A stretch of DNA of 64,000 bases from positions 1 through 64,000 of the forward strand of contig CAMDFN010000004.1 of the NCBI GenBank assembly GCA_945897565.1, given 5' to 3'. Under the pieces are notes generated by a model that did no database searches, was not told where the DNA came from, and worked only from the letters and a program-made list of their open reading frames with translations. The stretch's first letter is position 1. The number at the start of each line of letters is the position of its first letter. Of the stretch, positions 1-64,000 are shown piece after piece. The position numbers and the translations under genes are program-made. The DNA is from Chryseobacterium gleum (GTDB lineage: Bacteria; Bacteroidota; Bacteroidia; Flavobacteriales_D; Crocinitomicaceae).

Positions 1-1497
1 ACTTTTAACACCACCTTTTCAGACAACAACACAAGCGTCACGACAACAAACGTGAACCAAGCAATCAACCATACGTTTGTGGGCAACGGCGTGTATACGG
101 CAAGCATTACCGCAACCGATATCAACGGTTGTGTCTCGAACCCTGTGAACGTGCAAATTACGCTCACCAAACCTACGGCCCTCATCAGTTCAGATACCAT
201 CATTTGCGCCTTAGATAGTAGTATTATTGCCAGTTTAAGTACGGGAGAAGAAACGTTACAATATGCGTGGTCGATCAACGGGAACAGTATTGGAAACGAT
301 AGTTTGTGTACACTTGACTTACCCGCATTAAACAATGGTTTGTTTTCGACTTACCTATTGAGTTTGGAGCTTACGGATGGCAATGGTTGTACAGATTCCA
401 CTACGCAAACCATTTATATTTCGAGCCCGCAAGCCTTTCCAACCTACACTTTTTCTGGAGCAGCAATAAACGCAAATGGGCAGTACAGTTGCCCGCCGCT
501 TTTCTGCGACTTCACCGATGCCTCTACCAGCCTTGGCAGCATCACCAACTGGAACTGGGCTTTTGGCAACGGCAATAACTCTATTCTACAAAACCCAGAC
601 AACACGCTCGTGACCAGCGGGTCGTTCAATTTGCTTTTAACGGTTACAGACCAATACGGCTGTACCGGCGACACCACCATCAATAATTATGTTGCTATTG
701 GATGGCCACTCGGCACCCCAACATGGATCCAAGACAACACGGTTTGCGCACAAGGGGCGCTATTCACTATCCTGAACCCCTCAAACATTGACTCAGTGAG
801 TTGGAACCTAGGAAATGGTGTCTGGGTGGCCGATAGCTTGTCTTTCCCGTATTTTTATCCAAATACCGGCACTTACAACCCCAGCGTTACTGTTTACGAC
901 ACCGCAGGTTGCCAAATTTTGTACCTTCTTGACCCACTCACGGCTAGTGTGAGCGGCATGAACGCCCAAATCAGTGCAATACCGGTTTATGCGAATATCA
1001 ACCAAGTGGTCAATTTAACAGACGCCAGCACGAGCCTCAATCCGATTGCTACCTGGACCTGGATATTTCCAGACAGCAGCAATCTATATTTTCAAAGTAC
1101 GTCTCAAAGTATCGCTTTCTCGCAAGGCGGCCCCCAACAAATAGAGCTTGTCATTACCGACAACCTCGGCTGCATTGACACCGCCCTCATCACTATTTAC
1201 GTCTCCGACCCCGACATCTGGGTGCCAAACGTATTCACACCCAACGGCGACGGCATCAATGATATCATAACGCTTCCCTACCCCTCCTTCAAAAGCTACG
1301 ACATTCAAATCCTGAACCGCTGGGGCAACCTTGTTTTCGAACTCAAAGACCAAACCGGCATTGCCGTCTGGGATGGCTACGACTTCAATGGCCAACTCCA
1401 CACCGACGGCGTGTTCTTCTACCGCCTGCGCGGCGAAATGCTAGGCGGCACGTTGATAGACAAACATGGGTTTATCCATTTGGTGAAGGGGGAGTAG
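1..1497 (+). CDS. PKD-repeat surface/secreted protein with gliding-motility C-terminal domain (5' end outside window)
   Basis: The frame is open to the first base of the window, so only the last 498 codons are visible and the start lies upstream. Several immunoglobulin-like PKD-type modules can be seen, for example around nt 500-690 (FTDASTSLGSITNWNWAFG) and nt 1018-1180 (TDASTSLNPIATWTW). The last 90 residues, beginning near WVPNVFTPNGDGINDI (about nt 1218), are the gliding motility-associated C-terminal domain, with the NRWGNLVFE and W-DG-dFNG elements typical of type B T9SS sorting. Family knowledge says such proteins are exported by T9SS and attached to or released from the cell surface; an adhesin or matrix role is inference. 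It is more GC-rich than the next two genes. It converges on the next gene with one base between the stop codons. Confidence 0.9.
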   Translation, partial: TFNTTFSDNNTSVTTTNVNQAINHTFVGNGVYTASITATDINGCVSNPVNVQITLTKPTALISSDTIICALDSSIIASLSTGEETLQYAWSINGNSIGNDSLCTLDLPALNNGLFSTYLLSLELTDGNGCTDSTTQTIYISSPQAFPTYTFSGAAINANGQYSCPPLFCDFTDASTSLGSITNWNWAFGNGNNSILQNPDNTLVTSGSFNLLLTVTDQYGCTGDTTINNYVAIGWPLGTPTWIQDNTVCAQGALFTILNPSNIDSVSWNLGNGVWVADSLSFPYFYPNTGTYNPSVTVYDTAGCQILYLLDPLTASVSGMNAQISAIPVYANINQVVNLTDASTSLNPIATWTWIFPDSSNLYFQSTSQSIAFSQGGPQQIELVITDNLGCIDTALITIYVSDPDIWVPNVFTPNGDGINDIITLPYPSFKSYDIQILNRWGNLVFELKDQTGIAVWDGYDFNGQLHTDGVFFYRLRGEMLGGTLIDKHGFIHLVKGE

Positions 1498-1498
1498 C

Positions 1499-2731
1499 CT
1501 ACCCCACCACCAACGTTCTCAATCGCACCACTTCATATTGCAATTCCGTGAGGTGCACAATAGCCTGAACAATAGTGGCGTGGTCGAAGGTGCGGGCTAC
1601 CCAGTGGATGTTGCGCAGATCGTGGTAACGTTGGTACTCCTTTTGTTGCCAGTTGTGCTGAATTTGGTTTAGAGAAAGTATTGTTTTTGACTGCTGTGTT
1701 GCATTTTGACCAAGTTGTTTTTCGGCTAAGGAGCGCAGGGTAATTTGGTATTTTATCCAGGTATTCCAAATTTTTAAACCGAATTTGTTCTGATTCAGGT
1801 TCTTGATATCTGTTCCAATCAATAAATGCATCGGGATATCAAAGTTATTTTTGTTTTCAAGCGCAGCTAAATTGAGGCTAATGATACCGAGCCGGCCATC
1901 TTTGGGTGGTTTATTCCACAGGACGGCTAAGTTGTCGGCATTGCGCATTTTGCCGATTCCTCCATTGACTTCATCTATCAAGGCTAACTTGACCTCATCA
2001 ATTTCAGCCAGTAGGTCCATGGTTTCTTTATCAATTTGAGCCGAAATAGCTTTGTTTGAAGGCGTAATGAAGCTGTTGCCAATCTCGATTTCTTGCGCAA
2101 TTTGCTCTTGAAGACTGAACTGATGTGTCATTTCGCTTTCCAAAACGCGAATGGGCAGTCTATTTGCCTGGAAAAACAACAAAAAGGCAATTAAACCACT
2201 TGCATTGACGAGATGACGGTGCTGAACGAGCTGAAATATGGGTTGACCTTCCTTTTTGACGAGTTCATAAATCACAACGAACATGGCGATAAATAAGGTG
2301 GTTGCAAGGAATATGACGGTGCCGGGATAATGCATGATCACAAACAAACTTGTCCAGCTCAAGAAGATAAAAAGAAGAAAACTGAAACGCGGAAGACCAT
2401 CTTTTTTATTGCGCATCAGAGCACTTAATAAGAAATAAACCGGAAGCATAAAGACCAAAGACAGTATGAGTAATTGATCTGCACCTGGCCAATGCATTAT
2501 TTTAAAAAACAAACCCTGCGAAAGGGCCAAAACAGCTACGAAATAAACAGAAGACAACAGTTTAGAAGCGCCGGACTTCCATTCGCCAATAAAATCAAGA
2601 ATATAAAAAATTGGGAAACCAAACGCCAAGGTGAGTATTAGTAATTGTGCGGTTCCGGTCAAATCTAAGGACTTGAAGATCAGGGTTAGAAATAACAACG
2701 ACACGGAGAGAAGGGCAAATAACTTTTTCAT
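1499..2731 (-). CDS. GldL-like polytopic membrane protein with C-terminal soluble domain
   Basis: 410 residues from the ATG at 2731; an in-frame start at 2794 would add 21 hydrophilic residues and is less likely, because MKKLFALLSVSLL begins directly with a membrane helix. About six helices fill residues 1-185. They form three similar hairpins, each with a short motif between its two helices: FKSLDLTG (19-26), FKIMHWPG (76-83) and FVIMHYPG (130-137). The HWPG motif is characteristic of GldL, a membrane component of the T9SS/gliding motor. The remaining 220 residues are soluble, mostly helical, and contain NNFDIPMHLLIG, which recalls the N-terminal periplasmic part of GldM; that resemblance is by eye only. 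No motor or secretion neighbours are visible. Function unknown. Confidence 0.8.
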   Translation of the reverse strand: MKKLFALLSVSLLFLTLIFKSLDLTGTAQLLILTLAFGFPIFYILDFIGEWKSGASKLLSSVYFVAVLALSQGLFFKIMHWPGADQLLILSLVFMLPVYFLLSALMRNKKDGLPRFSFLLFIFLSWTSLFVIMHYPGTVIFLATTLFIAMFVVIYELVKKEGQPIFQLVQHRHLVNASGLIAFLLFFQANRLPIRVLESEMTHQFSLQEQIAQEIEIGNSFITPSNKAISAQIDKETMDLLAEIDEVKLALIDEVNGGIGKMRNADNLAVLWNKPPKDGRLGIISLNLAALENKNNFDIPMHLLIGTDIKNLNQNKFGLKIWNTWIKYQITLRSLAEKQLGQNATQQSKTILSLNQIQHNWQQKEYQRYHDLRNIHWVARTFDHATIVQAIVHLTELQYEVVRLRTLVVG

Positions 2732-2808
2732 AGGAGAGGGATTTAAGTGTACTCCTTTCAAAAGAAATTTTGTGGAATTGGTTACATACCTCATGCGTTT
2801 GGGGTTTT

Positions 2809-2909
2809 TGGAGCCCAGAAAAGAAGAAGCGCTTTAATGAGCTTTTCGTGATTGGCAGAGGTCAATTAACTTTCCAAAAGAACCAATTGTATGGAATAAT
2901 GAAGAGAAG
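2809..2909 (+). pseudogene. Decayed copy 1 of a short gene tail (frameshifted)
   Basis: These 101 bases align with 5642-5743 with one single-base deletion. Read with that base restored near 2863 the translation is WSPEKKKRF followed by NELFVIGRGQ and then INFPKEPIVWNNEE, matching the intact copy downstream (WSPEKKKRFADTFLLTRGQ, then IKIPEKPIVWSNEEE). The first 27 bases differ at one position only. Without the lost base the reading frame is broken, so this is a remnant. The parent protein family is not recognised. Confidence 0.65.
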
Positions 2910-2951
2910 AGTGAATTTATTTTGACTAACTTCGTTTCAAGGGATTAGCTT

Positions 2952-5576
2952 ATGAAACTGTTGAAATATTTAATCTTTGCATGGACTTTTTGTATGGTTT
3001 ATACGATTTCATTGGCTCAATGTGCTTCAGGGCAATGGCCGGTAGCCATCAATATTATTGCTGACACGTATCCTGGAGAAACAAGCTGGAGCTTGATTGC
3101 AAATAATATACAAGTCGCGACTGGAACGACTAATTCTGATACTGTTTGTTTGGATTCATCATCATGTGTTCGATTTGAAATTTACGATAGTTATGGTGAT
3201 GGTATTTGCTGTGGATACGGAAATGGATCGTATACTATTTTTTGGAATGGGGTCCAAATGGCTACTGGTGGCGCATTTCAAACTATCGCTACGCATTCCT
3301 TTAATTGTCCGCAGGGAAGTATTTGTGAGAATCCCTTGTCCACCACATTGGGTTCAATGCTCGCCCCTCAGGCCAATACTTTTTATTCATTTATCCCTGA
3401 TTCTACCGGAATCTATTCCATTAGCACCTGTAACCTAACAAGCTGTGATACGAAGCTTTGGGTCTACGGTGATTGTGCCAACGTAGACTTTGCGGGAACT
3501 GGTGCCGGATCTTTGTACTTCAACGATGATAATAATAATTGCGGTTTACAAGCGGATTTAGACGCTACCTTAACTGCTGGTGAGACCTACATAATTAGAG
3601 TTGGCTTAAATGGAAATAATCCCTGTTCTGGTGGAATACCATTTTTGATTTCATACGATGGCCCGCTCTCGAGTGTGCTACCCATTATCAAACTCACTTC
3701 GCTGGGTAATCCCATCAATAATGATCTTAAAGTACCGGTTCACATGGAAATTATTGACAATGGTCTAGGTCAGTTGAATTATATTAACCAAACCAATTTT
3801 GCTTACGAAGGGGACATAATGACTGAACTTCAGGGTTTTACAGGTCCGATGTATCCAAAGAAAAACTATGATTTCGACTTGATTGATGCAAATGGAACTA
3901 AAATTGACACAACTCTGTTGGGACTTCCTTCAGAAAACGATTGGTTATTTAAAGCCGAGTACTTGGATAACTCCTTACTGATTAATACAGTTACCTACGA
4001 ATTTGCTCGGCGCATGGGGCGTTATGCACCTAGAACTAAATTGTGTGAAATCTTTTTAGATGGAACGTACATTGGGGTTTACACCTTAACTGAGAAAGTA
4101 AAGCGAGATAAAAATCGCTTAGATATCGCCAAATTAGCTTCCAATGATTTAACAGGAAGTGATTTAACGGGTGGTTACATCATAGAGATGAACATCAACG
4201 GCGATCCTGGCAGTTGGAATTCTGTTTATGATCCCATAAATAGTGCTACTACTTCAAACCCCGTAGAGTTTAAATACGTTTACCCTAAAGCTGATTCCAT
4301 ACAAACGGTGCAAGCTAATTATATCAAAACGTATGTGGATTCCTTCGAGAACGCCTTAAATGCCTCCAGTTTTATGAATGGGGCGCTTGGATATCGGAAT
4401 TGGATTGATGTCAGTACGTTTATCGATTTTCTAATCGTTAACGAATTCAGCATGAATTACGACAGTTATGGGCGCAGCACCTACATGTATAAGGAGAAAG
4501 ATACTGACGGCGGTAAGTTGTGTATTGGTCCGCCATGGGATTATGATCGCGCCATGGCCAGTGACCCTACTTCTGGCTGGGTATGGGAAAATACCCACCC
4601 CTATTGGCCCTTTCCGTTTTGGTGGTCGAAGTTATATACGGATAGCATTTATCGCCACGAATTGGCTTGCCGATGGCTGACCTTGCGTCAGGATGAATTC
4701 AAAACGGCTAACTTCATAGATTTTGTGGATAGTTTATCTGGGGTGCTTTTGCAAGGGCCTTCGGCTCGTAATTTTGCGGTGTGGCAAACCTTAGGGAACT
4801 CCACCTATTCCGATCAAATCACCAATATGAAAAACTTTTTGGAGGATCGCTTGGCATGGATGGATTCGACCTTAGGACCTTTTGGCGCTGTATTGCCAAC
4901 GATTTCGATTCCGGAAGATACCTTGGTTTGCTTGAATACACTATATGAAGCGCCGTACGATCCTGCTTATTCGTACAATTGGAAACCAGGGCCTGAAACC
5001 CCAGCGATTGTGCTCGATTCGGCTGGTTTATACACCTTAGAACTCAATGATATGTATGGCTGCTTTGCATCATTTCCCATGCAAGTGGCTTTGTCCATAC
5101 CCGATTCTACCTTCTTTCAAACACACCTTTCTGGCGATGTCAACTACACATTTTCTGGTTTAAATGGGCCTACTAGTCAATATGCATGGGGTTTTGGCGA
5201 TCAAACCCTTACGGGCGAGGGAGAACAAGTCAACCACGTATATGCTTCGCCGGGTAATTATACAGTAAACTTGATTGTGACCGATTCATTGGGATGTATA
5301 GCTAAGTCATCTACTTTAATTAATGTTACCGAGGGAGAAATTCAGGTCAATATCATACCCAATCCCTCTGTGAATAACCCAATAATAACACACAACATCC
5401 CTCAGGATGAAGCATATACTTTTATGCTTTTTGATGCAACCGGCAGAAAACTTATGGAACTGAGCCAACCCGCATCGCCATTTAGTTTAGAAACGATTGG
5501 GCTTGCGCATGGCACCTATTGGTTGCAATGTGTTTTCAAAGGAAAGAAAATCTCAAAAGGAATCATTAAACTCTAA
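2952..5576 (+). CDS. Secreted CotH-kinase domain protein with PKD domain and T9SS type A sorting domain
   Basis: 874 residues with an N-terminal signal peptide ending near SLAQ. Residues about 25-120 form a domain with the cysteine-rich motif DSYGDGICCGYGNGSY. A second beta-rich segment (120-235) looks like a pre-peptidase-type domain. Residues about 240-640 match the CotH family: FLDGTYIGVYTLTEKVKRDK, GGYIIEMN, and the metal/ATP motif GPPWDYDRAMA near residue 526. CotH proteins are atypical secreted protein kinases; that activity here is inferred from family. A PKD domain follows (about 735-800), then a C-terminal type A T9SS sorting domain (IIPNPSVNNP through GTYWLQCVFKGKKISKGIIKL). Its codons look more AT-rich than gene 1. 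It stands alone between two remnants of one gene tail and next to tRNA-Phe, which suggests an accessory gene. Confidence 0.88.
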   Translation: MKLLKYLIFAWTFCMVYTISLAQCASGQWPVAINIIADTYPGETSWSLIANNIQVATGTTNSDTVCLDSSSCVRFEIYDSYGDGICCGYGNGSYTIFWNGVQMATGGAFQTIATHSFNCPQGSICENPLSTTLGSMLAPQANTFYSFIPDSTGIYSISTCNLTSCDTKLWVYGDCANVDFAGTGAGSLYFNDDNNNCGLQADLDATLTAGETYIIRVGLNGNNPCSGGIPFLISYDGPLSSVLPIIKLTSLGNPINNDLKVPVHMEIIDNGLGQLNYINQTNFAYEGDIMTELQGFTGPMYPKKNYDFDLIDANGTKIDTTLLGLPSENDWLFKAEYLDNSLLINTVTYEFARRMGRYAPRTKLCEIFLDGTYIGVYTLTEKVKRDKNRLDIAKLASNDLTGSDLTGGYIIEMNINGDPGSWNSVYDPINSATTSNPVEFKYVYPKADSIQTVQANYIKTYVDSFENALNASSFMNGALGYRNWIDVSTFIDFLIVNEFSMNYDSYGRSTYMYKEKDTDGGKLCIGPPWDYDRAMASDPTSGWVWENTHPYWPFPFWWSKLYTDSIYRHELACRWLTLRQDEFKTANFIDFVDSLSGVLLQGPSARNFAVWQTLGNSTYSDQITNMKNFLEDRLAWMDSTLGPFGAVLPTISIPEDTLVCLNTLYEAPYDPAYSYNWKPGPETPAIVLDSAGLYTLELNDMYGCFASFPMQVALSIPDSTFFQTHLSGDVNYTFSGLNGPTSQYAWGFGDQTLTGEGEQVNHVYASPGNYTVNLIVTDSLGCIAKSSTLINVTEGEIQVNIIPNPSVNNPIITHNIPQDEAYTFMLFDATGRKLMELSQPASPFSLETIGLAHGTYWLQCVFKGKKISKGIIKL

Positions 5577-5632
5577 TCCTTGTAAAAGTTAACATCTAGC
5601 CAAATCAATTTTCCGCGGAATATGCCAAAATC

Positions 5633-5746
5633 ATGGAGACCTGGAGCCCAGAAAAGAAAAAGCGCTTTGCAGACACTTTTCTATTGACCCGTGGCCAAAT
5701 TAAAATACCGGAAAAGCCCATTGTGTGGAGCAATGAGGAGGAATAG
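5633..5746 (+). pseudogene. Copy 2 of a short gene tail (37-codon ORF, probable remnant)
   Basis: From ATG 5633 the frame encodes METWSPEKKKRFADTFLLTR and then GQIKIPEKPIVWSNEEE before a TAG stop. The frame stays open upstream to a TAG at 5597 (PNQFSAEYAKI precedes the Met), so it looks like the C-terminal tail of a longer protein rather than a complete gene. It is the better preserved partner of the remnant at 2809-2909, in direct orientation and on the other side of the cotH gene. Family unknown. A genuine 37-residue peptide gene cannot be excluded. Confidence 0.55.
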
Positions 5747-5800
5747 GAGTATTGAAATAAAGTGCGGAGCTCAAAAAGTACAGGCTGCTTTTTGAAAGCA

Positions 5801-5830
5801 AAAAAACCCCGAAGAAACTTCGGGGTTTTT
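5801..5830 (-). terminator. Intrinsic terminator behind tRNA-Phe
   Basis: AAACCCCGAAG / AAA / CTTCGGGGTTT hairpin flanked by A and T runs, lying just 3' of the tRNA gene on the minus strand. Because it is symmetrical it could also stop plus-strand transcripts coming from the cotH side. Confidence 0.9.
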
Positions 5831-5834
5831 GCAG

Positions 5835-5907
5835 TGGTACCTCCAGGAATCGAACCAGGGACACAAGGATTTTCAGTCCTTTGCTCTACCAACTGAGCTA
5901 AGGTACC
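5835..5907 (-). tRNA. tRNA-Phe (anticodon GAA)
   Basis: 73 nt on the minus strand starting GGTACCTTAGCTCAGTTGG. The acceptor stem GGTACCT pairs with AGGTACC, followed by discriminator A. The anticodon arm reads AAGGA-CTGAAAA-TCCTT, giving GAA for phenylalanine; the T arm contains GGTTCGATTCC. The 3' CCA is not encoded as a full extension. A -7 promoter box lies upstream and a strong terminator downstream. Confidence 0.97.
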
Positions 5908-5922
5908 AGCTATTGGTGGATG

Positions 5923-5955
5923 CAAATTTAACACATTTTTACTGTTTTACACAAG
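5923..5955 (-). promoter_or_regulatory. Promoter of tRNA-Phe
   Basis: On the minus strand CTTG (5952-5955) is followed after 21 bases by TAAATTTG (5923-5930), matching the Bacteroidota -33/-7 pattern. The tRNA begins 15 bases downstream of the box. Confidence 0.7.
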
Positions 5956-5986
5956 CCGAAAAGCAAAAAAGTTCAAAAAAGCTCCT

Positions 5987-5994
5987 TAATTTTG
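5987..5994 (+). promoter_or_regulatory. -7 box of coaX, close to the start codon
   Basis: TAATTTTG followed by GAT and then the ATG of coaX. Only three bases separate box and start codon, which implies a leaderless transcript. No clear -33 box is seen. Confidence 0.5.
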
Positions 5995-5997
5995 GAT

Positions 5998-6717
5998 ATG
6001 AGTGCGCAAAAAGAAGTCTATTTACTCGACGCCGGGAATACCCAAATCAAATTAGCACTTGCGAAAGAAGGTGTCATTGAGCAAATTGAGCGTTTTTCGC
6101 ATCATGAGTTTCAAATTTCGGCGCTAGACCGTAACATCCCCCTCGCCTATTCGTCAGTAATTGATGTGTCCTTGCGACATTTGATTGCTACTCATTTTGA
6201 ACAAAATTTTGAAATTACACCCATGATTACGCTACCTTTTGAGATGGCCTATCAGAGCCCACACACTTTAGGGATGGATCGGCTTTGTAATGCGGCGGCG
6301 TTAAGTGCTCAGCACCTTGGTAAAGCACGTTTGGCAATCGATCTGGGCACTTGTATCAAATTTGACTTTCTGGATGCGCAAAATTACTACCTCGGCGGAT
6401 CTATTAGCCCGGGCTTGCAAATGCGCGCCAAAGCCATGGCTCATTTTACGGCCAAATTACCAGAAGTGGAGGGCAAACGCACGCTGCAGCTCATCGGTAC
6501 AAACAGTCAGGAAAGTCTAGAAATTGGCACTTATTTGGGTTGGCAAAAAGAGATTGAAGGCCTCTTGGGCGCTTATCGCGCGGAGTATCCAGAGCTGGTT
6601 GTATTTCTTACCGGTGGCGACGCACAGCATTTTGATTTGGGCCAAAAAAATGGCATCTTTGTACACGAAAACTTAACCTTAGAAGGCATTCTTGCTCTTT
6701 ATTACGCCAATGAATAA
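5998..6717 (+). CDS. coaX: Type III pantothenate kinase
   Basis: 239 residues. CoaX phosphorylates pantothenate, the first step of coenzyme A synthesis, in the cytoplasm. Visible family motifs are the N-terminal phosphate-binding LLDAGNTQIKLAL, the pantothenate-site motif GMDRLCNAAA, the second phosphate motif IDLGTCIKFD, GGSISPGLQMRAKAM and TGGDA. Length is slightly short for the family (about 240-260). ATG 5998 is preferred over the in-frame TTG at 5992. The stop overlaps the start of the next gene by 8 bases, so the two are probably translationally coupled. Confidence 0.95.
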   Translation: MSAQKEVYLLDAGNTQIKLALAKEGVIEQIERFSHHEFQISALDRNIPLAYSSVIDVSLRHLIATHFEQNFEITPMITLPFEMAYQSPHTLGMDRLCNAAALSAQHLGKARLAIDLGTCIKFDFLDAQNYYLGGSISPGLQMRAKAMAHFTAKLPEVEGKRTLQLIGTNSQESLEIGTYLGWQKEIEGLLGAYRAEYPELVVFLTGGDAQHFDLGQKNGIFVHENLTLEGILALYYANE

Positions 6718-8047
6718 ACTATTCACTCTGCTCTTTACAGCAACTTTTTACAACCTCCTTTTGGCGCAATCCATCACGGCTGAGCCTGCAAGTTTTTACG
6801 GGCTTGGCGAAATGAGTTCAAAAGGTCACGGAATTTTTGATGCGCTTGGCAAAAACGCCATCAATATTTTTGACTCAACTTTGGTCAATCATTACAACCC
6901 CGCCACCTACAACCGCCTAAGCAAAGGCGCTACACTCTACACCGTGAGCATCAATTCGCGGCAATCTTGGTATAGCAATTCAAGCGCTCAGCAATTTGCA
7001 GCCACACCTATGATAGAGCAATTTACACTAGGCTTCAAGATCCGCAAGCAAATGGGGCTTTCCTTTGGGCTGCGTCCGTTTAGTGCGCGCGGCTATCAAA
7101 TCAACGAAACGCAATTTACGGGCCTTGACTCTATTCGCTACAACTACACCGGTAAGGGCGCCATTCAAGATCTTTATTTAGGCTATTCAGTCGGCTTAAT
7201 TGAAAAACCAAAAACCAAGCTCGCTATTGGTGCCAACGCATCTTATTTATTTGGCACCCTTGTCAATGAGCGCAGTTCTGAATTGCTTACCGGAGCGAGT
7301 TCAGCAGGAGGTATCGAGCGCAACTCACTGGTTATGCGTTCTTTTCATACCGAAATTGGAAGCTACTTCATGCAACAACTTGGCAAAAACCACAGCATCA
7401 GCCTGAGCGCTGTTTACCAACCGCAACTCACACTTGGCGGCACCTATCAGCGCGAACTCTACAGTTCTGCTACCATAGGCGCGCCAAATACTTATGACAC
7501 CATACTCAATAGCAGCCAGTCGTTTTCAGCACAATTAGCGCGGAGTACGCAATTTGGTTTGAGTTACGCTTGGCAACTTCCCAAATACAAACGTCAAACG
7601 CGTGAACTTCACCCACAACTTCAACTTTTCGCCAGCTACAGCCTATTTGGCTCACTGAGTCAGAATCAAAATTTGCTCACCGGTTTCGATCAAAAAGACT
7701 ACAACCGCATGAGCTTCGGGCTACAATTCCAACCAGAATATGAAGTGCTTGAAAATATCGCCACGCTCAAAGGGTTTGAAAAAATCAGTTACCGAGTGGG
7801 CTACTACCAGCAAACCTTACCCTACACCAACAGCGGCCTGCAATATCAAGAGCAAGGTCTTACGGTTGGGTTCGGCTTGCCATTATTGGCACAAGTGTCC
7901 TTGTCTTCAATCAATGTAGGTCTTACTTTTGGGCAGCGCACCATTGCTACTGGTATTTGGAAAGAGCAATTTATTGGCGCTCGCGTGAGTCTCATCATGG
8001 CCCCTTCCAATTTTGAAAAGTGGTTCCGCAAGCGACAGCTCGATTGA
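6710..8047 (+). CDS. Outer-membrane beta-barrel protein (unassigned, FadL-like appearance)
   Basis: 445 residues from ATG 6710, which overlaps the coaX stop; the in-frame TTG at 6692 would place residues before the signal peptide MNKLFTLLFTATFYNLLLAQ. The rest is a run of alternating amphipathic strands (LGFKIRKQMGLSFGLRPFS, YQPQLTLGGTYQ) typical of a barrel. The pattern resembles long-chain fatty acid transporter-like barrels, but no decisive motif was seen. Its place between coaX and lptC resembles arrangements known in Flavobacteriia. The stop overlaps the lptC start by one base (TGATG). Confidence 0.8.
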   Translation: MNKLFTLLFTATFYNLLLAQSITAEPASFYGLGEMSSKGHGIFDALGKNAINIFDSTLVNHYNPATYNRLSKGATLYTVSINSRQSWYSNSSAQQFAATPMIEQFTLGFKIRKQMGLSFGLRPFSARGYQINETQFTGLDSIRYNYTGKGAIQDLYLGYSVGLIEKPKTKLAIGANASYLFGTLVNERSSELLTGASSAGGIERNSLVMRSFHTEIGSYFMQQLGKNHSISLSAVYQPQLTLGGTYQRELYSSATIGAPNTYDTILNSSQSFSAQLARSTQFGLSYAWQLPKYKRQTRELHPQLQLFASYSLFGSLSQNQNLLTGFDQKDYNRMSFGLQFQPEYEVLENIATLKGFEKISYRVGYYQQTLPYTNSGLQYQEQGLTVGFGLPLLAQVSLSSINVGLTFGQRTIATGIWKEQFIGARVSLIMAPSNFEKWFRKRQLD

Positions 8048-8607
8048 TGTTAGCTCGCGTACTTTTCCTTCTTTCTATTGCTCTATTGCTCATGCAGAGC
8101 AGTTGCGAAAACGATGTTGCGCTTGTACAGCGGATCAGTTACGGCGCTGATGCGCCTACAGAAAGCACTAAAAATTTGGTGCTCACTTATGCCGAAAATG
8201 GCTATGCCAAGGTAGAAATACATGCTGCACTCGCCGAAACCTACCGTGGGCAAACGCAAATTACCAAAATCAAAGACAGCCTCAAAGTGTATTTTTTCAA
8301 TGAACTCGGAGCTATTGTATCCACATTGAGCGCGCTTTACGGCGAAATCAACTACAGTACGGGAGAGCTCATGGTCAAGGACTCCGTGCGCTTATACAAC
8401 CACAAGAAAAAACAAACCCTCGAAACCGAGGTGCTTTTTTGGAACCAAAAAGACAGCAGTATTTTTACAGAATCTGCCGTTATTGTGCGCTCTCCAAAGG
8501 GGAAACTCTTTGGAAAAGGCATCCGAACCAAGCAAGATTTCAGTAATTATGTGTTGCTGCAGCCCGTTGGCTCATGGCAAATCGAACAAAACCAAACAAT
8601 TCAATAA
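8047..8607 (+). CDS. lptC: LptC-like LPS export lipoprotein
   Basis: 186 residues beginning MLARVLFLLSIALLL with a lipoprotein signal ending in QSSC, so probably anchored in the inner membrane facing the periplasm. The body matches the LptC/YrbK beta-jellyroll: repeated strand pairs such as VKDSVRLYNHKKKQTLETEV and a late KGIRTKQDFSNY segment. LptC passes LPS from the LptBFG extractor to LptA. An lptG-type permease lies at 58.3-59.4 kb. The start ATG 8047 shares a base with the preceding stop; the in-frame GTG at 8020 is not credible because it lies inside the previous gene and before the signal. Confidence 0.85.
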   Translation: MLARVLFLLSIALLLMQSSCENDVALVQRISYGADAPTESTKNLVLTYAENGYAKVEIHAALAETYRGQTQITKIKDSLKVYFFNELGAIVSTLSALYGEINYSTGELMVKDSVRLYNHKKKQTLETEVLFWNQKDSSIFTESAVIVRSPKGKLFGKGIRTKQDFSNYVLLQPVGSWQIEQNQTIQ

Positions 8608-8853
8608 ATGGCACAAAAAGATTTCATTAGTCGTTACAATCAGTTTTCTGGCTATTTCTGGCTCCTTATTACAGGCCTCAGTTTTTTAGTGATTACCTTC
8701 AAAATCATTACAGAAGGCCCGCAAACTTGGGTGGCTTATTATGTGATTCCAGTGATGGCGCTACTCATGTATTTCACCAAAAGATGGATGAGCAAGCGCA
8801 TGTACCGCCATTTAAATGAAATGGCCCAGCAAAAAGAAGCTGAAAATAAGTAA
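8608..8853 (+). CDS. Small two-helix membrane protein, unknown function
   Basis: 81 residues starting at the base after the lptC stop. Two membrane helices are evident (about residues 13-32 and 42-58), followed by a positively charged, then helical tail (RWMSKRMYRHLNEMAQQKEA). No family is recognised. Zero spacing to lptC suggests one transcript and possibly a function at the inner membrane near the LPS exporter; that is context inference only. Confidence 0.75.
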   Translation: MAQKDFISRYNQFSGYFWLLITGLSFLVITFKIITEGPQTWVAYYVIPVMALLMYFTKRWMSKRMYRHLNEMAQQKEAENK

Positions 8854-8883
8854 CCTTTTCGGTATTTATAGGTCTTAAGTAAC

Positions 8884-11340
8884 GTGAAAGCACTCGCACT
8901 TTTTACATTCATACTCGTTATTGGCAATGGCTTCGCACAGCGCTTGCTCAGTGGTTTTGTGACCAATGAAAGCAACTTGCCAATGGCCGGAGCCGAAATT
9001 TTTGTCAAAAATGCCACAGACATGCGCACAGTTGCCGATGCGCAGGGCTATTACGAAATGTACCTGAATGTAGGTGAGTATTACCTTGTGTTTACAGCTA
9101 ATGGCTACCAAGACAAAGAATCTTTTTTGGGGATGCGCGACGCCGACACCAAGCGAGACATCCAATTGTTTCCGATGAAACTCTCTGAGGTACAAGAAGT
9201 GCGCGTTACGGCTAAAAAATCAAATGTAGGGCGCGATAAAATCATGAAAGTGGTAGCACACCGCGAGCAACTCAATCAGTGGTCGTATCCGCATGAGGTA
9301 GATGTCTATATCAAAGCAACCGAACAACGAGAAAACACCGCTAAACCTAAAAACGAGAACAACCGCTCCGACGAAAACCCCATTGAAAACCAAAATAAAG
9401 CACCAGAATGGCTCAATAAATTGCAGTTGGTAGAAGTAGAACTACACCGCTCCTATTCTCCGCCAAATCAGGTGAAGGAAATCCGCAATGCCTACAAAGC
9501 ATTTGGCGATGTATCGCAGCTATACTACACCACAACCGTGAAATCAAATTTCAATTTCTTTGAAAACCTCCTGCACCTAGACGACCTCCACCAAACACCT
9601 GTAAGCTCGCCTATTTCCGCGCCGGGTATCATTGCCTACAAATACAAACTCGAGGAGAAGTACGAAGAAAATGGCTACATGATTTCCAAAATCAAGATCA
9701 GCCCGCGCAATACCGCAACCTCTACGCTGGAGGGTTATATTTGGGTGATCGATTCGCTATGGTTGGTTCAGAAACTCGACCTCAGCATGAATAAAGGAAA
9801 TTTACTGATCTACGATTATTTCCGCATCGAGCAAGATTACAAAATTCAGGGCGATAGCCTCTGCGTACTCGACAAACAACTCCTTACCTATGGGGTCAAA
9901 TACAAAAACGAGGTAAGCCAATGTAAAACAGAAGCGCTGTACAGCAATTACAACTTTGAGCCAACGTTTGCCAAAAAATACTTCAATTCAGAAGTAGCAG
10001 TAACCAGCCAAGAGGCTTACGAACGCGACAGCGCCTATTGGGTGCAAAAACGCGCTATTGCGCTCACCGACGAAGAAGTCAAGTATATCCGCGCCAAAGA
10101 CTCTATTACAGCATACCTCAACCGCAAAGAATACCTCGACAGCATAGATGCCGTTTTCAACAAGGTGACGGTGCTCAAAGTGCTGTGGTTTGGTGTAGAT
10201 CACCGCAACCGCGAGCTCAAACAACAATGGACCATCGGTTCTGTGGCCTCTACTGCGCAACCCATCGGTATAGGAGGTCCGCGCGTTGCGCCCAGCTTTG
10301 ATTATTTCAAGAAATGGAAAGACGAACGCACCCTCGATTCATATACCCGCATCACTTATGGCTTTTTGAACGGCGACTGGAAAGGCGACACCTGGTGGAA
10401 ATACCGCTTTGACCCCTTTCATTTTGGTTTTCTTCGGGTTGCCCTCACCCACGACTTCGATGTCATCCGTGGTTTTGATGCCATTACCCAGATTTACAAA
10501 CGCGACAACTTCTTTGAATCTACCAAACTGAACATCAACCTGGAATACGAGCTTTTCAATGGCTTTTACGCTTACGCTAACTCTCAATTTACCAAGAGAA
10601 GGAGTTTAGAAGGATATGATTTTTTGGATGGTATAGACCAAGCGCTGCCCAACAACGACCCACTTGCTTTTGACCCCTACAACGCCTACATCGTGAATTT
10701 TGGCGCATCTTATACGCCCAAACAGCGCTACATGCGCGAACCTTACCGCAAAGTGGTACTGGGCTCGGCCTACCCTACTTTTTCGGTGAATTACGAGCGC
10801 GGCTTGCCCAAGATTTTCAATAGCGCTGTAGACCACGCCTACTTGCAAGTTGAAATCATGCAGAATTTCAAGATTGGCACTTTGGGTACTTCCTCTTATC
10901 GCGCATCTGTCGGGAAATTCCTGAGCGCGCGTGCGGTATACGAGCCCGACTACAAATTTCAGCGCAGAAGCGACCCCATTTGGTTTTCAAATCCGCTCTA
11001 TTCATTCCAAGGTTTTGATACAATGCTGCGCACCATAGATTATGTCATGCAAGCGCATTATGTGCACCATGACAACGGCGCTATTCTGAACAAAATACCT
11101 TATTTCAAGAAAACACGTGTAGGCTTGGTAGTGGGTGCTGGTGCGATGTATATCAAAGAATACAACTGGCAACACTACGAGGTTTTGGCTGGCCTGGAGC
11201 GCAATTTCAAACTGAGCCGAAGAAGACTGAGAGTTGGTATCTACGGGGTTATTTCAGATGGAAATCAAATCAGCCCTACCACGGCCTGGAAAGTTTCTTT
11301 TGCCATGCTAGATGACCGCAGCATGAAGTGGAATTTCTAA
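8884..11340 (+). CDS. DUF5686 / carboxypeptidase regulatory-like domain outer-membrane protein
   Basis: 818 residues from GTG 8884, giving signal peptide MKALALFTFILVIGNGFAQ. Residues about 20-95 form a carboxypeptidase regulatory-like domain (LSGFVTNESNLPMAGAEIFV, DAQGYYEMYL). The rest matches the DUF5686 family of large Bacteroidota envelope proteins with a C-terminal barrel ending in MLDDRSMKWNF. A low-complexity polar insert rich in N, E and K lies at about residues 150-185. The function of the family is not known. It follows the lptC cluster after 30 bases and converges on lspA with a gap of three bases. Confidence 0.85.
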   Translation: MKALALFTFILVIGNGFAQRLLSGFVTNESNLPMAGAEIFVKNATDMRTVADAQGYYEMYLNVGEYYLVFTANGYQDKESFLGMRDADTKRDIQLFPMKLSEVQEVRVTAKKSNVGRDKIMKVVAHREQLNQWSYPHEVDVYIKATEQRENTAKPKNENNRSDENPIENQNKAPEWLNKLQLVEVELHRSYSPPNQVKEIRNAYKAFGDVSQLYYTTTVKSNFNFFENLLHLDDLHQTPVSSPISAPGIIAYKYKLEEKYEENGYMISKIKISPRNTATSTLEGYIWVIDSLWLVQKLDLSMNKGNLLIYDYFRIEQDYKIQGDSLCVLDKQLLTYGVKYKNEVSQCKTEALYSNYNFEPTFAKKYFNSEVAVTSQEAYERDSAYWVQKRAIALTDEEVKYIRAKDSITAYLNRKEYLDSIDAVFNKVTVLKVLWFGVDHRNRELKQQWTIGSVASTAQPIGIGGPRVAPSFDYFKKWKDERTLDSYTRITYGFLNGDWKGDTWWKYRFDPFHFGFLRVALTHDFDVIRGFDAITQIYKRDNFFESTKLNINLEYELFNGFYAYANSQFTKRRSLEGYDFLDGIDQALPNNDPLAFDPYNAYIVNFGASYTPKQRYMREPYRKVVLGSAYPTFSVNYERGLPKIFNSAVDHAYLQVEIMQNFKIGTLGTSSYRASVGKFLSARAVYEPDYKFQRRSDPIWFSNPLYSFQGFDTMLRTIDYVMQAHYVHHDNGAILNKIPYFKKTRVGLVVGAGAMYIKEYNWQHYEVLAGLERNFKLSRRRLRVGIYGVISDGNQISPTTAWKVSFAMLDDRSMKWNF

Positions 11341-11343
11341 AGA

Positions 11344-12009
11344 CTACGCTTCAGTTTCGGTCTTTACTTCTTTGGGGAAGAATTTTTTCTGACGAATAAT
11401 TGCCCAAAATAAGCCAACAGAAATACAGAAGTCAGCTAAGTTCCAAATGGCTGGAAACACATCTGAACCTCCTACAAGTGGCATACCGGCAGGCCAGCGC
11501 ACATTGAACTGAAACATATCGACCACATTGCCAAACAAAAAGCCTTGGTGCCTGAGTTCTACGGCATAATTGAAATGCCCGGCATGACATATGGCTTTGT
11601 TGCCGCTTCCGGCCAACTGATTGAAAGGAATACAAGGATCGATACTGAAAAAGAGGTCATAAAACATGGAGTCGAGTAAATTGCCGGTTGCACCAGCTAA
11701 AACCAAAGACACCACAATCAGAAACTCTCTGGACGTTCCTAATTTGATTTGCTTGAGCAGATAACGGATGATCAGGCCAATGGCAACAATTCTAAATATG
11801 CTCAAAGAGAGTTTGGCCCACATGCTCGCGCCGAAAGTTTGACCAAATGCCATGCCTGGATTTTCGGTGTAATGTAAAGCCAACCAATTGCCGAGAATAG
11901 GTTGGAATTCTCCTGGGGCGAATTGTGTTTTGATTGTTAGTTTGATCAATTGGTCGAGCAGCAATAAGGCAAGGACCAAAATGGCGCTAAAAAGCAGTGG
12001 TTTTTTCAC
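11344..12009 (-). CDS. lspA: Lipoprotein signal peptidase (signal peptidase II)
   Basis: 221 residues, four membrane helices. LspA cleaves the signal peptide of diacylglyceryl-modified prolipoproteins in the inner membrane. The two catalytic aspartates are in AGATGNLLD (D113) and FPAIWNLAD (D193); TENPGMAFG near residue 50 is also conserved. At 221 residues it is longer than the E. coli enzyme (about 165) because of an extra periplasmic segment with two cysteines between the two aspartates (about 118-160), a feature I associate with Bacteroidota homologues. It follows the dksA-like gene by three bases and is surely co-transcribed with it. Confidence 0.95.
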   Translation of the reverse strand: MKKPLLFSAILVLALLLLDQLIKLTIKTQFAPGEFQPILGNWLALHYTENPGMAFGQTFGASMWAKLSLSIFRIVAIGLIIRYLLKQIKLGTSREFLIVVSLVLAGATGNLLDSMFYDLFFSIDPCIPFNQLAGSGNKAICHAGHFNYAVELRHQGFLFGNVVDMFQFNVRWPAGMPLVGGSDVFPAIWNLADFCISVGLFWAIIRQKKFFPKEVKTETEA

Positions 12010-12012
12010 GCG

Positions 12013-12393
12013 TTATTTTTGGGCGTTTTTGGCGTCGATGCTCATGGTGGCATGCGGTACCAAACGCAGGCGTTCTTTCGGAATCAAAAGTCCAGTAACG
12101 CGACAAACGCCATAGGTTTTGTTTTCAATGCGCATAAGTGCGGCATTTAAGCTCTGAATAAACTTCTCTTGGCGAGCAGCTAACTGAGCCACTTCTTCTC
12201 TTGAAAGTGTTTCTGAACCGTCTTCCATCATGTTGAAGGTGCGGCCGGTGTCATCGGTGCCGTGGTCATCGGTATGAGACAGTGAGCCTTTCAACAAGTC
12301 GAAATCTACATATGCTTCTTTGAGTTTATTTTGGATCAGAGTTTTGAATTCTTCTAAATCTGTATCTGCGTATCGATTTCTAGGCTTTTCCAT
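12013..12393 (-). CDS. TraR/DksA-family protein lacking most zinc ligands
   Basis: 126 residues. The N-terminal half is the helical coiled-coil region of the DksA/TraR family, which binds in the RNA polymerase secondary channel; the C-terminal half has the globular motif YGVCRVTGLLIPKERLRLVP followed by HATMSIDAK. In E. coli DksA four cysteines hold zinc; here only the first (C in YGVC) remains, the others being T, S and A. I believe this is common in Bacteroidota. It starts the operon with lspA and has a good -7 box upstream. Confidence 0.9.
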   Translation of the reverse strand: MEKPRNRYADTDLEEFKTLIQNKLKEAYVDFDLLKGSLSHTDDHGTDDTGRTFNMMEDGSETLSREEVAQLAARQEKFIQSLNAALMRIENKTYGVCRVTGLLIPKERLRLVPHATMSIDAKNAQK

Positions 12394-12421
12394 GGTGTTC
12401 AGTTTTCAAAAATTAGGAAAA

Positions 12422-12429
12422 CAAATATA
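12422..12429 (-). promoter_or_regulatory. -7 box of the dksA-like/lspA operon
   Basis: Minus-strand TATATTTG, 28 bases upstream of the ATG. A GTTG at about 12447-12450 could serve as the -33 element. Confidence 0.55.
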
Positions 12430-12544
12430 TTGTTTTTTAGGTTTTACGCAACCTTGTACGCAGTGATTTAACAAGAACTTATCTTCTTTTTAAACAATTG
12501 AGGTGACTTATTCACAACAATGGGCAATCCTTGTGGTTTAGTGC

Positions 12545-12552
12545 TAAATTTG
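12545..12552 (+). promoter_or_regulatory. -7 box that favours a GTG start for the DUF6427 gene
   Basis: TAAATTTG lies inside the longer open frame and is followed after three bases by GTG 12556, the same spacing seen at several other genes here. This argues that translation begins at 12556 rather than ATG 12520. Confidence 0.45.
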
Positions 12553-12555
12553 AGC

Positions 12556-13515
12556 GTGCTCAGATTGTTTTTAGATAACCGTGTTGGGGTGTTGCTTTTG
12601 CTACCTGTACTACTCGGTCTGTACCCTATTAGTTACTTTTTAGGTTATTCAGCGCCTTTCGGTCAAGCTCCACAAGTCCAACAACTCCTTCCCTACCTCG
12701 CCAAACTACCAGCAGCGCATTTATTGGCCCATTTCTTAATGCTCTTGGTAAATGCCGTCGCACTCAATTGGGTTTTCAATAGCCGAGAATTTTTGGAGAA
12801 GAATACGTTTATTGTCAGTTTAAACTACCTCATATTCGCGAGTTTTTTTCATACGTGGGGTGAGCCAAGTTGGCTATTTGTAGCACAATTTTGCTGCATC
12901 GTTGGCTTTGGCCTCTTCTTTGGCATCAAGCCTCAGCAAGACTCGAAAAAACCAGCATTCAATGCCAGCTTTGCATTCGGACTCAGCGTGTTTTTTGAAC
13001 CCAGCTTTTTATTTATCCTTCCTGTATTGCTATTGATGTTCATCGTGTTAAGAGGCTTTTTCTTGCGCGAACTACTCCTCATTGTCATTGGCTTCTTGAT
13101 GCCTTTAGGTGGCTTGCTTAGCTTCTACTACCTAAGTGCTCAAATGAACGGCGTCCAGCTCATACCCGAATTTCAATATTATACGCCCAATTGGCAAGAC
13201 CTCATTGTGCTAGGTCTTTTCGGACTCATTCTCTTTTTTAGCATGTTCGGGCTCCGAGCCAGATTGCTCAAAGCATCTTTAAAGCTCAAAAAACAAACGC
13301 AAATTTTAACGCTCTTTACATTTTTTGTCCTCTTTCTTGGCGTGGCAGCCTTATTACTTACGGGGTATATCGGCTTGTTGAGCTTGGTGGTATTGCCATT
13401 TTCCTTTTATTTTTCATATGCCCTTTTGAGCAGTAGCCTCGGCATTAGCTCACATTTATTTTTCTATATTCTATTTGGCTTCTCCTTGCTAAAATTTCTG
13501 CTTTTTACAATTTGA
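12556..13515 (+). CDS. DUF6427-like polytopic membrane protein
   Basis: About 319 residues with some nine to ten predicted membrane helices and very few charged residues. With GTG 12556 as start it begins (M)LRLFLDNRVGVLLLLPVLLG, resembling the usual N-terminus of this Bacteroidota family (short basic segment then helix). The longer frame from ATG 12520 adds 12 residues (MGNPCGLVLNLS) and contains a promoter-like box. Function unknown; homologues are often called DUF6427 and often lie near purine genes, as here upstream of purQ and purD. The start choice is inference. Confidence 0.75.
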   Translation: MLRLFLDNRVGVLLLLPVLLGLYPISYFLGYSAPFGQAPQVQQLLPYLAKLPAAHLLAHFLMLLVNAVALNWVFNSREFLEKNTFIVSLNYLIFASFFHTWGEPSWLFVAQFCCIVGFGLFFGIKPQQDSKKPAFNASFAFGLSVFFEPSFLFILPVLLLMFIVLRGFFLRELLLIVIGFLMPLGGLLSFYYLSAQMNGVQLIPEFQYYTPNWQDLIVLGLFGLILFFSMFGLRARLLKASLKLKKQTQILTLFTFFVLFLGVAALLLTGYIGLLSLVVLPFSFYFSYALLSSSLGISSHLFFYILFGFSLLKFLLFTI

Positions 13516-13529
13516 GCCTAGACTTTTAC

Positions 13530-13537
13530 TAACTTTG
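13530..13537 (+). promoter_or_regulatory. -7 box of purQ-purD
   Basis: TAACTTTG, 20 bases before the purQ ATG. A TTTG at 13511-13514 is only 15 bases upstream, a short spacing for a -33 element. Confidence 0.5.
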
Positions 13538-13557
13538 ACCCAACTTAAAAATCAAAA

Positions 13558-14247
13558 ATGAAATTTGGCGTTGTTACCTTTCCAGGATCAAATTGTGACC
13601 AAGACATGGTCTACGTACTCAAAGATTTAATGGGGCAAGAAGTCGTTGAGCTCTGGCACAAAGACACCGACCTTCAAGGTGCTGATTTCATTGTCATTCC
13701 CGGCGGTTTTTCTTACGGTGATTACCTTCGTTCGGGTGCTATTGCCAAGTTTTCTCCCATTATGGAGTCTGTTATTGCACATGCAAACAACGGCGGCTAC
13801 GTGCTAGGCGTCTGCAACGGATTTCAAATCCTGACAGAGTCTGGGCTTTTAGAAGGTGCTTTATTGCACAACGACACCCAAAAATTCATTTGCAAAAACG
13901 TATACCTCAAGCCTGTGAGCGCGTCCGCGGCCCCAACCAAAGACCTCGACACCACCAAGGCGTATCAAATTCCAATTGCACATGGCGAAGGTCGTTTCTA
14001 TGCCGACGACGCCACCATGGCCTCATTGCAAGCCAACGACCAAATCTTATTTACGTACTGCAACGCAGACGCAAGCACAGACGCAAGCAGCAATCCGAAC
14101 GGTTCTTTGCAGCACATCGCCGGTATTTCCAACCGCAATAAAAACGTTTTTGGGATGATGCCACACCCCGAGCGCGCTGCAGACAAGCATCTCAACAACG
14201 TGGATGGCCTTCGTATTTTTGAATCTATTTTAGCGCATTGTTCATGA
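13558..14247 (+). CDS. purQ: Phosphoribosylformylglycinamidine synthase, glutaminase subunit
   Basis: 229 residues. PurQ supplies ammonia from glutamine to PurL for FGAM formation in purine synthesis. It is a class I glutamine amidotransferase: FPGSNCDQD at the N-terminus, IPGGFSYGDYLRSGAIA, the nucleophile cysteine in GVCNGFQIL (about residue 86), and the His-Glu pair in MMPHPERA. It is a separate subunit, so the genome should also encode a small PurL and PurS elsewhere; neither is in this window. The ATGA overlap with purD indicates translational coupling. Confidence 0.96.
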   Translation: MKFGVVTFPGSNCDQDMVYVLKDLMGQEVVELWHKDTDLQGADFIVIPGGFSYGDYLRSGAIAKFSPIMESVIAHANNGGYVLGVCNGFQILTESGLLEGALLHNDTQKFICKNVYLKPVSASAAPTKDLDTTKAYQIPIAHGEGRFYADDATMASLQANDQILFTYCNADASTDASSNPNGSLQHIAGISNRNKNVFGMMPHPERAADKHLNNVDGLRIFESILAHCS

Positions 14248-15524
14248 GAGTACTCTTGCTCGGATCCGGCGGACGCGAACACGCTATCGCCTGGAAAATC
14301 TCCCAAAGTTCTATTCTCGATGAACTCTTTATTGCCCCAGGCAATGCCGGGACCAAAAAACACGGTAAAAACCTAGACCTCAAGCTCACTGACTTTGAAG
14401 CCATCAAGCAGGCCGTACTTCAGCACAACATTGATATGGTTGTAGTGGGGCCCGAAGAACCCCTTGTCTTGGGTATCTACGATTTTTTCAAGCAAGACCC
14501 ACAACTCAAAAACGTTGGTCTGATCGGCCCGAGCAAAGAAGGCGCGCAGCTAGAAGGCAGCAAAGACTTTGCAAAGGCATTTATGACGCGTCACCGCATC
14601 CCAACTGCTAAATACGGCACATTTAATGCCAACACACTCACAGAAGGCTTGCGTTTTCTCGAAGCCATGAAAGGCCCATATGTACTTAAAGCCGATGGTT
14701 TAGCAGCTGGCAAAGGAGTCTTGATCATAGAAGACCTCGAAGAAGCCAAGCGCGAACTTGAAGAAATGCTTGTAGGTGCCAAATTTGGCGCGGCAAGTGC
14801 TAAAGTAGTCATCGAACAATTTTTATCCGGTATAGAACTCTCTGTTTTTGCCATTACCGACGGAGACTCCTTCAAATTACTTCCCGAAGCCAAAGACTAC
14901 AAAAGAATTGGCGAAGGCGATACCGGCCTGAATACAGGTGGCATGGGTGCAATTTCACCTGTTCCTTTTGCCGACGCTGCTTTTATGGACAAAGTGCTCA
15001 ACAGAGTCGTTATTCCAACCATCAAAGGCCTCAAAGCTGAAAACATTACTTACAATGGTTTTGTTTTTTTCGGTCTTATCAGCGTCAAAGGTGATCCGTA
15101 TGTCATCGAATACAACTGCCGCATGGGCGACCCCGAAACAGAAGTTGTCATGCCGAGAATCAAAAGCGATATCCTAGATTTATTCGAAGGTGTAGCTACA
15201 CATACGCTATCGGAACGCGACATCCAATTCCACGACAAAAGTGCAGCTACCGTCATGATGGTGGCGGGCGGGTATCCCGGAGACTACCAAAAAGGCAAAA
15301 CCATCTACGGACTCAACAGCATTACCGAAAGTTTGGTGTTTCATGCAGGTACACTACCCGATGGCCCATCGGTTGTTTCTAACGGCGGACGCGTTTTAGC
15401 TGTTACATCTTACGGTAAAAACATTGCAGCAGCCCTAGAGCGCAGCTACGATTCTATTTCAAAAATTTCCTTTGACGACGCCTATTACCGTAAAGACATC
15501 GGTAAAGATGTCCTTGAAAAATAA
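14244..15524 (+). CDS. purD: Phosphoribosylamine-glycine ligase
   Basis: 426 residues from ATG 14244, overlapping the purQ stop by four bases. PurD joins glycine to phosphoribosylamine (GAR synthesis), an ATP-grasp enzyme. Motifs: MRVLLLGSGGREHAIAWKI at the N-terminus, VVVGPEEPLVLGI, the ATP-grasp segment YVLKADGLAAGKGV, NTGGMGAISPVP, and the metal-binding YNCRMGDPETEVVMPR. Length is normal for the family. Cytoplasmic. Confidence 0.97.
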   Translation: MRVLLLGSGGREHAIAWKISQSSILDELFIAPGNAGTKKHGKNLDLKLTDFEAIKQAVLQHNIDMVVVGPEEPLVLGIYDFFKQDPQLKNVGLIGPSKEGAQLEGSKDFAKAFMTRHRIPTAKYGTFNANTLTEGLRFLEAMKGPYVLKADGLAAGKGVLIIEDLEEAKRELEEMLVGAKFGAASAKVVIEQFLSGIELSVFAITDGDSFKLLPEAKDYKRIGEGDTGLNTGGMGAISPVPFADAAFMDKVLNRVVIPTIKGLKAENITYNGFVFFGLISVKGDPYVIEYNCRMGDPETEVVMPRIKSDILDLFEGVATHTLSERDIQFHDKSAATVMMVAGGYPGDYQKGKTIYGLNSITESLVFHAGTLPDGPSVVSNGGRVLAVTSYGKNIAAALERSYDSISKISFDDAYYRKDIGKDVLEK

Positions 15525-15529
15525 AACCC

Positions 15530-16786
15530 ATGGACTTCAACTTTGTGCTGATCATCTGCTCACTGATTTGCTCGGCTTTTTTTTCTGCAATGGAATTGGC
15601 CTTTATTTCTGCCAATCGCTTGCGCATTGAAGTCCTCAAAAAGAACAACACCCTACAAGCCAAAATTTTAGCACTTTTTTATCGAAAGGAGAGCAACATG
15701 ATTGCGCTCTTGCTGCTTGGCAACAACGTGGCTTTGGTTGTTTACGGAATTGCAGCAGGTGCTAAGTTGAGCCCGCTCTTACAGCAATTAGGGTTTGAAG
15801 ACCAGGGTATTTTGCTGATTTTACAAACCATTTTATCCACTTTACTCGTCCTCATTACCGCCGAATTCCTGCCAAAAGCGCTCGTGCAACTCAACCCCAA
15901 CAAAGCGCTAGACCTCGGTCTGTTTGCACTGTTCGCTATGTACATTTTACTGTACTTGCCCACGCAAATGATTGTACTGATCAGCACCGGGTTTCTGAAG
16001 CTCATTGGCGTAGAAAAAGAGCAACAGCGCGTATTCTCGAAGGTTGACCTCGAGAATTATGTCGACGAACTCAGTGCGCAGCTCAACGATAAAGAAGAGC
16101 TCGGCAACGACATGCTGTTGTTGCGCAATGCCTTAGACTTCTCTAAAGTGAAAGCCCGAGATTGCATGATTCCAAGACCCGAAATTATTGCCGTAGACAT
16201 CCAAGACCCAATTGAAGAAGCAAAGTTACTCATGACTTCCAAAGGTTTATCCAAACTGATCATTTACCGCGACGACATCGACAACATCATCGGTTATATC
16301 CACTCCTTTGATCTCTTCAAAAAGCCGGCATCTATCAAGCAAATATTGAAACCCATTTCTTTTGTCCCGACGGTGATGAGTGGCAAAGAACTCCTCGAAA
16401 AATTTACGAATCAAGTGGGTAATTTTGCGGTGGTTACCGATGAATACGGCGGTACGGCAGGTATCATTACTTTAGAAGATGTCATCGAAGAAATCTTTGG
16501 AGAAATCCAAGACGAACACGACAAAGAAGCGCTTACCGAAGCACAAATCTCGCCAACCGAATTCCTGTTTTCTGCCCGCATCGACATCGATTACCTCAAT
16601 GAACAATACGGTTTTGATTTACGTGAATCTGAATCTTACGACACGCTTGCTGGCCTCATACTTGCCCAACTGGAAAGACTGCCTGCCGAAGGAGATGAAG
16701 TTCAAGTAGACAACTACAAACTGATCGTCGAAAAAATGAGTGAGCGCAAGATTGAAACCATCAGATTTTATCATGTGGAAGACTGA
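15530..16786 (+). CDS. CNNM/CBS/CorC-HlyC membrane protein (GldE-like)
   Basis: 418 residues. Domains in order: a CNNM transmembrane domain (about 1-185, with FFSAMELAFISANRLR and LLLGNNVALVVYG), two CBS domains (about 205-325; RDCMIPRPEI, DEYGGTAGIITLEDV) and a CorC/HlyC domain (about 340-415; FSARIDIDYLNEQYGFDL). Homologues are called hemolysin-family or, in gliding Bacteroidota, GldE; a role in ion transport or envelope function is likely, but a direct gliding role is not established here. It starts five bases after purD and overlaps the next gene by 14 bases. Confidence 0.9.
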   Translation: MDFNFVLIICSLICSAFFSAMELAFISANRLRIEVLKKNNTLQAKILALFYRKESNMIALLLLGNNVALVVYGIAAGAKLSPLLQQLGFEDQGILLILQTILSTLLVLITAEFLPKALVQLNPNKALDLGLFALFAMYILLYLPTQMIVLISTGFLKLIGVEKEQQRVFSKVDLENYVDELSAQLNDKEELGNDMLLLRNALDFSKVKARDCMIPRPEIIAVDIQDPIEEAKLLMTSKGLSKLIIYRDDIDNIIGYIHSFDLFKKPASIKQILKPISFVPTVMSGKELLEKFTNQVGNFAVVTDEYGGTAGIITLEDVIEEIFGEIQDEHDKEALTEAQISPTEFLFSARIDIDYLNEQYGFDLRESESYDTLAGLILAQLERLPAEGDEVQVDNYKLIVEKMSERKIETIRFYHVED

Positions 16787-17450
16787 CCCATTTCCCGCGC
16801 TCAGCGCTTACGACGCTATTATTTTTGACATGGATGGTGTATTGATCGATTCAGAACCTCTTTGGAAAATTGCCATGGAATTTGTTTTTGGGCAGTACGG
16901 ATCTACACTCACCCACCAAGATTTTCAGAAAACTGTTGGGCTGCGCATAGATGAAGTCATTGCCTATTGGAACGCCCACGAAAACTGGGGGCTCCAAGAC
17001 CTACAAATTGTAGAGGATCAAATCATCCATAAACTCATCTCACTCATTGAGCAAAACCCACAACCATTGCCCGGTGTTATGGAAATGTTAGCTTTTCTTC
17101 AATCAGCTCCTCAAAAAATTGGTTTGGCCACCTCTTCTTCTCAAAAACTGATTGAAACCGTATTGAGCTGTTTAGAGATTGCGCATTACTTTGATTTTAC
17201 CTATTCTGCTGAATTTGAGCCCTATGGCAAACCTCACCCTGGTGTCTACATCAAAGTGGCGGAAGAATTAGACGTAGAACCCCAAAGGTGTTTGGTCATT
17301 GAAGATTCGTTCAATGGTGTCATTGCAGGGCTCGCCGCTAAAATGAAAGTCTGTTGTATTCCCGAAAAAACACACTTTCCGAACCCGCGTTTGGCAGTAG
17401 CCGATTTCGAATTTGACGGCCTTGAGCAATTACTTGCCACTTGGCGCTAA
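16773..17450 (+). CDS. HAD-superfamily sugar-phosphate phosphatase
   Basis: 225 residues. The catalytic motif I is IIFDMDGVLIDSEPLW, followed by a helical cap, motif II in GLATSSSQK, the conserved lysine in PYGKPHPGVYIK and motif III in CLVIEDSFNGVIAG. This is the subfamily of beta-phosphoglucomutase-like and 2-deoxyglucose-6-phosphatase-like (YniC/HxpB) enzymes; the substrate cannot be told from sequence. ATG 16773 overlaps the preceding CDS; the in-frame GTG at 16740 would extend the N-terminus unnaturally. Confidence 0.9.
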   Translation: MWKTDPFPALSAYDAIIFDMDGVLIDSEPLWKIAMEFVFGQYGSTLTHQDFQKTVGLRIDEVIAYWNAHENWGLQDLQIVEDQIIHKLISLIEQNPQPLPGVMEMLAFLQSAPQKIGLATSSSQKLIETVLSCLEIAHYFDFTYSAEFEPYGKPHPGVYIKVAEELDVEPQRCLVIEDSFNGVIAGLAAKMKVCCIPEKTHFPNPRLAVADFEFDGLEQLLATWR

Positions 17451-17468
17451 CCCACACCTACAAATTGT

Positions 17469-17476
17469 TATTTTTG
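17469..17476 (+). promoter_or_regulatory. -7 box of ruvB, close to the start codon
   Basis: TATTTTTG followed by TAAAAC and the ruvB ATG. Six bases between box and start suggest a leaderless or nearly leaderless mRNA. A CTTG at 17440-17443 is 25 bases upstream, long for a -33 element. Confidence 0.5.
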
Positions 17477-17482
17477 TAAAAC

Positions 17483-18505
17483 ATGGAGGATTCATTCGAC
17501 TACCGAGAAGAAACAACTGGCCCAAACGAACAAGAAATTGATAAGGTCTTACGGCCCAAATCCTTACAAGATTTTGCGGGTCAGCCTGCCGTGGTAGAAA
17601 ATCTAGAAATATTTGTGCGCGCAGCCCAATTTCGAAAAGAACCTCTAGACCACGTCTTGCTGCACGGCCCTCCCGGCTTGGGAAAAACAACCCTCGCTAA
17701 CATCATCGCCAACGAACTTGGTGTTGGATTTAAAGTCACCTCGGGCCCGGTTCTAGACAAAGCCGGAGACCTCGCAGGCCTACTCACCAATCTTGGAGAA
17801 GGCGATGTTTTATTTATCGATGAAATCCACCGCCTCAGCCCCGTTATTGAAGAATATTTGTATTCCGCCATGGAAGACTACGTCATCGACATCATGCTCG
17901 ATTCCGGGGCCAACGCGCGCAGCATACAAATCAACCTCAATCCGTTTACGCTCATCGGGGCCACAACCCGCTCTGGCTTGCTCACCTCTCCACTGCGCGC
18001 CCGTTTTGGCATCAATGCGCGGCTAGAATACTACGATTCCAAAACCCTGACCGCAATTGTGGAGCGCTCGGCTTCGCTTTTACATATTGGCATTGAGGAA
18101 AGCGCCGCCTTCAAAATCGCCAGCCGCAGCCGCGGCACACCCCGCATTGCCAATGCGCTGCTCAGACGCGTGCGCGATTTTGCACAAATCAAAGGTTCGG
18201 GCCGCATAGACGACGACATCACCGAAATTGCACTCAAGGCCCTCAACGTAGATTCCAATGGCCTAGACGACATGGACTTGCGCATCCTCAAAGTACTTAT
18301 AGACAAATTCAATGGCGGCCCTGTGGGGCTCAGCACCATCGCTACAGCCATTGGCGAAAATGCGGGCACCATAGAAGAAGTCTATGAACCGTTTTTGATC
18401 CAAGAGGGCTTTCTCATGCGCACGCCACGTGGGCGAAAAGCCACCGAAAAAAGCTACAAACACCTCGGCAGAGACCTCGGTTGGGCACAAAGTGGCTTGT
18501 TCTGA
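17483..18505 (+). CDS. ruvB: Holliday junction branch migration helicase subunit RuvB
   Basis: 340 residues. RuvB is the hexameric AAA+ motor that drives branch migration with RuvA. Motifs: [11 protein letters not shown] at the N-terminus, Walker [13 protein letters not shown], Walker [10 protein letters not shown], sensor [18 protein letters not shown] with the arginine finger, and a C-terminal winged helix ([15 protein letters not shown]). The second recombination gene in the window, ruvX at 38.9 kb, encodes a YqgF-type protein. queG follows one base after the stop. Confidence 0.97.
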
Positions 18506-18506
18506 C

Positions 18507-19439
18507 ATGAAACACGACCAGTACAAAAAACTGATCACTGACAGCGCCAATGCACTTGGTTTTTTCCATGTCGGCTTTTCAAAAGCAGGTTTTCTAGAAG
18601 AAGAAGCGCCTCGACTCGAGCACTGGCTCAAGCAAAATTACCATGGCAAAATGGCTTATATGGCCAATCATTTTGACAAACGCCTAGACCCGCGTTTGCT
18701 GGAGCCTGGCACCAAAACTATCATCTCGTTATTGCTGAACTATTACCCCGAAAAAACCCAGCAAGACCCAAACGCGCCTCAGATTGCCAAATATGCTTAC
18801 GGCCAAGACTACCATTTCGTGATCAAAGACAAACTTAAAGAGTTGCTTTGGATATTGCGCGATAAAATCGGGGAGGTCCAAGGAAGAGCTTTCGTGGACT
18901 CCGCACCGGTTATGGACAAAGTTTGGGCTCAGAAAGCTGGCCTAGGCTGGATGGGTAAAAACACCAATCTCATCGATCCAAAAAACGGCAGCTTCTTCTT
19001 TATTGCCGAACTTTTTGTAGACCTAGAAATTAGTCCTGATGGCCCAATTAAAGATTATTGCGGCACTTGTACGCGCTGCACAGACGCCTGCCCTACAGAT
19101 GCACTGGCAACACCTTATATCATCGATGCCTCCAAATGTATTTCTTACCTCACGATCGAATTGAAAGACGCCGATTTACCGAGCGCATTCAAAGGCAAAA
19201 TGGATAACTGGGCCTTTGGTTGTGATATCTGCCAAGACGTTTGTCCGTGGAACCGTTTTTCTAAAATCCAGCAAGAAGCTGCATTTGAACCCCATCCAGA
19301 ATTTTTGAACTTGGCTTCCTCTGAATGGGAATCACTCACAGAAGAAACTTTTCAAATGCTTTTCGGAAAGAGTGCGCTCAAACGAACCAAATTTACTGGC
19401 TTAAAAAGGAATATACAGTTTTTAAAAAAGCAACAATAG
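18507..19439 (+). CDS. queG: Epoxyqueuosine reductase
   Basis: 310 residues from ATG 18507, one base after the ruvB stop. QueG reduces epoxyqueuosine to queuosine in tRNA, using cobalamin and two [4Fe-4S] clusters. Visible are [30 protein letters not shown], the first cluster motif [16 protein letters not shown] and the second [11 protein letters not shown]. Slightly shorter than E. coli QueG (379) because it lacks the C-terminal HEAT-repeat extension. Its pathway partner tgt is at 59.4-60.5 kb. Confidence 0.95.
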
Positions 19440-19442
19440 ACG

Positions 19443-19472
19443 TTTTTCGAAAACCCTTAGTACTTATCTTTG
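19443..19472 (+). promoter_or_regulatory. Promoter of kmo
   Basis: TTTTTCG (19443-19449) as a -33-like element and TATCTTTG (19465-19472) as -7 box, 36 bases before the ATG. Confidence 0.5.
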
Positions 19473-19508
19473 TTTCTAAAGTATCTAAGCAATAAAGAGC
19501 AAAATAGC

Positions 19509-20876
19509 ATGACACAAAAACGAGAGGCCATCATTATCGGAGCAGGTTTAGTCGGTTCATTATGGGCCGTATATTTATCAAAAGCTGGATACAACGTCAC
19601 CATCTACGAACGCCGTTCAGATATCCGAAAAGCTGAGATCAGTGCAGGTAAATCGATCAACCTAGCGCTATCGGTTAGGGGCTGGACAGCCCTCGATGCC
19701 GTAGGTGTTGGTGACGAAATTCGCAAAATTGCCATTCCGATGCACGGCCGCATGATGCACGACCTCAGCGGCAAACTTACCTACCAACAATACGGACAAG
19801 AAGGTCAAGCCATTTACTCGGTCTCGCGTGGGAAGGTCAATGCCACCATGATGGACATCGCAGAAACACACGGCAATGCCACCATTCATTACCAAACAGA
19901 ATGCCTCAGAGTAGATTTACAAAATGCCATTGCCTACCTGCGCAACACCCAAACTGGCGAAAATTTTGAAGCCAAAGCAGATGTGATTTTTGCGGCAGAT
20001 GGCGCTTTTAGTGCGGTGCGCTATAACTCCATGCAGAAACACAATCGCTTTCAATATAGCCAAAACTATATCGCCGACGGCTACCGTGAAATCTTACTAC
20101 CTGCCTTAGCCAACGGCGAATACGCCATGGATAAAAATGCCTTACATATTTGGCCACGTGGCCGCTTCATGATGATTGCGCTGGCCAATGAAGACGGTTC
20201 ATTTACGCTAACGCTTTTCATGCCCCACGAAAACCACGAATTCGCATTTGACAAACTCAACACGAAGGCAGATGTAGACCGCTTTTTCAGAACTATTTTC
20301 CCTGATTTCCACGACCTCATGCCCGATATCGCAGACAAATGGGACGACCATCCACTGTCTAACCTCGCCATCATACGCTGCTATCCGTGGGCTTTAGGAA
20401 AGGTGGGGCTTATGGGCGATGCAGCGCATGCTACGGTTCCATTTTATGGACAAGGCATGAACGCAGGTTTTGAAGACTGCCGCGTACTCAACGAGCTCAT
20501 GCTCAAGCACAACCACGATTGGGACGCCATCTGGGCCGAATACAGCCCGCTGCGCAAACCCAACGGCGATGCCCTCCAAGATCTTTCTTTAGACAACTAC
20601 ATCGAAATGCGGGACCTCGTTGCCGACCCATCTTTCTTGTTGCGCAAGAAAATTGAAGCGAAATTCAACCAATTGTATCCTAACAAATGGTTGCCGTTAT
20701 ATAGCCAGGTCACGTTTAGCAACATTCCTTATTCCGTAGCTTACGAACAAGGCAAAAAACAGCGCGGCATTATGGATCAAATCATGGCACAACCCGATAT
20801 CGAAACCAATTGGGATAGCCCTGAAGTGATGCAAGCCATCCTCAATGAATGCAATTCCTTTAATTTTCAAACATGA
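19509..20876 (+). CDS. kmo: Kynurenine 3-monooxygenase
   Basis: 455 residues from ATG 19509; an in-frame TTG at 19470 would add 13 residues and overlap the -7 box. KMO is an FAD monooxygenase that converts kynurenine to 3-hydroxykynurenine. Motifs: dinucleotide fold IIGAGLVGSLWAVYLSKAG, YERRSDIR, GKSINLALSVRG (a KMO signature), and the second FAD motif GLMGDAAHATVPFYGQGMNA. With the 3-hydroxyanthranilate dioxygenase at 48.9 kb it implies the tryptophan-kynurenine route; kynureninase and tryptophan dioxygenase are not in this window. Confidence 0.96.
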   Translation: MTQKREAIIIGAGLVGSLWAVYLSKAGYNVTIYERRSDIRKAEISAGKSINLALSVRGWTALDAVGVGDEIRKIAIPMHGRMMHDLSGKLTYQQYGQEGQAIYSVSRGKVNATMMDIAETHGNATIHYQTECLRVDLQNAIAYLRNTQTGENFEAKADVIFAADGAFSAVRYNSMQKHNRFQYSQNYIADGYREILLPALANGEYAMDKNALHIWPRGRFMMIALANEDGSFTLTLFMPHENHEFAFDKLNTKADVDRFFRTIFPDFHDLMPDIADKWDDHPLSNLAIIRCYPWALGKVGLMGDAAHATVPFYGQGMNAGFEDCRVLNELMLKHNHDWDAIWAEYSPLRKPNGDALQDLSLDNYIEMRDLVADPSFLLRKKIEAKFNQLYPNKWLPLYSQVTFSNIPYSVAYEQGKKQRGIMDQIMAQPDIETNWDSPEVMQAILNECNSFNFQT

Positions 20877-21766
20877 GAATACTCCTCCTCTTTTTATGCA
20901 GTTCAGCACTCCTCTATGGACAGGGTGGTTTTGAAAAATCAAAGAAAAAAGGCAATGACTACCTTCAGGTCAGAAACCACGGCTACCAATTCTCTTTGGG
21001 GCCCACCTATTCTTTTGTGAATCAGCCACTTAAAGGTGACCTCATCGTCAATCAGGTTGACCGCGGCAACTACACCATTACACCCGAAGCCAAATTAGGT
21101 TTTTACGCCGAATTTGGTTTGGCACATTTTCCAAAATGGAAAGGCACTCCCATCAAAGCGCTTGGCAAGAGCCGCATCATGGATTATTTTGATTGGGGCA
21201 TTGGGTATCGTCAAATCAACGGCCTAGAAACGACCCTTCTTGAAAATCAAAATACCCCCGGCGTAACAAACAGCACAAGTACCGGTGAAGGCCAACTGCG
21301 CACCGGTTATCTATACGGGAGTATCCGCGCGCACTCACTCATTTACTTCGGAAAAAAGGTTGTAGTGAAAGTACGTAAGCATTTTTTAGATCAAAGTTTA
21401 GGCCTCAACTATGATTTTCATATCCGTCAAGACACGCTTGGTTATCAAAATCAGTTTACAGCCTACCAAGCACCTCAGGTTTTTCAGCCAAACTTGGCAG
21501 CAGGCCTGCTCCAATTCAATTATCAAATTGGTATTGGCATACGTCTGAACAAAGCATGGATACTCATTCCTGGTGTTTCTGTCCCGATTGTGACACTCGC
21601 GCCTTGGCAAGGTTTCAACGCCAACGTGCATTGGTTCAGCTCAACCTACTGGCCAATTCAAGCACAGTTTAAGGTCATCAAATTATTTGAAGCACCAACA
21701 AAATGCGGCGTGTATAGCACCCCCGAGGACCGCGATATGGAAAAACAATACCGCATGGATAACTAA
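20873..21766 (+). CDS. Secreted or outer-membrane protein of unknown function
   Basis: 297 residues with signal peptide MRILLLFLCSSALLYGQ. The body has alternating hydrophobic strands (YQFSLGPTYSFVN, YQIGIGIRLNKAWILIPGVS) that suggest a small beta-barrel or beta-sandwich. A short polar repeat TNSTSTGEG lies near residue 140. No family recognised. The ATGA overlap with the kmo stop shows that the two are translationally coupled, though a functional link to kynurenine metabolism is not evident. Confidence 0.8.
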   Translation: MRILLLFLCSSALLYGQGGFEKSKKKGNDYLQVRNHGYQFSLGPTYSFVNQPLKGDLIVNQVDRGNYTITPEAKLGFYAEFGLAHFPKWKGTPIKALGKSRIMDYFDWGIGYRQINGLETTLLENQNTPGVTNSTSTGEGQLRTGYLYGSIRAHSLIYFGKKVVVKVRKHFLDQSLGLNYDFHIRQDTLGYQNQFTAYQAPQVFQPNLAAGLLQFNYQIGIGIRLNKAWILIPGVSVPIVTLAPWQGFNANVHWFSSTYWPIQAQFKVIKLFEAPTKCGVYSTPEDRDMEKQYRMDN

Positions 21767-21792
21767 TGCGGCCTATACCTTGAGCATAAAAT

Positions 21793-22326
21793 TCAAGCAA
21801 TCCAGGAAGGAATTATTTTTTTAGGGAGGCGCTTGCGCATTCTTTTGAGCACGGAATCTCTGTCAGAGACATTTGAGCAGCGCAACACTTGCCTTGATAT
21901 CAGTTGGCCTCCTTTATAAATCGAAAACTCGAATGATACAGAGGTGGCTTCTTCGCGATAGATATGATAAATACTGGTTGTCTCGAGTAATTCAGCTAAT
22001 GTTTGGGTGTCGTCGCTCGGTTTGAAGGTGCGGTCATAACCACGTACATTGACCACAAGATAGGTATCAAAACCTTTTTGCAACAATACTTTTTGGATAG
22101 AGTCTTGAAGTAAGTGCTGCGGAGCTTCTCCTTGCTTGAGCACATTCATGAGGGGCAGCGCCTTGATTTGATAACTCTTCAGCATATCGACCATCAGGGC
22201 TTGCATGGCATAACGGTCTTCTTCTTTATCGAATTGTGTAATCACTACAGCGTTGCTTAGCTTGATATTTTGGGCGCGCAAGTATTGCGAAAATAAAGCC
22301 AGGCTGATCAGTATTATAAACTTCAT
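21793..22326 (-). CDS. Periplasmic/secreted protein of unknown function downstream of metF
   Basis: 177 residues with signal peptide MKFIILISLALFSQYLRAQ. The mature part has alternating helices and strands: VVITQFDKEEDRYAMQALMV, DTYLVVNVRGYDRTFKPSDD, ISRQVLRCSNVSDRD, and a very basic end RMRKRLPKKIIP. No known domain recognised. It begins eight bases after metF and is probably the last gene of that transcript. Confidence 0.75.
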   Translation of the reverse strand: MKFIILISLALFSQYLRAQNIKLSNAVVITQFDKEEDRYAMQALMVDMLKSYQIKALPLMNVLKQGEAPQHLLQDSIQKVLLQKGFDTYLVVNVRGYDRTFKPSDDTQTLAELLETTSIYHIYREEATSVSFEFSIYKGGQLISRQVLRCSNVSDRDSVLKRMRKRLPKKIIPSWIA

Positions 22327-22334
22327 GAGCTAAG

Positions 22335-23285
22335 TTAAAAAACTTCTGTGGCAATTTGCCGAACAGAGGTAGAATTTGACATCGTGTAGTAGTGAATGCA
22401 AGGAACACCCGCTGCCTTGAGCTCTTTGGATTGGGCAATGCCCCACTCTATACCGAGTTGCTCTACTTCAGCGTTACTTTTACATTTGAGGAGTTCTTTG
22501 GAGAGTTCTGTTGGGTAATCGATGTGAAAGAACTTGGGTAAAAAACTAATATGAGCAAGTGATTTAATTGGCTTCAGACCGGGAATAATCGGGACAGTAA
22601 TACCTGCAGCCCTACAAGCGGCTACAAAATCAAAGTATTTTTGATTGTCAAAGAACATTTGCGTGACCAGATAACTTGCACCTGCGTCTACTTTTGCTTT
22701 GAGAAAGTGTAAGTCTGTCTCGAGGTTCATGGCCTCAAAATGTTTTTCAGGGTAAGCAGAAGCTCCAATACAAAAATGAGTGGGGTCTTGGCCTTGGCCT
22801 TCGGTAAAGTAAGCTCCGTTGTTCATGCCTTGTACTTGATGGATCAGCTCTACCGCATAAGCGTGCCCCTCAGGGTGAGCTCTGAAATTAGCTTCTGACT
22901 TCACGGCATCGCCTCGCAAGGCCAAAACGTTGTCTATGCCTAAGAAATGAAGGTCGATGAGTGCGTTTTCAGTTTCTTCTTTACTGAAACCCCCACAGAT
23001 GAGGTGAGGAATGGCGTCTACATCGTATTTATGCATGATGGCTGCGCAAATACCAACCGTGCCGGGGCGTTTGCGTACCGCTTTTTTCTCGAGTAAGCCA
23101 TGCTCGCGCTCAATGTATATATATTCTTCTCTGTGATAAGTGACGTTGATGAATTTCGGTTTGAATTCCATGAGAGGGTCTATACCTGCATAAATGGAAG
23201 CAATGCTTTTCCCCTTAAGTGGAGGTAAAATTTCGAACGAAAATAGGGTGTCTTTGGCTGCAGCCAAGTGATCGGTAACCTTCAT
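22335..23285 (-). CDS. metF: 5,10-methylenetetrahydrofolate reductase
   Basis: 316 residues. MetF reduces methylene-THF to methyl-THF for methionine synthesis with FAD. It shows FSFEILPPLKGKS near the N-terminus, FINVTYHREE, DAIPHLICGGFSKEE, DNVLALRGDA, ASYLVTQMFFDNQ and IIPGLKPI, all in the family order of the TIM barrel. Length is typical (about 295-320). It has its own -7 box, so it may be transcribed separately from the aminotransferase upstream. Confidence 0.96.
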   Translation of the reverse strand: MKVTDHLAAAKDTLFSFEILPPLKGKSIASIYAGIDPLMEFKPKFINVTYHREEYIYIEREHGLLEKKAVRKRPGTVGICAAIMHKYDVDAIPHLICGGFSKEETENALIDLHFLGIDNVLALRGDAVKSEANFRAHPEGHAYAVELIHQVQGMNNGAYFTEGQGQDPTHFCIGASAYPEKHFEAMNLETDLHFLKAKVDAGASYLVTQMFFDNQKYFDFVAACRAAGITVPIIPGLKPIKSLAHISFLPKFFHIDYPTELSKELLKCKSNAEVEQLGIEWGIAQSKELKAAGVPCIHYYTMSNSTSVRQIATEVF

Positions 23286-23301
23286 AATTTCAATTAGCGT
23301 A

Positions 23302-23309
23302 CAAAGATA
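23302..23309 (-). promoter_or_regulatory. -7 box of metF
   Basis: Minus-strand TATCTTTG, 16 bases before the metF ATG. No convincing -33 element at the expected spacing. Confidence 0.5.
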
Positions 23310-23333
23310 AGTGATTGCTCAAGAATATACGTT

Positions 23334-24521
23334 TTATAGACGATCCAAAGCCGAAATAATAACTTTCGCTGCTAAATCCCAATCTGCTTGGCCTAAATTT
23401 AGCGGCGGAGAAAGCCTAAAGCTGTATGGATGAGATAAAAACCAAAAAGTAATCAAGCCGTTCTCTAGGCAATATTTCACTACTTTTTCGACTTCATCTG
23501 CCGATGTTAAATCAAAGGCAAACATGGCGCCCACCCGACGGTGTGCACGCACAGCCGGATGCGCCGTAATTTGTGCGGCAAAAGCAGCAGCTTGCTCTTC
23601 GAGCAAGTCCCAATCGATTTCGCTGCGCAAGACCTCCACCGTTGCCGCAGCGGCAGCACACACCATTGGGTGCCCCCCAAAGGTAGTGATGTGCCCTAGC
23701 ATGGGCGCATGCGTAAAAAGTTGCAGATGCTGCTGCGCAGCAACAAGTGCACCTATTGGCATGCCGCCACCAAGCGCCTTGCCTAAGGTGAGTAAGTCGG
23801 GCACAACGGCAAATTGTTCAAATGCAAACATACTGCCAGCGCGGCCCATGCCGCATTGGATTTCATCAAAAATAAGCAAGGCGCCTACTTCGGTGCAACG
23901 CGCGCGCAGCGCTTGCATGAAGGCGGCCGAAGGCCGCCGCACCCCCGCATCTCCTTGAATGGTCTCGATGATTACACCGGCTGTTCGGGCCGTGATTTGT
24001 GCAAGTGCGGGAATTTCATTGTGTGGCAAAAACCGCACATCGGGCAAGAGGGGCCGAAATGCAATTTTTTTGACTTCATTTGCAGAAACGCTCATGGCGC
24101 CGTGGGTGCTGCCATGGTAACTTCCATTGAATGCCACAAGTTCGGTTCTTCCGGTAGCGCGTTTGGCAAGCTTGAGTGCCGCTTCTATGGCTTCGGTTCC
24201 CGAATTTACAACGTATACACCATCTAAAGAAGACGGCAATACACTCAATAATTGACGCACCAAATTTTGCTGGGCATCTTGGATAAATTCACCGTATACC
24301 ATTACGTGCAAGTGCTTTTCTAATTGCGCACTGAGCGCCGCCACCACTTTAGGATGTCGGTGCCCAATATTATTGACCGCCACACCTGCAATCATATCGA
24401 GATACGCTTTTCCGTTTTTATCGTAGATGTAAGCGCCTTCTGCTCGGTCTACTTCGATCAAAAAAGGAAAAGGACTCGTTTGACCCAAATGGTCTAGAAA
24501 AAATCGGCTTTGATTGGTCAT
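23334..24521 (-). CDS. Class III PLP-dependent aminotransferase (acetylornithine/ornithine family)
   Basis: 395 residues. PLP-enzyme motifs: GVAVNNIGHRHPKVVAAL, NSGTEAIEAALKLAKRATGR, FNGSYHGSTHGAMS, the aspartate in LLIFDEIQCGMGRAG and the Schiff-base lysine in LTLGKALGGGMPIGA. The class covers acetylornithine, ornithine, 4-aminobutyrate and related aminotransferases; no neighbouring arginine genes help decide, so substrate is open. It overlaps the phosphatase stop by four bases, so both are on one transcript. Confidence 0.92.
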   Translation of the reverse strand: MTNQSRFFLDHLGQTSPFPFLIEVDRAEGAYIYDKNGKAYLDMIAGVAVNNIGHRHPKVVAALSAQLEKHLHVMVYGEFIQDAQQNLVRQLLSVLPSSLDGVYVVNSGTEAIEAALKLAKRATGRTELVAFNGSYHGSTHGAMSVSANEVKKIAFRPLLPDVRFLPHNEIPALAQITARTAGVIIETIQGDAGVRRPSAAFMQALRARCTEVGALLIFDEIQCGMGRAGSMFAFEQFAVVPDLLTLGKALGGGMPIGALVAAQQHLQLFTHAPMLGHITTFGGHPMVCAAAAATVEVLRSEIDWDLLEEQAAAFAAQITAHPAVRAHRRVGAMFAFDLTSADEVEKVVKYCLENGLITFWFLSHPYSFRLSPPLNLGQADWDLAAKVIISALDRL

Positions 24522-26161
24522 TTTTTGGGTTGCAAGAGCGGAATAATGGGTTTACCTGTCATGGAGCCAGGACGCTGTAAGTTCAACATATGCACAAGCG
24601 TCGCGGAGATATCCGTAATTTGAATGGGTTCATAAAGTGAAAGCCCTTGCGGAATCCCTTTTCCATACCACAAAAGTGGCACATGGGTGTCGTAATTAAA
24701 CGCAGATCCGTGAGAAGTTCCTTGATGCGCTTTGGGCTCATCGTGGTCTTTGGCGAGATAGCCCGGCTGCAGCAAAAAGATCACTTCTCCGCTTCTGCTC
24801 GGGTCGTAACCATTGCGCAAAAGCTCGCCCCAATAATCGGTGCTTGCCGAACCCGAATGCAATTGTGCTCGTGTCAGGACGGTCTTGACCTCAGGCCACT
24901 TGCGCAATTCGGCAGCAGCAAAACCCGCAACCTCATCTATATCGAGCTTTAAGGAATCAATTTTATGGATATTTAGATAGATATTTTGGTTGGTCTCGTG
25001 TTCAAGTAGGTCTGCGTTGTATTTCATAATGAAGTCGTCTCGGAGCACTTGAAGGCGGTCATGCATGAAAAAATACCCCCCCGGAAGTTTCATCTTGACC
25101 AACATTTCGGGAACCGGCACCACCGCGTGATCAGCCGTTAAGAATAGGACAAAACCGTCTTTGCCATAACGCGTCTCCAAACCGGCAAACAGTCGTTGAA
25201 GTTCTCTGTCTAAGCGCGCATACATATCTTCTAATTCTCTTGAATAAGGACCAAAGGCATGCCCCGCAATATCAGGCGTAGAATAAGAAATACACAAAAA
25301 ATCAGTGAACTGATCTAGACCTAAATTTTCTTGCTCGAGTGCTGCTAGCGCAAAATCGGTGAGCACCTCGTTTGCCTGCGGCGCTATTGTAAATAAAGAG
25401 GTGGCAGCAGCCCCTGCGGCAATCATCGCTGGAAAGTCATAGGGAAAGGTAGCACTTGTTTTGCCCGTGAGCACTACTTCATAAGGGCTTTCATCGGTCA
25501 TTAAATAAGTGCTTTCAGGCAAGAGCAAACGCCAACTGCGCAAATCCTTGGCGGGGTCAAATTTGGCATTGAAACGCTCTACCCAAATTGGCAACGCTTG
25601 TTTGTAGAAAGTACTTGTTACAAAATCGCCGGATTGGTAATCAAACCAATAGCTGCCGTCTGACAGATGGCCGCCAGGTAAAATAGCACTGCGGTCTTTG
25701 AGAGATAGCGAAATGACTTTAGACTTTGGCGAAGCCAACTTGAGCTGATCTGTGATGGTGTAGGTCAGTAAATTCATCGGAGCAGCTTGGCCACCTGTTG
25801 CACTTCCTACCGTTTGGTAACGCTCGTCGGATACGCTGGTAACTGTTTTTTGCTGATCCCGGTCATACCAATCGTTGCCTACGATGCCGTGATTTGCAGG
25901 TGTTGTGCCCGTGTAGATAGAGGCATGGCCCGGAGCGGTATAGGTTGGAACGTAATTGTACTGCGTATTGCGGCAATTGGTGCCTTTTGTGAGTAAGCGA
26001 TTGAAACCGCCTGTGGTGTAGAGGTGCTGGTAACGGTAGAGGTAGTCATAGCACATTTGATCAATAACGATGCCGACAACAATTTTTGGGGCTTTATCAG
26101 TTTGGGCTTGAAAGCCAAATACATAAGATAAAAGAAATCCGAGAAGCAGTGTTTTTTTCAT
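24518..26161 (-). CDS. pafA: PafA-type alkaline phosphatase
   Basis: 547 residues with signal peptide MKKTLLLGFLLSYVFGFQAQ; periplasmic. It belongs to the alkaline phosphatase superfamily: metal ligand in VVGIVIDQM, the catalytic threonine in YTAPGHASIYTGTTP (T in place of Ser), the phosphate-binding lysine and arginine in LKDRSAILPGGH as in Elizabethkingia PafA, DIAGHAFGP, and LTADHAVVP. PafA enzymes hydrolyse phosphate monoesters and are usual in Bacteroidota. Catalytic residue roles come from family knowledge. First gene of the minus-strand operon with the aminotransferase. Confidence 0.93.
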   Translation of the reverse strand: MKKTLLLGFLLSYVFGFQAQTDKAPKIVVGIVIDQMCYDYLYRYQHLYTTGGFNRLLTKGTNCRNTQYNYVPTYTAPGHASIYTGTTPANHGIVGNDWYDRDQQKTVTSVSDERYQTVGSATGGQAAPMNLLTYTITDQLKLASPKSKVISLSLKDRSAILPGGHLSDGSYWFDYQSGDFVTSTFYKQALPIWVERFNAKFDPAKDLRSWRLLLPESTYLMTDESPYEVVLTGKTSATFPYDFPAMIAAGAAATSLFTIAPQANEVLTDFALAALEQENLGLDQFTDFLCISYSTPDIAGHAFGPYSRELEDMYARLDRELQRLFAGLETRYGKDGFVLFLTADHAVVPVPEMLVKMKLPGGYFFMHDRLQVLRDDFIMKYNADLLEHETNQNIYLNIHKIDSLKLDIDEVAGFAAAELRKWPEVKTVLTRAQLHSGSASTDYWGELLRNGYDPSRSGEVIFLLQPGYLAKDHDEPKAHQGTSHGSAFNYDTHVPLLWYGKGIPQGLSLYEPIQITDISATLVHMLNLQRPGSMTGKPIIPLLQPKK

Positions 26162-26165
26162 AGTT

Positions 26166-26198
26166 CAAAATTACGCATTCCATTTTGGCTATACCAAG
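26166..26198 (-). promoter_or_regulatory. Promoter of the pafA operon
   Basis: Minus strand: CTTG (26195-26198), 21 bases, TAATTTTG (26166-26173), then four bases to the pafA ATG. Full -33/-7 match with near-leaderless geometry. Confidence 0.65.
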
Positions 26199-26246
26199 CA
26201 ACTTTTTGACGAAATTTACGTCTTGAACAAAATTTACACTCCCATC

Positions 26247-27614
26247 ATGAAACAATTGTTACCAATTTTAATGCTCGCACTCAGCTTTTTGAGCTTCAAC
26301 AACGCGCGTGCACAATTTGTCGTGAACGTCATTACTGTCGACTGCAGTGGCCCCGGAGTATGCGACGGCTACGCCATGATCGACTCTTCAAACACCATGA
26401 ATTTCACCTCTGTGCTTTGGTACATGAACGGTTCCCTCATTCAAAATGGTGGCAATGCCATTTATAACCTTTGCGCAGGCACTTATACTGTCAATGCCAT
26501 GGGCGGCGGGCTTACCCTTACTTCGCCATTTACTATCGGCACTGGCACACCAAATCCTTGTGCTAACTTCGGTGTTAACCTGGTATCCACACCAACAAGT
26601 ATTCAAACTGCCTGTGACGGCTCCATTTCAGCGCTTGTATATGGGGGTTCTGCTCCGTATAGCTATGCTTGGAACATGGGTGGTGGCATGACCACTTCAA
26701 TCCTATCAAACCTCTGTGTTGGAACTTATTCAGTAACCGTAACAGATGCCACAGGCTGCAATTGGTCAGGCGCAGCAAGTGTTTTTTACGACTCCACAAA
26801 CACCAACCCTTGTGCAGGTTTTTTTCCTGCAGTAACAGTTACCGATTGCAGTGCTCCAGGCGCTTGTGACGGAGCTATAGATATCTCTTGTGCCACATGT
26901 GCTCCTTTTACCGTATTGTGGAGTCAAGGTTCAATAACATACGGCATCAATAACTTGTGTGAAGGTTATTACGATGCGGTTGTAACAGATATCAATGGTT
27001 GTTCATTCAGTACTTCACAGTTTGTAGGTTATAACAGTAGCGGCAACATCGACAGCATCAATGTAGTTGGTACACTTGCTACGGGCGGTAACATCACCGG
27101 CACGCTCATGTCTAACTGGATCTACAATTGCGACATCGACATGTCTATGCTCGATACCGCTTATATGGTTTCAGCTACATTTGGCAACAACCCAGCCAAC
27201 CAAGACAGCTTATACACTGTTTGGTACTTGGCAGACACAACCGGTGCATTTACGTACATCAACTGTGCATTTTATGCGCCTTTTGCTGTAGGCACATACA
27301 ATTTAGTACTTCAAGTATACTGCCCCATCAAATCAACACCGATCTACTACAACATCATTACTCAATTTGATGTACTAAGTGCCGGCATTGGTTCTAACGC
27401 TCCTTTAGCACTTTCACTTTCACCTAACCCAGTTCAAGATATACTTTCCATTCAAGGGCTGCAAAGTGGCACTTACGCTATCTACAACCAAGCTGGGCAA
27501 GTACTCCAAGCTGGTGCTTTCAATACACAGATCAATGTACGCAACCTAGCCAACGGCAGCTACTTTGTTCAGATCAACGGGCAAATACTTCCGTTTATCA
27601 AAATGCATCAATAA
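26247..27614 (+). CDS. T9SS type A cargo protein with cysteine-rich SprB-like repeats
   Basis: 455 residues from ATG 26247; an in-frame TTG at 26223 is less likely because MKQLLPILMLALSFLSF starts a clean signal peptide. The mature part has at least three repeats containing CDG and NLC.G.Y.V.VTD.NGC elements (for example SNLCVGTYSVTVTDATGC and NNLCEGYYDAVVTDINGC), a pattern seen in SprB-type adhesin repeats. The end, LSLSPNPVQDILSIQGLQSG through SYFVQINGQ, is a type A T9SS sorting domain. Likely surface-exposed or released; function unknown. A strong terminator follows. Confidence 0.87.
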   Translation: MKQLLPILMLALSFLSFNNARAQFVVNVITVDCSGPGVCDGYAMIDSSNTMNFTSVLWYMNGSLIQNGGNAIYNLCAGTYTVNAMGGGLTLTSPFTIGTGTPNPCANFGVNLVSTPTSIQTACDGSISALVYGGSAPYSYAWNMGGGMTTSILSNLCVGTYSVTVTDATGCNWSGAASVFYDSTNTNPCAGFFPAVTVTDCSAPGACDGAIDISCATCAPFTVLWSQGSITYGINNLCEGYYDAVVTDINGCSFSTSQFVGYNSSGNIDSINVVGTLATGGNITGTLMSNWIYNCDIDMSMLDTAYMVSATFGNNPANQDSLYTVWYLADTTGAFTYINCAFYAPFAVGTYNLVLQVYCPIKSTPIYYNIITQFDVLSAGIGSNAPLALSLSPNPVQDILSIQGLQSGTYAIYNQAGQVLQAGAFNTQINVRNLANGSYFVQINGQILPFIKMHQ

Positions 27615-27644
27615 GCGTTCAGCAACTAGAAACGCTCTCCAATG

Positions 27645-27675
27645 AAAAGGGCCCGCTGCGCGGGCCCTTTTTTTA
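27645..27675. terminator. Bidirectional intrinsic terminator between convergent genes
   Basis: Perfect 12-bp stem AAAAGGGCCCGC/GCGGGCCCTTTT with loop TGC, followed by a T run. It serves the plus-strand T9SS gene, and its A-rich left arm gives a short U run for the minus-strand vWD gene only if transcription passes through it. Confidence 0.92.
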
Positions 27676-27719
27676 TTTTAGCAGTATTTTGAAAGATGAC
27701 TTTTCTGATATTTTTAGAG

Positions 27720-29333
27720 CTATCCTTTTCCTGATTTAATTGCTGGTACAGATGGCTTTGGCGTACTTGGTGCGGGTGCTGATGGCCTTGGTGCAACTGG
27801 TGTTGAAGGTCTTGGGGAAACAGGTGTGCTCGGCTTGGAAATAGACGGGCTTGCTGGTTTAGGTTCTCTAGGCAGCATTGGTTCATTTGAACCGCCGCGA
27901 TTGATCACCGGGCTAGTAGCCTCAGTTGGTTTAGCTATAGAATTTTCTTTGCTTTCAGAGTTGGGTTTATCTACTGTTGTATTTGGCTTACCTATTGTTT
28001 GAGGTCTATTCGGTGGATATTTTCCTTCCGCAAAAGTATGCGCATTGTTATTGAGTGCCGGACGCTCCACTTTATTGAGCACTGTACCTATCGGATTAGG
28101 AACATTAGGCGTTGGCGGCACATTGGGTGCAATGTTGAGGTAGCCTTGGTCAAAAATACAACCGCCCATTTCGTCGGACGGCACACCCATTTGTGCACAA
28201 CGCTGGCGCGCTTGTTCACGGCTTTGGGCATTCATTTGAGCGATGTTCATGTGTACCCTTGGAAAGGTTCTGTCCGTAAAATAGGCTGTTGTGGTACCTG
28301 GTCGATAGTCGAACAATGTAGTGTTGTCGGTAACGCGCCAGTCTTCGGCGAAGTTTTTGGCCAAATACGCTTGGAATTCTTGTTCGGCAAAACTGTTCAC
28401 TTGTGACGCTTCTCTGGCATCAAATGCATAGGCTGATGCAACAGAAAGCGCGGCAATATTATTTGGGCGCGGCATATTGGTACGGCTATTGAAGTCGTCG
28501 TCGGAAAAACCGTTGTTGTTGCCAAGCAGCCCTTCGTATTGGTTGCGGTCACAATCAAAAATACCAACTGTTACATTGACAAAACCGCGCGTTCCCGAAG
28601 ACCTTACATCAATAACTGTTGTTTCGCCAGTTGGCCAAGCGATGGTGTAGTTGCGGCCGTCTAAGCGAATCACTCCGCCGTGAGGCAGGTAATAACTTCT
28701 GCCTTGTAATTGGATGGGCTGGCCATTGAGGCGCAATGGCGTTTGTTGGATATCGTCTGGTTTGTCGGCTGCATAAAAGCAGAGGCGATCGCCGGCGATA
28801 TTCATGGCTACAGCTGCATTCAAGGAGAAGTTTTCGTCTTGTGCACGCTGGCGTGTTTGCACTTCAAACATCCCGTTGGTATTTTTAGACAAAACAAATT
28901 CGCCAACTGTTTGGAAAGAATAAGTAGCTCTGTCATAAGATTTTAGGTGCGGATCTCCGTAAGAACGGCCAGAGGTGCGGCTGCAAAAGCTGTGCTCTAG
29001 TAGCGCTGCAAAAACGCCATAGTCTGTATTTGGATTGCTGCTTGAGCCGGCTACGCGTTGGTTTTCAAGCACCATTTGACGGAGGTCTTGACGCTCGCTA
29101 GCTGGCATTATACTGAGCAGCTCATAAGGTGTGAAATCTTCGGGAAAAGTGCGGTCTGGAATGGCTTGTTTGAGGGCGAGCGCTTGAACGGCTGCGGCTA
29201 ACCAAGCGCCACGGATGTCGTCCCAGCGTTCGAGGTGCTCTTTGATGGGCGCAAAAGCTGCACTTGGCGCTTGTGCAAAATATGTATTACAAAGGAGGCA
29301 ACAGCCTACAAAGAGAAGTAGAGATTTTTTCAT
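27720..29333 (-). CDS. Secreted von Willebrand factor type D (vWD) domain protein with proline-rich tail
   Basis: 537 residues with signal peptide MKKSLLLFVGCCLLCNTYFAQ. After a helical segment (25-115) comes a vWD domain (about 124-300): SYGDPHLKSYDRATYSFQTV, GEFVLSK, FEVQTRQR, and YEGLLGNNNGFSDDDF. Near residue 385 RQRCAQMG and GGCIFDQGYL resemble the cysteine tail that follows vWD domains in other bacterial secreted proteins. Residues about 410-537 are low complexity, ending in proline/serine repeats (STPVSPRPSTPVAPRPS). No T9SS sorting domain is seen. Function unknown; adhesion or envelope association is inference. Confidence 0.85.
   Translation of the reverse strand: MKKSLLLFVGCCLLCNTYFAQAPSAAFAPIKEHLERWDDIRGAWLAAAVQALALKQAIPDRTFPEDFTPYELLSIMPASERQDLRQMVLENQRVAGSSSNPNTDYGVFAALLEHSFCSRTSGRSYGDPHLKSYDRATYSFQTVGEFVLSKNTNGMFEVQTRQRAQDENFSLNAAVAMNIAGDRLCFYAADKPDDIQQTPLRLNGQPIQLQGRSYYLPHGGVIRLDGRNYTIAWPTGETTVIDVRSSGTRGFVNVTVGIFDCDRNQYEGLLGNNNGFSDDDFNSRTNMPRPNNIAALSVASAYAFDAREASQVNSFAEQEFQAYLAKNFAEDWRVTDNTTLFDYRPGTTTAYFTDRTFPRVHMNIAQMNAQSREQARQRCAQMGVPSDEMGGCIFDQGYLNIAPNVPPTPNVPNPIGTVLNKVERPALNNNAHTFAEGKYPPNRPQTIGKPNTTVDKPNSESKENSIAKPTEATSPVINRGGSNEPMLPREPKPASPSISKPSTPVSPRPSTPVAPRPSAPAPSTPKPSVPAIKSGKG
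27735..27851 (-). repeat. Proline/serine short-period repeat in the vWD protein
   Basis: Coding repeat of the form (S/K)PSTPVxPRP and APSTPKPSVP in the last 40 residues. Such Pro-rich stretches often span cell-wall or surface layers as stiff linkers; that role is inference. Confidence 0.7.
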
Positions 29334-29373
29334 AGTAGATGATTTTCTGAAGGGCGACTTGCAAGTTTCGGGC

Positions 29374-29381
29374 CAAAATTA
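29374..29381 (-). promoter_or_regulatory. -7 box of the vWD gene
   Basis: Minus-strand TAATTTTG, 40 bases upstream of the vWD ATG, overlapping the last codon of the preceding response regulator gene. Confidence 0.4.
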
Positions 29382-30050
29382 TTCGTTGAACTTATAGCCT
29401 ATGCCTTTGATTGTGGAAATGTAGTGATTTCCGATTTTTTCACGGATTTTACGGATGTGTACATCTATGGTGCGGTCGCCGACGATGATTTCAGTGCCCC
29501 ATACCTTTTCTAAAATTTGCTCGCGTTTAAAAACAAAATTGGGGCGTGAAACTAAAAGAGCCAGTAATTCAAATTCTTTGCGCGGAAGTTGCAGCTCTTG
29601 ACCGTCTTTTTCGAGGATGTATTTCTCGCGGTTGATGTGGAAACTCGGGTTAGGCTCCGCAACGGGTTTGTTTTGCTGGCTGCGGCGCAACATGGCTTTT
29701 ATGCGCGAGAGCAACACTTTTGTTTTGATGGGTTTGGCGATGTAGTCGTCGGCACCTGCATCTAGCCCTGCAATTTGGCTGTAGTCTTCGTTTCGGGCGG
29801 TGAGAAAGCAAATGAGGATGTCTTGGTATTGTGCATCGGCTTTGATGCGTTCGCAGACTTCTATGCCATCGAGCACGGGCATCATGACATCTAATAAAAT
29901 GAGGGTGGGCTTTTGTTGTTGAATGAACTCCATGCAAGCATTGCCGTCTGCAACAGCATCTACTTGATAACCTTCTTTTTGTAAGTTGTATTGAAGCAGT
30001 ACGCGGATATCTTCTTCGTCGTCTACAATAAGAATATGAATAGGGCTCAT
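29379..30050 (-). CDS. OmpR/PhoB-family response regulator
   Basis: 223 residues. Receiver domain 1-120 with acidic pair in ILIVDDEED, phosphoacceptor D54 in LILLDVMMP, T in FLTARNE and K in YIAKPIK. C-terminal winged-helix DNA-binding domain (about 130-223) with LPRKEFELLALLVSRPN and VDVHIRKIREKIG-like spacing (TIDVHIRKIREKIG). No histidine kinase gene is adjacent, so it is an orphan here. It is divergent from a second regulator 182 bases away. Confidence 0.95.
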   Translation of the reverse strand: MSPIHILIVDDEEDIRVLLQYNLQKEGYQVDAVADGNACMEFIQQQKPTLILLDVMMPVLDGIEVCERIKADAQYQDILICFLTARNEDYSQIAGLDAGADDYIAKPIKTKVLLSRIKAMLRRSQQNKPVAEPNPSFHINREKYILEKDGQELQLPRKEFELLALLVSRPNFVFKREQILEKVWGTEIIVGDRTIDVHIRKIREKIGNHYISTIKGIGYKFNE

Positions 30051-30149
30051 TTAGTAAAGTTAGGTATTCTATAATTGACAATATGTTACCCTAAATTATT
30101 TTTATGAAAAATTTAACAAACCGGCGTAACCTTATGTTAAAAAACCGCT

Positions 30150-30157
30150 TAACTTTG
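30150..30157 (+). promoter_or_regulatory. -7 box of the plus-strand response regulator gene
   Basis: TAACTTTG, leaving an untranslated leader of about 70 bases. The rest of the 182-base divergent region (30051-30232) shows no gene; it must hold control sites for both regulators, but no repeat operator could be defined. Confidence 0.5.
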
Positions 30158-30232
30158 CAGGACTAGTAGTAGGTTTAGGTTAAATAGTCAGGAGCTTTGG
30201 TTTACCAAGGCTCTTGGCTTTTATAGACGCTC

Positions 30233-30922
30233 ATGAAAATCAAAATCCTCATGGTAGAAGACGATATCAGCCTCGGTATCGTTGTTTCAGATCAGCTCAG
30301 AGCCGATGGCTATGCCGTTACCCTCTGCGAAAATGGTGCTGAAGCCTTACGGCGCTTTCAAGAAGAGCCCTATCATCTCTGTATTTTTGATGTGATGCTG
30401 CCTGTCAAAGACGGTTTTACCCTCGCAAGAGACATCCGCAAGCAAAACACCGAAATTCCGATCCTATTTTTATCTGCACGCAGCCGCACCGAAGACAAAA
30501 TAGAAGGCTTTAATGCCGGAGCCGACGACTACCTCACCAAGCCGTTTAGTGCCGAAGAATTACAGCTTCGTGTCAAGGCCTTGCTCAAAAGAGTCAAATT
30601 ACAACCCGATACACCCGAAGTTAAAGTCGTCAAAATTGGGCTCTATACATTTGACACAGAAAATTTCACCTTACAATCGCCAAGTCAGTTGCTCACCTTA
30701 ACCAAGAAGGAAGCCATGATTTTACGGACCCTCTACAAATTCAAAAACCAACTCATCCCAAGAGACGTCATCCTCAATTCCGTTTGGGGCCAAGACGACT
30801 ACTTTGTGGGGCGCAGCTTAGATGTATTTATCACCAAATTGCGCAAATACCTCAAAGAAGACTCCAGCATACAAATCAATAATGTGCATGGTGTCGGTTT
30901 CAAGTTCGAGTGTCAAGAATGA
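30233..30922 (+). CDS. OmpR-family response regulator (RprY-like)
   Basis: 229 residues. Receiver domain with ILMVEDDISLG, D53 in LCIFDVMLP, S in FLSARSRTE and K in YLTKPFS; C-terminal winged helix from about 125 (LTLTKKEAMILRTLYKFKNQ, RSLDVFITKLRKYLKED, NVHGVGFKFE). It resembles RprY-type regulators of Bacteroidota. Again no sensor kinase is next to it. Its stop overlaps the tsaB start (ATGA), so tsaB is co-transcribed with it. Confidence 0.94.
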   Translation: MKIKILMVEDDISLGIVVSDQLRADGYAVTLCENGAEALRRFQEEPYHLCIFDVMLPVKDGFTLARDIRKQNTEIPILFLSARSRTEDKIEGFNAGADDYLTKPFSAEELQLRVKALLKRVKLQPDTPEVKVVKIGLYTFDTENFTLQSPSQLLTLTKKEAMILRTLYKFKNQLIPRDVILNSVWGQDDYFVGRSLDVFITKLRKYLKEDSSIQINNVHGVGFKFECQE

Positions 30923-31587
30923 GCGCCCTCATTCTTCATTTAGAAACCAGCACAAAAATCTGCAGTGTCGCTATTTCAGAAAACGGTGTGTTGCTTGCCT
31001 ATCAAGATCAAACCGGAGACGGCTACATCCACGGAGAAGCCCTCACCTTAATGATTCAAGAATTACTTCGCCAGACAAATTTCAAACTTCAAGACCTAAC
31101 AGCAATCAGTTATAGTTCGGGGCCAGGTTCTTATACCGGTTTGCGCATTGGTCTTTCCACTGCTAAAGGCCTTTGTTTTGCGTTGCAAATTCCACTACTC
31201 GCCATTCCTACCCACCAAATTCTATTTCAAATTGCCAAAGCATATGGTTTAACGGCTGGCGCTCATGTTTTTGCTTTACTCGATGCACGCAGAACAGAAG
31301 TGTATTTACAAGCATTCGATGCACAAGGCAATTGCGTGCAACAACTTCAGTGCGCCCTGCTTGAAAACACGACCACCACAGATTTCACACCAATTATTGT
31401 CGTTGGCGATGCCCATCAGAAAGCAAAAACCTTTTGGACCGACCCCTCCATTCAATGGATAGACCAACCACTTTGCGCAAAATTTCAGGCACAAATTGCT
31501 TCTCAAGCATTTACAGCACAAGATTTTGAAAACCTGGCATATTGCAGCCCCATTTATTTGAAGGGAGCCAATGGCGTGCTACTTTGA
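30919..31587 (+). CDS. tsaB: tRNA threonylcarbamoyladenosine biosynthesis protein TsaB
   Basis: 222 residues from ATG 30919. TsaB pairs with TsaD and TsaE to make t6A37 in ANN-decoding tRNAs. Family marks: ILHLETSTKICSVAIS, the HGEALTLMIQELL segment, and the signature SSGPGSYTGLRIGLSTAKGL. Length is normal for TsaB. The 3' end overlaps the M23 peptidase gene on the other strand by 34 bases. Confidence 0.94.
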   Translation: MSALILHLETSTKICSVAISENGVLLAYQDQTGDGYIHGEALTLMIQELLRQTNFKLQDLTAISYSSGPGSYTGLRIGLSTAKGLCFALQIPLLAIPTHQILFQIAKAYGLTAGAHVFALLDARRTEVYLQAFDAQGNCVQQLQCALLENTTTTDFTPIIVVGDAHQKAKTFWTDPSIQWIDQPLCAKFQAQIASQAFTAQDFENLAYCSPIYLKGANGVLL

Positions 31588-33212
31588 AGCACACGCGCAT
31601 TGCCAGCAGCATCTGTAACCCTAATTTCTAGAACTGTTCCAGCTACAAAAGGGACTTGAAATTGAGCCTTTACAAGCTTATTTTTGGCATCGTAATACGC
31701 CGGAACCCACTTGCCGTTTTGCCAACAAGAATAAGAAGCAACGCCTGTGAAATCATCTTTGACAAGCCAGGCCCAGGCGCCATTATTGAGGGTGTCTAGT
31801 TTGTTGTTGCTTTGATTTTGAATAGTGGGCGCTATTTCATCTTTTTGAAGTCCAAAAGTCCCGAGTGTTTTGGAAGATGACATCAACTTCCCGTTAGCAA
31901 ATGTTGTTGCAAGCGCAGCGCCATTCATCGTGATAAAGTAACGGTGTGCATTGAGGGTGTCCTTCAGTTGGCAACTCAGCGCTATAGGCTTTGCAAGTAG
32001 CAATTGGTTGGAGGCAATTCTTTTTGCAGCTAAATCGAGACTTTTGCGCACGGGTTCAAAAAAGGTAAAGGAATCGATCTGAAGCTGCCATGGCCCTACT
32101 TCATAGAAATACGCTTCGGTCGGGAGCCAATGCGTCTGTTTTGTATAAGTGATTTTGGCAACTTCCTTCTGAACGAGATAATACACCCAAAGCTGATGCT
32201 GACTTTCATTGCCATTGACATCGCGCAACATGATAGAAAACTGAAGGCTGTCCTGCGCATTCATATCGAATGTACCCGTCCCTTCATAAGGGTAAATGGT
32301 GAGCGGATTGTAACGCGTCTTGAATAGTTTCTGAAACTTCCTCTTACTCAGTTGAGCATAAGCATGATCGTGATGGGTGTTGATATAGCGCGCGTCTGCG
32401 AAATCAATTTCGTCGAGCTCAAACGCAAAATGGCCACTATTTTCTGTCCAAACTTCAGCGCTAAACAAACCCAGCGTTCTTCCGGCTTTGGTAAAATAAT
32501 CATCTACTTGCAGCGCCAAGCCGATGCGGTCGCCCTCTCTTAAAAAACCAGCAGTTAAAATTGCTTTGTGCTGCAATTGACCGAGCGCTACCATTACACT
32601 TTTTGACGGGACTTCATACCCATTTGGATCGATGGCGTAAATGCGGATGCCACCAAGAATAGGTGGCCCTGTGTCGCTCACATGAAAACCGTGTAAAAGC
32701 GGATTGAGGGCATGCTCAGACCTGGTGTCGCGGAGTTCAAAATGCAAATGCGGCCCAGTAGATCCACCTGTATTGCCAGAATACGCGATCAATTCACCTT
32801 TCTTCACCATGATTTTATTTGCTGGCAAGATAAGATCCAGCTCATTTTGCTGTATTGCTTTGGAGGTATCCAGATAAAAATCTTGAATAGAAGGCGCGTA
32901 TTTATTGCAGTGCGCGTAAACAGAAGTGTAGCCGTTCGGATGATCGATGTAAAGTACCCAGCCGTAACCCACGGACGATACTTTCAAGCGGGAAACATAG
33001 CCATCTGCTATGGCAAAAATGGGTAAATTGACTTGGCCTGCGGTTCGGATATCAATACCCATATGGAAATGATTGGGCCGTAAATCTCCAAAACCTGCGC
33101 TGAGCTCGACGGGAGAGGCCATAGGAAGTGTCCATGTGGTGTCACAATTTAAGATTTGTGCCGAACCCAAATGACAAAAAAACAACGCGTAACAAAGGAT
33201 GTACTTGAGCAT
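31554..33212 (-). CDS. M23-family metallopeptidase, periplasmic
   Basis: 552 residues from ATG 33212; a longer frame from 33293 adds 27 residues ahead of the signal peptide MLKYILCYALFFCHLGSAQ and is rejected because a -7 box lies between them. Residues about 35-180 form the LytM/M23 fold with zinc ligands in HFHMGIDIR and GPHLHFELR, plus GYGWVLYIDHPNGY and YSGNTGGSTG. The 370-residue C-terminal part is beta-rich and of unknown function. Such enzymes cut peptidoglycan cross-bridges or act as envelope factors. It ends inside tsaB on the opposite strand. Confidence 0.92.
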   Translation of the reverse strand: MLKYILCYALFFCHLGSAQILNCDTTWTLPMASPVELSAGFGDLRPNHFHMGIDIRTAGQVNLPIFAIADGYVSRLKVSSVGYGWVLYIDHPNGYTSVYAHCNKYAPSIQDFYLDTSKAIQQNELDLILPANKIMVKKGELIAYSGNTGGSTGPHLHFELRDTRSEHALNPLLHGFHVSDTGPPILGGIRIYAIDPNGYEVPSKSVMVALGQLQHKAILTAGFLREGDRIGLALQVDDYFTKAGRTLGLFSAEVWTENSGHFAFELDEIDFADARYINTHHDHAYAQLSKRKFQKLFKTRYNPLTIYPYEGTGTFDMNAQDSLQFSIMLRDVNGNESQHQLWVYYLVQKEVAKITYTKQTHWLPTEAYFYEVGPWQLQIDSFTFFEPVRKSLDLAAKRIASNQLLLAKPIALSCQLKDTLNAHRYFITMNGAALATTFANGKLMSSSKTLGTFGLQKDEIAPTIQNQSNNKLDTLNNGAWAWLVKDDFTGVASYSCWQNGKWVPAYYDAKNKLVKAQFQVPFVAGTVLEIRVTDAAGNARVLQSSTPLAPFK

Positions 33213-33215
33213 CTT

Positions 33216-33223
33216 CAAAACTA
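33216..33223 (-). promoter_or_regulatory. -7 box of the M23 peptidase gene, close to the start codon
   Basis: Minus-strand TAGTTTTG followed by AAG and the ATG. The three-base gap supports the start at 33212 and a leaderless mRNA. Confidence 0.5.
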
Positions 33224-33252
33224 CTAAAGAAAAAATAGAAAAACCTTCCTGA

Positions 33253-33297
33253 TTTTTGCAGGATGTAAACGAATGCTTGTTAACTTTGTACAAAGTC
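33253..33297 (+). promoter_or_regulatory. Promoter of the coiled-coil/zapA operon with a 14-bp palindrome
   Basis: TTTTTG (33253-33258), 22 bases, TAACTTTG (33281-33288), 19 bases to the ATG. The box overlaps a perfect palindrome ACTTTGTACAAAGT (33284-33297), which may be an operator. Confidence 0.55.
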
Positions 33298-33307
33298 GAC
33301 GCTTAAC

Positions 33308-33622
33308 ATGACTGAGAACCTCAATACGCTCATAGAAGATATCCGCTCCCGCAGCTTGCACATTGCAGCTGAACTGAAAACCGAACGTGCTCAGCACGAA
33401 GGTCTTCAAGGTGAACTGCGCCGTATCCAAGAGCTTTATCAAGCAGAACACGCCCAAGTAAAGCAACTAGAAGCCACTATTGAAGCACTCAATGTATCAT
33501 TGGCGGCGGCCCAAAACAAAGTCGTAGAGGTTCCTGTTGCAACAAGCAGTCGCAACGCAGTGGAAATCGACGCACTTGTGAAAGAAATTGAATTCTGTAT
33601 AGATAAGCTCAAGCAAGCCTAA
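33308..33622 (+). CDS. Small coiled-coil protein preceding zapA
   Basis: 104 residues, almost entirely helical with heptad-like spacing of hydrophobic residues (LNTLIEDIRSRSLHIAAELK, LQGELRRIQELYQAEHAQVK). No signal peptide, so cytoplasmic. No sequence family recognised. Its stop is immediately followed by the zapA ATG. By analogy with ZapB, a coiled-coil ZapA partner in enterobacteria, a divisome role is a reasonable hypothesis, but there is no direct evidence. Confidence 0.8.
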   Translation: MTENLNTLIEDIRSRSLHIAAELKTERAQHEGLQGELRRIQELYQAEHAQVKQLEATIEALNVSLAAAQNKVVEVPVATSSRNAVEIDALVKEIEFCIDKLKQA

Positions 33623-33913
33623 ATGAGTAAAGTAGCTCTTAAAATCAATATCGCTGGTCGCAGTTACCCGTTAAATGTACCAGAAGCTGAGGCACAAGCC
33701 GTTACAGCTGCAGCTGCCGAAATCAATAAAGCCATTGATTTGCTACGCAAAAACTATGCAGTTAACGATAACCAAGATTTATTGGCAATGACGGCCCTAC
33801 AATTGCTTACCAAAGCAAAAGCCGAAGCAAAACCAACTGTAATAGAGCCCAACTATGCCGATATCGAAGCGGCACTTGAAGCCCTCAGACAAGACTTGAG
33901 CAACGTTCAATAA
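33623..33913 (+). CDS. zapA: Cell division protein ZapA
   Basis: 96 residues. ZapA binds and bundles FtsZ at the division ring. The N-terminal beta-part [20 protein letters not shown] and the helix starting [16 protein letters not shown] through [14 protein letters not shown] match the family; length is usual (about 95-110). It lies directly behind the coiled-coil gene and 41 bases before rny. Confidence 0.9.
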
Positions 33914-33954
33914 TTTTTCAGTGCCCACCTCTTCCGACTACAAATGTCAGTAGA

Positions 33955-35484
33955 ATGGATATATTATGGTTATCAATCGGATCTCTCGGTGGCGGTGTTG
34001 CCGGTTTTATCCTCCAAAAAAGCATCCTTAGAAAGGACGCAGAGCGCATTATCAGAGAAGCCGAATCAAAGGCCGATACAATACAAAAAGAGCGTGCACT
34101 ACAAGCCAAAGAGCGTTTTTTCAAGCAAAAAGAAGAGCATGAAGAAGCCATTAAAGAGCGCGAGCGCCGCATGGTATCTGGTGAAGATCGTTTCAAAGCA
34201 AAAGAAAAAACACTCAATCAAAAACTAGAAGAAATCGGTAGAAAAGAAAAAGAACTCGAAAAAGTTCAGACCGACTACCAAACCAAAGCTGGGCACCTAG
34301 ATGTGCGCAACCAAGAGCTCGACAAAATCCATCAAAAACAAATTACAGAGCTTTCCAAAATTGCCCAACTCTCGCCAGAAGACGCCAAGCAGAACCTCAT
34401 GCAAGCACTTACCGACGAAGCACGCACCGCAGCGATGGCCACCATCAAGGAAATTACTGAAGAGGCAAAGCTAAATGCCAACAAAGAAGCGCGCAAAATC
34501 GTCATCCAAAGTATACAGCGCGTAGCCACCGAGCAAGCCGTTGAAAACGCAGTTTCGGTATTTAACATCGAATCAGACGAAGTCAAAGGACGCATCATCG
34601 GACGCGAAGGCCGCAACATCCGCGCACTAGAAGCAGCAACCGGCGTAGAAATCATCGTTGACGACACCCCAGAGGCGATCATCCTTTCTTGTTTTGATCC
34701 AGTTCGCCGCGAAATCGCGCGTTTGAGCTTACACCAACTTGTTTCTGACGGTCGTATTCACCCTGCGCGCATCGAAGAAGTGGTTGCCAAAACACGCAAA
34801 CAATTAGACGAAGAAATCGCAGAAACTGGCCGCCGCACCTGTATTGACCTCGGAATTCACGGGCTGCACCCAGAGCTCATGCGCATGGTTGGCCGCATGA
34901 AATTCCGTTCATCTTACGGACAAAACCTCTTGCAACACTCCCGTGAGGTTGCCAACCTTTGTGCCATTATGGCTGCAGAGCTTGGTCTGAACGTCAAACT
35001 CGCTAAACGCGCTGGTTTACTACACGATATCGGTAAAGTGCCAGACGAAGAGCCAGAATTGCCACACGCCATCCTCGGTATGAAAATCGCTGAAAAATAC
35101 GGCGAAAAAGGCGATGTCCTGAACGCTATTGGCGCTCACCACGACGAAATCGAAATGACCACACTCATTTCGCCAATTGTACAAGTTTGCGATGCCATCT
35201 CTGGCGCGCGCCCTGGTGCACGCCGCGAAATCGTAGAAGCTTATATCAAACGCATCAAAGAACTCGAAACCCTTGCGCTCTCTTACGACGGTGTGGGCAG
35301 TGCCTACGCTATTCAAGCAGGCCGCGAGTTGCGCGTTTTGGTAGAAGCAGAAAAAGTAACAGACCAAAGAGCTGAAGAGCTTTCGTTCACGATATCTCAG
35401 CGCATTCAGACCGAAATGACTTACCCTGGGCAGGTCAAAGTAACCGTGATCCGCGAAAAACGCGCTGTCAGCTACGCCAAATAA
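33955..35484 (+). CDS. rny: Ribonuclease Y
   Basis: 509 residues. RNase Y is a membrane-anchored endoribonuclease that starts mRNA decay. N-terminal helix (1-22), long charged coiled coil (25-190), KH domain (about 200-265; [20 protein letters not shown]), HD phosphohydrolase domain (about 325-420; [12 protein letters not shown]) and the C-terminal region ([14 protein letters not shown]). Length and order match the family. ATG 33955 is right because it starts the membrane helix. Confidence 0.97.
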
Positions 35485-35491
35485 AAGTTAA

Positions 35492-36544
35492 ATGCGTTCG
35501 GAACTTTTTACATACCTGATTTCAGGTCCTTGTTCTGCCGAATCGCTCACACAAGTTATCCAAACAGCGGAAGGCCTCCAAGGCCTTCCGCTTTCTTATT
35601 TTAGAGCGGGTATCTGGAAACCGCGTACCCAACCCGGCGCATTTGAAGGTATCGGTGACCAAGGCCTCGCATGGCTCGTAGAGGTTCGCAAACAGTTTGG
35701 TTATAAAATCTGCACAGAAGTGGCAACTGCCGAACACGTCAAAGCCGCTGCAGCTCATCAGATAGATATGGTCTGGATTGGCGCACGCTCTACAGTAAAC
35801 CCATTTACAGTTCAGGAAATTGCCGAAGCGCTGCAAGGCACTGACATTCCTGTGATGGTCAAAAATCCGGTCAACCCCGACCTCAAACTTTGGCTTGGCG
35901 CCATCGAAAGACTCGAGCGCCACCAGATCAAAGTCATTGGCGCCATTCACCGCGGTTTTTCTGTTTACCAAAAAACCAAGTACCGCAACAACCCCCATTG
36001 GCAAATTGCCATCGATTTCAAGCAAGCCAGACCCGATCTTCCACTCATCATGGATCCATCTCACATCGGCGGACGCGCGGCACTTATTGCACCTTTGGCC
36101 CAGCAAGCCCTAGATTTACACTACGATGGCCTCATGATAGAAACGCATTGCGATCCGGCAACTGCGCTTACAGACGCCAAACAACAAATTAGTCCCGCAT
36201 CTCTCATCGATCTACTCAGCCAGCTAGAACCGCGATCCAAAAGCGACCAACTATTATCTGAGCTTTCCGAATTGCGCGACAAACTGAGTCTTATTGATGA
36301 AGGCCTCATCGAATTACTGCAAGATCGCATGGAACTTTCCAAGCAAATAGGCGCGTTGAAACGCAACCACAATAGCACTATTCTTCAAGTGCAACGTTGG
36401 GAAGAAACCTTCAAAGTAAATGTCGAAAAAGGAATCAATGCAGGGCTCTCTTCAGAATTTGCAGAACAGTTCATTAAAATGCTGCACGAAGAATCAATTC
36501 GCATTCAATTAGGGCTACTCAGCAACAACACCAATGCAGATTAA
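35492..36544 (+). CDS. Bifunctional 3-deoxy-7-phosphoheptulonate synthase / chorismate mutase
   Basis: 350 residues. Residues 1-255 form a KDPG-type DAHP synthase (SGPCSAES, FRAGIWKPRTQPGAFEG, VWIGARSTVNPF, VMVKNPVNPD, DPSHIGGR, MIETHCDP), the entry step of the shikimate pathway. Residues about 256-345 form a type II chorismate mutase (LRDKLSLIDEGLIELLQDRM, QIGALK). The fusion is typical of Bacteroidota, where it lets prephenate or chorismate feedback act on the synthase. Followed by aroA with an 11-base overlap. A terminator-like hairpin lies inside codons 25-37. Confidence 0.95.
   Translation: MRSELFTYLISGPCSAESLTQVIQTAEGLQGLPLSYFRAGIWKPRTQPGAFEGIGDQGLAWLVEVRKQFGYKICTEVATAEHVKAAAAHQIDMVWIGARSTVNPFTVQEIAEALQGTDIPVMVKNPVNPDLKLWLGAIERLERHQIKVIGAIHRGFSVYQKTKYRNNPHWQIAIDFKQARPDLPLIMDPSHIGGRAALIAPLAQQALDLHYDGLMIETHCDPATALTDAKQQISPASLIDLLSQLEPRSKSDQLLSELSELRDKLSLIDEGLIELLQDRMELSKQIGALKRNHNSTILQVQRWEETFKVNVEKGINAGLSSEFAEQFIKMLHEESIRIQLGLLSNNTNAD
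35566..35602 (+). promoter_or_regulatory. Terminator-like hairpin inside the DAHP synthase gene
   Basis: Perfect 12-bp inverted repeat AGCGGAAGGCCT/AGGCCTTCCGCT with a three-base loop (CCA), followed by the U-rich TTCTTATTTT. It begins 74 bases after the start codon. It has the form of an intrinsic terminator but lies in coding sequence, so active translation should suppress it. A role in attenuation is inference. Confidence 0.5.
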
Positions 36545-37736
36545 CGCACGTGCATACAGCGGTCATTTGGCAGCGCCTTGCTCTAAAAGCTATGGGCAAC
36601 GCTTGTTGGTTTTAGCAGCGCTATCAGACCAAACTTGTCAGATAGATGGGCTTGGGATGAATCTCGACACCCAAGCCATGAAAAATGCCTTAACTGTGCT
36701 GCGTAACAAAGAAAATATAAATCATAGTGCGCTTGTTGACGTTGGCGAAAGCGGTTTTGCACTGCGCACACTGGCTTTTGTAGCGCGCCATTTTAGTGCG
36801 TCGTACGAACTTACAGGCCACGGCACCCTACGCCAAAGAACACATTTTGCAACTATTCATTTACTTGAACAATTGGGGCTTACCGTAGCACATCGCGATG
36901 GCAAATTACCCCTTCAGATAAGTGGCAGCATCACCAATACAACAATTGAAGTCGATGGTACAGAAGGATCACAGTATGTTTCTGGACTTTTCTTATTGGC
37001 CGCCAAATACCCTGGAAATTGGCAAATCACTATCAAAAAGCTCAATAGCCGACCCTATTTTGAGATGACGCTAGCCGCTTTAAATCAGTTTGGTTTTGTT
37101 TACCAACAAAGTGGCGAAACTTACTCTTTTGAAGGCGCGCAACAACTTTCCTGTGCAAGTGCTCAAGTTGAAGGAGATTGGAGCAGTGTAGCGGCTCATC
37201 TAGTTGGCGCGGCTATTCGTGGAAAAATCGAGCTTTCCGGACTGAGCCCTTTCAGTTTACAGCCTGACAAAAACCTACTCCAAGCCCTCGAGCAATTTGG
37301 CGCAAAGTACAATTGGAACAACGGCGATCTATGCCTTACAGAAAGTAAAAACAAAACCCCTTTTGACTTTGATATTACCCAGCAACCCGATTTATTTCCT
37401 GTGTTGGTTGTTTTGGCCTGTGCTGCTCAAGGAAAGTGTACGCTGAGCGGCATTCATCGGCTCAAAAACAAGGAGTCTGACCGCTTAAAAGCCATGTGCG
37501 AGGCTTTAGAAATTTGGGGTATTGGCTACCAAATTGAGGAGGACAAAATTGAAATCCACGGAACGGGCCAAATCAAAAGTGGAAAAATCAATACCTATAA
37601 CGACCACCGGATAGTGATGGCGAGTTGCGTAGCCAGTTTATTGAGTGAAAACGGACAAACGGTAGAGGGGTTAGGTGCCATTGAAAAGTCTTATCCGGAT
37701 TTTATCACAGACTTTTTGCGCCTCACAGAAGCTTAG
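36534..37736 (+). CDS. aroA: 3-phosphoshikimate 1-carboxyvinyltransferase (EPSP synthase)
   Basis: 400 residues, somewhat shorter than E. coli AroA (427). It makes EPSP from shikimate-3-phosphate and PEP. Seen: APCSKSYGQRLLVLAAL (the SKS loop), GESGFALRTLAF, GTLRQR, GSQYVSGLFLLAA, the ESDRLKAMCEAL motif and TYNDHRIVMASCVA. It overlaps the preceding DAHP synthase-chorismate mutase gene, making a compact aromatic amino-acid operon. It converges on the next gene with a four-base overlap. Confidence 0.94.
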   Translation: MQINARAYSGHLAAPCSKSYGQRLLVLAALSDQTCQIDGLGMNLDTQAMKNALTVLRNKENINHSALVDVGESGFALRTLAFVARHFSASYELTGHGTLRQRTHFATIHLLEQLGLTVAHRDGKLPLQISGSITNTTIEVDGTEGSQYVSGLFLLAAKYPGNWQITIKKLNSRPYFEMTLAALNQFGFVYQQSGETYSFEGAQQLSCASAQVEGDWSSVAAHLVGAAIRGKIELSGLSPFSLQPDKNLLQALEQFGAKYNWNNGDLCLTESKNKTPFDFDITQQPDLFPVLVVLACAAQGKCTLSGIHRLKNKESDRLKAMCEALEIWGIGYQIEEDKIEIHGTGQIKSGKINTYNDHRIVMASCVASLLSENGQTVEGLGAIEKSYPDFITDFLRLTEA

Positions 37737-38299
37737 TTTCCTTGCCCGATCAAAAAACCTGCGTCGCCTTTTAAGATGTATTGCTCGAAAGTGAGGTCGA
37801 GCTTAGCCAAGCGCGCCTTGATATCTTTCTTCTTTTGAGCGTCTACCTTGTTGCTCTGGAGTAAAAGAGAATAATACTTTCTGACCATAGCGGTATCACG
37901 CGGCTCATTGACGTCGTAGGAACTACCCATACTTTCGATGACAAGCAATTTATTTTTGTAGTCTGGAAAACGTTGCAATAAGGTATCGCCATAAGCCCTT
38001 GCTTCACGTGGCGCACGTAAATGTTCGTAAATCATGTGGGTTTTGAACAGGCAGTCTGCTGAAAAGGTATCTTTTGGGAAAGCCTTACTGTAGGCCACCA
38101 AACGATTGATGAGCTCGATTTGAGCCAAACTCGTGATTTTAGCTGCTTTTTTTGGATCTTTTTGCAAATTGGCAAGTGAATCTTCATAAGAAGAAATGCC
38201 TTCGCGAAGATTTTCTTTTTTGCTTTTTTGCTCAGGGGTTTCTCCACAGGAGATCAAAAAGAAACAAAAAAGGACAGTGAAAATAGATAGTCTTTTCAT
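37733..38299 (-). CDS. Lipoprotein of unknown function with helical repeats
   Basis: 188 residues from ATG 38299 (an ATG at 38308 is three codons earlier and would overlap def). Signal MKRLSIFTVLFCFFLISC ends in a lipobox cysteine. The mature part is helical; the segments KAFPKDTFSADCLFKTHMIY and REARAYGDTLLQRFPDYK look like tetratricopeptide-type helices as found in BamD-like or YbgF-like proteins. No function can be assigned. It follows def by five bases. Confidence 0.8.
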   Translation of the reverse strand: MKRLSIFTVLFCFFLISCGETPEQKSKKENLREGISSYEDSLANLQKDPKKAAKITSLAQIELINRLVAYSKAFPKDTFSADCLFKTHMIYEHLRAPREARAYGDTLLQRFPDYKNKLLVIESMGSSYDVNEPRDTAMVRKYYSLLLQSNKVDAQKKKDIKARLAKLDLTFEQYILKGDAGFLIGQGN

Positions 38300-38304
38300 A
38301 GGGT

Positions 38305-38904
38305 TCAAATCATGCGCGGTTTTTTACCGCCTGGAAAACTCATTTTGTAATCAACTTGAATAGCGCCCTGGGTAATATTCCCCAAGCGTTTGAGGAGTAA
38401 TTTTTTCTTGAGTGGGCTGAGGTGATCAGTAAAAAGTACACCTTCAATGTGGTCGTATTCGTGCTGAATAATGCGCGCAGCATAACCGTCGAAGGTCTCC
38501 TCATGGAAAACCCAGTTTTCGTCATAATAGGTAATGAGTGCTTTTTCTTTGCGCTGGACATTTTCGCGGATTCCTGGTATAGACAAGCATCCTTCTTGAA
38601 AAGCCCATTTGGCTCCACTTTCTTCTTCAATGATCGGATTGATGAAGACTTTTTTGAAATTTTCTATACCTACTGCCATAGGGTCTGGTTCATCGCCTTC
38701 TTCGTCGGCAAACGGGCTGCCATCTACGATAAACAAACGTATACTTTTGCCGATTTGGGGGGCTGCCAAACCCACTCCTTTGGCATGGTACATGGTTTCA
38801 AACATATCGGCAATAAGCTTTTGTAAATCGGGATAGTTTTGATCGATTTCTTCAGCTTCTTTTTTCAAGACCGGATCTCCGTAGGCGACTATTGGTAAAA
38901 TCAT
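38305..38904 (-). CDS. def: Peptide deformylase
   Basis: 199 residues. It removes the formyl group from the initiator methionine of nascent proteins. The three catalytic motifs are GVGLAAPQIG (43-52), EGCLSIPG with metal ligand C106, and QHEYDHIEG with H148, E149 and H152. Slightly long for the family owing to an acidic insert (ADEEGDEPDP). The start has a full promoter with only four bases before the ATG. Confidence 0.97.
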   Translation of the reverse strand: MILPIVAYGDPVLKKEAEEIDQNYPDLQKLIADMFETMYHAKGVGLAAPQIGKSIRLFIVDGSPFADEEGDEPDPMAVGIENFKKVFINPIIEEESGAKWAFQEGCLSIPGIRENVQRKEKALITYYDENWVFHEETFDGYAARIIQHEYDHIEGVLFTDHLSPLKKKLLLKRLGNITQGAIQVDYKMSFPGGKKPRMI

Positions 38905-38908
38905 GATG

Positions 38909-38939
38909 CAAATTTAACAAGGATTAGCTTTGAGCCAAG
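38909..38939 (-). promoter_or_regulatory. Promoter of def, overlapping the end of ruvX
   Basis: Minus strand: CTTG (38936-38939), 19 bases, TAAATTTG (38909-38916), then CATC and the ATG. The -33 element lies in the last codons of ruvX, so def can be expressed independently of it. Confidence 0.65.
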
Positions 38940-39331
38940 TATTCTTGTAAAATCATGGCGGCTGCCACTTGGTCAATAAGGCTTTTGTCGTGCTTTTTCT
39001 TTTTATGACCCATTTGGTAAATAGCGTTGCTCGCCATTTTGGATGAATAGCGCTCGTCGAATAAATGGATGGGTATATTTGAAAATTTCTTTTCAAGCAC
39101 TGATTTTAACAAACGAACGTTTTCACTAACGTGAGAATCAGAACCGTCTAAACGCGTGGGGTAACCCAGTACAAGCTCCACAATTTTACGCTTGGGGATT
39201 TCTTGTTCTAGCCAGTTTTCAAGAGTTGAGGAATCGATGGTTTGCAAAGGGCTGGCAATGATGCGATTTGGATCACTAATTGCCAAGCCACAACGCTTGA
39301 GGCCGAAATCAATACAAAGTACTACAGACAT
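38924..39331 (-). CDS. ruvX: YqgF-type putative pre-16S rRNA nuclease / Holliday junction resolvase
   Basis: 135 residues from ATG 39331. An ATG one codon earlier (39334) leaves only one base after the -7 box, so the second is preferred. Motifs of the RNase H-like fold: LCIDFGLKRCGLAIS, ELVLGYPTRLDGS, LFDERYSSKMA and SLIDQVAAAMILQEYL with the final aspartate. YqgF proteins process 16S rRNA 5' ends in E. coli; resolvase activity is also reported. Length is typical. Confidence 0.93.
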   Translation of the reverse strand: MSVVLCIDFGLKRCGLAISDPNRIIASPLQTIDSSTLENWLEQEIPKRKIVELVLGYPTRLDGSDSHVSENVRLLKSVLEKKFSNIPIHLFDERYSSKMASNAIYQMGHKKKKHDKSLIDQVAAAMILQEYLAQS

Positions 39332-39335
39332 CATT

Positions 39336-39343
39336 CAAAAATA
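39336..39343 (-). promoter_or_regulatory. -7 box of ruvX
   Basis: Minus-strand TATTTTTG, then AATG and the second ATG (39331). No clear -33 element. Confidence 0.45.
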
Positions 39344-39419
39344 CGGAGTTTTACCGCAGCAGCATGGAGTTTCTGCTCAGAATTAGTGGGTTTCAACGAA
39401 GTATTTGTAATTTTACGAC

Positions 39420-40223
39420 GTGAGAATTATTTTTTTATCCTGCTTACTTAGTGCATGCTTGTTTTCGTGTCGCGAGACCATAGAAGAAAACTTCCAAAAA
39501 AGAGCTCAGCTTGTTTTCAAACCAAAATTCGACGGTCTAGACGCCTTTTTAAACTATCAAGAAAAAATCGAGCAAAGAAAAGACCTCCAAACCTTACCCT
39601 CTTTACTTTTTACGCACAAAACTGGCTTTACGCTGCAGTCCAAGGTATTTCTCAATTCAAGCGGTGAAATATTAAAGGCCATCCAAGAGCGCATCGACAC
39701 CAATGGTGTAAAAGTGAGCACCACCTTTTATTTTCTCAAAGAGGTTTTGAGCATGGTTCAAGTAGATCAAGAGAATTTACGTCTCTCAAGGCTTGAACAC
39801 CACCAAACACGGGTTTTTTACGACGCCGACCAAAGACCAATTGCAGCTTACAACAGAAAATTAGTGAACGGCGATCAATCCAGCGTTTTCAAGCGTGCCA
39901 GCTTATCGAAAAGTCAACACGCTGCTATTCAAAACGACCTCAATGCGCTTTCCGACATTCAAAATCAAGAAGGTGCCTTCGCGCTTTATTTTCAAGGTTT
40001 TGACGAAGCCTTCAATAAAAAGTTTGTGCAATTTGGCAATGCCGCCTACTCAACAAACCTCGCTTATGCACCCAACGACACCTCTATAATTGCTTTTGAA
40101 AAAAATCCGAATGCCTTTAAACAACAAGTATATACCATCCAATTTCAAGATGTTCAAGAAGCTTCAGGGCTGCAATATCAAGTCCTGACCGCAATTCAAA
40201 AAGCAAATGAAACATTATACTGA
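39420..40223 (+). CDS. Lipoprotein of unknown function
   Basis: 267 residues from GTG 39420. Signal MRIIFLSCLLSACLFSC has a lipobox cysteine at 17. The mature protein is mixed alpha/beta with SKVFLNSSGEILKAIQERID, HHQTRVFYDADQRPIAAYNR and ALYFQGFDEAFNKKFVQFG. No family recognised. A box TAATTTTA (one mismatch to the -7 consensus) ends four bases before the GTG, which supports this start. Stands alone, 38 bases before the TonB receptor-like gene. Confidence 0.75.
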   Translation: MRIIFLSCLLSACLFSCRETIEENFQKRAQLVFKPKFDGLDAFLNYQEKIEQRKDLQTLPSLLFTHKTGFTLQSKVFLNSSGEILKAIQERIDTNGVKVSTTFYFLKEVLSMVQVDQENLRLSRLEHHQTRVFYDADQRPIAAYNRKLVNGDQSSVFKRASLSKSQHAAIQNDLNALSDIQNQEGAFALYFQGFDEAFNKKFVQFGNAAYSTNLAYAPNDTSIIAFEKNPNAFKQQVYTIQFQDVQEASGLQYQVLTAIQKANETLY

Positions 40224-40261
40224 TGTCAAACGTCTTATAAAATTGTACTGACCCTTATCTC

Positions 40262-43006
40262 ATGAAAAATATACTTTTACTCTGCCTTACATTTCTTTTT
40301 TCGGCACTTTCTTACAGTCAAAACATGAAAGTGAGTGGTCGCTTGGTAGATAGCTCAGGCATTCAGCCCATTCACCAAGCGAGTATCATGGCCATACACC
40401 TGCGCGATTCCGTCTTGGTGAGCTACACCCGCAGCAATGCCAACGGAGAATTTGCTATCAATAACCTACCGCTCGATTCTTTTCAATTAGTCATTGAACA
40501 CAACAATTGGACGCCGCGCAGTATTTACTTAATAGGCTCTGCCAAAAAATCAACTTTCGAACTGCCCGACATCCGACTCTACCCCAAGGTTCAGGACGTC
40601 CAAGCCGTGGTGGTGACGCGCAATCGAAACGCCATGTATTTCAGTGGCGATACCCTCATTTTTGTTGCCGATTCTTTTAAAGTAGCCGAAAATGCCGTTG
40701 TAGAAGACCTGCTGAAAAAACTTCCCGGAATCAAAGTCGAAGACGACGGCAGCATTACTTCCCAGGGCAAAGAAATTAGTCAGGTACTCGTAGACGGCGA
40801 TGAATTTTTTGGCTCAGACCCTACAATTGCCACCAAAAACTTAGCGGCCAACGGCGTAGAATCTGTACAGGTTTACGAAAAGAAAAACGAAGATGCCGCT
40901 GCCGGCGAAGACGACAAAATACAAGTCCTAGACCTGAAGCTCAAAGACGAAGCCAAGCGGGGCTATTTTGGCAAAGCAGCCGTTGCCTCTGACCTCAACC
41001 AAGGCGCAGCAGACGAAGCCTTTTATGAGTCTGAACTTTTGCTCAATAAGTTCAATAAAACCCAAAAAATATCGGTCTTTATGCTCGCCTCCAACACCCC
41101 TAAGTCGAGTTTTGGATTTGGCGACATGAATAAATTTGGACTCGACAACGAAAGAGATGCAAGTGGCATGAACTTCTGGGACGGCGACTCCAAAGGCGAC
41201 AACTCAGGTATTCCGCAAACACTTAAAACGGGTGTTTACTACAGCGACCGCCTTTCTGAGAAAGTCAAGCTCGGTGTCAATTACGCTTACTACGACAGCC
41301 GCTTGCAGGCCAACTCGAGCTCGCAAACACAATATTTCTTAGCAGACAGCTCTTATTACACCAAAGACTCTACCAACAATCAATCGACGAGTAGCTCGCA
41401 CCGCTTCAATATGAATTTACAGATCGATATCGATTCACTCACCAAACTCGAAATCAAGCCGAATGTGCACTTTGACCTCGGCACACAAAACAATACATCG
41501 GTCAATGATTTCAGAGACGACAGCTTTGCATCTTACTTGCTCACAAAGGTGAACAACACCTATGATTCTAAAGGTGTGAGTAGCAATTCTGAAGCTATTT
41601 TAAGAAGGAAATTCGCCAAAAAAGACCGCGAGTTAGAGGCCAAATATATTTTGCGCTACAACGACAATTCATCTGAAGGTCAGTTAGTGACTAACACCAA
41701 TTCCCTGAGTTTTGACACACTCTCCAATCAAAGAAAAACCAATAACAATTTTGGCAATACAAACTACATAACGCTTTCCTACACGGAGCCTCTTTCTAAA
41801 AGCTTCTTGCTCACCACCGAATATTTCCTAGAATTGGGTGCCTCTAACCAAGCGCGCTATACCTACAACCCCAATTTGGTGGGGCAATTCAATCAGATAG
41901 ACAGCCTCTTTACCAATGATTTCGTCAATGAGCGTTTGCAACACCGCGGCACCACCACCCTTACGTATCTCTACAAAAGCCACCGCATTTCTGGTGGTTT
42001 GGGTTTTCGCAACATTCAAATTGACAACATCAATCAATTTAGTGGGCTTGGCATCAATCAGAACATCTCCAATTTCTTGCCGAACTTTGCTTATCAGTTC
42101 AAGCCAAGTATGGCCAAACGCATGAGTATTCGCTACAGCACCTATTCTGCTCCGCCAAGCGCAAACGACCTACAGCCCGTTCGCGACAACACCAACCCCA
42201 ACCGCATCCAAGAAGGAAATCCTGACCTGAAGCCTAACTACCAGCACCAACTGAATTTCAATGCAAACGTCTGGCAAGCCATGACCGGCCGCTACATCTG
42301 GTCTGGAGGGAACGCCACATTTACACAAAACGCCTTTGGCAACAGCACTACTTTTGACCAATTCGGGCGCACTATTTCAAAAACTGTCAATGTCGATGGC
42401 AACATGTTTGCAACGGTTTATGCAGGCGGTGGCTACCCTATTTTGAACCGCAAGCTGACCTTTGAGCCTAGTTTGAACGCGTCGTACTTTAGAAACAATA
42501 ACTTGATCAACGGACAAATGAACACCACCAGCACAACAACTTTAAATGGTGCTTTCTCCATCGAAGTCAGTTTGGATAGCTTAGAGTTGAATGTCGGTGC
42601 CGACTACACCTACGTAAATCCAGTGACTACCTTGAGTACTTTTTCCAATCAACCCTACTCTACCCAAAATTATTTCATGACCGGCGATTGGCGCTTACCA
42701 GCCCACTTCCGTTTCAAATGGGAACTGAACTACACCATGAACCGCGGGCGTGCAGACGCATTCAACCGCGACCTCTTTATCGTGGACCTTGAAATTCAAA
42801 AGGCCTTCTTGAAAACAGAAAACCTCATTTTAGGGTTGTCTATTAATGACTTACTCAATCAAAACATCAATTTACAGCGCACCGTTAGTGGCAACATGAT
42901 CACAGATAACTATACGCGCATCATTACGCGTTATTTTCTCTTGCGCTTGACTTACAAATTTAACAACAACAAAACCCGTGAAGAAGATCTTCGTATGTGG
43001 CATTAG
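40262..43006 (+). CDS. TonB-dependent-receptor-like outer-membrane protein
   Basis: 914 residues with signal peptide ending near SALSYSQ. Residues about 22-105 form a carboxypeptidase regulatory-like domain (MKVSGRLVDSSGIQPIHQAS), 115-215 a plug-like domain (VVVTRNRNAMYFSGDTLIF, LLKKLPGIKVEDDG), and the rest a large beta-barrel of the OMP_b-brl_3 type. The barrel ends RYFLLRLTYKF before a short polar tail. This family differs from SusC; substrate unknown. The following GLPGLI gene overlaps by 29 bases, a pairing known in Bacteroidota. Confidence 0.9.
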   Translation: MKNILLLCLTFLFSALSYSQNMKVSGRLVDSSGIQPIHQASIMAIHLRDSVLVSYTRSNANGEFAINNLPLDSFQLVIEHNNWTPRSIYLIGSAKKSTFELPDIRLYPKVQDVQAVVVTRNRNAMYFSGDTLIFVADSFKVAENAVVEDLLKKLPGIKVEDDGSITSQGKEISQVLVDGDEFFGSDPTIATKNLAANGVESVQVYEKKNEDAAAGEDDKIQVLDLKLKDEAKRGYFGKAAVASDLNQGAADEAFYESELLLNKFNKTQKISVFMLASNTPKSSFGFGDMNKFGLDNERDASGMNFWDGDSKGDNSGIPQTLKTGVYYSDRLSEKVKLGVNYAYYDSRLQANSSSQTQYFLADSSYYTKDSTNNQSTSSSHRFNMNLQIDIDSLTKLEIKPNVHFDLGTQNNTSVNDFRDDSFASYLLTKVNNTYDSKGVSSNSEAILRRKFAKKDRELEAKYILRYNDNSSEGQLVTNTNSLSFDTLSNQRKTNNNFGNTNYITLSYTEPLSKSFLLTTEYFLELGASNQARYTYNPNLVGQFNQIDSLFTNDFVNERLQHRGTTTLTYLYKSHRISGGLGFRNIQIDNINQFSGLGINQNISNFLPNFAYQFKPSMAKRMSIRYSTYSAPPSANDLQPVRDNTNPNRIQEGNPDLKPNYQHQLNFNANVWQAMTGRYIWSGGNATFTQNAFGNSTTFDQFGRTISKTVNVDGNMFATVYAGGGYPILNRKLTFEPSLNASYFRNNNLINGQMNTTSTTTLNGAFSIEVSLDSLELNVGADYTYVNPVTTLSTFSNQPYSTQNYFMTGDWRLPAHFRFKWELNYTMNRGRADAFNRDLFIVDLEIQKAFLKTENLILGLSINDLLNQNINLQRTVSGNMITDNYTRIITRYFLLRLTYKFNNNKTREEDLRMWH

Positions 43007-43706
43007 TGCCCTGTTGCTGAGCCTACAGGCTTGGGCACAAACCGAATACATTCATGCTGGCAAAATCACCTTTGAACGCCGCACCAATCTAGAAAAACGC
43101 TTCACAGATCAGCGCATGAAGCGTTTTGTGACCGAAGAAAACAAGATCCGCATCGAGTCATTTCAGCTTTTCTTCAACGATACTGCTGCTTACTTTGCGG
43201 TTTTGCCGAGCAACGAACCCGAAGAAATGGCCTGGCTCACTACCAAAAATGCCTATTATCAAAACCTCAAAGACAACAACCAACTCATGATGCTCGCTGT
43301 TTTTGGGCAAAGTGTATACGTGCAAGATAGCCTTCCTGAGCGCGCCTGGAAAATCACCGACAGCAAACGCACCATTTGTGGTTATGAATGTAGAAAAGCC
43401 ATTTATCAAAAAAACGACAGCACGCGTCTCTATGCCTGGTACACTCCAATGCTCACTCCGTCGGTAGGTCCGGAAGGGTTTTGCGGCTTACCTGGCACCA
43501 TTCTTGGCCTCGCTACTGAAGATGGCGGTATCGTTTACTTCGCCAAAAAAATTGATGCCATTGCACCGAAACAAGAAGAGTTATTGCTCAGTCCGGGCAA
43601 GAACAAAGTTTTCACTATTGTTGAATTGCGTCAAAAGATTGAGAAAGAATATGGCTCAAGCCCCTGGGGAAAAAGACTTTTTGACGATATCTTCCGTTGG
43701 TTATAG
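42978..43706 (+). CDS. GLPGLI-family protein
   Basis: 242 residues from GTG 42978 with signal peptide MKKIFVCGISALLLSLQAWAQ. The family signature appears as EGFCGLPGTILGLATEDGG near residue 170. Preceding it are CGYECRKAIYQ and the YAWYTP motif, also typical. The function of the family is unknown; members are commonly encoded next to TonB-dependent receptors, as here, and may work with them in the envelope. Its start lies inside the receptor gene in another frame. Confidence 0.92.
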   Translation: MKKIFVCGISALLLSLQAWAQTEYIHAGKITFERRTNLEKRFTDQRMKRFVTEENKIRIESFQLFFNDTAAYFAVLPSNEPEEMAWLTTKNAYYQNLKDNNQLMMLAVFGQSVYVQDSLPERAWKITDSKRTICGYECRKAIYQKNDSTRLYAWYTPMLTPSVGPEGFCGLPGTILGLATEDGGIVYFAKKIDAIAPKQEELLLSPGKNKVFTIVELRQKIEKEYGSSPWGKRLFDDIFRWL

Positions 43707-43733
43707 TTTGTAGTAGCAAAAAGCATCCTTCAT

Positions 43734-44699
43734 ATGAAAAGTCTGGCTACCTATAGCGCTTACCTAGAGGACGCGCTCCAACAAGATCACTTCCCACAAA
43801 CACCATCCAACTTATACGACCCGCTGCGCTATTTCCTTCAATTAGGTGGCAAGCGCATGCGTCCTATGCTGAGTTTAATGGCTTGCAAACTTTCCGGCAG
43901 CCCTATTGAAAAAGCTTTGCCAGCGGCACTTGCCGTAGAGTATTTTCATAATTTCTCCTTGATCCACGACGACATCATGGACGCAGCGCCACTTCGCCGA
44001 GGGGAGTCTACTGTCCATGAAAAATGGAATGCCAATATTGCCATCCTGTCCGGCGACGTACTTTTAGTAAAAGCATACCAACATTTAGCGAGCTATGATG
44101 CGGCAACATTTCAGTCGCTCTTCAAAGTGTTCAACCAGACAGCAATCGAGGTCTGTGAAGGTCAGCAGATGGACATGGATTTTGAAACCATGTCAGACGT
44201 ATCTGAACAAGAATATCTTGAAATGATCCGTCTCAAAACTTCAGTTTTATTAGGTTGTGCCCTGCAAATGGGTGGCATTGTCGGCGGCGCGAGTACCTCA
44301 GACGCAGCAAGCTTGTATGCATTTGGCGAGCAACTTGGGCTAGCCTTTCAAATCCAAGACGACATCTTAGATCTATTTGGCGAAAGTGCTCAAGTGGGCA
44401 AGCAAATCGGCGGCGATGTATTGGCCAACAAAAAGACCCTGCTCTCAATTAGCGCTAGAAGTGCTGCAAATCAAAATGAGTTAAAAGTTCTTCAAGAAAT
44501 TGAAAACACATTAGACCCAAAAATAAAGGTCGAACAGACCCAAAAATTATTCACTGAACTTGGAGCGCGTGCCTACTGCGAGGCCAAAATGGAATTCCAT
44601 CATCATCAAGCACTTAGCGCCCTTAAAGCCATGGAATTATCCAACGCTAAGACCGAATTACTTGAGCTAGCAAATTTTTTATTTACTCGGGCCTATTAA
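43734..44699 (+). CDS. Polyprenyl synthetase (isoprenyl diphosphate synthase)
   Basis: 321 residues. The chain-elongating trans-prenyltransferase motifs are present: GGKRMRPMLSLMA, first aspartate-rich motif LIHDDIMDAAPLRRG, and second IQDDILDLFGE, plus GQQMDMDFE. Members make farnesyl, geranylgeranyl or longer diphosphates for quinones and lipids; chain length cannot be told reliably. The residues before the first aspartate motif (YFHNFSLIHDD) include large aromatic side chains that favour a shorter product; that is only an indication. Confidence 0.93.
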   Translation: MKSLATYSAYLEDALQQDHFPQTPSNLYDPLRYFLQLGGKRMRPMLSLMACKLSGSPIEKALPAALAVEYFHNFSLIHDDIMDAAPLRRGESTVHEKWNANIAILSGDVLLVKAYQHLASYDAATFQSLFKVFNQTAIEVCEGQQMDMDFETMSDVSEQEYLEMIRLKTSVLLGCALQMGGIVGGASTSDAASLYAFGEQLGLAFQIQDDILDLFGESAQVGKQIGGDVLANKKTLLSISARSAANQNELKVLQEIENTLDPKIKVEQTQKLFTELGARAYCEAKMEFHHHQALSALKAMELSNAKTELLELANFLFTRAY

Positions 44700-44723
44700 C
44701 CAAGTAATTTTTTGAATTTTCGC

Positions 44724-44731
44724 TATATTTG
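44724..44731 (+). promoter_or_regulatory. -7 box of the T9SS cargo gene
   Basis: TATATTTG, 24 bases before the ATG; exact match to TAnnTTTG. Suits the strong expression suggested by codon choice. Confidence 0.55.
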
Positions 44732-44755
44732 TGTGAACTATCTAAAATATCAACA

Positions 44756-46567
44756 ATGAAAAAACTTTACGTATCTTTTCTTGCCGTTATGGCAGCAGGT
44801 ACTTTTCATGCACAAGTGAAAAGTGTCAATGCGCCGCGTCTAGACAAAAAAACTTCTTTTGAAGTAGGGTCTAGCGTAGCTCAAAAGCCCTCAGCCGTGG
44901 CTAAGGCAACTACTATTTGGTCTGACAACTTTTCGACTGCAGCCAACTGGACTATCGGAAGCACTGGTTCTAACCCAGAGCAATGGCATATCATCAATAC
45001 GCCAAATGCTATTCCGGTTTCTGCCTTGAGCCCTTTTGCTTCGCCAACAGCAGCAAACGGTTTCTTGTTTGTCAACTCTGACGCCAACAATACTGGCGAC
45101 ATGGATGGTACACCTATCATCACTACAGCAACAAACGTAGGTACTATCGACTGCTCTGCACACAGCGTTGTCAAACTCAAATACAACCACAACTTCCGTT
45201 GGTGGCACGACACCCGTGGCGTTCGCGTTTCTGGTGACAACGGTGCTACTTGGACAGAATTCCTTATTTCTGACGAAGTAGATTACTTTACACCCAACCA
45301 AAACTCTGCCAATCCCGAAGTAACGGTCATCGATGTATCTTCAATTGCTGCAGGTTCTTCACAAGTTAAAGTACAGTTTTACTACCACGACAACGACTAT
45401 TGGGGTTGGTACTGGGCAGTAGACGACGTTGAACTTTACGTACCTGAAGCAAACGACCTTAAATTGAACGGTGTTCTTTGGGGTTCTACAGGTTTCTGGG
45501 CTGAGCGTTTGGCTTACTACCAAGTCCCAACTTCACAAATTACAGCAATTGAATTTTCTGGTTTAGTTGAAAACATTGGCGCTCAAAACCAAACAGGTGC
45601 TATCTTTACAGCAACAACCGGTGCTTTCTCTAGCTCTTCAACAGGTTTACCAGTGAACGTTGGTTCTGTTGACACGCTCAACTGTACTACAGCACTTACA
45701 CCTCCAACTACTATTATGAATCATGCACTTTCAGGTGCAGTTACCATGGATTTAGCAGATGGAGATGCCTCTAACAATGCGCTCAACAACTTTGCAACAG
45801 TTGCTATAAACCAATACGTTTATTCCCGTGACAACGGTACCGCATCAAACGGTTCATTCAACGGCGGTATGGGCTTTGAAGTTGGTAACATCTTTGATAT
45901 CTTCGCCAACACAACAATTGGTGGTGGTTCTGTTTACATCAGCAGTGCTGCAGAAGTTGGTGCTGAAATGTACCTCAAGTTGTATTCTATCGACCCAGCA
46001 ACTGGCGATTTCCTTTACGTAGACGAAACTGGTCCTTATGTATTGACTACCAACGACATCGACGCAGAAGTAACGCTTTCTTTCTTAGGTGGCAATTACC
46101 CACTCAATGCAGGCGAAGCTTACCTTTTGGTAGCTGGTTCTAACGGTGACGGTGGTGCAACAAACGACCTCGTTGTAGGTACGGCTGGCCCAGCTGCAGT
46201 TCAAACTTGTTACTACTATGACATGACAGACCTTACTTGGTACTACACCACATCACAACCAATGGTACGCATGAATTTCGATCCAGCTTTGGGTATGAAA
46301 GAAACTGCCAACAACTTTGGTCTTGAAGTAGCTCCAAACCCTGCTACAGACGCTACAAGCGTTACTTTCAATGTTAAAAACACATCTGATGTCATCATCA
46401 ATGTAATTGACATGGCTGGTAAAGTTGTAGCTACACAAACTTTGTCTGGTGTAAACGGCACACAAGCTGTTGAAATCAACACAAGTGCTTTGAACAGCGG
46501 CATGTACACTGTAAACGTAAATGCCAACGGTACAGCAGTGAGCAAAAAATTAGCAGTTCGCAAATAA
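44756..46567 (+). CDS. T9SS type A cargo protein, probably abundant
   Basis: 603 residues from ATG 44756, signal peptide MKKLYVSFLAVMAAGTFHAQ. Residues about 60-225 look like a MAM/jelly-roll domain (SDNFSTAANWTIG, VKLKYNHNFRWWHD, YYWAVDD-like YWAVDDVELY). The middle is beta-rich and repetitive. The last 75 residues, from LEVAPNPATDATS to SKKLAVRK, form a type A T9SS sorting domain. Codon use is strongly biased (GCT, GGT, GTT, AAC), unlike neighbours, hinting at high expression. Own promoter and terminator. Function unknown. Confidence 0.87.
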   Translation: MKKLYVSFLAVMAAGTFHAQVKSVNAPRLDKKTSFEVGSSVAQKPSAVAKATTIWSDNFSTAANWTIGSTGSNPEQWHIINTPNAIPVSALSPFASPTAANGFLFVNSDANNTGDMDGTPIITTATNVGTIDCSAHSVVKLKYNHNFRWWHDTRGVRVSGDNGATWTEFLISDEVDYFTPNQNSANPEVTVIDVSSIAAGSSQVKVQFYYHDNDYWGWYWAVDDVELYVPEANDLKLNGVLWGSTGFWAERLAYYQVPTSQITAIEFSGLVENIGAQNQTGAIFTATTGAFSSSSTGLPVNVGSVDTLNCTTALTPPTTIMNHALSGAVTMDLADGDASNNALNNFATVAINQYVYSRDNGTASNGSFNGGMGFEVGNIFDIFANTTIGGGSVYISSAAEVGAEMYLKLYSIDPATGDFLYVDETGPYVLTTNDIDAEVTLSFLGGNYPLNAGEAYLLVAGSNGDGGATNDLVVGTAGPAAVQTCYYYDMTDLTWYYTTSQPMVRMNFDPALGMKETANNFGLEVAPNPATDATSVTFNVKNTSDVIINVIDMAGKVVATQTLSGVNGTQAVEINTSALNSGMYTVNVNANGTAVSKKLAVRK

Positions 46568-46589
46568 TACTTCCCTAACAGGAAAAAGT

Positions 46590-46618
46590 AAAGGGAGCTT
46601 TCGGGCTCCCTTTTTTTT
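46590..46618 (+). terminator. Intrinsic terminator of the T9SS cargo gene
   Basis: AAAGGGAGC/GCTCCCTTT stem with loop TTTCGG, followed by eight T. Placed 22 bases after the stop codon. Confidence 0.9.
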
Positions 46619-46687
46619 AGTTTAATACTTTCTAATTTTGGTTTAGAAGAATAGCTATCCTATTGTCGCCAATCTCCAATCGGGTTT

Positions 46688-47449
46688 TCACCTCAAACTA
46701 TATGACAACACCGCATCTAAGAAAGGTTCGGGCGCCTCGGCATGAACCCAGTGCCCCGCATTGGAAATAGATGCCAATTGAAAATCTGGATAATAACTTT
46801 CTAAAATAGAGATGTCTTCGTCTAAAATATAATTCGAAAGTAAGCCGCGGATAAATAATACCGGGGTAAAAGATTCTTGTTCGGGTAACTCACGGAGAAT
46901 TTCAGTCATACTGGCCTCCAACACCGGAAAGTTCACCCTCCAAGCCAATTTGCCCTTTTCTTCCCAATACAAATTTTTGAGTAAAAACTGACGAATACCC
47001 TCCGACTCGACAAAAGTTTTGAGAATAGCCTCCGCCTCGCTTCTGGCGCTCATTTTGGAGAGGTCAATGGCGTGGATGGCCGCAAGAATATGCGCATGAT
47101 GTGGCGGATATGCCTTCACGCCCATATCAACCACAATGAGTTTTTCGATAAAGCCAGGAAAAGCATGATCATAGTGCATGGCGAGCTTACCGCCCATGGA
47201 ATGGCCAAGAACTATTGGTTTTTCGAGCTGGAGCTCCATAAATAATTCGTGCAGATCTTGCACCATGAGTGCATAGCTGAAAGTATCGGACCACGGGGAG
47301 TGCCCATGATTGCGTAAATCGATTAGCGTTACTTGGTAGTATTCAGCAAGCTTTTTGGCATGCGTTTGCCAATTATCAGAAGAACCAAAAAGCCCATGAA
47401 GAATGACAAATGGTCTGCCCTCGCCTATTTGTTTGTGGTGAAGCTTCAT
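46688..47449 (-). CDS. Alpha/beta-hydrolase (YbfF-like esterase)
   Basis: 253 residues, cytoplasmic. Features: oxyanion region VILHGLFGSSDNW, IDLRNHGHSPWS, the nucleophile serine in VLGHSMGGKLAMHY, and the histidine in SNAGHWVHAEAP near the C-terminus. This order matches the YbfF/BioH-like branch of esterases; natural substrate unknown. It overlaps the HMA lipoprotein gene by four bases, so the pair is coupled. Confidence 0.9.
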   Translation of the reverse strand: MKLHHKQIGEGRPFVILHGLFGSSDNWQTHAKKLAEYYQVTLIDLRNHGHSPWSDTFSYALMVQDLHELFMELQLEKPIVLGHSMGGKLAMHYDHAFPGFIEKLIVVDMGVKAYPPHHAHILAAIHAIDLSKMSARSEAEAILKTFVESEGIRQFLLKNLYWEEKGKLAWRVNFPVLEASMTEILRELPEQESFTPVLFIRGLLSNYILDEDISILESYYPDFQLASISNAGHWVHAEAPEPFLDAVLSYSLR

Positions 47450-47817
47450 TTGAGCGCTTGAGGAGAACCTACGATTCTAACTGTAAATTGGCGGTCATTG
47501 AGCCCCGCAAGTACTTGAAGCATTTGCTTAGGCGCAATTTGCTTGCGGTCATAGTGTACTTTGATCACCTGCTCTTCAAGTGAATCGATGTAATTTACTT
47601 CGACGCGTTCAACTGCACAGGTTTCTTTTAAAGCCTTGCGAATGCTGCCACCACAACCCATCTGACAAACCATACCCTTAACTCCAATCTCTTGTGTCGT
47701 GTTGGCTTTAACGCTTTTACAAACTTTTGCTTGTGGTTCATTTTTCTCCTTTGATGTATTGCTTTGACTACAAGAAATGAAAAGAAAAAGAAGGGTTGGG
47801 AGCAGAACGTGTTTCAT
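47446..47817 (-). CDS. Lipoprotein with a heavy-metal-associated (HMA)-like domain
   Basis: 123 residues. Signal MKHVLLPTLLFLFISC ends in a lipobox cysteine. The mature part has VKGMVCQMGCGGSIRKAL, close to the GMxCxxC motif of HMA domains but with an extra residue pattern (CxxxC), followed by ERVEVNYIDSLEEQVIKVHY and QMLQVLAGL, the ferredoxin-like fold of metal chaperones. Metal binding at the envelope is plausible, not shown. Full promoter directly upstream. Confidence 0.85.
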   Translation of the reverse strand: MKHVLLPTLLFLFISCSQSNTSKEKNEPQAKVCKSVKANTTQEIGVKGMVCQMGCGGSIRKALKETCAVERVEVNYIDSLEEQVIKVHYDRKQIAPKQMLQVLAGLNDRQFTVRIVGSPQALK

Positions 47818-47821
47818 GAAA

Positions 47822-47853
47822 CAAAATTACTCAGGATATTGCGAATGTTCAAG
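47822..47853 (-). promoter_or_regulatory. Promoter of the HMA-lipoprotein/hydrolase operon
   Basis: Minus strand: CTTG (47850-47853), 20 bases, TAATTTTG (47822-47829), then TTTC and the ATG. It overlaps the divergent promoter at 47839-47869. Confidence 0.65.
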
Positions 47854-47869
47854 TCTTTACTTAGTTTTG
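47839..47869 (+). promoter_or_regulatory. Promoter of the first tandem lipoprotein gene
   Basis: TTG (47839-47841), 20 bases, TAGTTTTG (47862-47869), then 16 bases to the ATG at 47886. Confidence 0.55.
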
Positions 47870-47885
47870 TTGAAACTTGAAAATT

Positions 47886-48320
47886 ATGAAAAGACTATTT
47901 TTTATCAGCTTGGCTACTTTAGCAGTAAGCTCAGCTACCCTCACTTCTTGTAGCAAATACGAAGAAGGCCCATCTTTAGCACTATCTTCCAAAACTTCTC
48001 GTTTGGCAGGGTCGTGGAAACTAACCGCTCAAACTACTAATGGTGTTGCAGACGCCTTAACTGGCCTCACACAAACTATGGTCATCAGCAAAGAAGGTAC
48101 TTACAGCACCGTCATCAATTACAGCTACATGGGCTTTAATTACACCAATGACTACACTGGTACTTGGTCTTTTTCTGATGACAAAACGCAACTCATCACT
48201 ACAGTTGATGGCTTAAGCGGTACAGATACCCAAACAATTGTGCGCTTGGCAGGTAAAGAACTCAAATTGAAAACAGTCGACGGTTCAGAAACCATCATTC
48301 AAACTTACACAGCTCAATAA
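47886..48320 (+). CDS. Lipocalin-like lipoprotein, tandem copy 1
   Basis: 144 residues from ATG 47886 (a TTG at 47877 is less likely). Lipoprotein signal ends at TLTSC. The mature part starts SKYEEGPSLALSSKTSRLAG and has SWKLTAQTTNG, ISKEGTYSTVINY, TGTWSFSDDKTQLITT and KELKLKT, the strand pattern of lipocalin-like Bacteroidota lipoproteins. It is a paralogue of the next gene (shared CSK-x-x-EGPS, RL-x-x-x-WKL, DG/EGTYS, GTW-x-F-x-DD/ED). Function unknown. A strong terminator separates the two. Confidence 0.82.
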   Translation: MKRLFFISLATLAVSSATLTSCSKYEEGPSLALSSKTSRLAGSWKLTAQTTNGVADALTGLTQTMVISKEGTYSTVINYSYMGFNYTNDYTGTWSFSDDKTQLITTVDGLSGTDTQTIVRLAGKELKLKTVDGSETIIQTYTAQ

Positions 48321-48342
48321 GCACATTTCAAACTTTGAAATC

Positions 48343-48370
48343 AAAGCCGCAATTCGTTGCGGCTTTTTTA
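48343..48370 (+). terminator. Intrinsic terminator between the two lipoprotein genes
   Basis: AAAGCCGCAA/TTGCGGCTTT stem with a TTCG tetraloop followed by a T run. Confidence 0.9.
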
Positions 48371-48385
48371 TTGACCAAAAATTAG

Positions 48386-48393
48386 TACATTTG
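48386..48393 (+). promoter_or_regulatory. -7 box of the second tandem lipoprotein gene
   Basis: TACATTTG, 14 bases before the ATG, just behind the terminator of copy 1, so the two paralogues are separately controlled. Confidence 0.5.
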
Positions 48394-48407
48394 AAAAAAA
48401 ACACAAA

Positions 48408-48842
48408 ATGAAGTCTGTTCTCTTTTCACTTTCTTTATTGACCCTAGGCCTTGTAGGGTGTTCAAAATTTAGCGAAGGGCCGTCTTTTTCTATGTATTCT
48501 AGAGAGGCGCGCCTTTGCAACGATTGGAAATTATCTGATTACGTACTCAATGGCAATAATGTCTTTGATGCAGGCGTCACTACAAAAATGAGTATTGACA
48601 AAGACGGAACGTATTCTATTTCAAATTACTCAAACGAGCTTGGTCAAATTCAGGGCACGTACAGCCATGGTACCTGGATGTTTGGAGAAGACGAAACCAG
48701 CGTATTTTTCTATGCTGATACCACCACGGTGAATCCGGTACACGAATACAGCGTCAAAGAATTGCGCAACAAACGATTGGTACTTGAAGAAGAGATTTTT
48801 CAGACAGGTGATCAACACCGCCTTACGTTTATTCAGCAATAA
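48408..48842 (+). CDS. Lipocalin-like lipoprotein, tandem copy 2
   Basis: 144 residues, the same length as copy 1. Signal MKSVLFSLSLLTLGLVGC ends in a lipobox. The mature part begins SKFSEGPSFSMYSREARLCN and keeps DWKLSDYVLNG, IDKDGTYSIS, GTWMFGEDETSVFF and LRNKRLVLEE in register with copy 1, but overall similarity is low outside these strands. The duplication is therefore old. Function unknown. Confidence 0.82.
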   Translation: MKSVLFSLSLLTLGLVGCSKFSEGPSFSMYSREARLCNDWKLSDYVLNGNNVFDAGVTTKMSIDKDGTYSISNYSNELGQIQGTYSHGTWMFGEDETSVFFYADTTTVNPVHEYSVKELRNKRLVLEEEIFQTGDQHRLTFIQQ

Positions 48843-48894
48843 ATTCAGGGGTTGTCATAACCCAAGCTGCATCACAACAAGATTTATATTTCAA

Positions 48895-48932
48895 ATAAAA
48901 AAGTGGACCCTAAACAAACTTAGGGTCCACTT
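48895..48932 (-). terminator. Intrinsic terminator overlapping the end of the 3-hydroxyanthranilate dioxygenase gene
   Basis: Minus strand: stem AAGTGGACCCTAA/TTAGGGTCCACTT with a six-base loop, then a U-rich run (TTTTTTATTTG). The 5' arm is made of the last coding codons (V-D-P-K) and the TAG stop sits at the loop end. Confidence 0.88.
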
Positions 48933-49434
48933 CCATTTGATGGCCGCACGATTTACAGGTGCGGAGGTCTTCAGAACCGTAGAATTCTTTGAAACGAGGT
49001 AAGAAATCTTTTTCGATATTTTCCAATGGAAAGCGATAGGTATGAAGGTGCGCATTGCACTTTTCACAATACCACATCAGGCCGTCTTGTAAGTCCGTAC
49101 CTTTGCGAACCCGCTCAATAACCAAACCAATCGTATTGGCGCCTCGGGCAGGTGAATGAGGCGTATTGGCTGGCAACAAAAACATTTCGCCTTCTTTGAC
49201 GACAATATCTTTGGCCTTGCCTTCGTGTTGTATGCGAACCGTGACCTCTCCCTCTAATTGATAAAAAAGCTCTTCCCCTTCATTGAAATGATAATCTTTG
49301 CGTGCATTTGGCCCAGCTACTATCATGACGATAAAGTCTCCGGCCTCTTTGTAAAGGTTCTTGTTAGAAACAGGGGGCTTGAGCAAATCTCGATTGTCGT
49401 CGATCCATTGCTGGAGATTGAAAGGTGCGAGCAT
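48910..49434 (-). CDS. nbaC: 3-hydroxyanthranilate 3,4-dioxygenase
   Basis: 174 residues, cupin fold. The enzyme opens the ring of 3-hydroxyanthranilate to give the quinolinate precursor. Fe ligands are H49 and E55 in DYHFNEGEELFYQLEGE and H93 in ANTPHSPARG. The C-terminal rubredoxin-like metal site has C123, C126 (WYCEKCNAHLH) and C160, C163 (TCKSCGHQ), as in bacterial homologues. It works with kmo (19.5 kb). It follows the acyl-CoA dehydrogenase by 11 bases. The last codons form part of a terminator. Confidence 0.96.
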   Translation of the reverse strand: MLAPFNLQQWIDDNRDLLKPPVSNKNLYKEAGDFIVMIVAGPNARKDYHFNEGEELFYQLEGEVTVRIQHEGKAKDIVVKEGEMFLLPANTPHSPARGANTIGLVIERVRKGTDLQDGLMWYCEKCNAHLHTYRFPLENIEKDFLPRFKEFYGSEDLRTCKSCGHQMEVDPKFV

Positions 49435-49445
49435 AGACTTTAAAT

Positions 49446-50588
49446 TTAAGCGTTGAGGATATTTCTGGAGATCACAATTTTTTGGACCTCAGAAGTACCT
49501 TCATAAATCTGAGTAATTTTTGCATCGCGCATGAGGCGCTCGACGTGGTATTCTTTAACAAACCCATAACCACCATGGATCTGAACCGCCTCAATGGTTT
49601 GTTCCATCGCTACTTTAGAAGCGTAGAGCTTGGCCATGGCGCCAGATTGGTCGTAGTTGCGACCTGCGTCTTTGTCTTGGGCTGCCTTGTAAACCAACAA
49701 ACGTGCTGCTTCAATTTCGGTAGCCATATCGGCTAGTTTAAATGCAATGGCTTGGTGCTTGAAAATTTCTTTACCAAAAGCTTTGCGCTCTTTGGCATAA
49801 GCCAAAGACAATTCTAAGCCGCCGCCAGCAATGCCGAGTGCTTGTGCAGCAATGCCGATCCGGCCGCCTGAAAGTGTTTTCATGGCAAATTTGAAACCAA
49901 AGCCGTCTTCACCGATGCGGTTTTCTTTAGGAACTTTGACGTCGTTGAACAATAAGGTGTGGGTGTCGCTACCGCGGATACCCATTTTGTCTTCTTTGGC
50001 ACCGATGATAAAACCTTCCATGCCGCGCTCGATAATGAGGGCGTTGATGCCTTTATGACCGAGCTCTGGGTTGGTTTGTGCAATAACAAGATAAACCGAT
50101 GCTGATGATCCGTTGGTAATCCAGTTTTTGGTGCCGTTCAAGAGGTAGTAGTCGCCCATGTCTATAGCAGTGGTGCGTTGAGACGTAGCGTCAGAACCCG
50201 CTTCTGGTTCAGAAAGGCAGAATGCGCCGATTTTTTCACCTTTGGCAAGCGGTACTAAGTATTTTTGTTTTTGCTCTTCGGATCCGAAGTTCTCGATACC
50301 CCAACAAACCAAAGAGTTATTGACAGACATACAAACTGAAGTGGAAGCGTCTACTTTAGAAATTTCTTCCATGGCAATGACATAAGATAAGGTATCCATA
50401 CCGCTGCCGCCGTATTTTGGATCGACCATCATGCCCATAAAACCAAGTTCGCCAAGTTGTTTGATTTCTTCGGCTGGGAATCTTTGCTGGTTATCGCGAT
50501 CGATAACACCTGGTTTGAGGATATTTTGTGCGAAATCTCGGGCTGCTTCTTTGACGGCGAGGTGCTCTTCAGTGAGTTCAAAATTCAT
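49446..50588 (-). CDS. Acyl-CoA dehydrogenase (short-chain type)
   Basis: 380 residues. FAD enzyme of fatty or amino-acid oxidation. Motifs: AFCLSEPEAGSDATSQRTTA, YLLNGTKNWITNG, GRIGIAAQALGIA, ERKAFGKEIFKHQAIAFKLA, IHGGYGFVKEYHVERLMRDA and the catalytic glutamate in ITQIYEGTSEVQKIVI. These resemble butyryl-CoA dehydrogenases. Own promoter; probably co-transcribed with the dioxygenase gene behind it, though the two reactions are not in one known pathway. Confidence 0.95.
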   Translation of the reverse strand: MNFELTEEHLAVKEAARDFAQNILKPGVIDRDNQQRFPAEEIKQLGELGFMGMMVDPKYGGSGMDTLSYVIAMEEISKVDASTSVCMSVNNSLVCWGIENFGSEEQKQKYLVPLAKGEKIGAFCLSEPEAGSDATSQRTTAIDMGDYYLLNGTKNWITNGSSASVYLVIAQTNPELGHKGINALIIERGMEGFIIGAKEDKMGIRGSDTHTLLFNDVKVPKENRIGEDGFGFKFAMKTLSGGRIGIAAQALGIAGGGLELSLAYAKERKAFGKEIFKHQAIAFKLADMATEIEAARLLVYKAAQDKDAGRNYDQSGAMAKLYASKVAMEQTIEAVQIHGGYGFVKEYHVERLMRDAKITQIYEGTSEVQKIVISRNILNA

Positions 50589-50613
50589 GTTGACTGATTT
50601 ATTTTAATTTTAA

Positions 50614-50621
50614 CAAAAATA
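50614..50621 (-). promoter_or_regulatory. -7 box of the acyl-CoA dehydrogenase gene
   Basis: Minus-strand TATTTTTG, 25 bases before the ATG. Confidence 0.5.
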
Positions 50622-50638
50622 AACGAAATCCGATAGTC

Positions 50639-51736
50639 TTGAAAGCAAAATCCTACAATAATATACAGTTATTAGGCCTTATGTCTGGCACCTCGCTAGA
50701 CGGGCTTGATATCGCACATGTTTCTTTCGACTTCTCAAATTCAGTACATACTGATTTTGAATTACTTAGCCATCAAACTTATCCTTTACCTCAGCCAATT
50801 TTTGAGCAACTTTTTGATATTTTTTCTCTGAGTGCGCAGCAAGTTTTTGAGCTCGATCAACAAATTGCCTGCTTCTATGCCAAATGCGTAAATGATTTTA
50901 TAAATGATTTTGGCATCAACTCCAAAGAAATCACCGCAATTGCCTCCCACGGACAAACCATTTTTCATCAACCACAAAAGGGCTTCACCACCCAAATAGG
51001 TTGTGGCGCCACACTCAACTACCTCACAAAAATACCAGTCATCAATCAATTTCGAACGCTAGATGTCAGTGCAGGAGGGCAAGGTGCACCACTCGTGCCA
51101 ATTGGAGACAAACATCTCTTTTCTAAATATGCCGATGGCTTTCTAAATCTGGGTGGTTTTGCAAATATTTCAACACAGCAAAATGGTCAAGCACTCGCTT
51201 TCGATATTGCACCAGCTAATTTACCGATGAACAAATGGATGCAAATTGTAGACAAATCATTTGATGAGAACGGCGAATTGGCACGTTCGGGAAGTGTTGA
51301 TGCTCTGGTATTTCAAGAAGCCATAGAACTTGCATTTTTCAAGCAAAAAGGACCTAAATCCTTAGGAACTGAATGGCTAGATGAAAATTACATCTCCCTT
51401 TTTGCAGCACTTTCTTTGCCAGACAAACTCAGAACCCATATTGAAGTCCTAATAACCCTATGTATTCGAGCATTTGAACGTTTGGATTTAAAATCGGTTT
51501 ACGTCACTGGTGGCGGTGCCCACAATCAATTTCTCATCCAAACACTCCAAAATTCATTTACAGGTGACCTGATAATTCCCGAACCTGCACTCATCGATTA
51601 CAAAGAAGCGCTCATTTTTGCATTTTTAGGTGCGCGTTATCTGCGCAATGAAACAACTACCCTTCTCGAAGTAACTGGAGCTAAAGAAGCGCTCAGGACT
51701 GGCGTTCTACACGACTTCCAAGGACGCATCTGGTAA
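50639..51736 (+). CDS. anmK: Anhydro-N-acetylmuramic acid kinase
   Basis: 365 residues from TTG 50639; no ATG or GTG precedes the ATP-binding GLMSGTSLDGLDIA at residue 13, so a rare TTG start is the simplest choice. AnmK phosphorylates 1,6-anhydroMurNAc to MurNAc-6-phosphate in cell-wall recycling. Further motifs: ASHGQTIFHQP, GGFANIS, FDIAPANLPMN and VTGGGAHNQFLI. Length matches the family (about 360-370). Cytoplasmic. Confidence 0.94.
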   Translation: MKAKSYNNIQLLGLMSGTSLDGLDIAHVSFDFSNSVHTDFELLSHQTYPLPQPIFEQLFDIFSLSAQQVFELDQQIACFYAKCVNDFINDFGINSKEITAIASHGQTIFHQPQKGFTTQIGCGATLNYLTKIPVINQFRTLDVSAGGQGAPLVPIGDKHLFSKYADGFLNLGGFANISTQQNGQALAFDIAPANLPMNKWMQIVDKSFDENGELARSGSVDALVFQEAIELAFFKQKGPKSLGTEWLDENYISLFAALSLPDKLRTHIEVLITLCIRAFERLDLKSVYVTGGGAHNQFLIQTLQNSFTGDLIIPEPALIDYKEALIFAFLGARYLRNETTTLLEVTGAKEALRTGVLHDFQGRIW

Positions 51737-51764
51737 AAAAAGAGCTGTGCCTGCTTAAAAATGG

Positions 51765-51772
51765 TATTTTTG
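51765..51772 (+). promoter_or_regulatory. -7 box of the glutamate/leucine dehydrogenase gene
   Basis: TATTTTTG, 27 bases before the ATG. Confidence 0.5.
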
Positions 51773-51799
51773 TAGCGCTAACAAAATAGAAAAATTCGC

Positions 51800-53029
51800 A
51801 TGAAAGACCTCCTCTCCAAATTTGAAAATAAAAGACCTGAAATCGTTTTTGAATGGAAAGATGCGCTGACCGAAGCCGAAGGTTGGGTCGTGATCAACTC
51901 GCTGCGTGGCGGTGCTGCCGGTGGCGGAACAAGAATGCGCGTTGGCCTAGACAAACGAGAAGTAGAATCCTTGGCTAAAACCATGGAAGTTAAATTTACG
52001 GTAGCTGGCCCTGCAATTGGAGGTGCTAAATCTGGTATCAACTTTGACCCCAAAGACCCTCGCAAAAAAGAAGTACTCAAGCGCTGGTTTGCGGCAGTTT
52101 CACCACTCCTTAAATCGTATTACGGAACAGGTGGAGACCTCAATGTAGACGAAATTCATGAAGTAATTCCCATGACCGAAGATTGCGGCGTTTGGCACCC
52201 GCAAGAAGGCGTATTCAACGGGCACTTTAAGCCAAACGACGATCAAAAAATCAATCGCATTGGGCAACTTCAGCGCGGCGTTGCCAAAGTATTACAAGAC
52301 GCAAAATATAGCCCTGAGCTCAGCAATAACTATGTCGTTGCCGACATGATTACTGGTTATGGTGTAGCTGTATCTATTGATCATTATTACAACATTTGGG
52401 GCGGGCAATTAGCCGGCAAACGCGTATTGGTTCAAGGTTGGGGCAACGTTGGTTCTGCTGCGGCCTATTACCTTGCCCAAAAGGGCGCTAAAATTGTGGG
52501 CATCATCGATCGCGTGGGAGGCCTCATCCAAACAGAGGGTTTTAGTTTTGAACAAATCAAAGAACTCTTCATTCAAAAAAACGGAAACGAACTGAACGCA
52601 CCCAACATGCTCAGTTATGAGCAAGTCAATGCTGCTTTTTGGTCAACACCAGCCGAAATATTTATTCCCTGCGCAGGCAGCCGCATGATCACCGAAAATC
52701 AGCTTGAACAACTCCTAGCTGCAGGTGTAGAAGTCATTTCTTCCGGTGCCAATGTGCCTTTCGCCGATCAAGAAATCTTCTTTGGCCCCATTGCCGAAAA
52801 AGCAGATGCTTCGCTGGCCCTTATTCCCGACTTTATAGCGAATTGCGGCATGGCACGTGTTTTTGCTTACCTCATGAGCACCGACCTCCCTACGCTAGAC
52901 GACGCGCTCATTTTCGAGGACGCCAGCCAAACCATCTATAAAGCGCTGCAAAACACGCATCAAATCAATTCAAGCACAAGAGGAATCGCCAAAACTGCCT
53001 TTGAAATAGCGCTCAAGCAACTTATATAA
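51800..53029 (+). CDS. Glu/Leu/Phe/Val dehydrogenase
   Basis: 409 residues. Amino-acid dehydrogenase fold: substrate and catalytic lysine region GGGTRMRVG through MEVKFTVAGPAIGGAKSGIN, GTGGDLNVDEIHEV, NAD motif VQGWGNVGSAAAYYLAQKGA, and PCAGSRMITENQ. It resembles the branched group that includes leucine and glutamate dehydrogenases; specificity is not decidable here. nhaD begins two bases downstream. Confidence 0.92.
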   Translation: MKDLLSKFENKRPEIVFEWKDALTEAEGWVVINSLRGGAAGGGTRMRVGLDKREVESLAKTMEVKFTVAGPAIGGAKSGINFDPKDPRKKEVLKRWFAAVSPLLKSYYGTGGDLNVDEIHEVIPMTEDCGVWHPQEGVFNGHFKPNDDQKINRIGQLQRGVAKVLQDAKYSPELSNNYVVADMITGYGVAVSIDHYYNIWGGQLAGKRVLVQGWGNVGSAAAYYLAQKGAKIVGIIDRVGGLIQTEGFSFEQIKELFIQKNGNELNAPNMLSYEQVNAAFWSTPAEIFIPCAGSRMITENQLEQLLAAGVEVISSGANVPFADQEIFFGPIAEKADASLALIPDFIANCGMARVFAYLMSTDLPTLDDALIFEDASQTIYKALQNTHQINSSTRGIAKTAFEIALKQLI

Positions 53030-53031
53030 AA

Positions 53032-54300
53032 ATGATGGAACTGTCGTTGGTACTCATCTTTATATTAGGCTACACAGCAATCAGCTTTGAGCACACGCTC
53101 CGCATAGACAAACTCATTCCTGCTTTGCTCATGATGACGCTTTCATGGGCGCTCATTGCTTTGAATATACCTGATGTGCATGCATTGAGTGAAAATCTTT
53201 TACATCATTTTGGCAAAACTGCAGAAATCCTGATCTTTCTAATGGGCGCAATGGCCATTGTGGAAATGATCGACTACTTCGACGGTTTCAAAAGCGTGCA
53301 ATCCTTGATCAAAGTCAAAACTGCCTACCAATTGCTTCTTGTGGTTTCCATTCTTGCTTTTGTTTTATCTGCTATCATTGACAACCTGACCGCTACAATT
53401 GTGCTGATTTCTATTTTGCGCAAAATAGTCCTAGACAAAGAACTGCGCATGTGGATGGCTGGGTTTGTCATTATCGCGGCCAATGCAGGTGGTGCATGGT
53501 CTCCAATTGGTGATGTCACCACCACCATGCTCTGGATTGCTGGCAAAGTGAGCGCCCTCAAACTTATCGAACATATCTTTTTGCCCGCTGTAGTCAGCTT
53601 ACTCATCCCTCTGCTGCTCGCCAAAAAAATCAAGATTTTCAAGCAAGATCTCCCTGCTGCACCAACCATTGAGAAAAGTAAAGTTTCAGGTCTCATTTTA
53701 CTCAGCGGCCTTGGGCTCATTATTTTTGTCCCAATCTTCAAAACCATTACCCATCTCCCTCCCTATATGGGCATGATGTTTTCCCTTGCTATTTTTGCTG
53801 TTATCGGTGAAATTGCCAGTAAACGACAACTCAATCTGAGTTCATTAAACGAACAAGACCACGGCGGACACATTGGCCCAACGCTAAAAGCATTGAGCAA
53901 AATTGAAATGCCTTCTATCTTGTTTTTCTTAGGGATTCTAATGACTGTAGCCGCAATGGAGGAGCTAGGCATGATCGAACAACTCGGTGAAAACGTATTG
54001 GCATCAGGTATTTCCAAAGAACTGTACATATCGTTTTTAGGTCTTGCCTCTGCCATTATAGACAACGTTCCACTTGTTGCTGCAAGTATTGGCATGTTCA
54101 AAGACGGCATGGATGCCGATACTTGGCATTTTATTGCCTACACGGCAGGCACCGGCGGCTCTATTCTGATCATTGGTTCAGCAGCAGGCGTGGTTGCCAT
54201 GGGAATGGAAAACATTGGCTTTGGTTGGTATCTCAAGCGCATCTCTTTACTTGCGTTGGCTGGTTATATTGGTGGTGTGCTGACTTTTTTAATGCTCTAA
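53032..54300 (+). CDS. nhaD: NhaD-type sodium/proton antiporter
   Basis: 422 residues, 11-13 membrane helices. Family marks: GYTAISFEHTLRIDKLIPAL, LLHHFGKTAEILIFLMGAM, SAIIDNLTATIVL, FVIIAANAGGAWSPIGDVTT, ASAIIDNVPLVAAS and GTGGSILIIGSAAGVVAMGM. These are characteristic of ion transporter superfamily NhaD antiporters common in marine Bacteroidota. Two consecutive ATG codons (53032, 53035) are possible starts. Followed by folC after one base. Confidence 0.93.
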   Translation: MMELSLVLIFILGYTAISFEHTLRIDKLIPALLMMTLSWALIALNIPDVHALSENLLHHFGKTAEILIFLMGAMAIVEMIDYFDGFKSVQSLIKVKTAYQLLLVVSILAFVLSAIIDNLTATIVLISILRKIVLDKELRMWMAGFVIIAANAGGAWSPIGDVTTTMLWIAGKVSALKLIEHIFLPAVVSLLIPLLLAKKIKIFKQDLPAAPTIEKSKVSGLILLSGLGLIIFVPIFKTITHLPPYMGMMFSLAIFAVIGEIASKRQLNLSSLNEQDHGGHIGPTLKALSKIEMPSILFFLGILMTVAAMEELGMIEQLGENVLASGISKELYISFLGLASAIIDNVPLVAASIGMFKDGMDADTWHFIAYTAGTGGSILIIGSAAGVVAMGMENIGFGWYLKRISLLALAGYIGGVLTFLML

Positions 54301-54301
54301 A

Positions 54302-55522
54302 ATGCAAGCAGATAGCGCCTACCAAGATTGTATCCGTTGGCTATTTGAGCGCTTTCCTTCCTATCAAAATTTAGGTGGTGCAGCCTACAAACCTGGCCTA
54401 GAACGTGTACACCAATTACTTGAACTCCTGCAAATCGATGCACAGCAAATTCCGAGTATACATCTTGCCGGCACCAATGGAAAAGGAAGTACTGCCGCTT
54501 ATTGCGCTAGTTTGTTAACTGAGCAAGACTTTAAAGTGGGGCTCTTTACCTCGCCCCATATCTACGACTTTTCGGAACGCATCCGCATAAATGGTTGCCC
54601 GATAACACCAAAAGATGTCATTGCTTTTTGCCATCGTTTTCAAAACTTGAGTTCAACAATAGACGCCAGTTTTTTTGAACTCACCTTCGCCATGGCCTTG
54701 GCTTATTTTCAAGCGCAATCCTGCGATTACATCGTTATAGAAACTGGCCTAGGCGGCAGACTAGACGCCACTAATGTTTTAAATCCAAAGGTGAGTGTCA
54801 TCACGAATATCGCACTGGACCATCAAGAATTTTTAGGCGACAGCATTACAGCTATCGCTATTGAAAAAGCCGGAATCATTAAAACACAGACGCCTGTTGT
54901 CATCGGCGAAAAATCAAAATCTACGCAAGCGATTTTTGAAGATCGATCTCGTGTGCTGAATGCACCTATATATTTTTCCGAAGACTTCAAAGATTTGGTC
55001 CAAACACTTCCGCTTACTGGTTATCAAATCAACAATTTCAAAACAGCATTATTGGCATTGAAAGTGATTGGTTTTGATATTTCGCCTCAAACGCAATTAG
55101 CAGCACTCAAAAACCTAAAGACCAATACCGGTTTTTTTGGCCGACTAGAGCTTTGGCAAGTAGCGCCAAGAATTGTTATTGATGTCTCGCACAACCCAGC
55201 AGGTATAGGGGCCACTCTTCCAATTATTCAAAAAGAATGCGAGGGGCAACTTTACATTCTATATGGAGCTGCAAAAGATAAAGATGCGCAGCAAATTCTC
55301 GACCTCTTTCCCAAACAAGCCAACATTGCCGCTTGTGTATTTAGCAATCCTAGATCGAAAAGTGCGGCAGATTGGCAACTTTTAGGCGTAGAGCAGGTAT
55401 TTGAGGACTTACCGAGCGCCATATCCCAGATAGAAAAGCAAATGTTGCCACATGATTTGCTTTGGATTACGGGTAGTTTTTTCTTATTATCAGATTTGCC
55501 TTCCATAAAAAAGATTTTTTAA
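54302..55522 (+). CDS. folC: Bifunctional folylpolyglutamate synthase / dihydrofolate synthase
   Basis: 406 residues. FolC adds glutamate to dihydropteroate and folates. Motifs: P-loop AGTNGKGSTAAYCAS, LFTSPHIYDFSERIRING, IETGLGGRLDATNVL, TNIALDHQEFLGDS, IVIDVSHNPAGI and LYGAAKDKD. Length is close to the family norm (about 420). The start is one base behind the nhaD stop. Confidence 0.95.
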   Translation: MQADSAYQDCIRWLFERFPSYQNLGGAAYKPGLERVHQLLELLQIDAQQIPSIHLAGTNGKGSTAAYCASLLTEQDFKVGLFTSPHIYDFSERIRINGCPITPKDVIAFCHRFQNLSSTIDASFFELTFAMALAYFQAQSCDYIVIETGLGGRLDATNVLNPKVSVITNIALDHQEFLGDSITAIAIEKAGIIKTQTPVVIGEKSKSTQAIFEDRSRVLNAPIYFSEDFKDLVQTLPLTGYQINNFKTALLALKVIGFDISPQTQLAALKNLKTNTGFFGRLELWQVAPRIVIDVSHNPAGIGATLPIIQKECEGQLYILYGAAKDKDAQQILDLFPKQANIAACVFSNPRSKSAADWQLLGVEQVFEDLPSAISQIEKQMLPHDLLWITGSFFLLSDLPSIKKIF

Positions 55523-55524
55523 AG

Positions 55525-55532
55525 TATCTTTG
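55525..55532 (+). promoter_or_regulatory. -7 box of pyrR, close to the start codon
   Basis: TATCTTTG, then CAATA and the ATG. Five bases suggest a leaderless mRNA. No convincing -33 at the usual distance. Confidence 0.5.
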
Positions 55533-55537
55533 CAATA

Positions 55538-56098
55538 ATGGAAAAGCAAGTCATCCTCAATGCCACCCAGCTCGAACTGACGCTCAAACGCCTTTCCCAT
55601 GAACTCATTGAGACCCACGACACCTTCGAGAACTCCGTTTTAATTGGCCTGCAACCGCGTGGCATCCACGTCACTACCCGCATCAAAACCCAACTCGAAG
55701 CTATTCTAGCGAATCCTATTCAAGCAGGCAGCCTCGACATCACTTTTCACCGCGACGACTTCCGCCGCAGAGAAACTCCCCTGCTCCCAAGTATTACCAA
55801 CATCGATTTCTCAATAGAAAACAAGCGCGTTATCCTCATAGACGACGTCTTGTTTACCGGACGCACTATTCGTGCAGGTCTAGATGCGCTGCTCACTTTT
55901 GGACGCCCATCGCAAGTTCAATTGCTCGCACTCATAGACCGTCGCTTTAGCCGCGATTTACCCATTCAAGCAGACTACATCGGCAAAACCGTCGATACGC
56001 TAGCTTCTGAGCGCGTGGCCGTAGAATGGAAAGAAATCGAAGGACAAGATCAAGTATTATTATTTACAAAAGAAGGCAATGAAGCAGCTCAGCGTTGA
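55538..56098 (+). CDS. pyrR: Bifunctional pyrimidine operon regulator / uracil phosphoribosyltransferase PyrR
   Basis: 186 residues. PRPP-binding motif RVILIDDVLFTGRTIRAGLD, ILIGLQPRG-like start VLIGLQPRGIHVTTRI, and DITFHRDDFRRRE. In Bacillus PyrR is an RNA-binding attenuation protein; in Bacteroidota its regulatory role is less clear. No pyr attenuator hairpin is visible upstream, and the leader appears to be absent. The stop overlaps pyrB by 20 bases. Confidence 0.94.
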   Translation: MEKQVILNATQLELTLKRLSHELIETHDTFENSVLIGLQPRGIHVTTRIKTQLEAILANPIQAGSLDITFHRDDFRRRETPLLPSITNIDFSIENKRVILIDDVLFTGRTIRAGLDALLTFGRPSQVQLLALIDRRFSRDLPIQADYIGKTVDTLASERVAVEWKEIEGQDQVLLFTKEGNEAAQR

Positions 56099-57008
56099 TC
56101 ACCTTACCGGCATCGTAGACCTCACCCGTCAAGACATCGAACTCATCCTCGAAACCGCCGCTCGTTTCAAAGAAGTGATCAACCGCCCTATCAAGAAAGT
56201 TCCTTCTCTTCGCGACATCACCATTGCCAATGTCTTTTTTGAAAACTCTACCCGTACACGCCTCTCTTTTGAATTAGCACAAAAACGCCTCTCTGCCGAT
56301 GTCGTCAATTTTAGTGCTTCAAGCTCTTCGGTCAAAAAAGGAGAAACGCTTGTCGATACCGTCAACAATATTCTGGCCATGAAAGTAGACATGGTGGTGC
56401 TGCGTCATCCAAACCCAGGTGCTGCTAAGTTCTTATCTCAAAAAATCAAAGCGCGGGTAGTGAACGCAGGCGACGGCACACACGAACACCCTACACAAGC
56501 ACTGCTCGACGCCTATTCAATCCAAGAAAAACTCGGTAGTGTCGAAGGTAAAAAGGTCGTTATTGTAGGTGATATTCTCCATTCGAGAGTGGCCTTAAGC
56601 AATATCTACTGTCTTCAAAAACTCGGTGCGGAGGTCATGGTTTGCGGCCCAAGCACGCTCATCCCAAAATACATTTCAGAACTAGGTGTGTTGGTGTCTC
56701 ACAACCTACGCGAAGCATTAGAGTGGTGCGATGTCGCCAATATGTTGCGCATCCAACTCGAGCGTCAAGACATCAAGTATTTCCCTTCTCTAAGAGAATA
56801 TGCACAGCAATTCGGCCTAGACAAAAATTTATTAGACAGTCTTTCCAAAGAAATTGTGATCATGCACCCAGGGCCTATCAACCGCGGTGTCGAGATTTCC
56901 TCAGACGTTGCCGACAGCCCACAGAGCATCATTTTAGATCAGGTAGAAAACGGTGTAGCTGTTCGCATGGCGGTAATTTATTTACTCGCAGCAAAAATCG
57001 AAAGATAA
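56079..57008 (+). CDS. pyrB: Aspartate carbamoyltransferase catalytic subunit
   Basis: 309 residues. Committed step of pyrimidine synthesis. Carbamoyl-phosphate motif FFENSTRTRLSFELAQKRL, SASSSSVKKGETLVDTV, LRHPNPGAA, the HEHPTQALLDAYSIQEK substrate loop, HSRVALSNIYCLQKLGAEV, and HPGPINRGVEI. Length fits the family. Coupled to pyrR through a 20-base overlap; no pyrI regulatory chain follows. Confidence 0.96.
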   Translation: MKQLSVDHLTGIVDLTRQDIELILETAARFKEVINRPIKKVPSLRDITIANVFFENSTRTRLSFELAQKRLSADVVNFSASSSSVKKGETLVDTVNNILAMKVDMVVLRHPNPGAAKFLSQKIKARVVNAGDGTHEHPTQALLDAYSIQEKLGSVEGKKVVIVGDILHSRVALSNIYCLQKLGAEVMVCGPSTLIPKYISELGVLVSHNLREALEWCDVANMLRIQLERQDIKYFPSLREYAQQFGLDKNLLDSLSKEIVIMHPGPINRGVEISSDVADSPQSIILDQVENGVAVRMAVIYLLAAKIER

Positions 57009-57014
57009 TTTAGT

Positions 57015-57022
57015 TATTTTTG
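57015..57022 (+). promoter_or_regulatory. -7 box of the STAS gene
   Basis: TATTTTTG, 14 bases before the ATG, inside the short pyrB-STAS gap. Confidence 0.45.
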
Positions 57023-57036
57023 AGCAAATCAACGCT

Positions 57037-57378
57037 ATGAATTTCTCCGTGGACCCTCAGGGCCAAATTGTGGTTGTCAGTACCGAAGTTGAGAAACTCG
57101 ACGCCAGTAACGCACCAGAGCTCAAAGCACACTTTTTGCAGCTCAATAAGGTCGGCACCAATTATATCATATTGGACATGAGCAAAACCAAATACTGCGA
57201 CTCCTCTGGTTTATCTGCAGTACTCATCGCCAACCGACTTTGCAAAGACACCAACGGAAAATTTGCGTTATCAGGTTTGCAGCCAAATGTGCTGAAGCTC
57301 ATTGAAATTGCCCAGCTAGACAAAGTACTCACCATCGGAAACTCCACTGACGCAGCCCTAGATTTAATTGCAAGGTGA
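57037..57378 (+). CDS. STAS-domain protein (anti-sigma factor antagonist type)
   Basis: 113 residues, single STAS domain: IVVVSTEVEKLDASNAPELK, YIILDMSKTKYCDSSGLSAV with the usual phosphorylatable serine in DSSGL, and ANRLCKDTNGKFALSGLQ. In firmicutes such proteins are switched by serine kinases, but no RsbW- or SpoIIAB-like kinase is in this window. It is coupled to rnz by a four-base overlap, an arrangement found in other Bacteroidota. Confidence 0.92.
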   Translation: MNFSVDPQGQIVVVSTEVEKLDASNAPELKAHFLQLNKVGTNYIILDMSKTKYCDSSGLSAVLIANRLCKDTNGKFALSGLQPNVLKLIEIAQLDKVLTIGNSTDAALDLIAR

Positions 57379-58334
57379 GTTTTGAGCTACACATACTCGG
57401 CTCGGGTGCAGCCTTACCTACAAGCAAAAGGCAAGCATCTGCTCAATATGTCAATTGCAATGAAAGACATATTCTAATAGACTGCGCTGAAGGCACCCAA
57501 CAACAGTTGCGCAAATACGGACTCAAGCTCCAAAAAATACAGTTTATCCTGATTTCACACCTCCATGGCGATCACTTTTTTGGTTTGCCGGGTCTGCTTT
57601 CAACCATGCACCTGCTAGGTCGCAATAAAAAATTAAGCATCTATGGGCCTCCTGGTTTAGAGGCGCTCATTAGGGCCATGTTGGCTGCAGGCGGACACCC
57701 ACTGCAATTCGACATTGCTTTTCATACGATACAACCAGGTGCATCAGCACTCATTTTTGAAGATCGCCTGATCGAGATTCACGCCTTTGCCCTCAAACAC
57801 CGCTTGCCCACCCTAGGGTACCGGATCAATGAGAAACCTAAATTGTTTAATCTCAATAAAGAAGCCATTTCGGCAGCTGGTTTATGCATAGAAGACCTTC
57901 CTAAATTAAAGGCTGGAATTTCAATTGAAAGAAATGGTAAAAAGTACAATTACCTAGATTACACAATGCCCGCTCAGCCCGTTTATAGTTATGCCTATTG
58001 TTCAGACACCAAGCCTAGCCCAAGTTATCTTCAAGCCATTCTCGACGTAGATTTACTATACCACGAGGCTACCTTTAACCAACAGCACCTCGAACGCGCT
58101 AAGCAAACCTTTCACTCAACTGCCCAACAAGCCGCCCAACAAGCGGTATTGGCCAAATGCAAATACCTACTGCTCGGTCATTTTTCATCGCGTTACGATG
58201 CTGTACTGCAACACTTGACAGAAGCGCGCATGATACATCCAAATGTGGCTGCAGCAGAAGACGGCATGCCAATTGTTTTAGGGAAATGGGGGGCTATTTT
58301 TGGGAGCGCTGATAAAACACAAGCGCAACAATAG
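57375..58334 (+). CDS. rnz: Ribonuclease Z (tRNA 3'-endonuclease)
   Basis: 319 residues from GTG 57375, overlapping the STAS stop. Metallo-beta-lactamase fold: GSGAALPTSKRQASAQYV, DCAEGTQQQLRKYGLKL, the zinc motif HLHGDHFFGLPGLLSTM, KHRLPTLGYRI, YCSDTKPS, LYHEATFN, and LLLGHFSSRYD. RNase Z trims 3' ends of tRNA precursors, fitting a genome whose tRNA-Phe lacks an encoded CCA. Its 3' end overlaps the permease on the other strand by 41 bases. Confidence 0.96.
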   Translation: MSFELHILGSGAALPTSKRQASAQYVNCNERHILIDCAEGTQQQLRKYGLKLQKIQFILISHLHGDHFFGLPGLLSTMHLLGRNKKLSIYGPPGLEALIRAMLAAGGHPLQFDIAFHTIQPGASALIFEDRLIEIHAFALKHRLPTLGYRINEKPKLFNLNKEAISAAGLCIEDLPKLKAGISIERNGKKYNYLDYTMPAQPVYSYAYCSDTKPSPSYLQAILDVDLLYHEATFNQQHLERAKQTFHSTAQQAAQQAVLAKCKYLLLGHFSSRYDAVLQHLTEARMIHPNVAAAEDGMPIVLGKWGAIFGSADKTQAQQ

Positions 58335-59370
58335 CAAAAATCAGATTGGGCAACCATACCGACCAAAGCGTTGGGAAACCGACTTTAATGGCCGCTACCG
58401 TCAGCATTTTCATCGCAAAAATATACACGAAAATAAATGCCAACCCAATGGCGATATTCATACCGGTTCCTCCTCGTTTTTTCTGAGAGGCAACGGATAC
58501 ACCAATAAGGGTAAGCATGTAAGTTGCAAAAGGAAAGGCAGTGCGCTGATGAAGTTCTATTTCAAATTCAGGCACCAGCTTTGAACCTTTTAATTTTTCG
58601 CGTTCAATGGCGTTTTTGAGCTCTGTAAAAGTGAGGGCTTGCGCAGCGTTGTCTCGCTGGGCCATTTCTTCAATGCGGTACACGAAGGTAGTGTCTTTGT
58701 GTCTGCCGTGGGTGAGCTTGGCCTTTGGGAAATTGTAGTTTTTTTCGTAGTAATCTGTCAATTGCCATTCGTTGGTACCCGGTTTGTTTTTGGCAAAACG
58801 CGCGCGCAAAAAATAAATCGGGTGGTTGTCTTTGCTCCATTTTTGAATGGTGAGGTCATTGACGCGCTGTTCTTCAGCTGCATAATTGGAAAAGTAGACG
58901 AGCTCATTACCTGGATACTCAGCTTGGTAGTTATTGACCGTCAGCACATCTCGGTAATAGCGTTCTTCGAAAGCCAAACGAATTTTGTTGGTTCTTGGAA
59001 TAATGAGGTGATTGAGTACCAAAGACATGACCGTAAGAATAGTAGCGCCGATAAAATAAGGCCGTAAAAAACGGGTGACAGGCCGTCCTGAGAACCAGAT
59101 GGGGATGATCTCGGTGTTTTGCGCCATTTTGCCAGTAAACCAGATGACCGACAAAAAGATGATCATGGAGGAGAAGGTGTTGCCGTAATAGAGGATAAAC
59201 GTAACGTAATAACGAAAGAAAATCTCGTGTAAAGGCGCCTTATTGCTGATGAATTCGCTTAACTTTTCTGAGATGTCAAAGACAACCGAAAATACCATTA
59301 TCAGACCCAGCATGAAAAAAAACGTGCTCAGAAATTTCTTGATGATATAGCGGTCGATGCGTTTGAGCAT
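58294..59370 (-). CDS. LptF/LptG-family permease
   Basis: 358 residues. N-terminal helices IIKKFLSTFFFMLGLIMVF and three more by residue 120, a periplasmic beta-jellyroll (about 135-260), and C-terminal helices with GVSVASQKKRGGTGMNIAIG. This is the YjgP/YjgQ family, which with LptB extracts LPS and hands it to LptC; whether F or G cannot be settled. The ABC partner lptB is not in the window. It starts two bases after tgt. Confidence 0.93.
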   Translation of the reverse strand: MLKRIDRYIIKKFLSTFFFMLGLIMVFSVVFDISEKLSEFISNKAPLHEIFFRYYVTFILYYGNTFSSMIIFLSVIWFTGKMAQNTEIIPIWFSGRPVTRFLRPYFIGATILTVMSLVLNHLIIPRTNKIRLAFEERYYRDVLTVNNYQAEYPGNELVYFSNYAAEEQRVNDLTIQKWSKDNHPIYFLRARFAKNKPGTNEWQLTDYYEKNYNFPKAKLTHGRHKDTTFVYRIEEMAQRDNAAQALTFTELKNAIEREKLKGSKLVPEFEIELHQRTAFPFATYMLTLIGVSVASQKKRGGTGMNIAIGLAFIFVYIFAMKMLTVAAIKVGFPTLWSVWLPNLIFAIVALVFYQRSQK

Positions 59371-59372
59371 AT

Positions 59373-60503
59373 CTATAAGCGCTGCCCTAATTTTTGAATC
59401 ACTTGGTTTTTCCAGGCTACAAATTCACCACTTGCGATTTTTTCTCTGGCCACCCGCATGAGCTCCAGATAAAAGGCCAGGTTGTGAATGGTCGCAATTT
59501 GAATGCCGAGAAATTCACCTGTTTTGATAAGGTGACGCAAATAAGCTTTGGTATAGACTTGATCTACCCAAACCTGACTTGATGCGTCCAACGGACTAAA
59601 GTCTTTGGACCATTTTTCATTTTTTATATTGATGGTGCCTTCCCAAGTGTACAGCAAGCCATGACGCGCGTTTCTACTTGGCATGACGCAATCGAACATG
59701 TCTACACCTAGCGCAATTGATTCCAGTAAGTTATTAGGCGTTCCGACACCCATCAAGTAGCGCGGTTTTTCGGTAGGTAAGATGCCGCAAACGAGTTCAG
59801 TCATTTCATAGAGTTCATAGTCGGGTTCTCCTACAGACAGGCCCCCAATAGCGTTGCCTACCGCATCAAACGACGCGATAGCATGCGCAGATTGTTCTCG
59901 AAGGTCTTTGTAGGTACTTCCCTGAACAATCGGAAAAAGTGCTTGCTCATAGCCGTATTTCGGTTCAGATTGCTCCATAGCTGTGAAGCAACGTGCCAAC
60001 CAGCGATGCGTGAGGTGCATAGAACGCTTGGCATAGTTGTAGTCGCAGGGATAAGGCGTGCATTCGTCAAAAGCCATGATGATATCGGCGCCGATAATGC
60101 GCTGAATTTCTATAGCGCGCTCCGGTGTAAAAAAGTGATAGCTCCCATCTATATGCGATTGGAATTTAACGCCTTCTTCTTGAATTTTTCGAGATCCGGA
60201 AAGCGAATAAACCTGATAACCGCCGCTGTCAGTAAGCATTGGCCGTTCCCAACCCATAAACTGATGTAAGCCGCCTGCCGCCTCCAAAACTTCAATGCCT
60301 GGTCGCAAAAACAAATGATAGGTATTGCCCAAAATAATTTGTGCGTTGATGTCTTCGCGGAGTTCTTGTTGGTGCACCCCTTTGACTGAGCCTCCGGTAC
60401 CGACTGGCATAAAAATGGGTGTCTCGATGGAGCCATGGGCGGTGTGCAGCCTTCCGAGACGTGCTTTGGATTGAGAATCTGTCTTTAAAAGATCAAAGTG
60501 CAT
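59373..60503 (-). CDS. tgt: tRNA-guanine transglycosylase
   Basis: 376 residues. Tgt exchanges guanine 34 for the queuosine precursor in tRNAs with GUN anticodons. Present: IETPIFMPVGTGGSVKGV, LTDSGGYQVYSLSG with the catalytic Asp, IGADIIMAFDECTPYP, GGLSVGEP, MGVGTPNNLLESIALGVDMF, DCVMPSRNARHG. The C-terminal zinc site is altered: where CxCxxC is expected, it reads SPLDASSQVWVDQVYTKAYL, though the histidine in IHNLAFY stays. Partner queG is at 18.5 kb. First gene of the operon with the lptG-like permease. Confidence 0.96.
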   Translation of the reverse strand: MHFDLLKTDSQSKARLGRLHTAHGSIETPIFMPVGTGGSVKGVHQQELREDINAQIILGNTYHLFLRPGIEVLEAAGGLHQFMGWERPMLTDSGGYQVYSLSGSRKIQEEGVKFQSHIDGSYHFFTPERAIEIQRIIGADIIMAFDECTPYPCDYNYAKRSMHLTHRWLARCFTAMEQSEPKYGYEQALFPIVQGSTYKDLREQSAHAIASFDAVGNAIGGLSVGEPDYELYEMTELVCGILPTEKPRYLMGVGTPNNLLESIALGVDMFDCVMPSRNARHGLLYTWEGTINIKNEKWSKDFSPLDASSQVWVDQVYTKAYLRHLIKTGEFLGIQIATIHNLAFYLELMRVAREKIASGEFVAWKNQVIQKLGQRL

Positions 60504-60527
60504 AACAATGTTGAAAAATACCTAAAG

Positions 60528-60535
60528 CAAAGATA
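60528..60535 (-). promoter_or_regulatory. -7 box of tgt
   Basis: Minus-strand TATCTTTG, 24 bases before the tgt ATG, in the divergent gap with the glycosyltransferase gene. Confidence 0.5.
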
Positions 60536-60573
60536 CGGGTATTTGAATTCCCTAGACATCTTTGTACTCAGAG

Positions 60574-61710
60574 ATGAACTACTTACCAAACATTCAAAAC
60601 GATTACTGGTCTTATTTGCTGTTCTGCGGCATATTTTTAGGCGCAATACAATTGTTTTATGTGTTTTACTTTTACGCCAGATTTGCCTTTAAACGTAAAA
60701 AACCACAATTAGAAGCTCAAAACTACCCGCCTGTTTCTGTCATTATTGCCGCTCGAAATGAATCCGATAACCTTTACGAGCACCTTCCTTCTATTTTGAG
60801 CCAAGATTACCCCAAATACGAAGTTATTGTAGTTAACAACCAAAGTATCGATGACAGCAACTGGATCTTAACTGCTTTTGCACATCAATTTAAGCAATTA
60901 AAAGTGGTAGAAATATCGCGGAGCCCACATCTCAAACTTGGTAAGAAACTTCCTATTACACTTGGCATCAAAGCTGCCTCATATGATCATTTTGTGCTTA
61001 CCGATGCCGATTGTCAGCCCCTTAGCACACAATGGCTCAAACAAGTCATGGGCAAGCTAAATGTGAAGCAACAACTCGTTATTGGCTACAGCCCCTTTAC
61101 CAAAACCAAAGGTTTCTTCAATAAATTAGTGCGCTTTGACAACGCTTGGATGGGTGCGAGCGCCTTTAGTTATGCGCTAGCTGGCAATGCTTTTAAGGCA
61201 AACGGACGCAATTTGGCCTATTCAAAACTCTTGTTTCAAAAAGTCAATGGCTTTAAATCACATTACGCCATAAGCCCCGGCGACGACGACCTTCTTTTGC
61301 AAGACGCCATTCAATTTAGCAAAATCAACATTTCCGATGACCCCAATTCTTTTGTAAGGTCTGCGGCGCCAATTAGTTGGTCCGATTGGCTCAGACAAAA
61401 AGCGAAATATCATGTCAGTTCTGCCCGTTATTCGTTTATTAAAAAAGTATTGTTAGGAATCTATCCACTCAGCCTGATTTTGATGTGGATTTCTTTCGTT
61501 GCTTTGTGCTTCAATATAATATACTTGCCCCTAGGGTCTAGTATATTTATTGGTGTAATTGCAATCAAATGGTGGCTTCAAGGTACTTGCCTGAATCGAC
61601 TCGGCGAAAAGAAACTCATGTTGTTTTTTCCAGCTTGGGATTTATTTTATAGTTTCCTTATGCCCATCGTTTATTATATATCTGAAAGGCAAAAATATTA
61701 CCGATGGTAG
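60574..61710 (+). CDS. Membrane-bound family 2 glycosyltransferase
   Basis: 378 residues from ATG 60574; an in-frame TTG at 60562 is also possible. N-terminal helix (about 14-34), GT-A catalytic domain with VSVIIAARNESDNL, the metal motif LTDADCQP, NGRNLAYSK and the acidic GDDDLLLQ, then two to three helices from 295. The architecture resembles processive or lipid-linked GT2 enzymes but lacks a clear QxxRW motif. Product unknown. It overlaps the sigma factor gene by seven bases. Confidence 0.9.
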   Translation: MNYLPNIQNDYWSYLLFCGIFLGAIQLFYVFYFYARFAFKRKKPQLEAQNYPPVSVIIAARNESDNLYEHLPSILSQDYPKYEVIVVNNQSIDDSNWILTAFAHQFKQLKVVEISRSPHLKLGKKLPITLGIKAASYDHFVLTDADCQPLSTQWLKQVMGKLNVKQQLVIGYSPFTKTKGFFNKLVRFDNAWMGASAFSYALAGNAFKANGRNLAYSKLLFQKVNGFKSHYAISPGDDDLLLQDAIQFSKINISDDPNSFVRSAAPISWSDWLRQKAKYHVSSARYSFIKKVLLGIYPLSLILMWISFVALCFNIIYLPLGSSIFIGVIAIKWWLQGTCLNRLGEKKLMLFFPAWDLFYSFLMPIVYYISERQKYYRW

Positions 61711-62309
61711 AAAACGAGCATTTATCTGATAAGGCCAAACAAGACCTGCACTTGGTTGCTGCAGCCCGATCGGGAAGCCAAGCAGCCTACGCAGATCTCC
61801 TGGACCGCTACCGCGACTCCATTTACTTCATGATGCTCAAGATGGTCAAAAATTCAGACGACGCCGACGACCTCACCATAGAAGCTTTTGGAAAAGCCTT
61901 TGCCCGCCTTGACCAATACTCGCCCAGCTTTGCTTTCAGTACTTGGCTCTTTAAGATCGCTTCCAACAACTGTATCGATTTTATCCGCAAAAAACGCATC
62001 GAGGTTACTTCCATAGATCGAGGCATCACTACCAGCGATGGCGAGCGCATGCACATCGATGCCAAATCACAGACCCTCAATCCAGAAGAAACCATCATTC
62101 AGGGCCAACGCTTAGTGCATATGCGGCTATTGGTGAGCAAGCTCAAACCCAAATACCGCGAACTCGTTGAGAAGCGTTATTTTGAAGAAAAAAGTTACGA
62201 AGAAATTGCCGAAGAACTCAACTTACCACTCGGTACGGTTAAAGCGCAATTATTCCGTGCCAGAGACTTCTTAGCTGCCATGATGAAGCATACTAAAGAT
62301 AGTATTTAA
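61704..62309 (+). CDS. ECF-type RNA polymerase sigma factor
   Basis: 201 residues. Region 2 (about 15-100; LLDRYRDSIYFMMLKMVKNS, DDADDLTIEAFGKAFARLDQ, FSTWLFKIASNNCIDFIRKK) and region 4 (about 140-195; KPKYRELVEKRYFEEKSYEE, IAEELNLPLGTVKAQLFRAR). No anti-sigma factor gene adjoins it. It is embedded between a glycosyltransferase and rsmG, suggesting constitutive co-expression. This ancestral-looking form is common in Bacteroidota. Confidence 0.94.
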   Translation: MVENEHLSDKAKQDLHLVAAARSGSQAAYADLLDRYRDSIYFMMLKMVKNSDDADDLTIEAFGKAFARLDQYSPSFAFSTWLFKIASNNCIDFIRKKRIEVTSIDRGITTSDGERMHIDAKSQTLNPEETIIQGQRLVHMRLLVSKLKPKYRELVEKRYFEEKSYEEIAEELNLPLGTVKAQLFRARDFLAAMMKHTKDSI

Positions 62310-62935
62310 TGACGCTACTTCAGCACTATTTTCCCGACTTAAGCAAAGAACAAATCGCGCAGTTTACTGCCTTAGAAGCACTCTATACCGAATGGAATGC
62401 GCAAATTAATGTCATCTCTAGAAAAGACACTGAACACTTTTATGAAAGACATGTTTTGCACTCACTGGCCATTGCAAAAGTGCTGCAATTTTTGCCCGGG
62501 GCACAAGTTTTAGATATTGGCACGGGCGGTGGTTTTCCAGGTATTCCACTCGCCATTCTTTTTCCGGAAGTTCAATTTCATTTAGTAGATTCCATCGGGA
62601 AGAAAATCAAAGTGGTGCAAGAAGTTGCTGTAAGTCTTGGGCTTCTTAACGTGAAAGCGAGCCATGCCCGTGCAGAAACCATCAAAGACCGCTACGATTT
62701 CATCGTGAGCAGAGCAGTGACCCAAATGCCCGTATTTTTAACTTGGGTAAAAGGCAAAAGCGGTAAAAAAAACCTGCATCCTTTCAAAAATGGCATTCTC
62801 TATCTCAAGGGAGGAGACCTCAGCGAAGAACTAGCAGGCATGAAGTACCCTTTCAAAGAATTTCCAATTGCCAATTTCTACAAGGAAGCATTTTTTGAGA
62901 CCAAAAAGGTTGTGTACGTGCAACTAGTGCCCTGA
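62309..62935 (+). CDS. rsmG: 16S rRNA (guanine527-N7)-methyltransferase RsmG
   Basis: 208 residues. SAM-binding motif LDIGTGGGFPGIPLAILFP, FHLVDSIGKKIKVVQEVAVS, RYDFIVSRAVTQMPVF and NGILYLKGGDL match the GidB/RsmG family. N-terminal segment with LYTEWNAQINVISRKD is also typical. Its start shares the A of the sigma-factor stop (TAATG). It converges on ispF with a gap of three bases. Confidence 0.95.
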   Translation: MTLLQHYFPDLSKEQIAQFTALEALYTEWNAQINVISRKDTEHFYERHVLHSLAIAKVLQFLPGAQVLDIGTGGGFPGIPLAILFPEVQFHLVDSIGKKIKVVQEVAVSLGLLNVKASHARAETIKDRYDFIVSRAVTQMPVFLTWVKGKSGKKNLHPFKNGILYLKGGDLSEELAGMKYPFKEFPIANFYKEAFFETKKVVYVQLVP

Positions 62936-62938
62936 TCG

Positions 62939-63430
62939 CTATAACTCATAAAGTAAGGCCGAGGCGTACGCTTTGATAGCGCGCTTTTCACCAAAAGAAT
63001 CTACCTTTTCATGGGTTGTAGCCTTGATACTCATTTCGGCCGTTTCTAAGTTCAAAATACCAGCCAAAACTACCTGCATTTGTTCGATATGTGGATTGAC
63101 TTTCGGCGTCTCTAAAATGACCGTAGCATCGATATTGACAATGCCATAGCCCTTTTCACTGACCAAGCGAAACACCTCTTTGAGTAGTATCTTGGAATCT
63201 ATTCCTTTGTATTGCGGATCTTGATCAGAAAAATGGTAGCCGATGTCTCTGAGCGCTAAAGCCCCGAGTAAAGCGTCGCAAATGGCATGAATGAGCACAT
63301 CTGCATCGGAATGCCCTACAGCGCCAAGCGGAGATGGCAGTTGAATGCCGCCAATCCAAAGTGGGTAACCCTCAGCGAGCTGATGAACATCTACACCGTA
63401 GCCAATGCGCAACTTTGGTTTGGTTTGCAT
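62939..63430 (-). CDS. ispF: 2-C-methyl-D-erythritol 2,4-cyclodiphosphate synthase
   Basis: 163 residues. IspF makes the cyclic diphosphate in the MEP isoprenoid pathway. Metal ligands D14 and H16 in YGVDVHQLAEG and H48 in GHSDADVLIHAICDALLGA; the C-terminal ATTHEKVDSFG motif is also present. Its ATG shares a base with the porV stop. The polyprenyl synthase at 43.7 kb uses products of this pathway. Confidence 0.96.
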   Translation of the reverse strand: MQTKPKLRIGYGVDVHQLAEGYPLWIGGIQLPSPLGAVGHSDADVLIHAICDALLGALALRDIGYHFSDQDPQYKGIDSKILLKEVFRLVSEKGYGIVNIDATVILETPKVNPHIEQMQVVLAGILNLETAEMSIKATTHEKVDSFGEKRAIKAYASALLYEL

Positions 63431-64000
63431 TAGTTGCCACCGAGATTGAGGCGCAAGGTAAAGCGCAGGGTGTTGGCCAATGGGCTCTGACGCCCGTTTA
63501 GCGAAGCTAAATAAGAGAAGTCAATAGCAAACATATTGTACTTGAGCGAGGCGCCTAGGTTCAAAAATTGGCGGTTACCTTTGCTTTTGTTTTCATAGAA
63601 GACACCGCCGCGCAAAGCTAAAACATCGCTGTACCACCACTCAGCACCTGCTGCAATATTTATTTCTGCCAATTCTTCTTTGAGGCGAGTGCCTTTAACG
63701 ATTTCGTAAGTACCCTCGGCAGTCTGGATCAAGTCGCCATTTTCATCTTCGGCAAGTACACCTGGCGCATCGTAAAAAGATTGCATCATAGAGGTGATGA
63801 TACCGACATCGCCATCCATACCCGCTAACATCACGTAATCGCCGTTAATGAGCTTGTAAATAGCTGGGGTCGGGACGAGTAAACGTTGGAGGTCTAGTGA
63901 AAAGGTTACTTTATTGTATTCGTCAAATTCTGCCAAAAAGCTATTGCCAATTTTGAGGTTCATCGGGATAAAATCTCGGCGCGACAACTCAGAGTAAGAA
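63430..64000 (-). CDS. porV: PorV-like T9SS outer-membrane protein (N-terminus beyond window)
   Basis: The frame is open through the right edge (SYSELSRRDFIPMNLKIG is the leftmost visible part), so only about 189 residues of the C-terminus are here. The pattern RRDFIPMNLKIGNSFLAEFD, LDLQRLLVPTPAIY, WYSDVLALRGGVFYENK, and the ending TLRFTLRLNLGG agree with PorV (LptO), the T9SS shuttle that carries cargo to PorU. PorV would serve the sorting-domain proteins at 3-5.6, 26.2 and 44.8 kb. An internal TTG at 63987 is not the start. porU would be expected upstream, outside the window. Confidence 0.8.
   Translation of the reverse strand, partial: SYSELSRRDFIPMNLKIGNSFLAEFDEYNKVTFSLDLQRLLVPTPAIYKLINGDYVMLAGMDGDVGIITSMMQSFYDAPGVLAEDENGDLIQTAEGTYEIVKGTRLKEELAEINIAAGAEWWYSDVLALRGGVFYENKSKGNRQFLNLGASLKYNMFAIDFSYLASLNGRQSPLANTLRFTLRLNLGGN

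Follow-up and report, generated by a model that had tools for sequence, protein, structure and literature searches.

The gene located at positions 1499-2731 (minus strand) of the window, i.e. the whole stretch of 64,000 nucleotides that was analysed, encodes a protein that derives from the two-subunit GldLM motor and unites parts of both subunits in one chain. GldLM constitutes one of the few families of proton-driven rotary motors, and how its rotation is passed on to the outer membrane is not settled. Our preferred reading is that the fusion protein is an unpowered derivative of this motor that dimerises through its D1 domain and attaches GldM-type parts of the periplasm to the inner membrane as a fixed anchor or adaptor; we give this reading a probability of about 0.45. 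The open reading frame runs from an ATG at 2731 to a stop at 1499 (410 codons plus the stop); a start at the in-frame ATG at 2794 would lengthen the protein by 21 residues. A plus-strand reading of the same positions was rejected, with stops found throughout.

Three GldL-type hairpins follow one another from the N terminus, all encoded on the minus strand: hairpin 1 (residues 1-51; 2579-2731) with the linker FKSLDLTG (2654-2677), hairpin 2 (residues 57-107; 2411-2563) with FKIMHWPG (2483-2506), and hairpin 3 (residues 113-159; 2255-2395) with FVIMHYPG (2321-2344). As the initial annotation had proposed, these linkers begin at residues 19, 76 and 130, where they occupy the turns between predicted helices. 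A seventh transmembrane helix (residues 172-195; 2147-2218, minus strand) takes the position of the single GldM helix, according to hydropathy, loop charge, the alignment with GldM and a model helix spanning residues 172-220. It is followed by a periplasmic helical domain of the GldM D1 type (residues 196-410; 1502-2146, minus strand). The predicted structure, a monomer model of only moderate quality (pLDDT 67, pTM 0.47), contains the helix pairs 2-21/27-52, 57-79/84-106 and 113-133/138-159, then the helix 172-220 and the helical domain. All lysines and arginines of the loops (10 K/R) are found in the N terminus and in the loops TM2-3, 4-5 and 6-7, and none in the three linkers. By the positive-inside rule, the N terminus and the interhairpin loops are predicted to be cytoplasmic and the HWPG-type linkers periplasmic; since the loop charges set this orientation, the seventh helix would exit the membrane and leave the last 215 residues in the periplasm. 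The predicted topology is that of GldL, then that of GldM.

The relation of the hairpins to GldL, proposed at first from the linkers, extends well beyond the tetrapeptide. A GldL profile made from about 20 relatives matches the fusion protein at 1.1e-8, and the same profile matches the three hairpins of a sister fusion (G004) separately, at 4e-13, 9e-12 and 2e-7; the third hairpin thus scores alone in sister fusions. Pfam GldL_N recognises hairpin 2 at 6.1e-5, with 23.6 bits for a cut-off of 24, and exceeds this cut-off (25.3 bits) in a six-frame search of the genome. TIGR03513 matches hairpin 2 at 0.013, and its whole-protein score of 15.4 bits does not reach the curated family threshold of 68.3. 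A profile of five fusions also matches the solved GldL chains 7sau_C (2.4e-6), 7sat_C (5.5e-5) and 7sax_C (0.0015). In one orthologue (L084), the hairpin 1 linker is a regular FKALHWPG at the same place, and the DLTG of the window is therefore a degenerate copy of a GldL-type linker. A chance tetrapeptide was rejected on the basis of profiles, fold and orthologues. The fold search of the model returned no GldL match for the hairpins, which is an absence of match only.

The tail had been described as faintly recalling the GldM N-terminus. The kinship is confirmed, but it is far from faint, as residues 196-410 correspond to the full D1 domain. Using blastp, tail residues 232-409 align with residues 90-301 of the host genome's own GldM (E = 1.4e-20), and a GldM profile of the genus matches the fusion protein with an E-value of 3.8e-38; the single-sequence match of Pfam GldM_1st is weak (0.042). 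The motifs LNL, NFDIPMH, NIHW..TFDHA and LQ are common to the fusion and GldM, in the same order up to the end of D1. The five-fusion profile matches solved PorM as well (7sat_A, 9e-4; 7cmg_A weakly, 0.009). The nine best second-look fold matches of the model are all PorM/GldM chains (Z 10.8-15.0), the best unrelated chain scoring 9.0. These matches, which include 7cmg_A (Z 15.0; 168 residues, 2.9 A), 7sat_A (14.5) and 6ys8_A (12.9), pair model residues 192-410 with PorM residues 30-212. Foldseek alone returned no match below 0.001, PorM being its top hit at 0.21. The input alignment of the model contained one GldM row, which may have favoured the D1 fold; the evidence from sequence does not depend on this row. 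The fusion protein terminates at the equivalent of PorM residue 212 or GldM residue 220, and the D2-D4 shaft is absent. Since D1 covers residues 32-232 in the GldM of F. johnsoniae (PMC5790014), the fusion ends approximately where D1 ends.

Then, we investigated the distribution of the fusions, a check that the initial annotation had called for, and their origin. Full-length, stop-free orthologues were identified in three other MAG records (L083, L084 and L085, with 81%, 57% and 55% identity, respectively), and the MAG relatives closest to the host are labelled Flavobacteriales or Cryomorphaceae. The gene is under purifying selection: dN/dS between the window and L083 is 0.235, with the lowest value in the membrane part (0.14, vs. 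0.28 in D1), and lies between 0.2 and 0.24 for the unsaturated orthologue pairs. Fusions of the same layout are patchily distributed, occurring in 11 of the 75 genomes of the genus (G000, G331, G022, G285, G216, G324, G004, G024, G029, G189 and G273), and also in another genus of the same family (G106). No viral relative was found in one scan. A tree was built from 45 D1 domains; its root is arbitrary and several of its branches are long. It requires four changes between fused and separate forms, and strong branch support makes three of these unavoidable. The first fusion clade is that of the window (seven rows), the second (G004, G024 and G273) lies beside the canonical GldMs of G004, G024 and G036, and the third group (G029 and G189) lies with the canonical GldM of G189, which is 79% identical to the G189 fusion. 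In addition, the GldL nearest to the fusion hairpins of G029, G189 and G004 is in each case the one encoded by the same genome. Together, tree and hairpin kinship would fit two histories: the gldL-gldM pair of the genome was fused repeatedly, or a fusion of greater age was renewed from that pair by gene conversion.

These kinships bear on the main rival explanation, which we consider somewhat unlikely. The fusion would regulate the normal motor as one of its subunits: its D1 would pair with the D1 of canonical GldM, or its hairpins would replace GldL, resulting in motors that are mixed, stalled or tuned, with the fusion as brake, clutch or assembly factor. A canonical GldM match apart from the fusion is present in 10 of the 11 genomes with a fusion; G331 gave a GldL match only, near a contig end. 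A D1 closest to the own-lineage GldM, as in two lineages, and hairpins closest to the own-genome GldL would both suit mixed assembly. However, the D1 of the window lineage is separated from the canonical GldMs by a branch of 1.27, a divergence unlike that of a faithful heterodimer partner. Moreover, the host genome (2.24 Mb) carries a complete porP-gldK-gldL-gldM-gldN operon, in which gldK, gldN and porP were named by position and sequence beginnings, and the fusion gene lies outside it. This operon is located on another contig (L034), in agreement with the early remark that no T9SS operon adjoins the gene.

The gene neighbourhood was analysed in the same genomes. In G029, G189 and G106, the fusion gene forms a head-to-tail row with two genes encoding secreted GldM D3-D4 proteins of about 200 aa (profile positions ~402-574); the rows of G029 and G189 also share a secreted protein of 725-729 aa. 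The host has its own secreted protein restricted to D3-D4 (L135, 9648-10295, minus strand; 215 aa), which is 44.5% identical to GldM 402-589. Its gene is away from the fusion and adjoins that of a 482-aa secreted protein (L135, 10276-11724, minus strand), a pair kept at the same place in G285, G331 and G074. A kinship with GldN was considered for the secreted proteins of 482 aa and 725 aa encoded next to D3-D4 genes, and was not retained: the blastp match (E ~7e-7) covers 79 residues in a small database, and the GldN profile gave no support. Among the 75 genomes, D3-D4 genes were detected in 6 of the 11 with a fusion and in 20 of the 64 without, which is not significant (Fisher, P = 0.17); genomes with stand-alone D3-D4 genes were read by hand from a list omitting contig-edge cases, and the profile was partly built from fusion genomes. 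No fusion was found in several genomes with D3-D4 genes (e.g. G074 and G329). One contig (L116) encodes, at 8115-10382 on the minus strand, a 755-aa protein that joins GldL-type hairpins to GldM in its full length (profile 11-572); the other genes of its row encode two D3-D4 proteins and a secreted protein of 729 aa. Two genes lie upstream of the fusion in the closest orthologue, L083 (4270-5253 and 5290-6102): one encodes a lipoprotein matched by GldM_2nd (9.2e-6), the other a secreted protein of 270 aa that looks caspase- or C25-like by eye.

In the window itself, the fusion gene is convergent with a gene encoding a PKD/CHU_C protein and divergent from one whose CotH product also has PKD and a weakly matching Por_Secre_tail. 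Both products are predicted to be T9SS cargo; such genes are common in the phylum. Further along the window, a tRNA-Phe gene was found at 5834-5907 (minus strand), and the overlapping 109-aa ORF at 5605-5934 is spurious.

This neighbourhood can also be read as that of a truly homologous protein that has left the T9SS, a sensor, a transporter-like protein or an envelope-integrity protein reusing the helix bundle. We regard this explanation as unlikely. It agrees with a single gene without a T9SS operon partner, with the conserved neighbour of the fusion in G022 and G285, a large secreted protein transcribed toward it, and with the multi-hairpin relatives that several Bacteroidota groups possess, some of which have D1-like tails and others not. 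The predicted cargo on both sides of the gene nevertheless argues against it, common as cargo genes are, as do the three relatives that keep the fusion in a row with D3-D4 genes.

The hairpins also differ from GldL in the residue that carries protons. E49 in GldL TM2 is strictly conserved, and the alanine mutant loses secretion (PMC8986121). We found a glutamate at position +12 after the linker in all 40 canonical GldLs examined, in none of the 37 hairpin candidates of the 11 fusions, and in none of the 58 candidates of a second multi-hairpin class. The search pattern for hairpins also picks spurious or shifted sites (L002, L006, L040, L057, L059, L076, L083 and L170) and missed hairpin 3 of the window, which was read separately, with no effect on the glutamate count. 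Hairpins 1, 2 and 3 of the window carry G, M and A at +12, and even the G189 fusion with a whole GldM shaft (755 aa, profile 11-572) is devoid of the glutamate. The core of the seven window helices contains no acidic residue, D46 and E156 being located at cytoplasmic ends. Because the glutamate is missing from every hairpin, a function as proton-driven motor is unlikely. The idea of a fused relative of the motor therefore stands by descent, both homologies being significant, but probably not as a proton-driven machine.

A one-chain motor driven by protons through residues other than the GldL glutamate would keep the observed layout of stator hairpins, axle helix and D1, and would agree with the membrane part being the most constrained in dN/dS; we nevertheless judge it very improbable, with helix cores free of acidic residues, no fusion possessing the glutamate at +12, and a stator covalently joined to its axle. 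A chimeric assembly or a decaying pseudogene, which the degenerate linker of hairpin 1 might suggest, is refuted by conservation, with intact orthologues in three other MAGs under selection (dN/dS 0.2-0.24) and a locus apart from gldLM.

We return to the reading as an unpowered anchor. GldM D1 dimers pack via helix alpha1 (PMC5790014), and two copies of the fusion may, by analogy, pair through the same helix, which would place six tethered hairpins around two helices resembling an axle. Such an assembly would neither rotate nor use the proton gradient, because stator and axle form one chain and the membrane core has no acidic residue. It would instead constitute a fixed inner-membrane anchor or adaptor, offering a GldM D1 platform to periplasmic partners. 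As D2-D4 are absent, the fusion alone cannot reach the GldKN ring. The likeliest partners would be the resident T9SS/gliding hub, putatively contacted via separately secreted GldM D3-D4 proteins or via canonical GldM; the former are plausible links to the ring, since D4 alone is enough for PorN binding (PMC5790014). Both homologies, the topology, the loss of the glutamate, the D3-D4 gene rows and the conservation in four genomes argue for the anchor. Against it count the moderate monomer model, the unlinked D3-D4 protein of the host, the non-significant co-occurrence and a conceivable proton path through other residues. A broader scenario is possible, if rather doubtful: Bacteroidota would have repeatedly turned GldLM into an unpowered single-chain scaffold (hairpins, axle and D1, with the glutamate lost) that, together with secreted D3-D4 proteins, forms a second trans-envelope system, split into separate proteins and existing alongside the canonical motor.

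No published description of a fused, GldL-like or additional-copy GldL of this kind was found in an open-access library largely without subscription papers, and the word undescribed in the initial annotation fits this search. The parts are known; their combination and the glutamate loss are not described in the literature searched. Single-chain versions that occur in nature and lack the proton-carrying residue offer direct tests of the need for rotation, of the pairing of D1 with canonical GldM, and of the function of D3-D4 when off the shaft. The fusions would also be examples of a rotary motor that lost its drive but was retained for a different purpose, and this seems to have happened more than once.

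The nearest comparison outside the canonical motor is a class of two-hairpin proteins from other Bacteroidota groups (~380-420 aa; e.g. L046 7110-8360, L103 6852-8102 and L086-L102), for which we found no family name. Like the window fusion, they combine GldL_N (2.9e-6, 3.9e-12) and GldM_1st (8.7e-13, 0.0057) in one chain and lack the glutamate at +12. They consist of an 80-residue cytoplasmic head, two hairpins, one helix and a D1-like tail, and differ from the window fusion by the head, the number of hairpins and the shorter tail. This class is present in at least 7 of the 392 genomes of a phylum-wide survey in which few candidates were scored per genome, and most matches are partial. We also observed membrane proteins of about 900 aa with two GldL-type hairpins near residues 610-717 (L051 5436-8150 and L052 2832-5500), and GldM-like proteins ending early, after about 400 residues (L041 6744-8027, minus strand; L121, L122 and L123), of which that of L041 starts in a lipoprotein-like manner and not with the GldM helix.

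Compared with GldL/PorL (TIGR03513, Pfam GldL_N PF22827), each unit of the fusion has the GldL-type hairpin and a linker of the FKxMHWPG type, as supported by profile and PDB-sequence matches, whereas the chain has three such units and lacks both the GldL cytoplasmic tail and the E49 glutamate. Compared with GldM/PorM (TIGR03517, Pfam GldM_1st PF12081), it has one transmembrane helix followed by a complete D1, but no D2-D4, and the GldM-type helix is preceded by six others in a polytopic chain. The GldLM 5:2 motor (PDB 6YS8, 7SAT, 7SAU, 7SAX and 7SAZ) is made of two proteins, with separate stator and axle subunits and a proton-carrying residue; the fusion, without these, is one polypeptide with a ratio of hairpins to axle helix of 3:1 (6:2 if dimeric), and yet its helices and its D1 are of the same kinds and follow the same topology as those of the motor.
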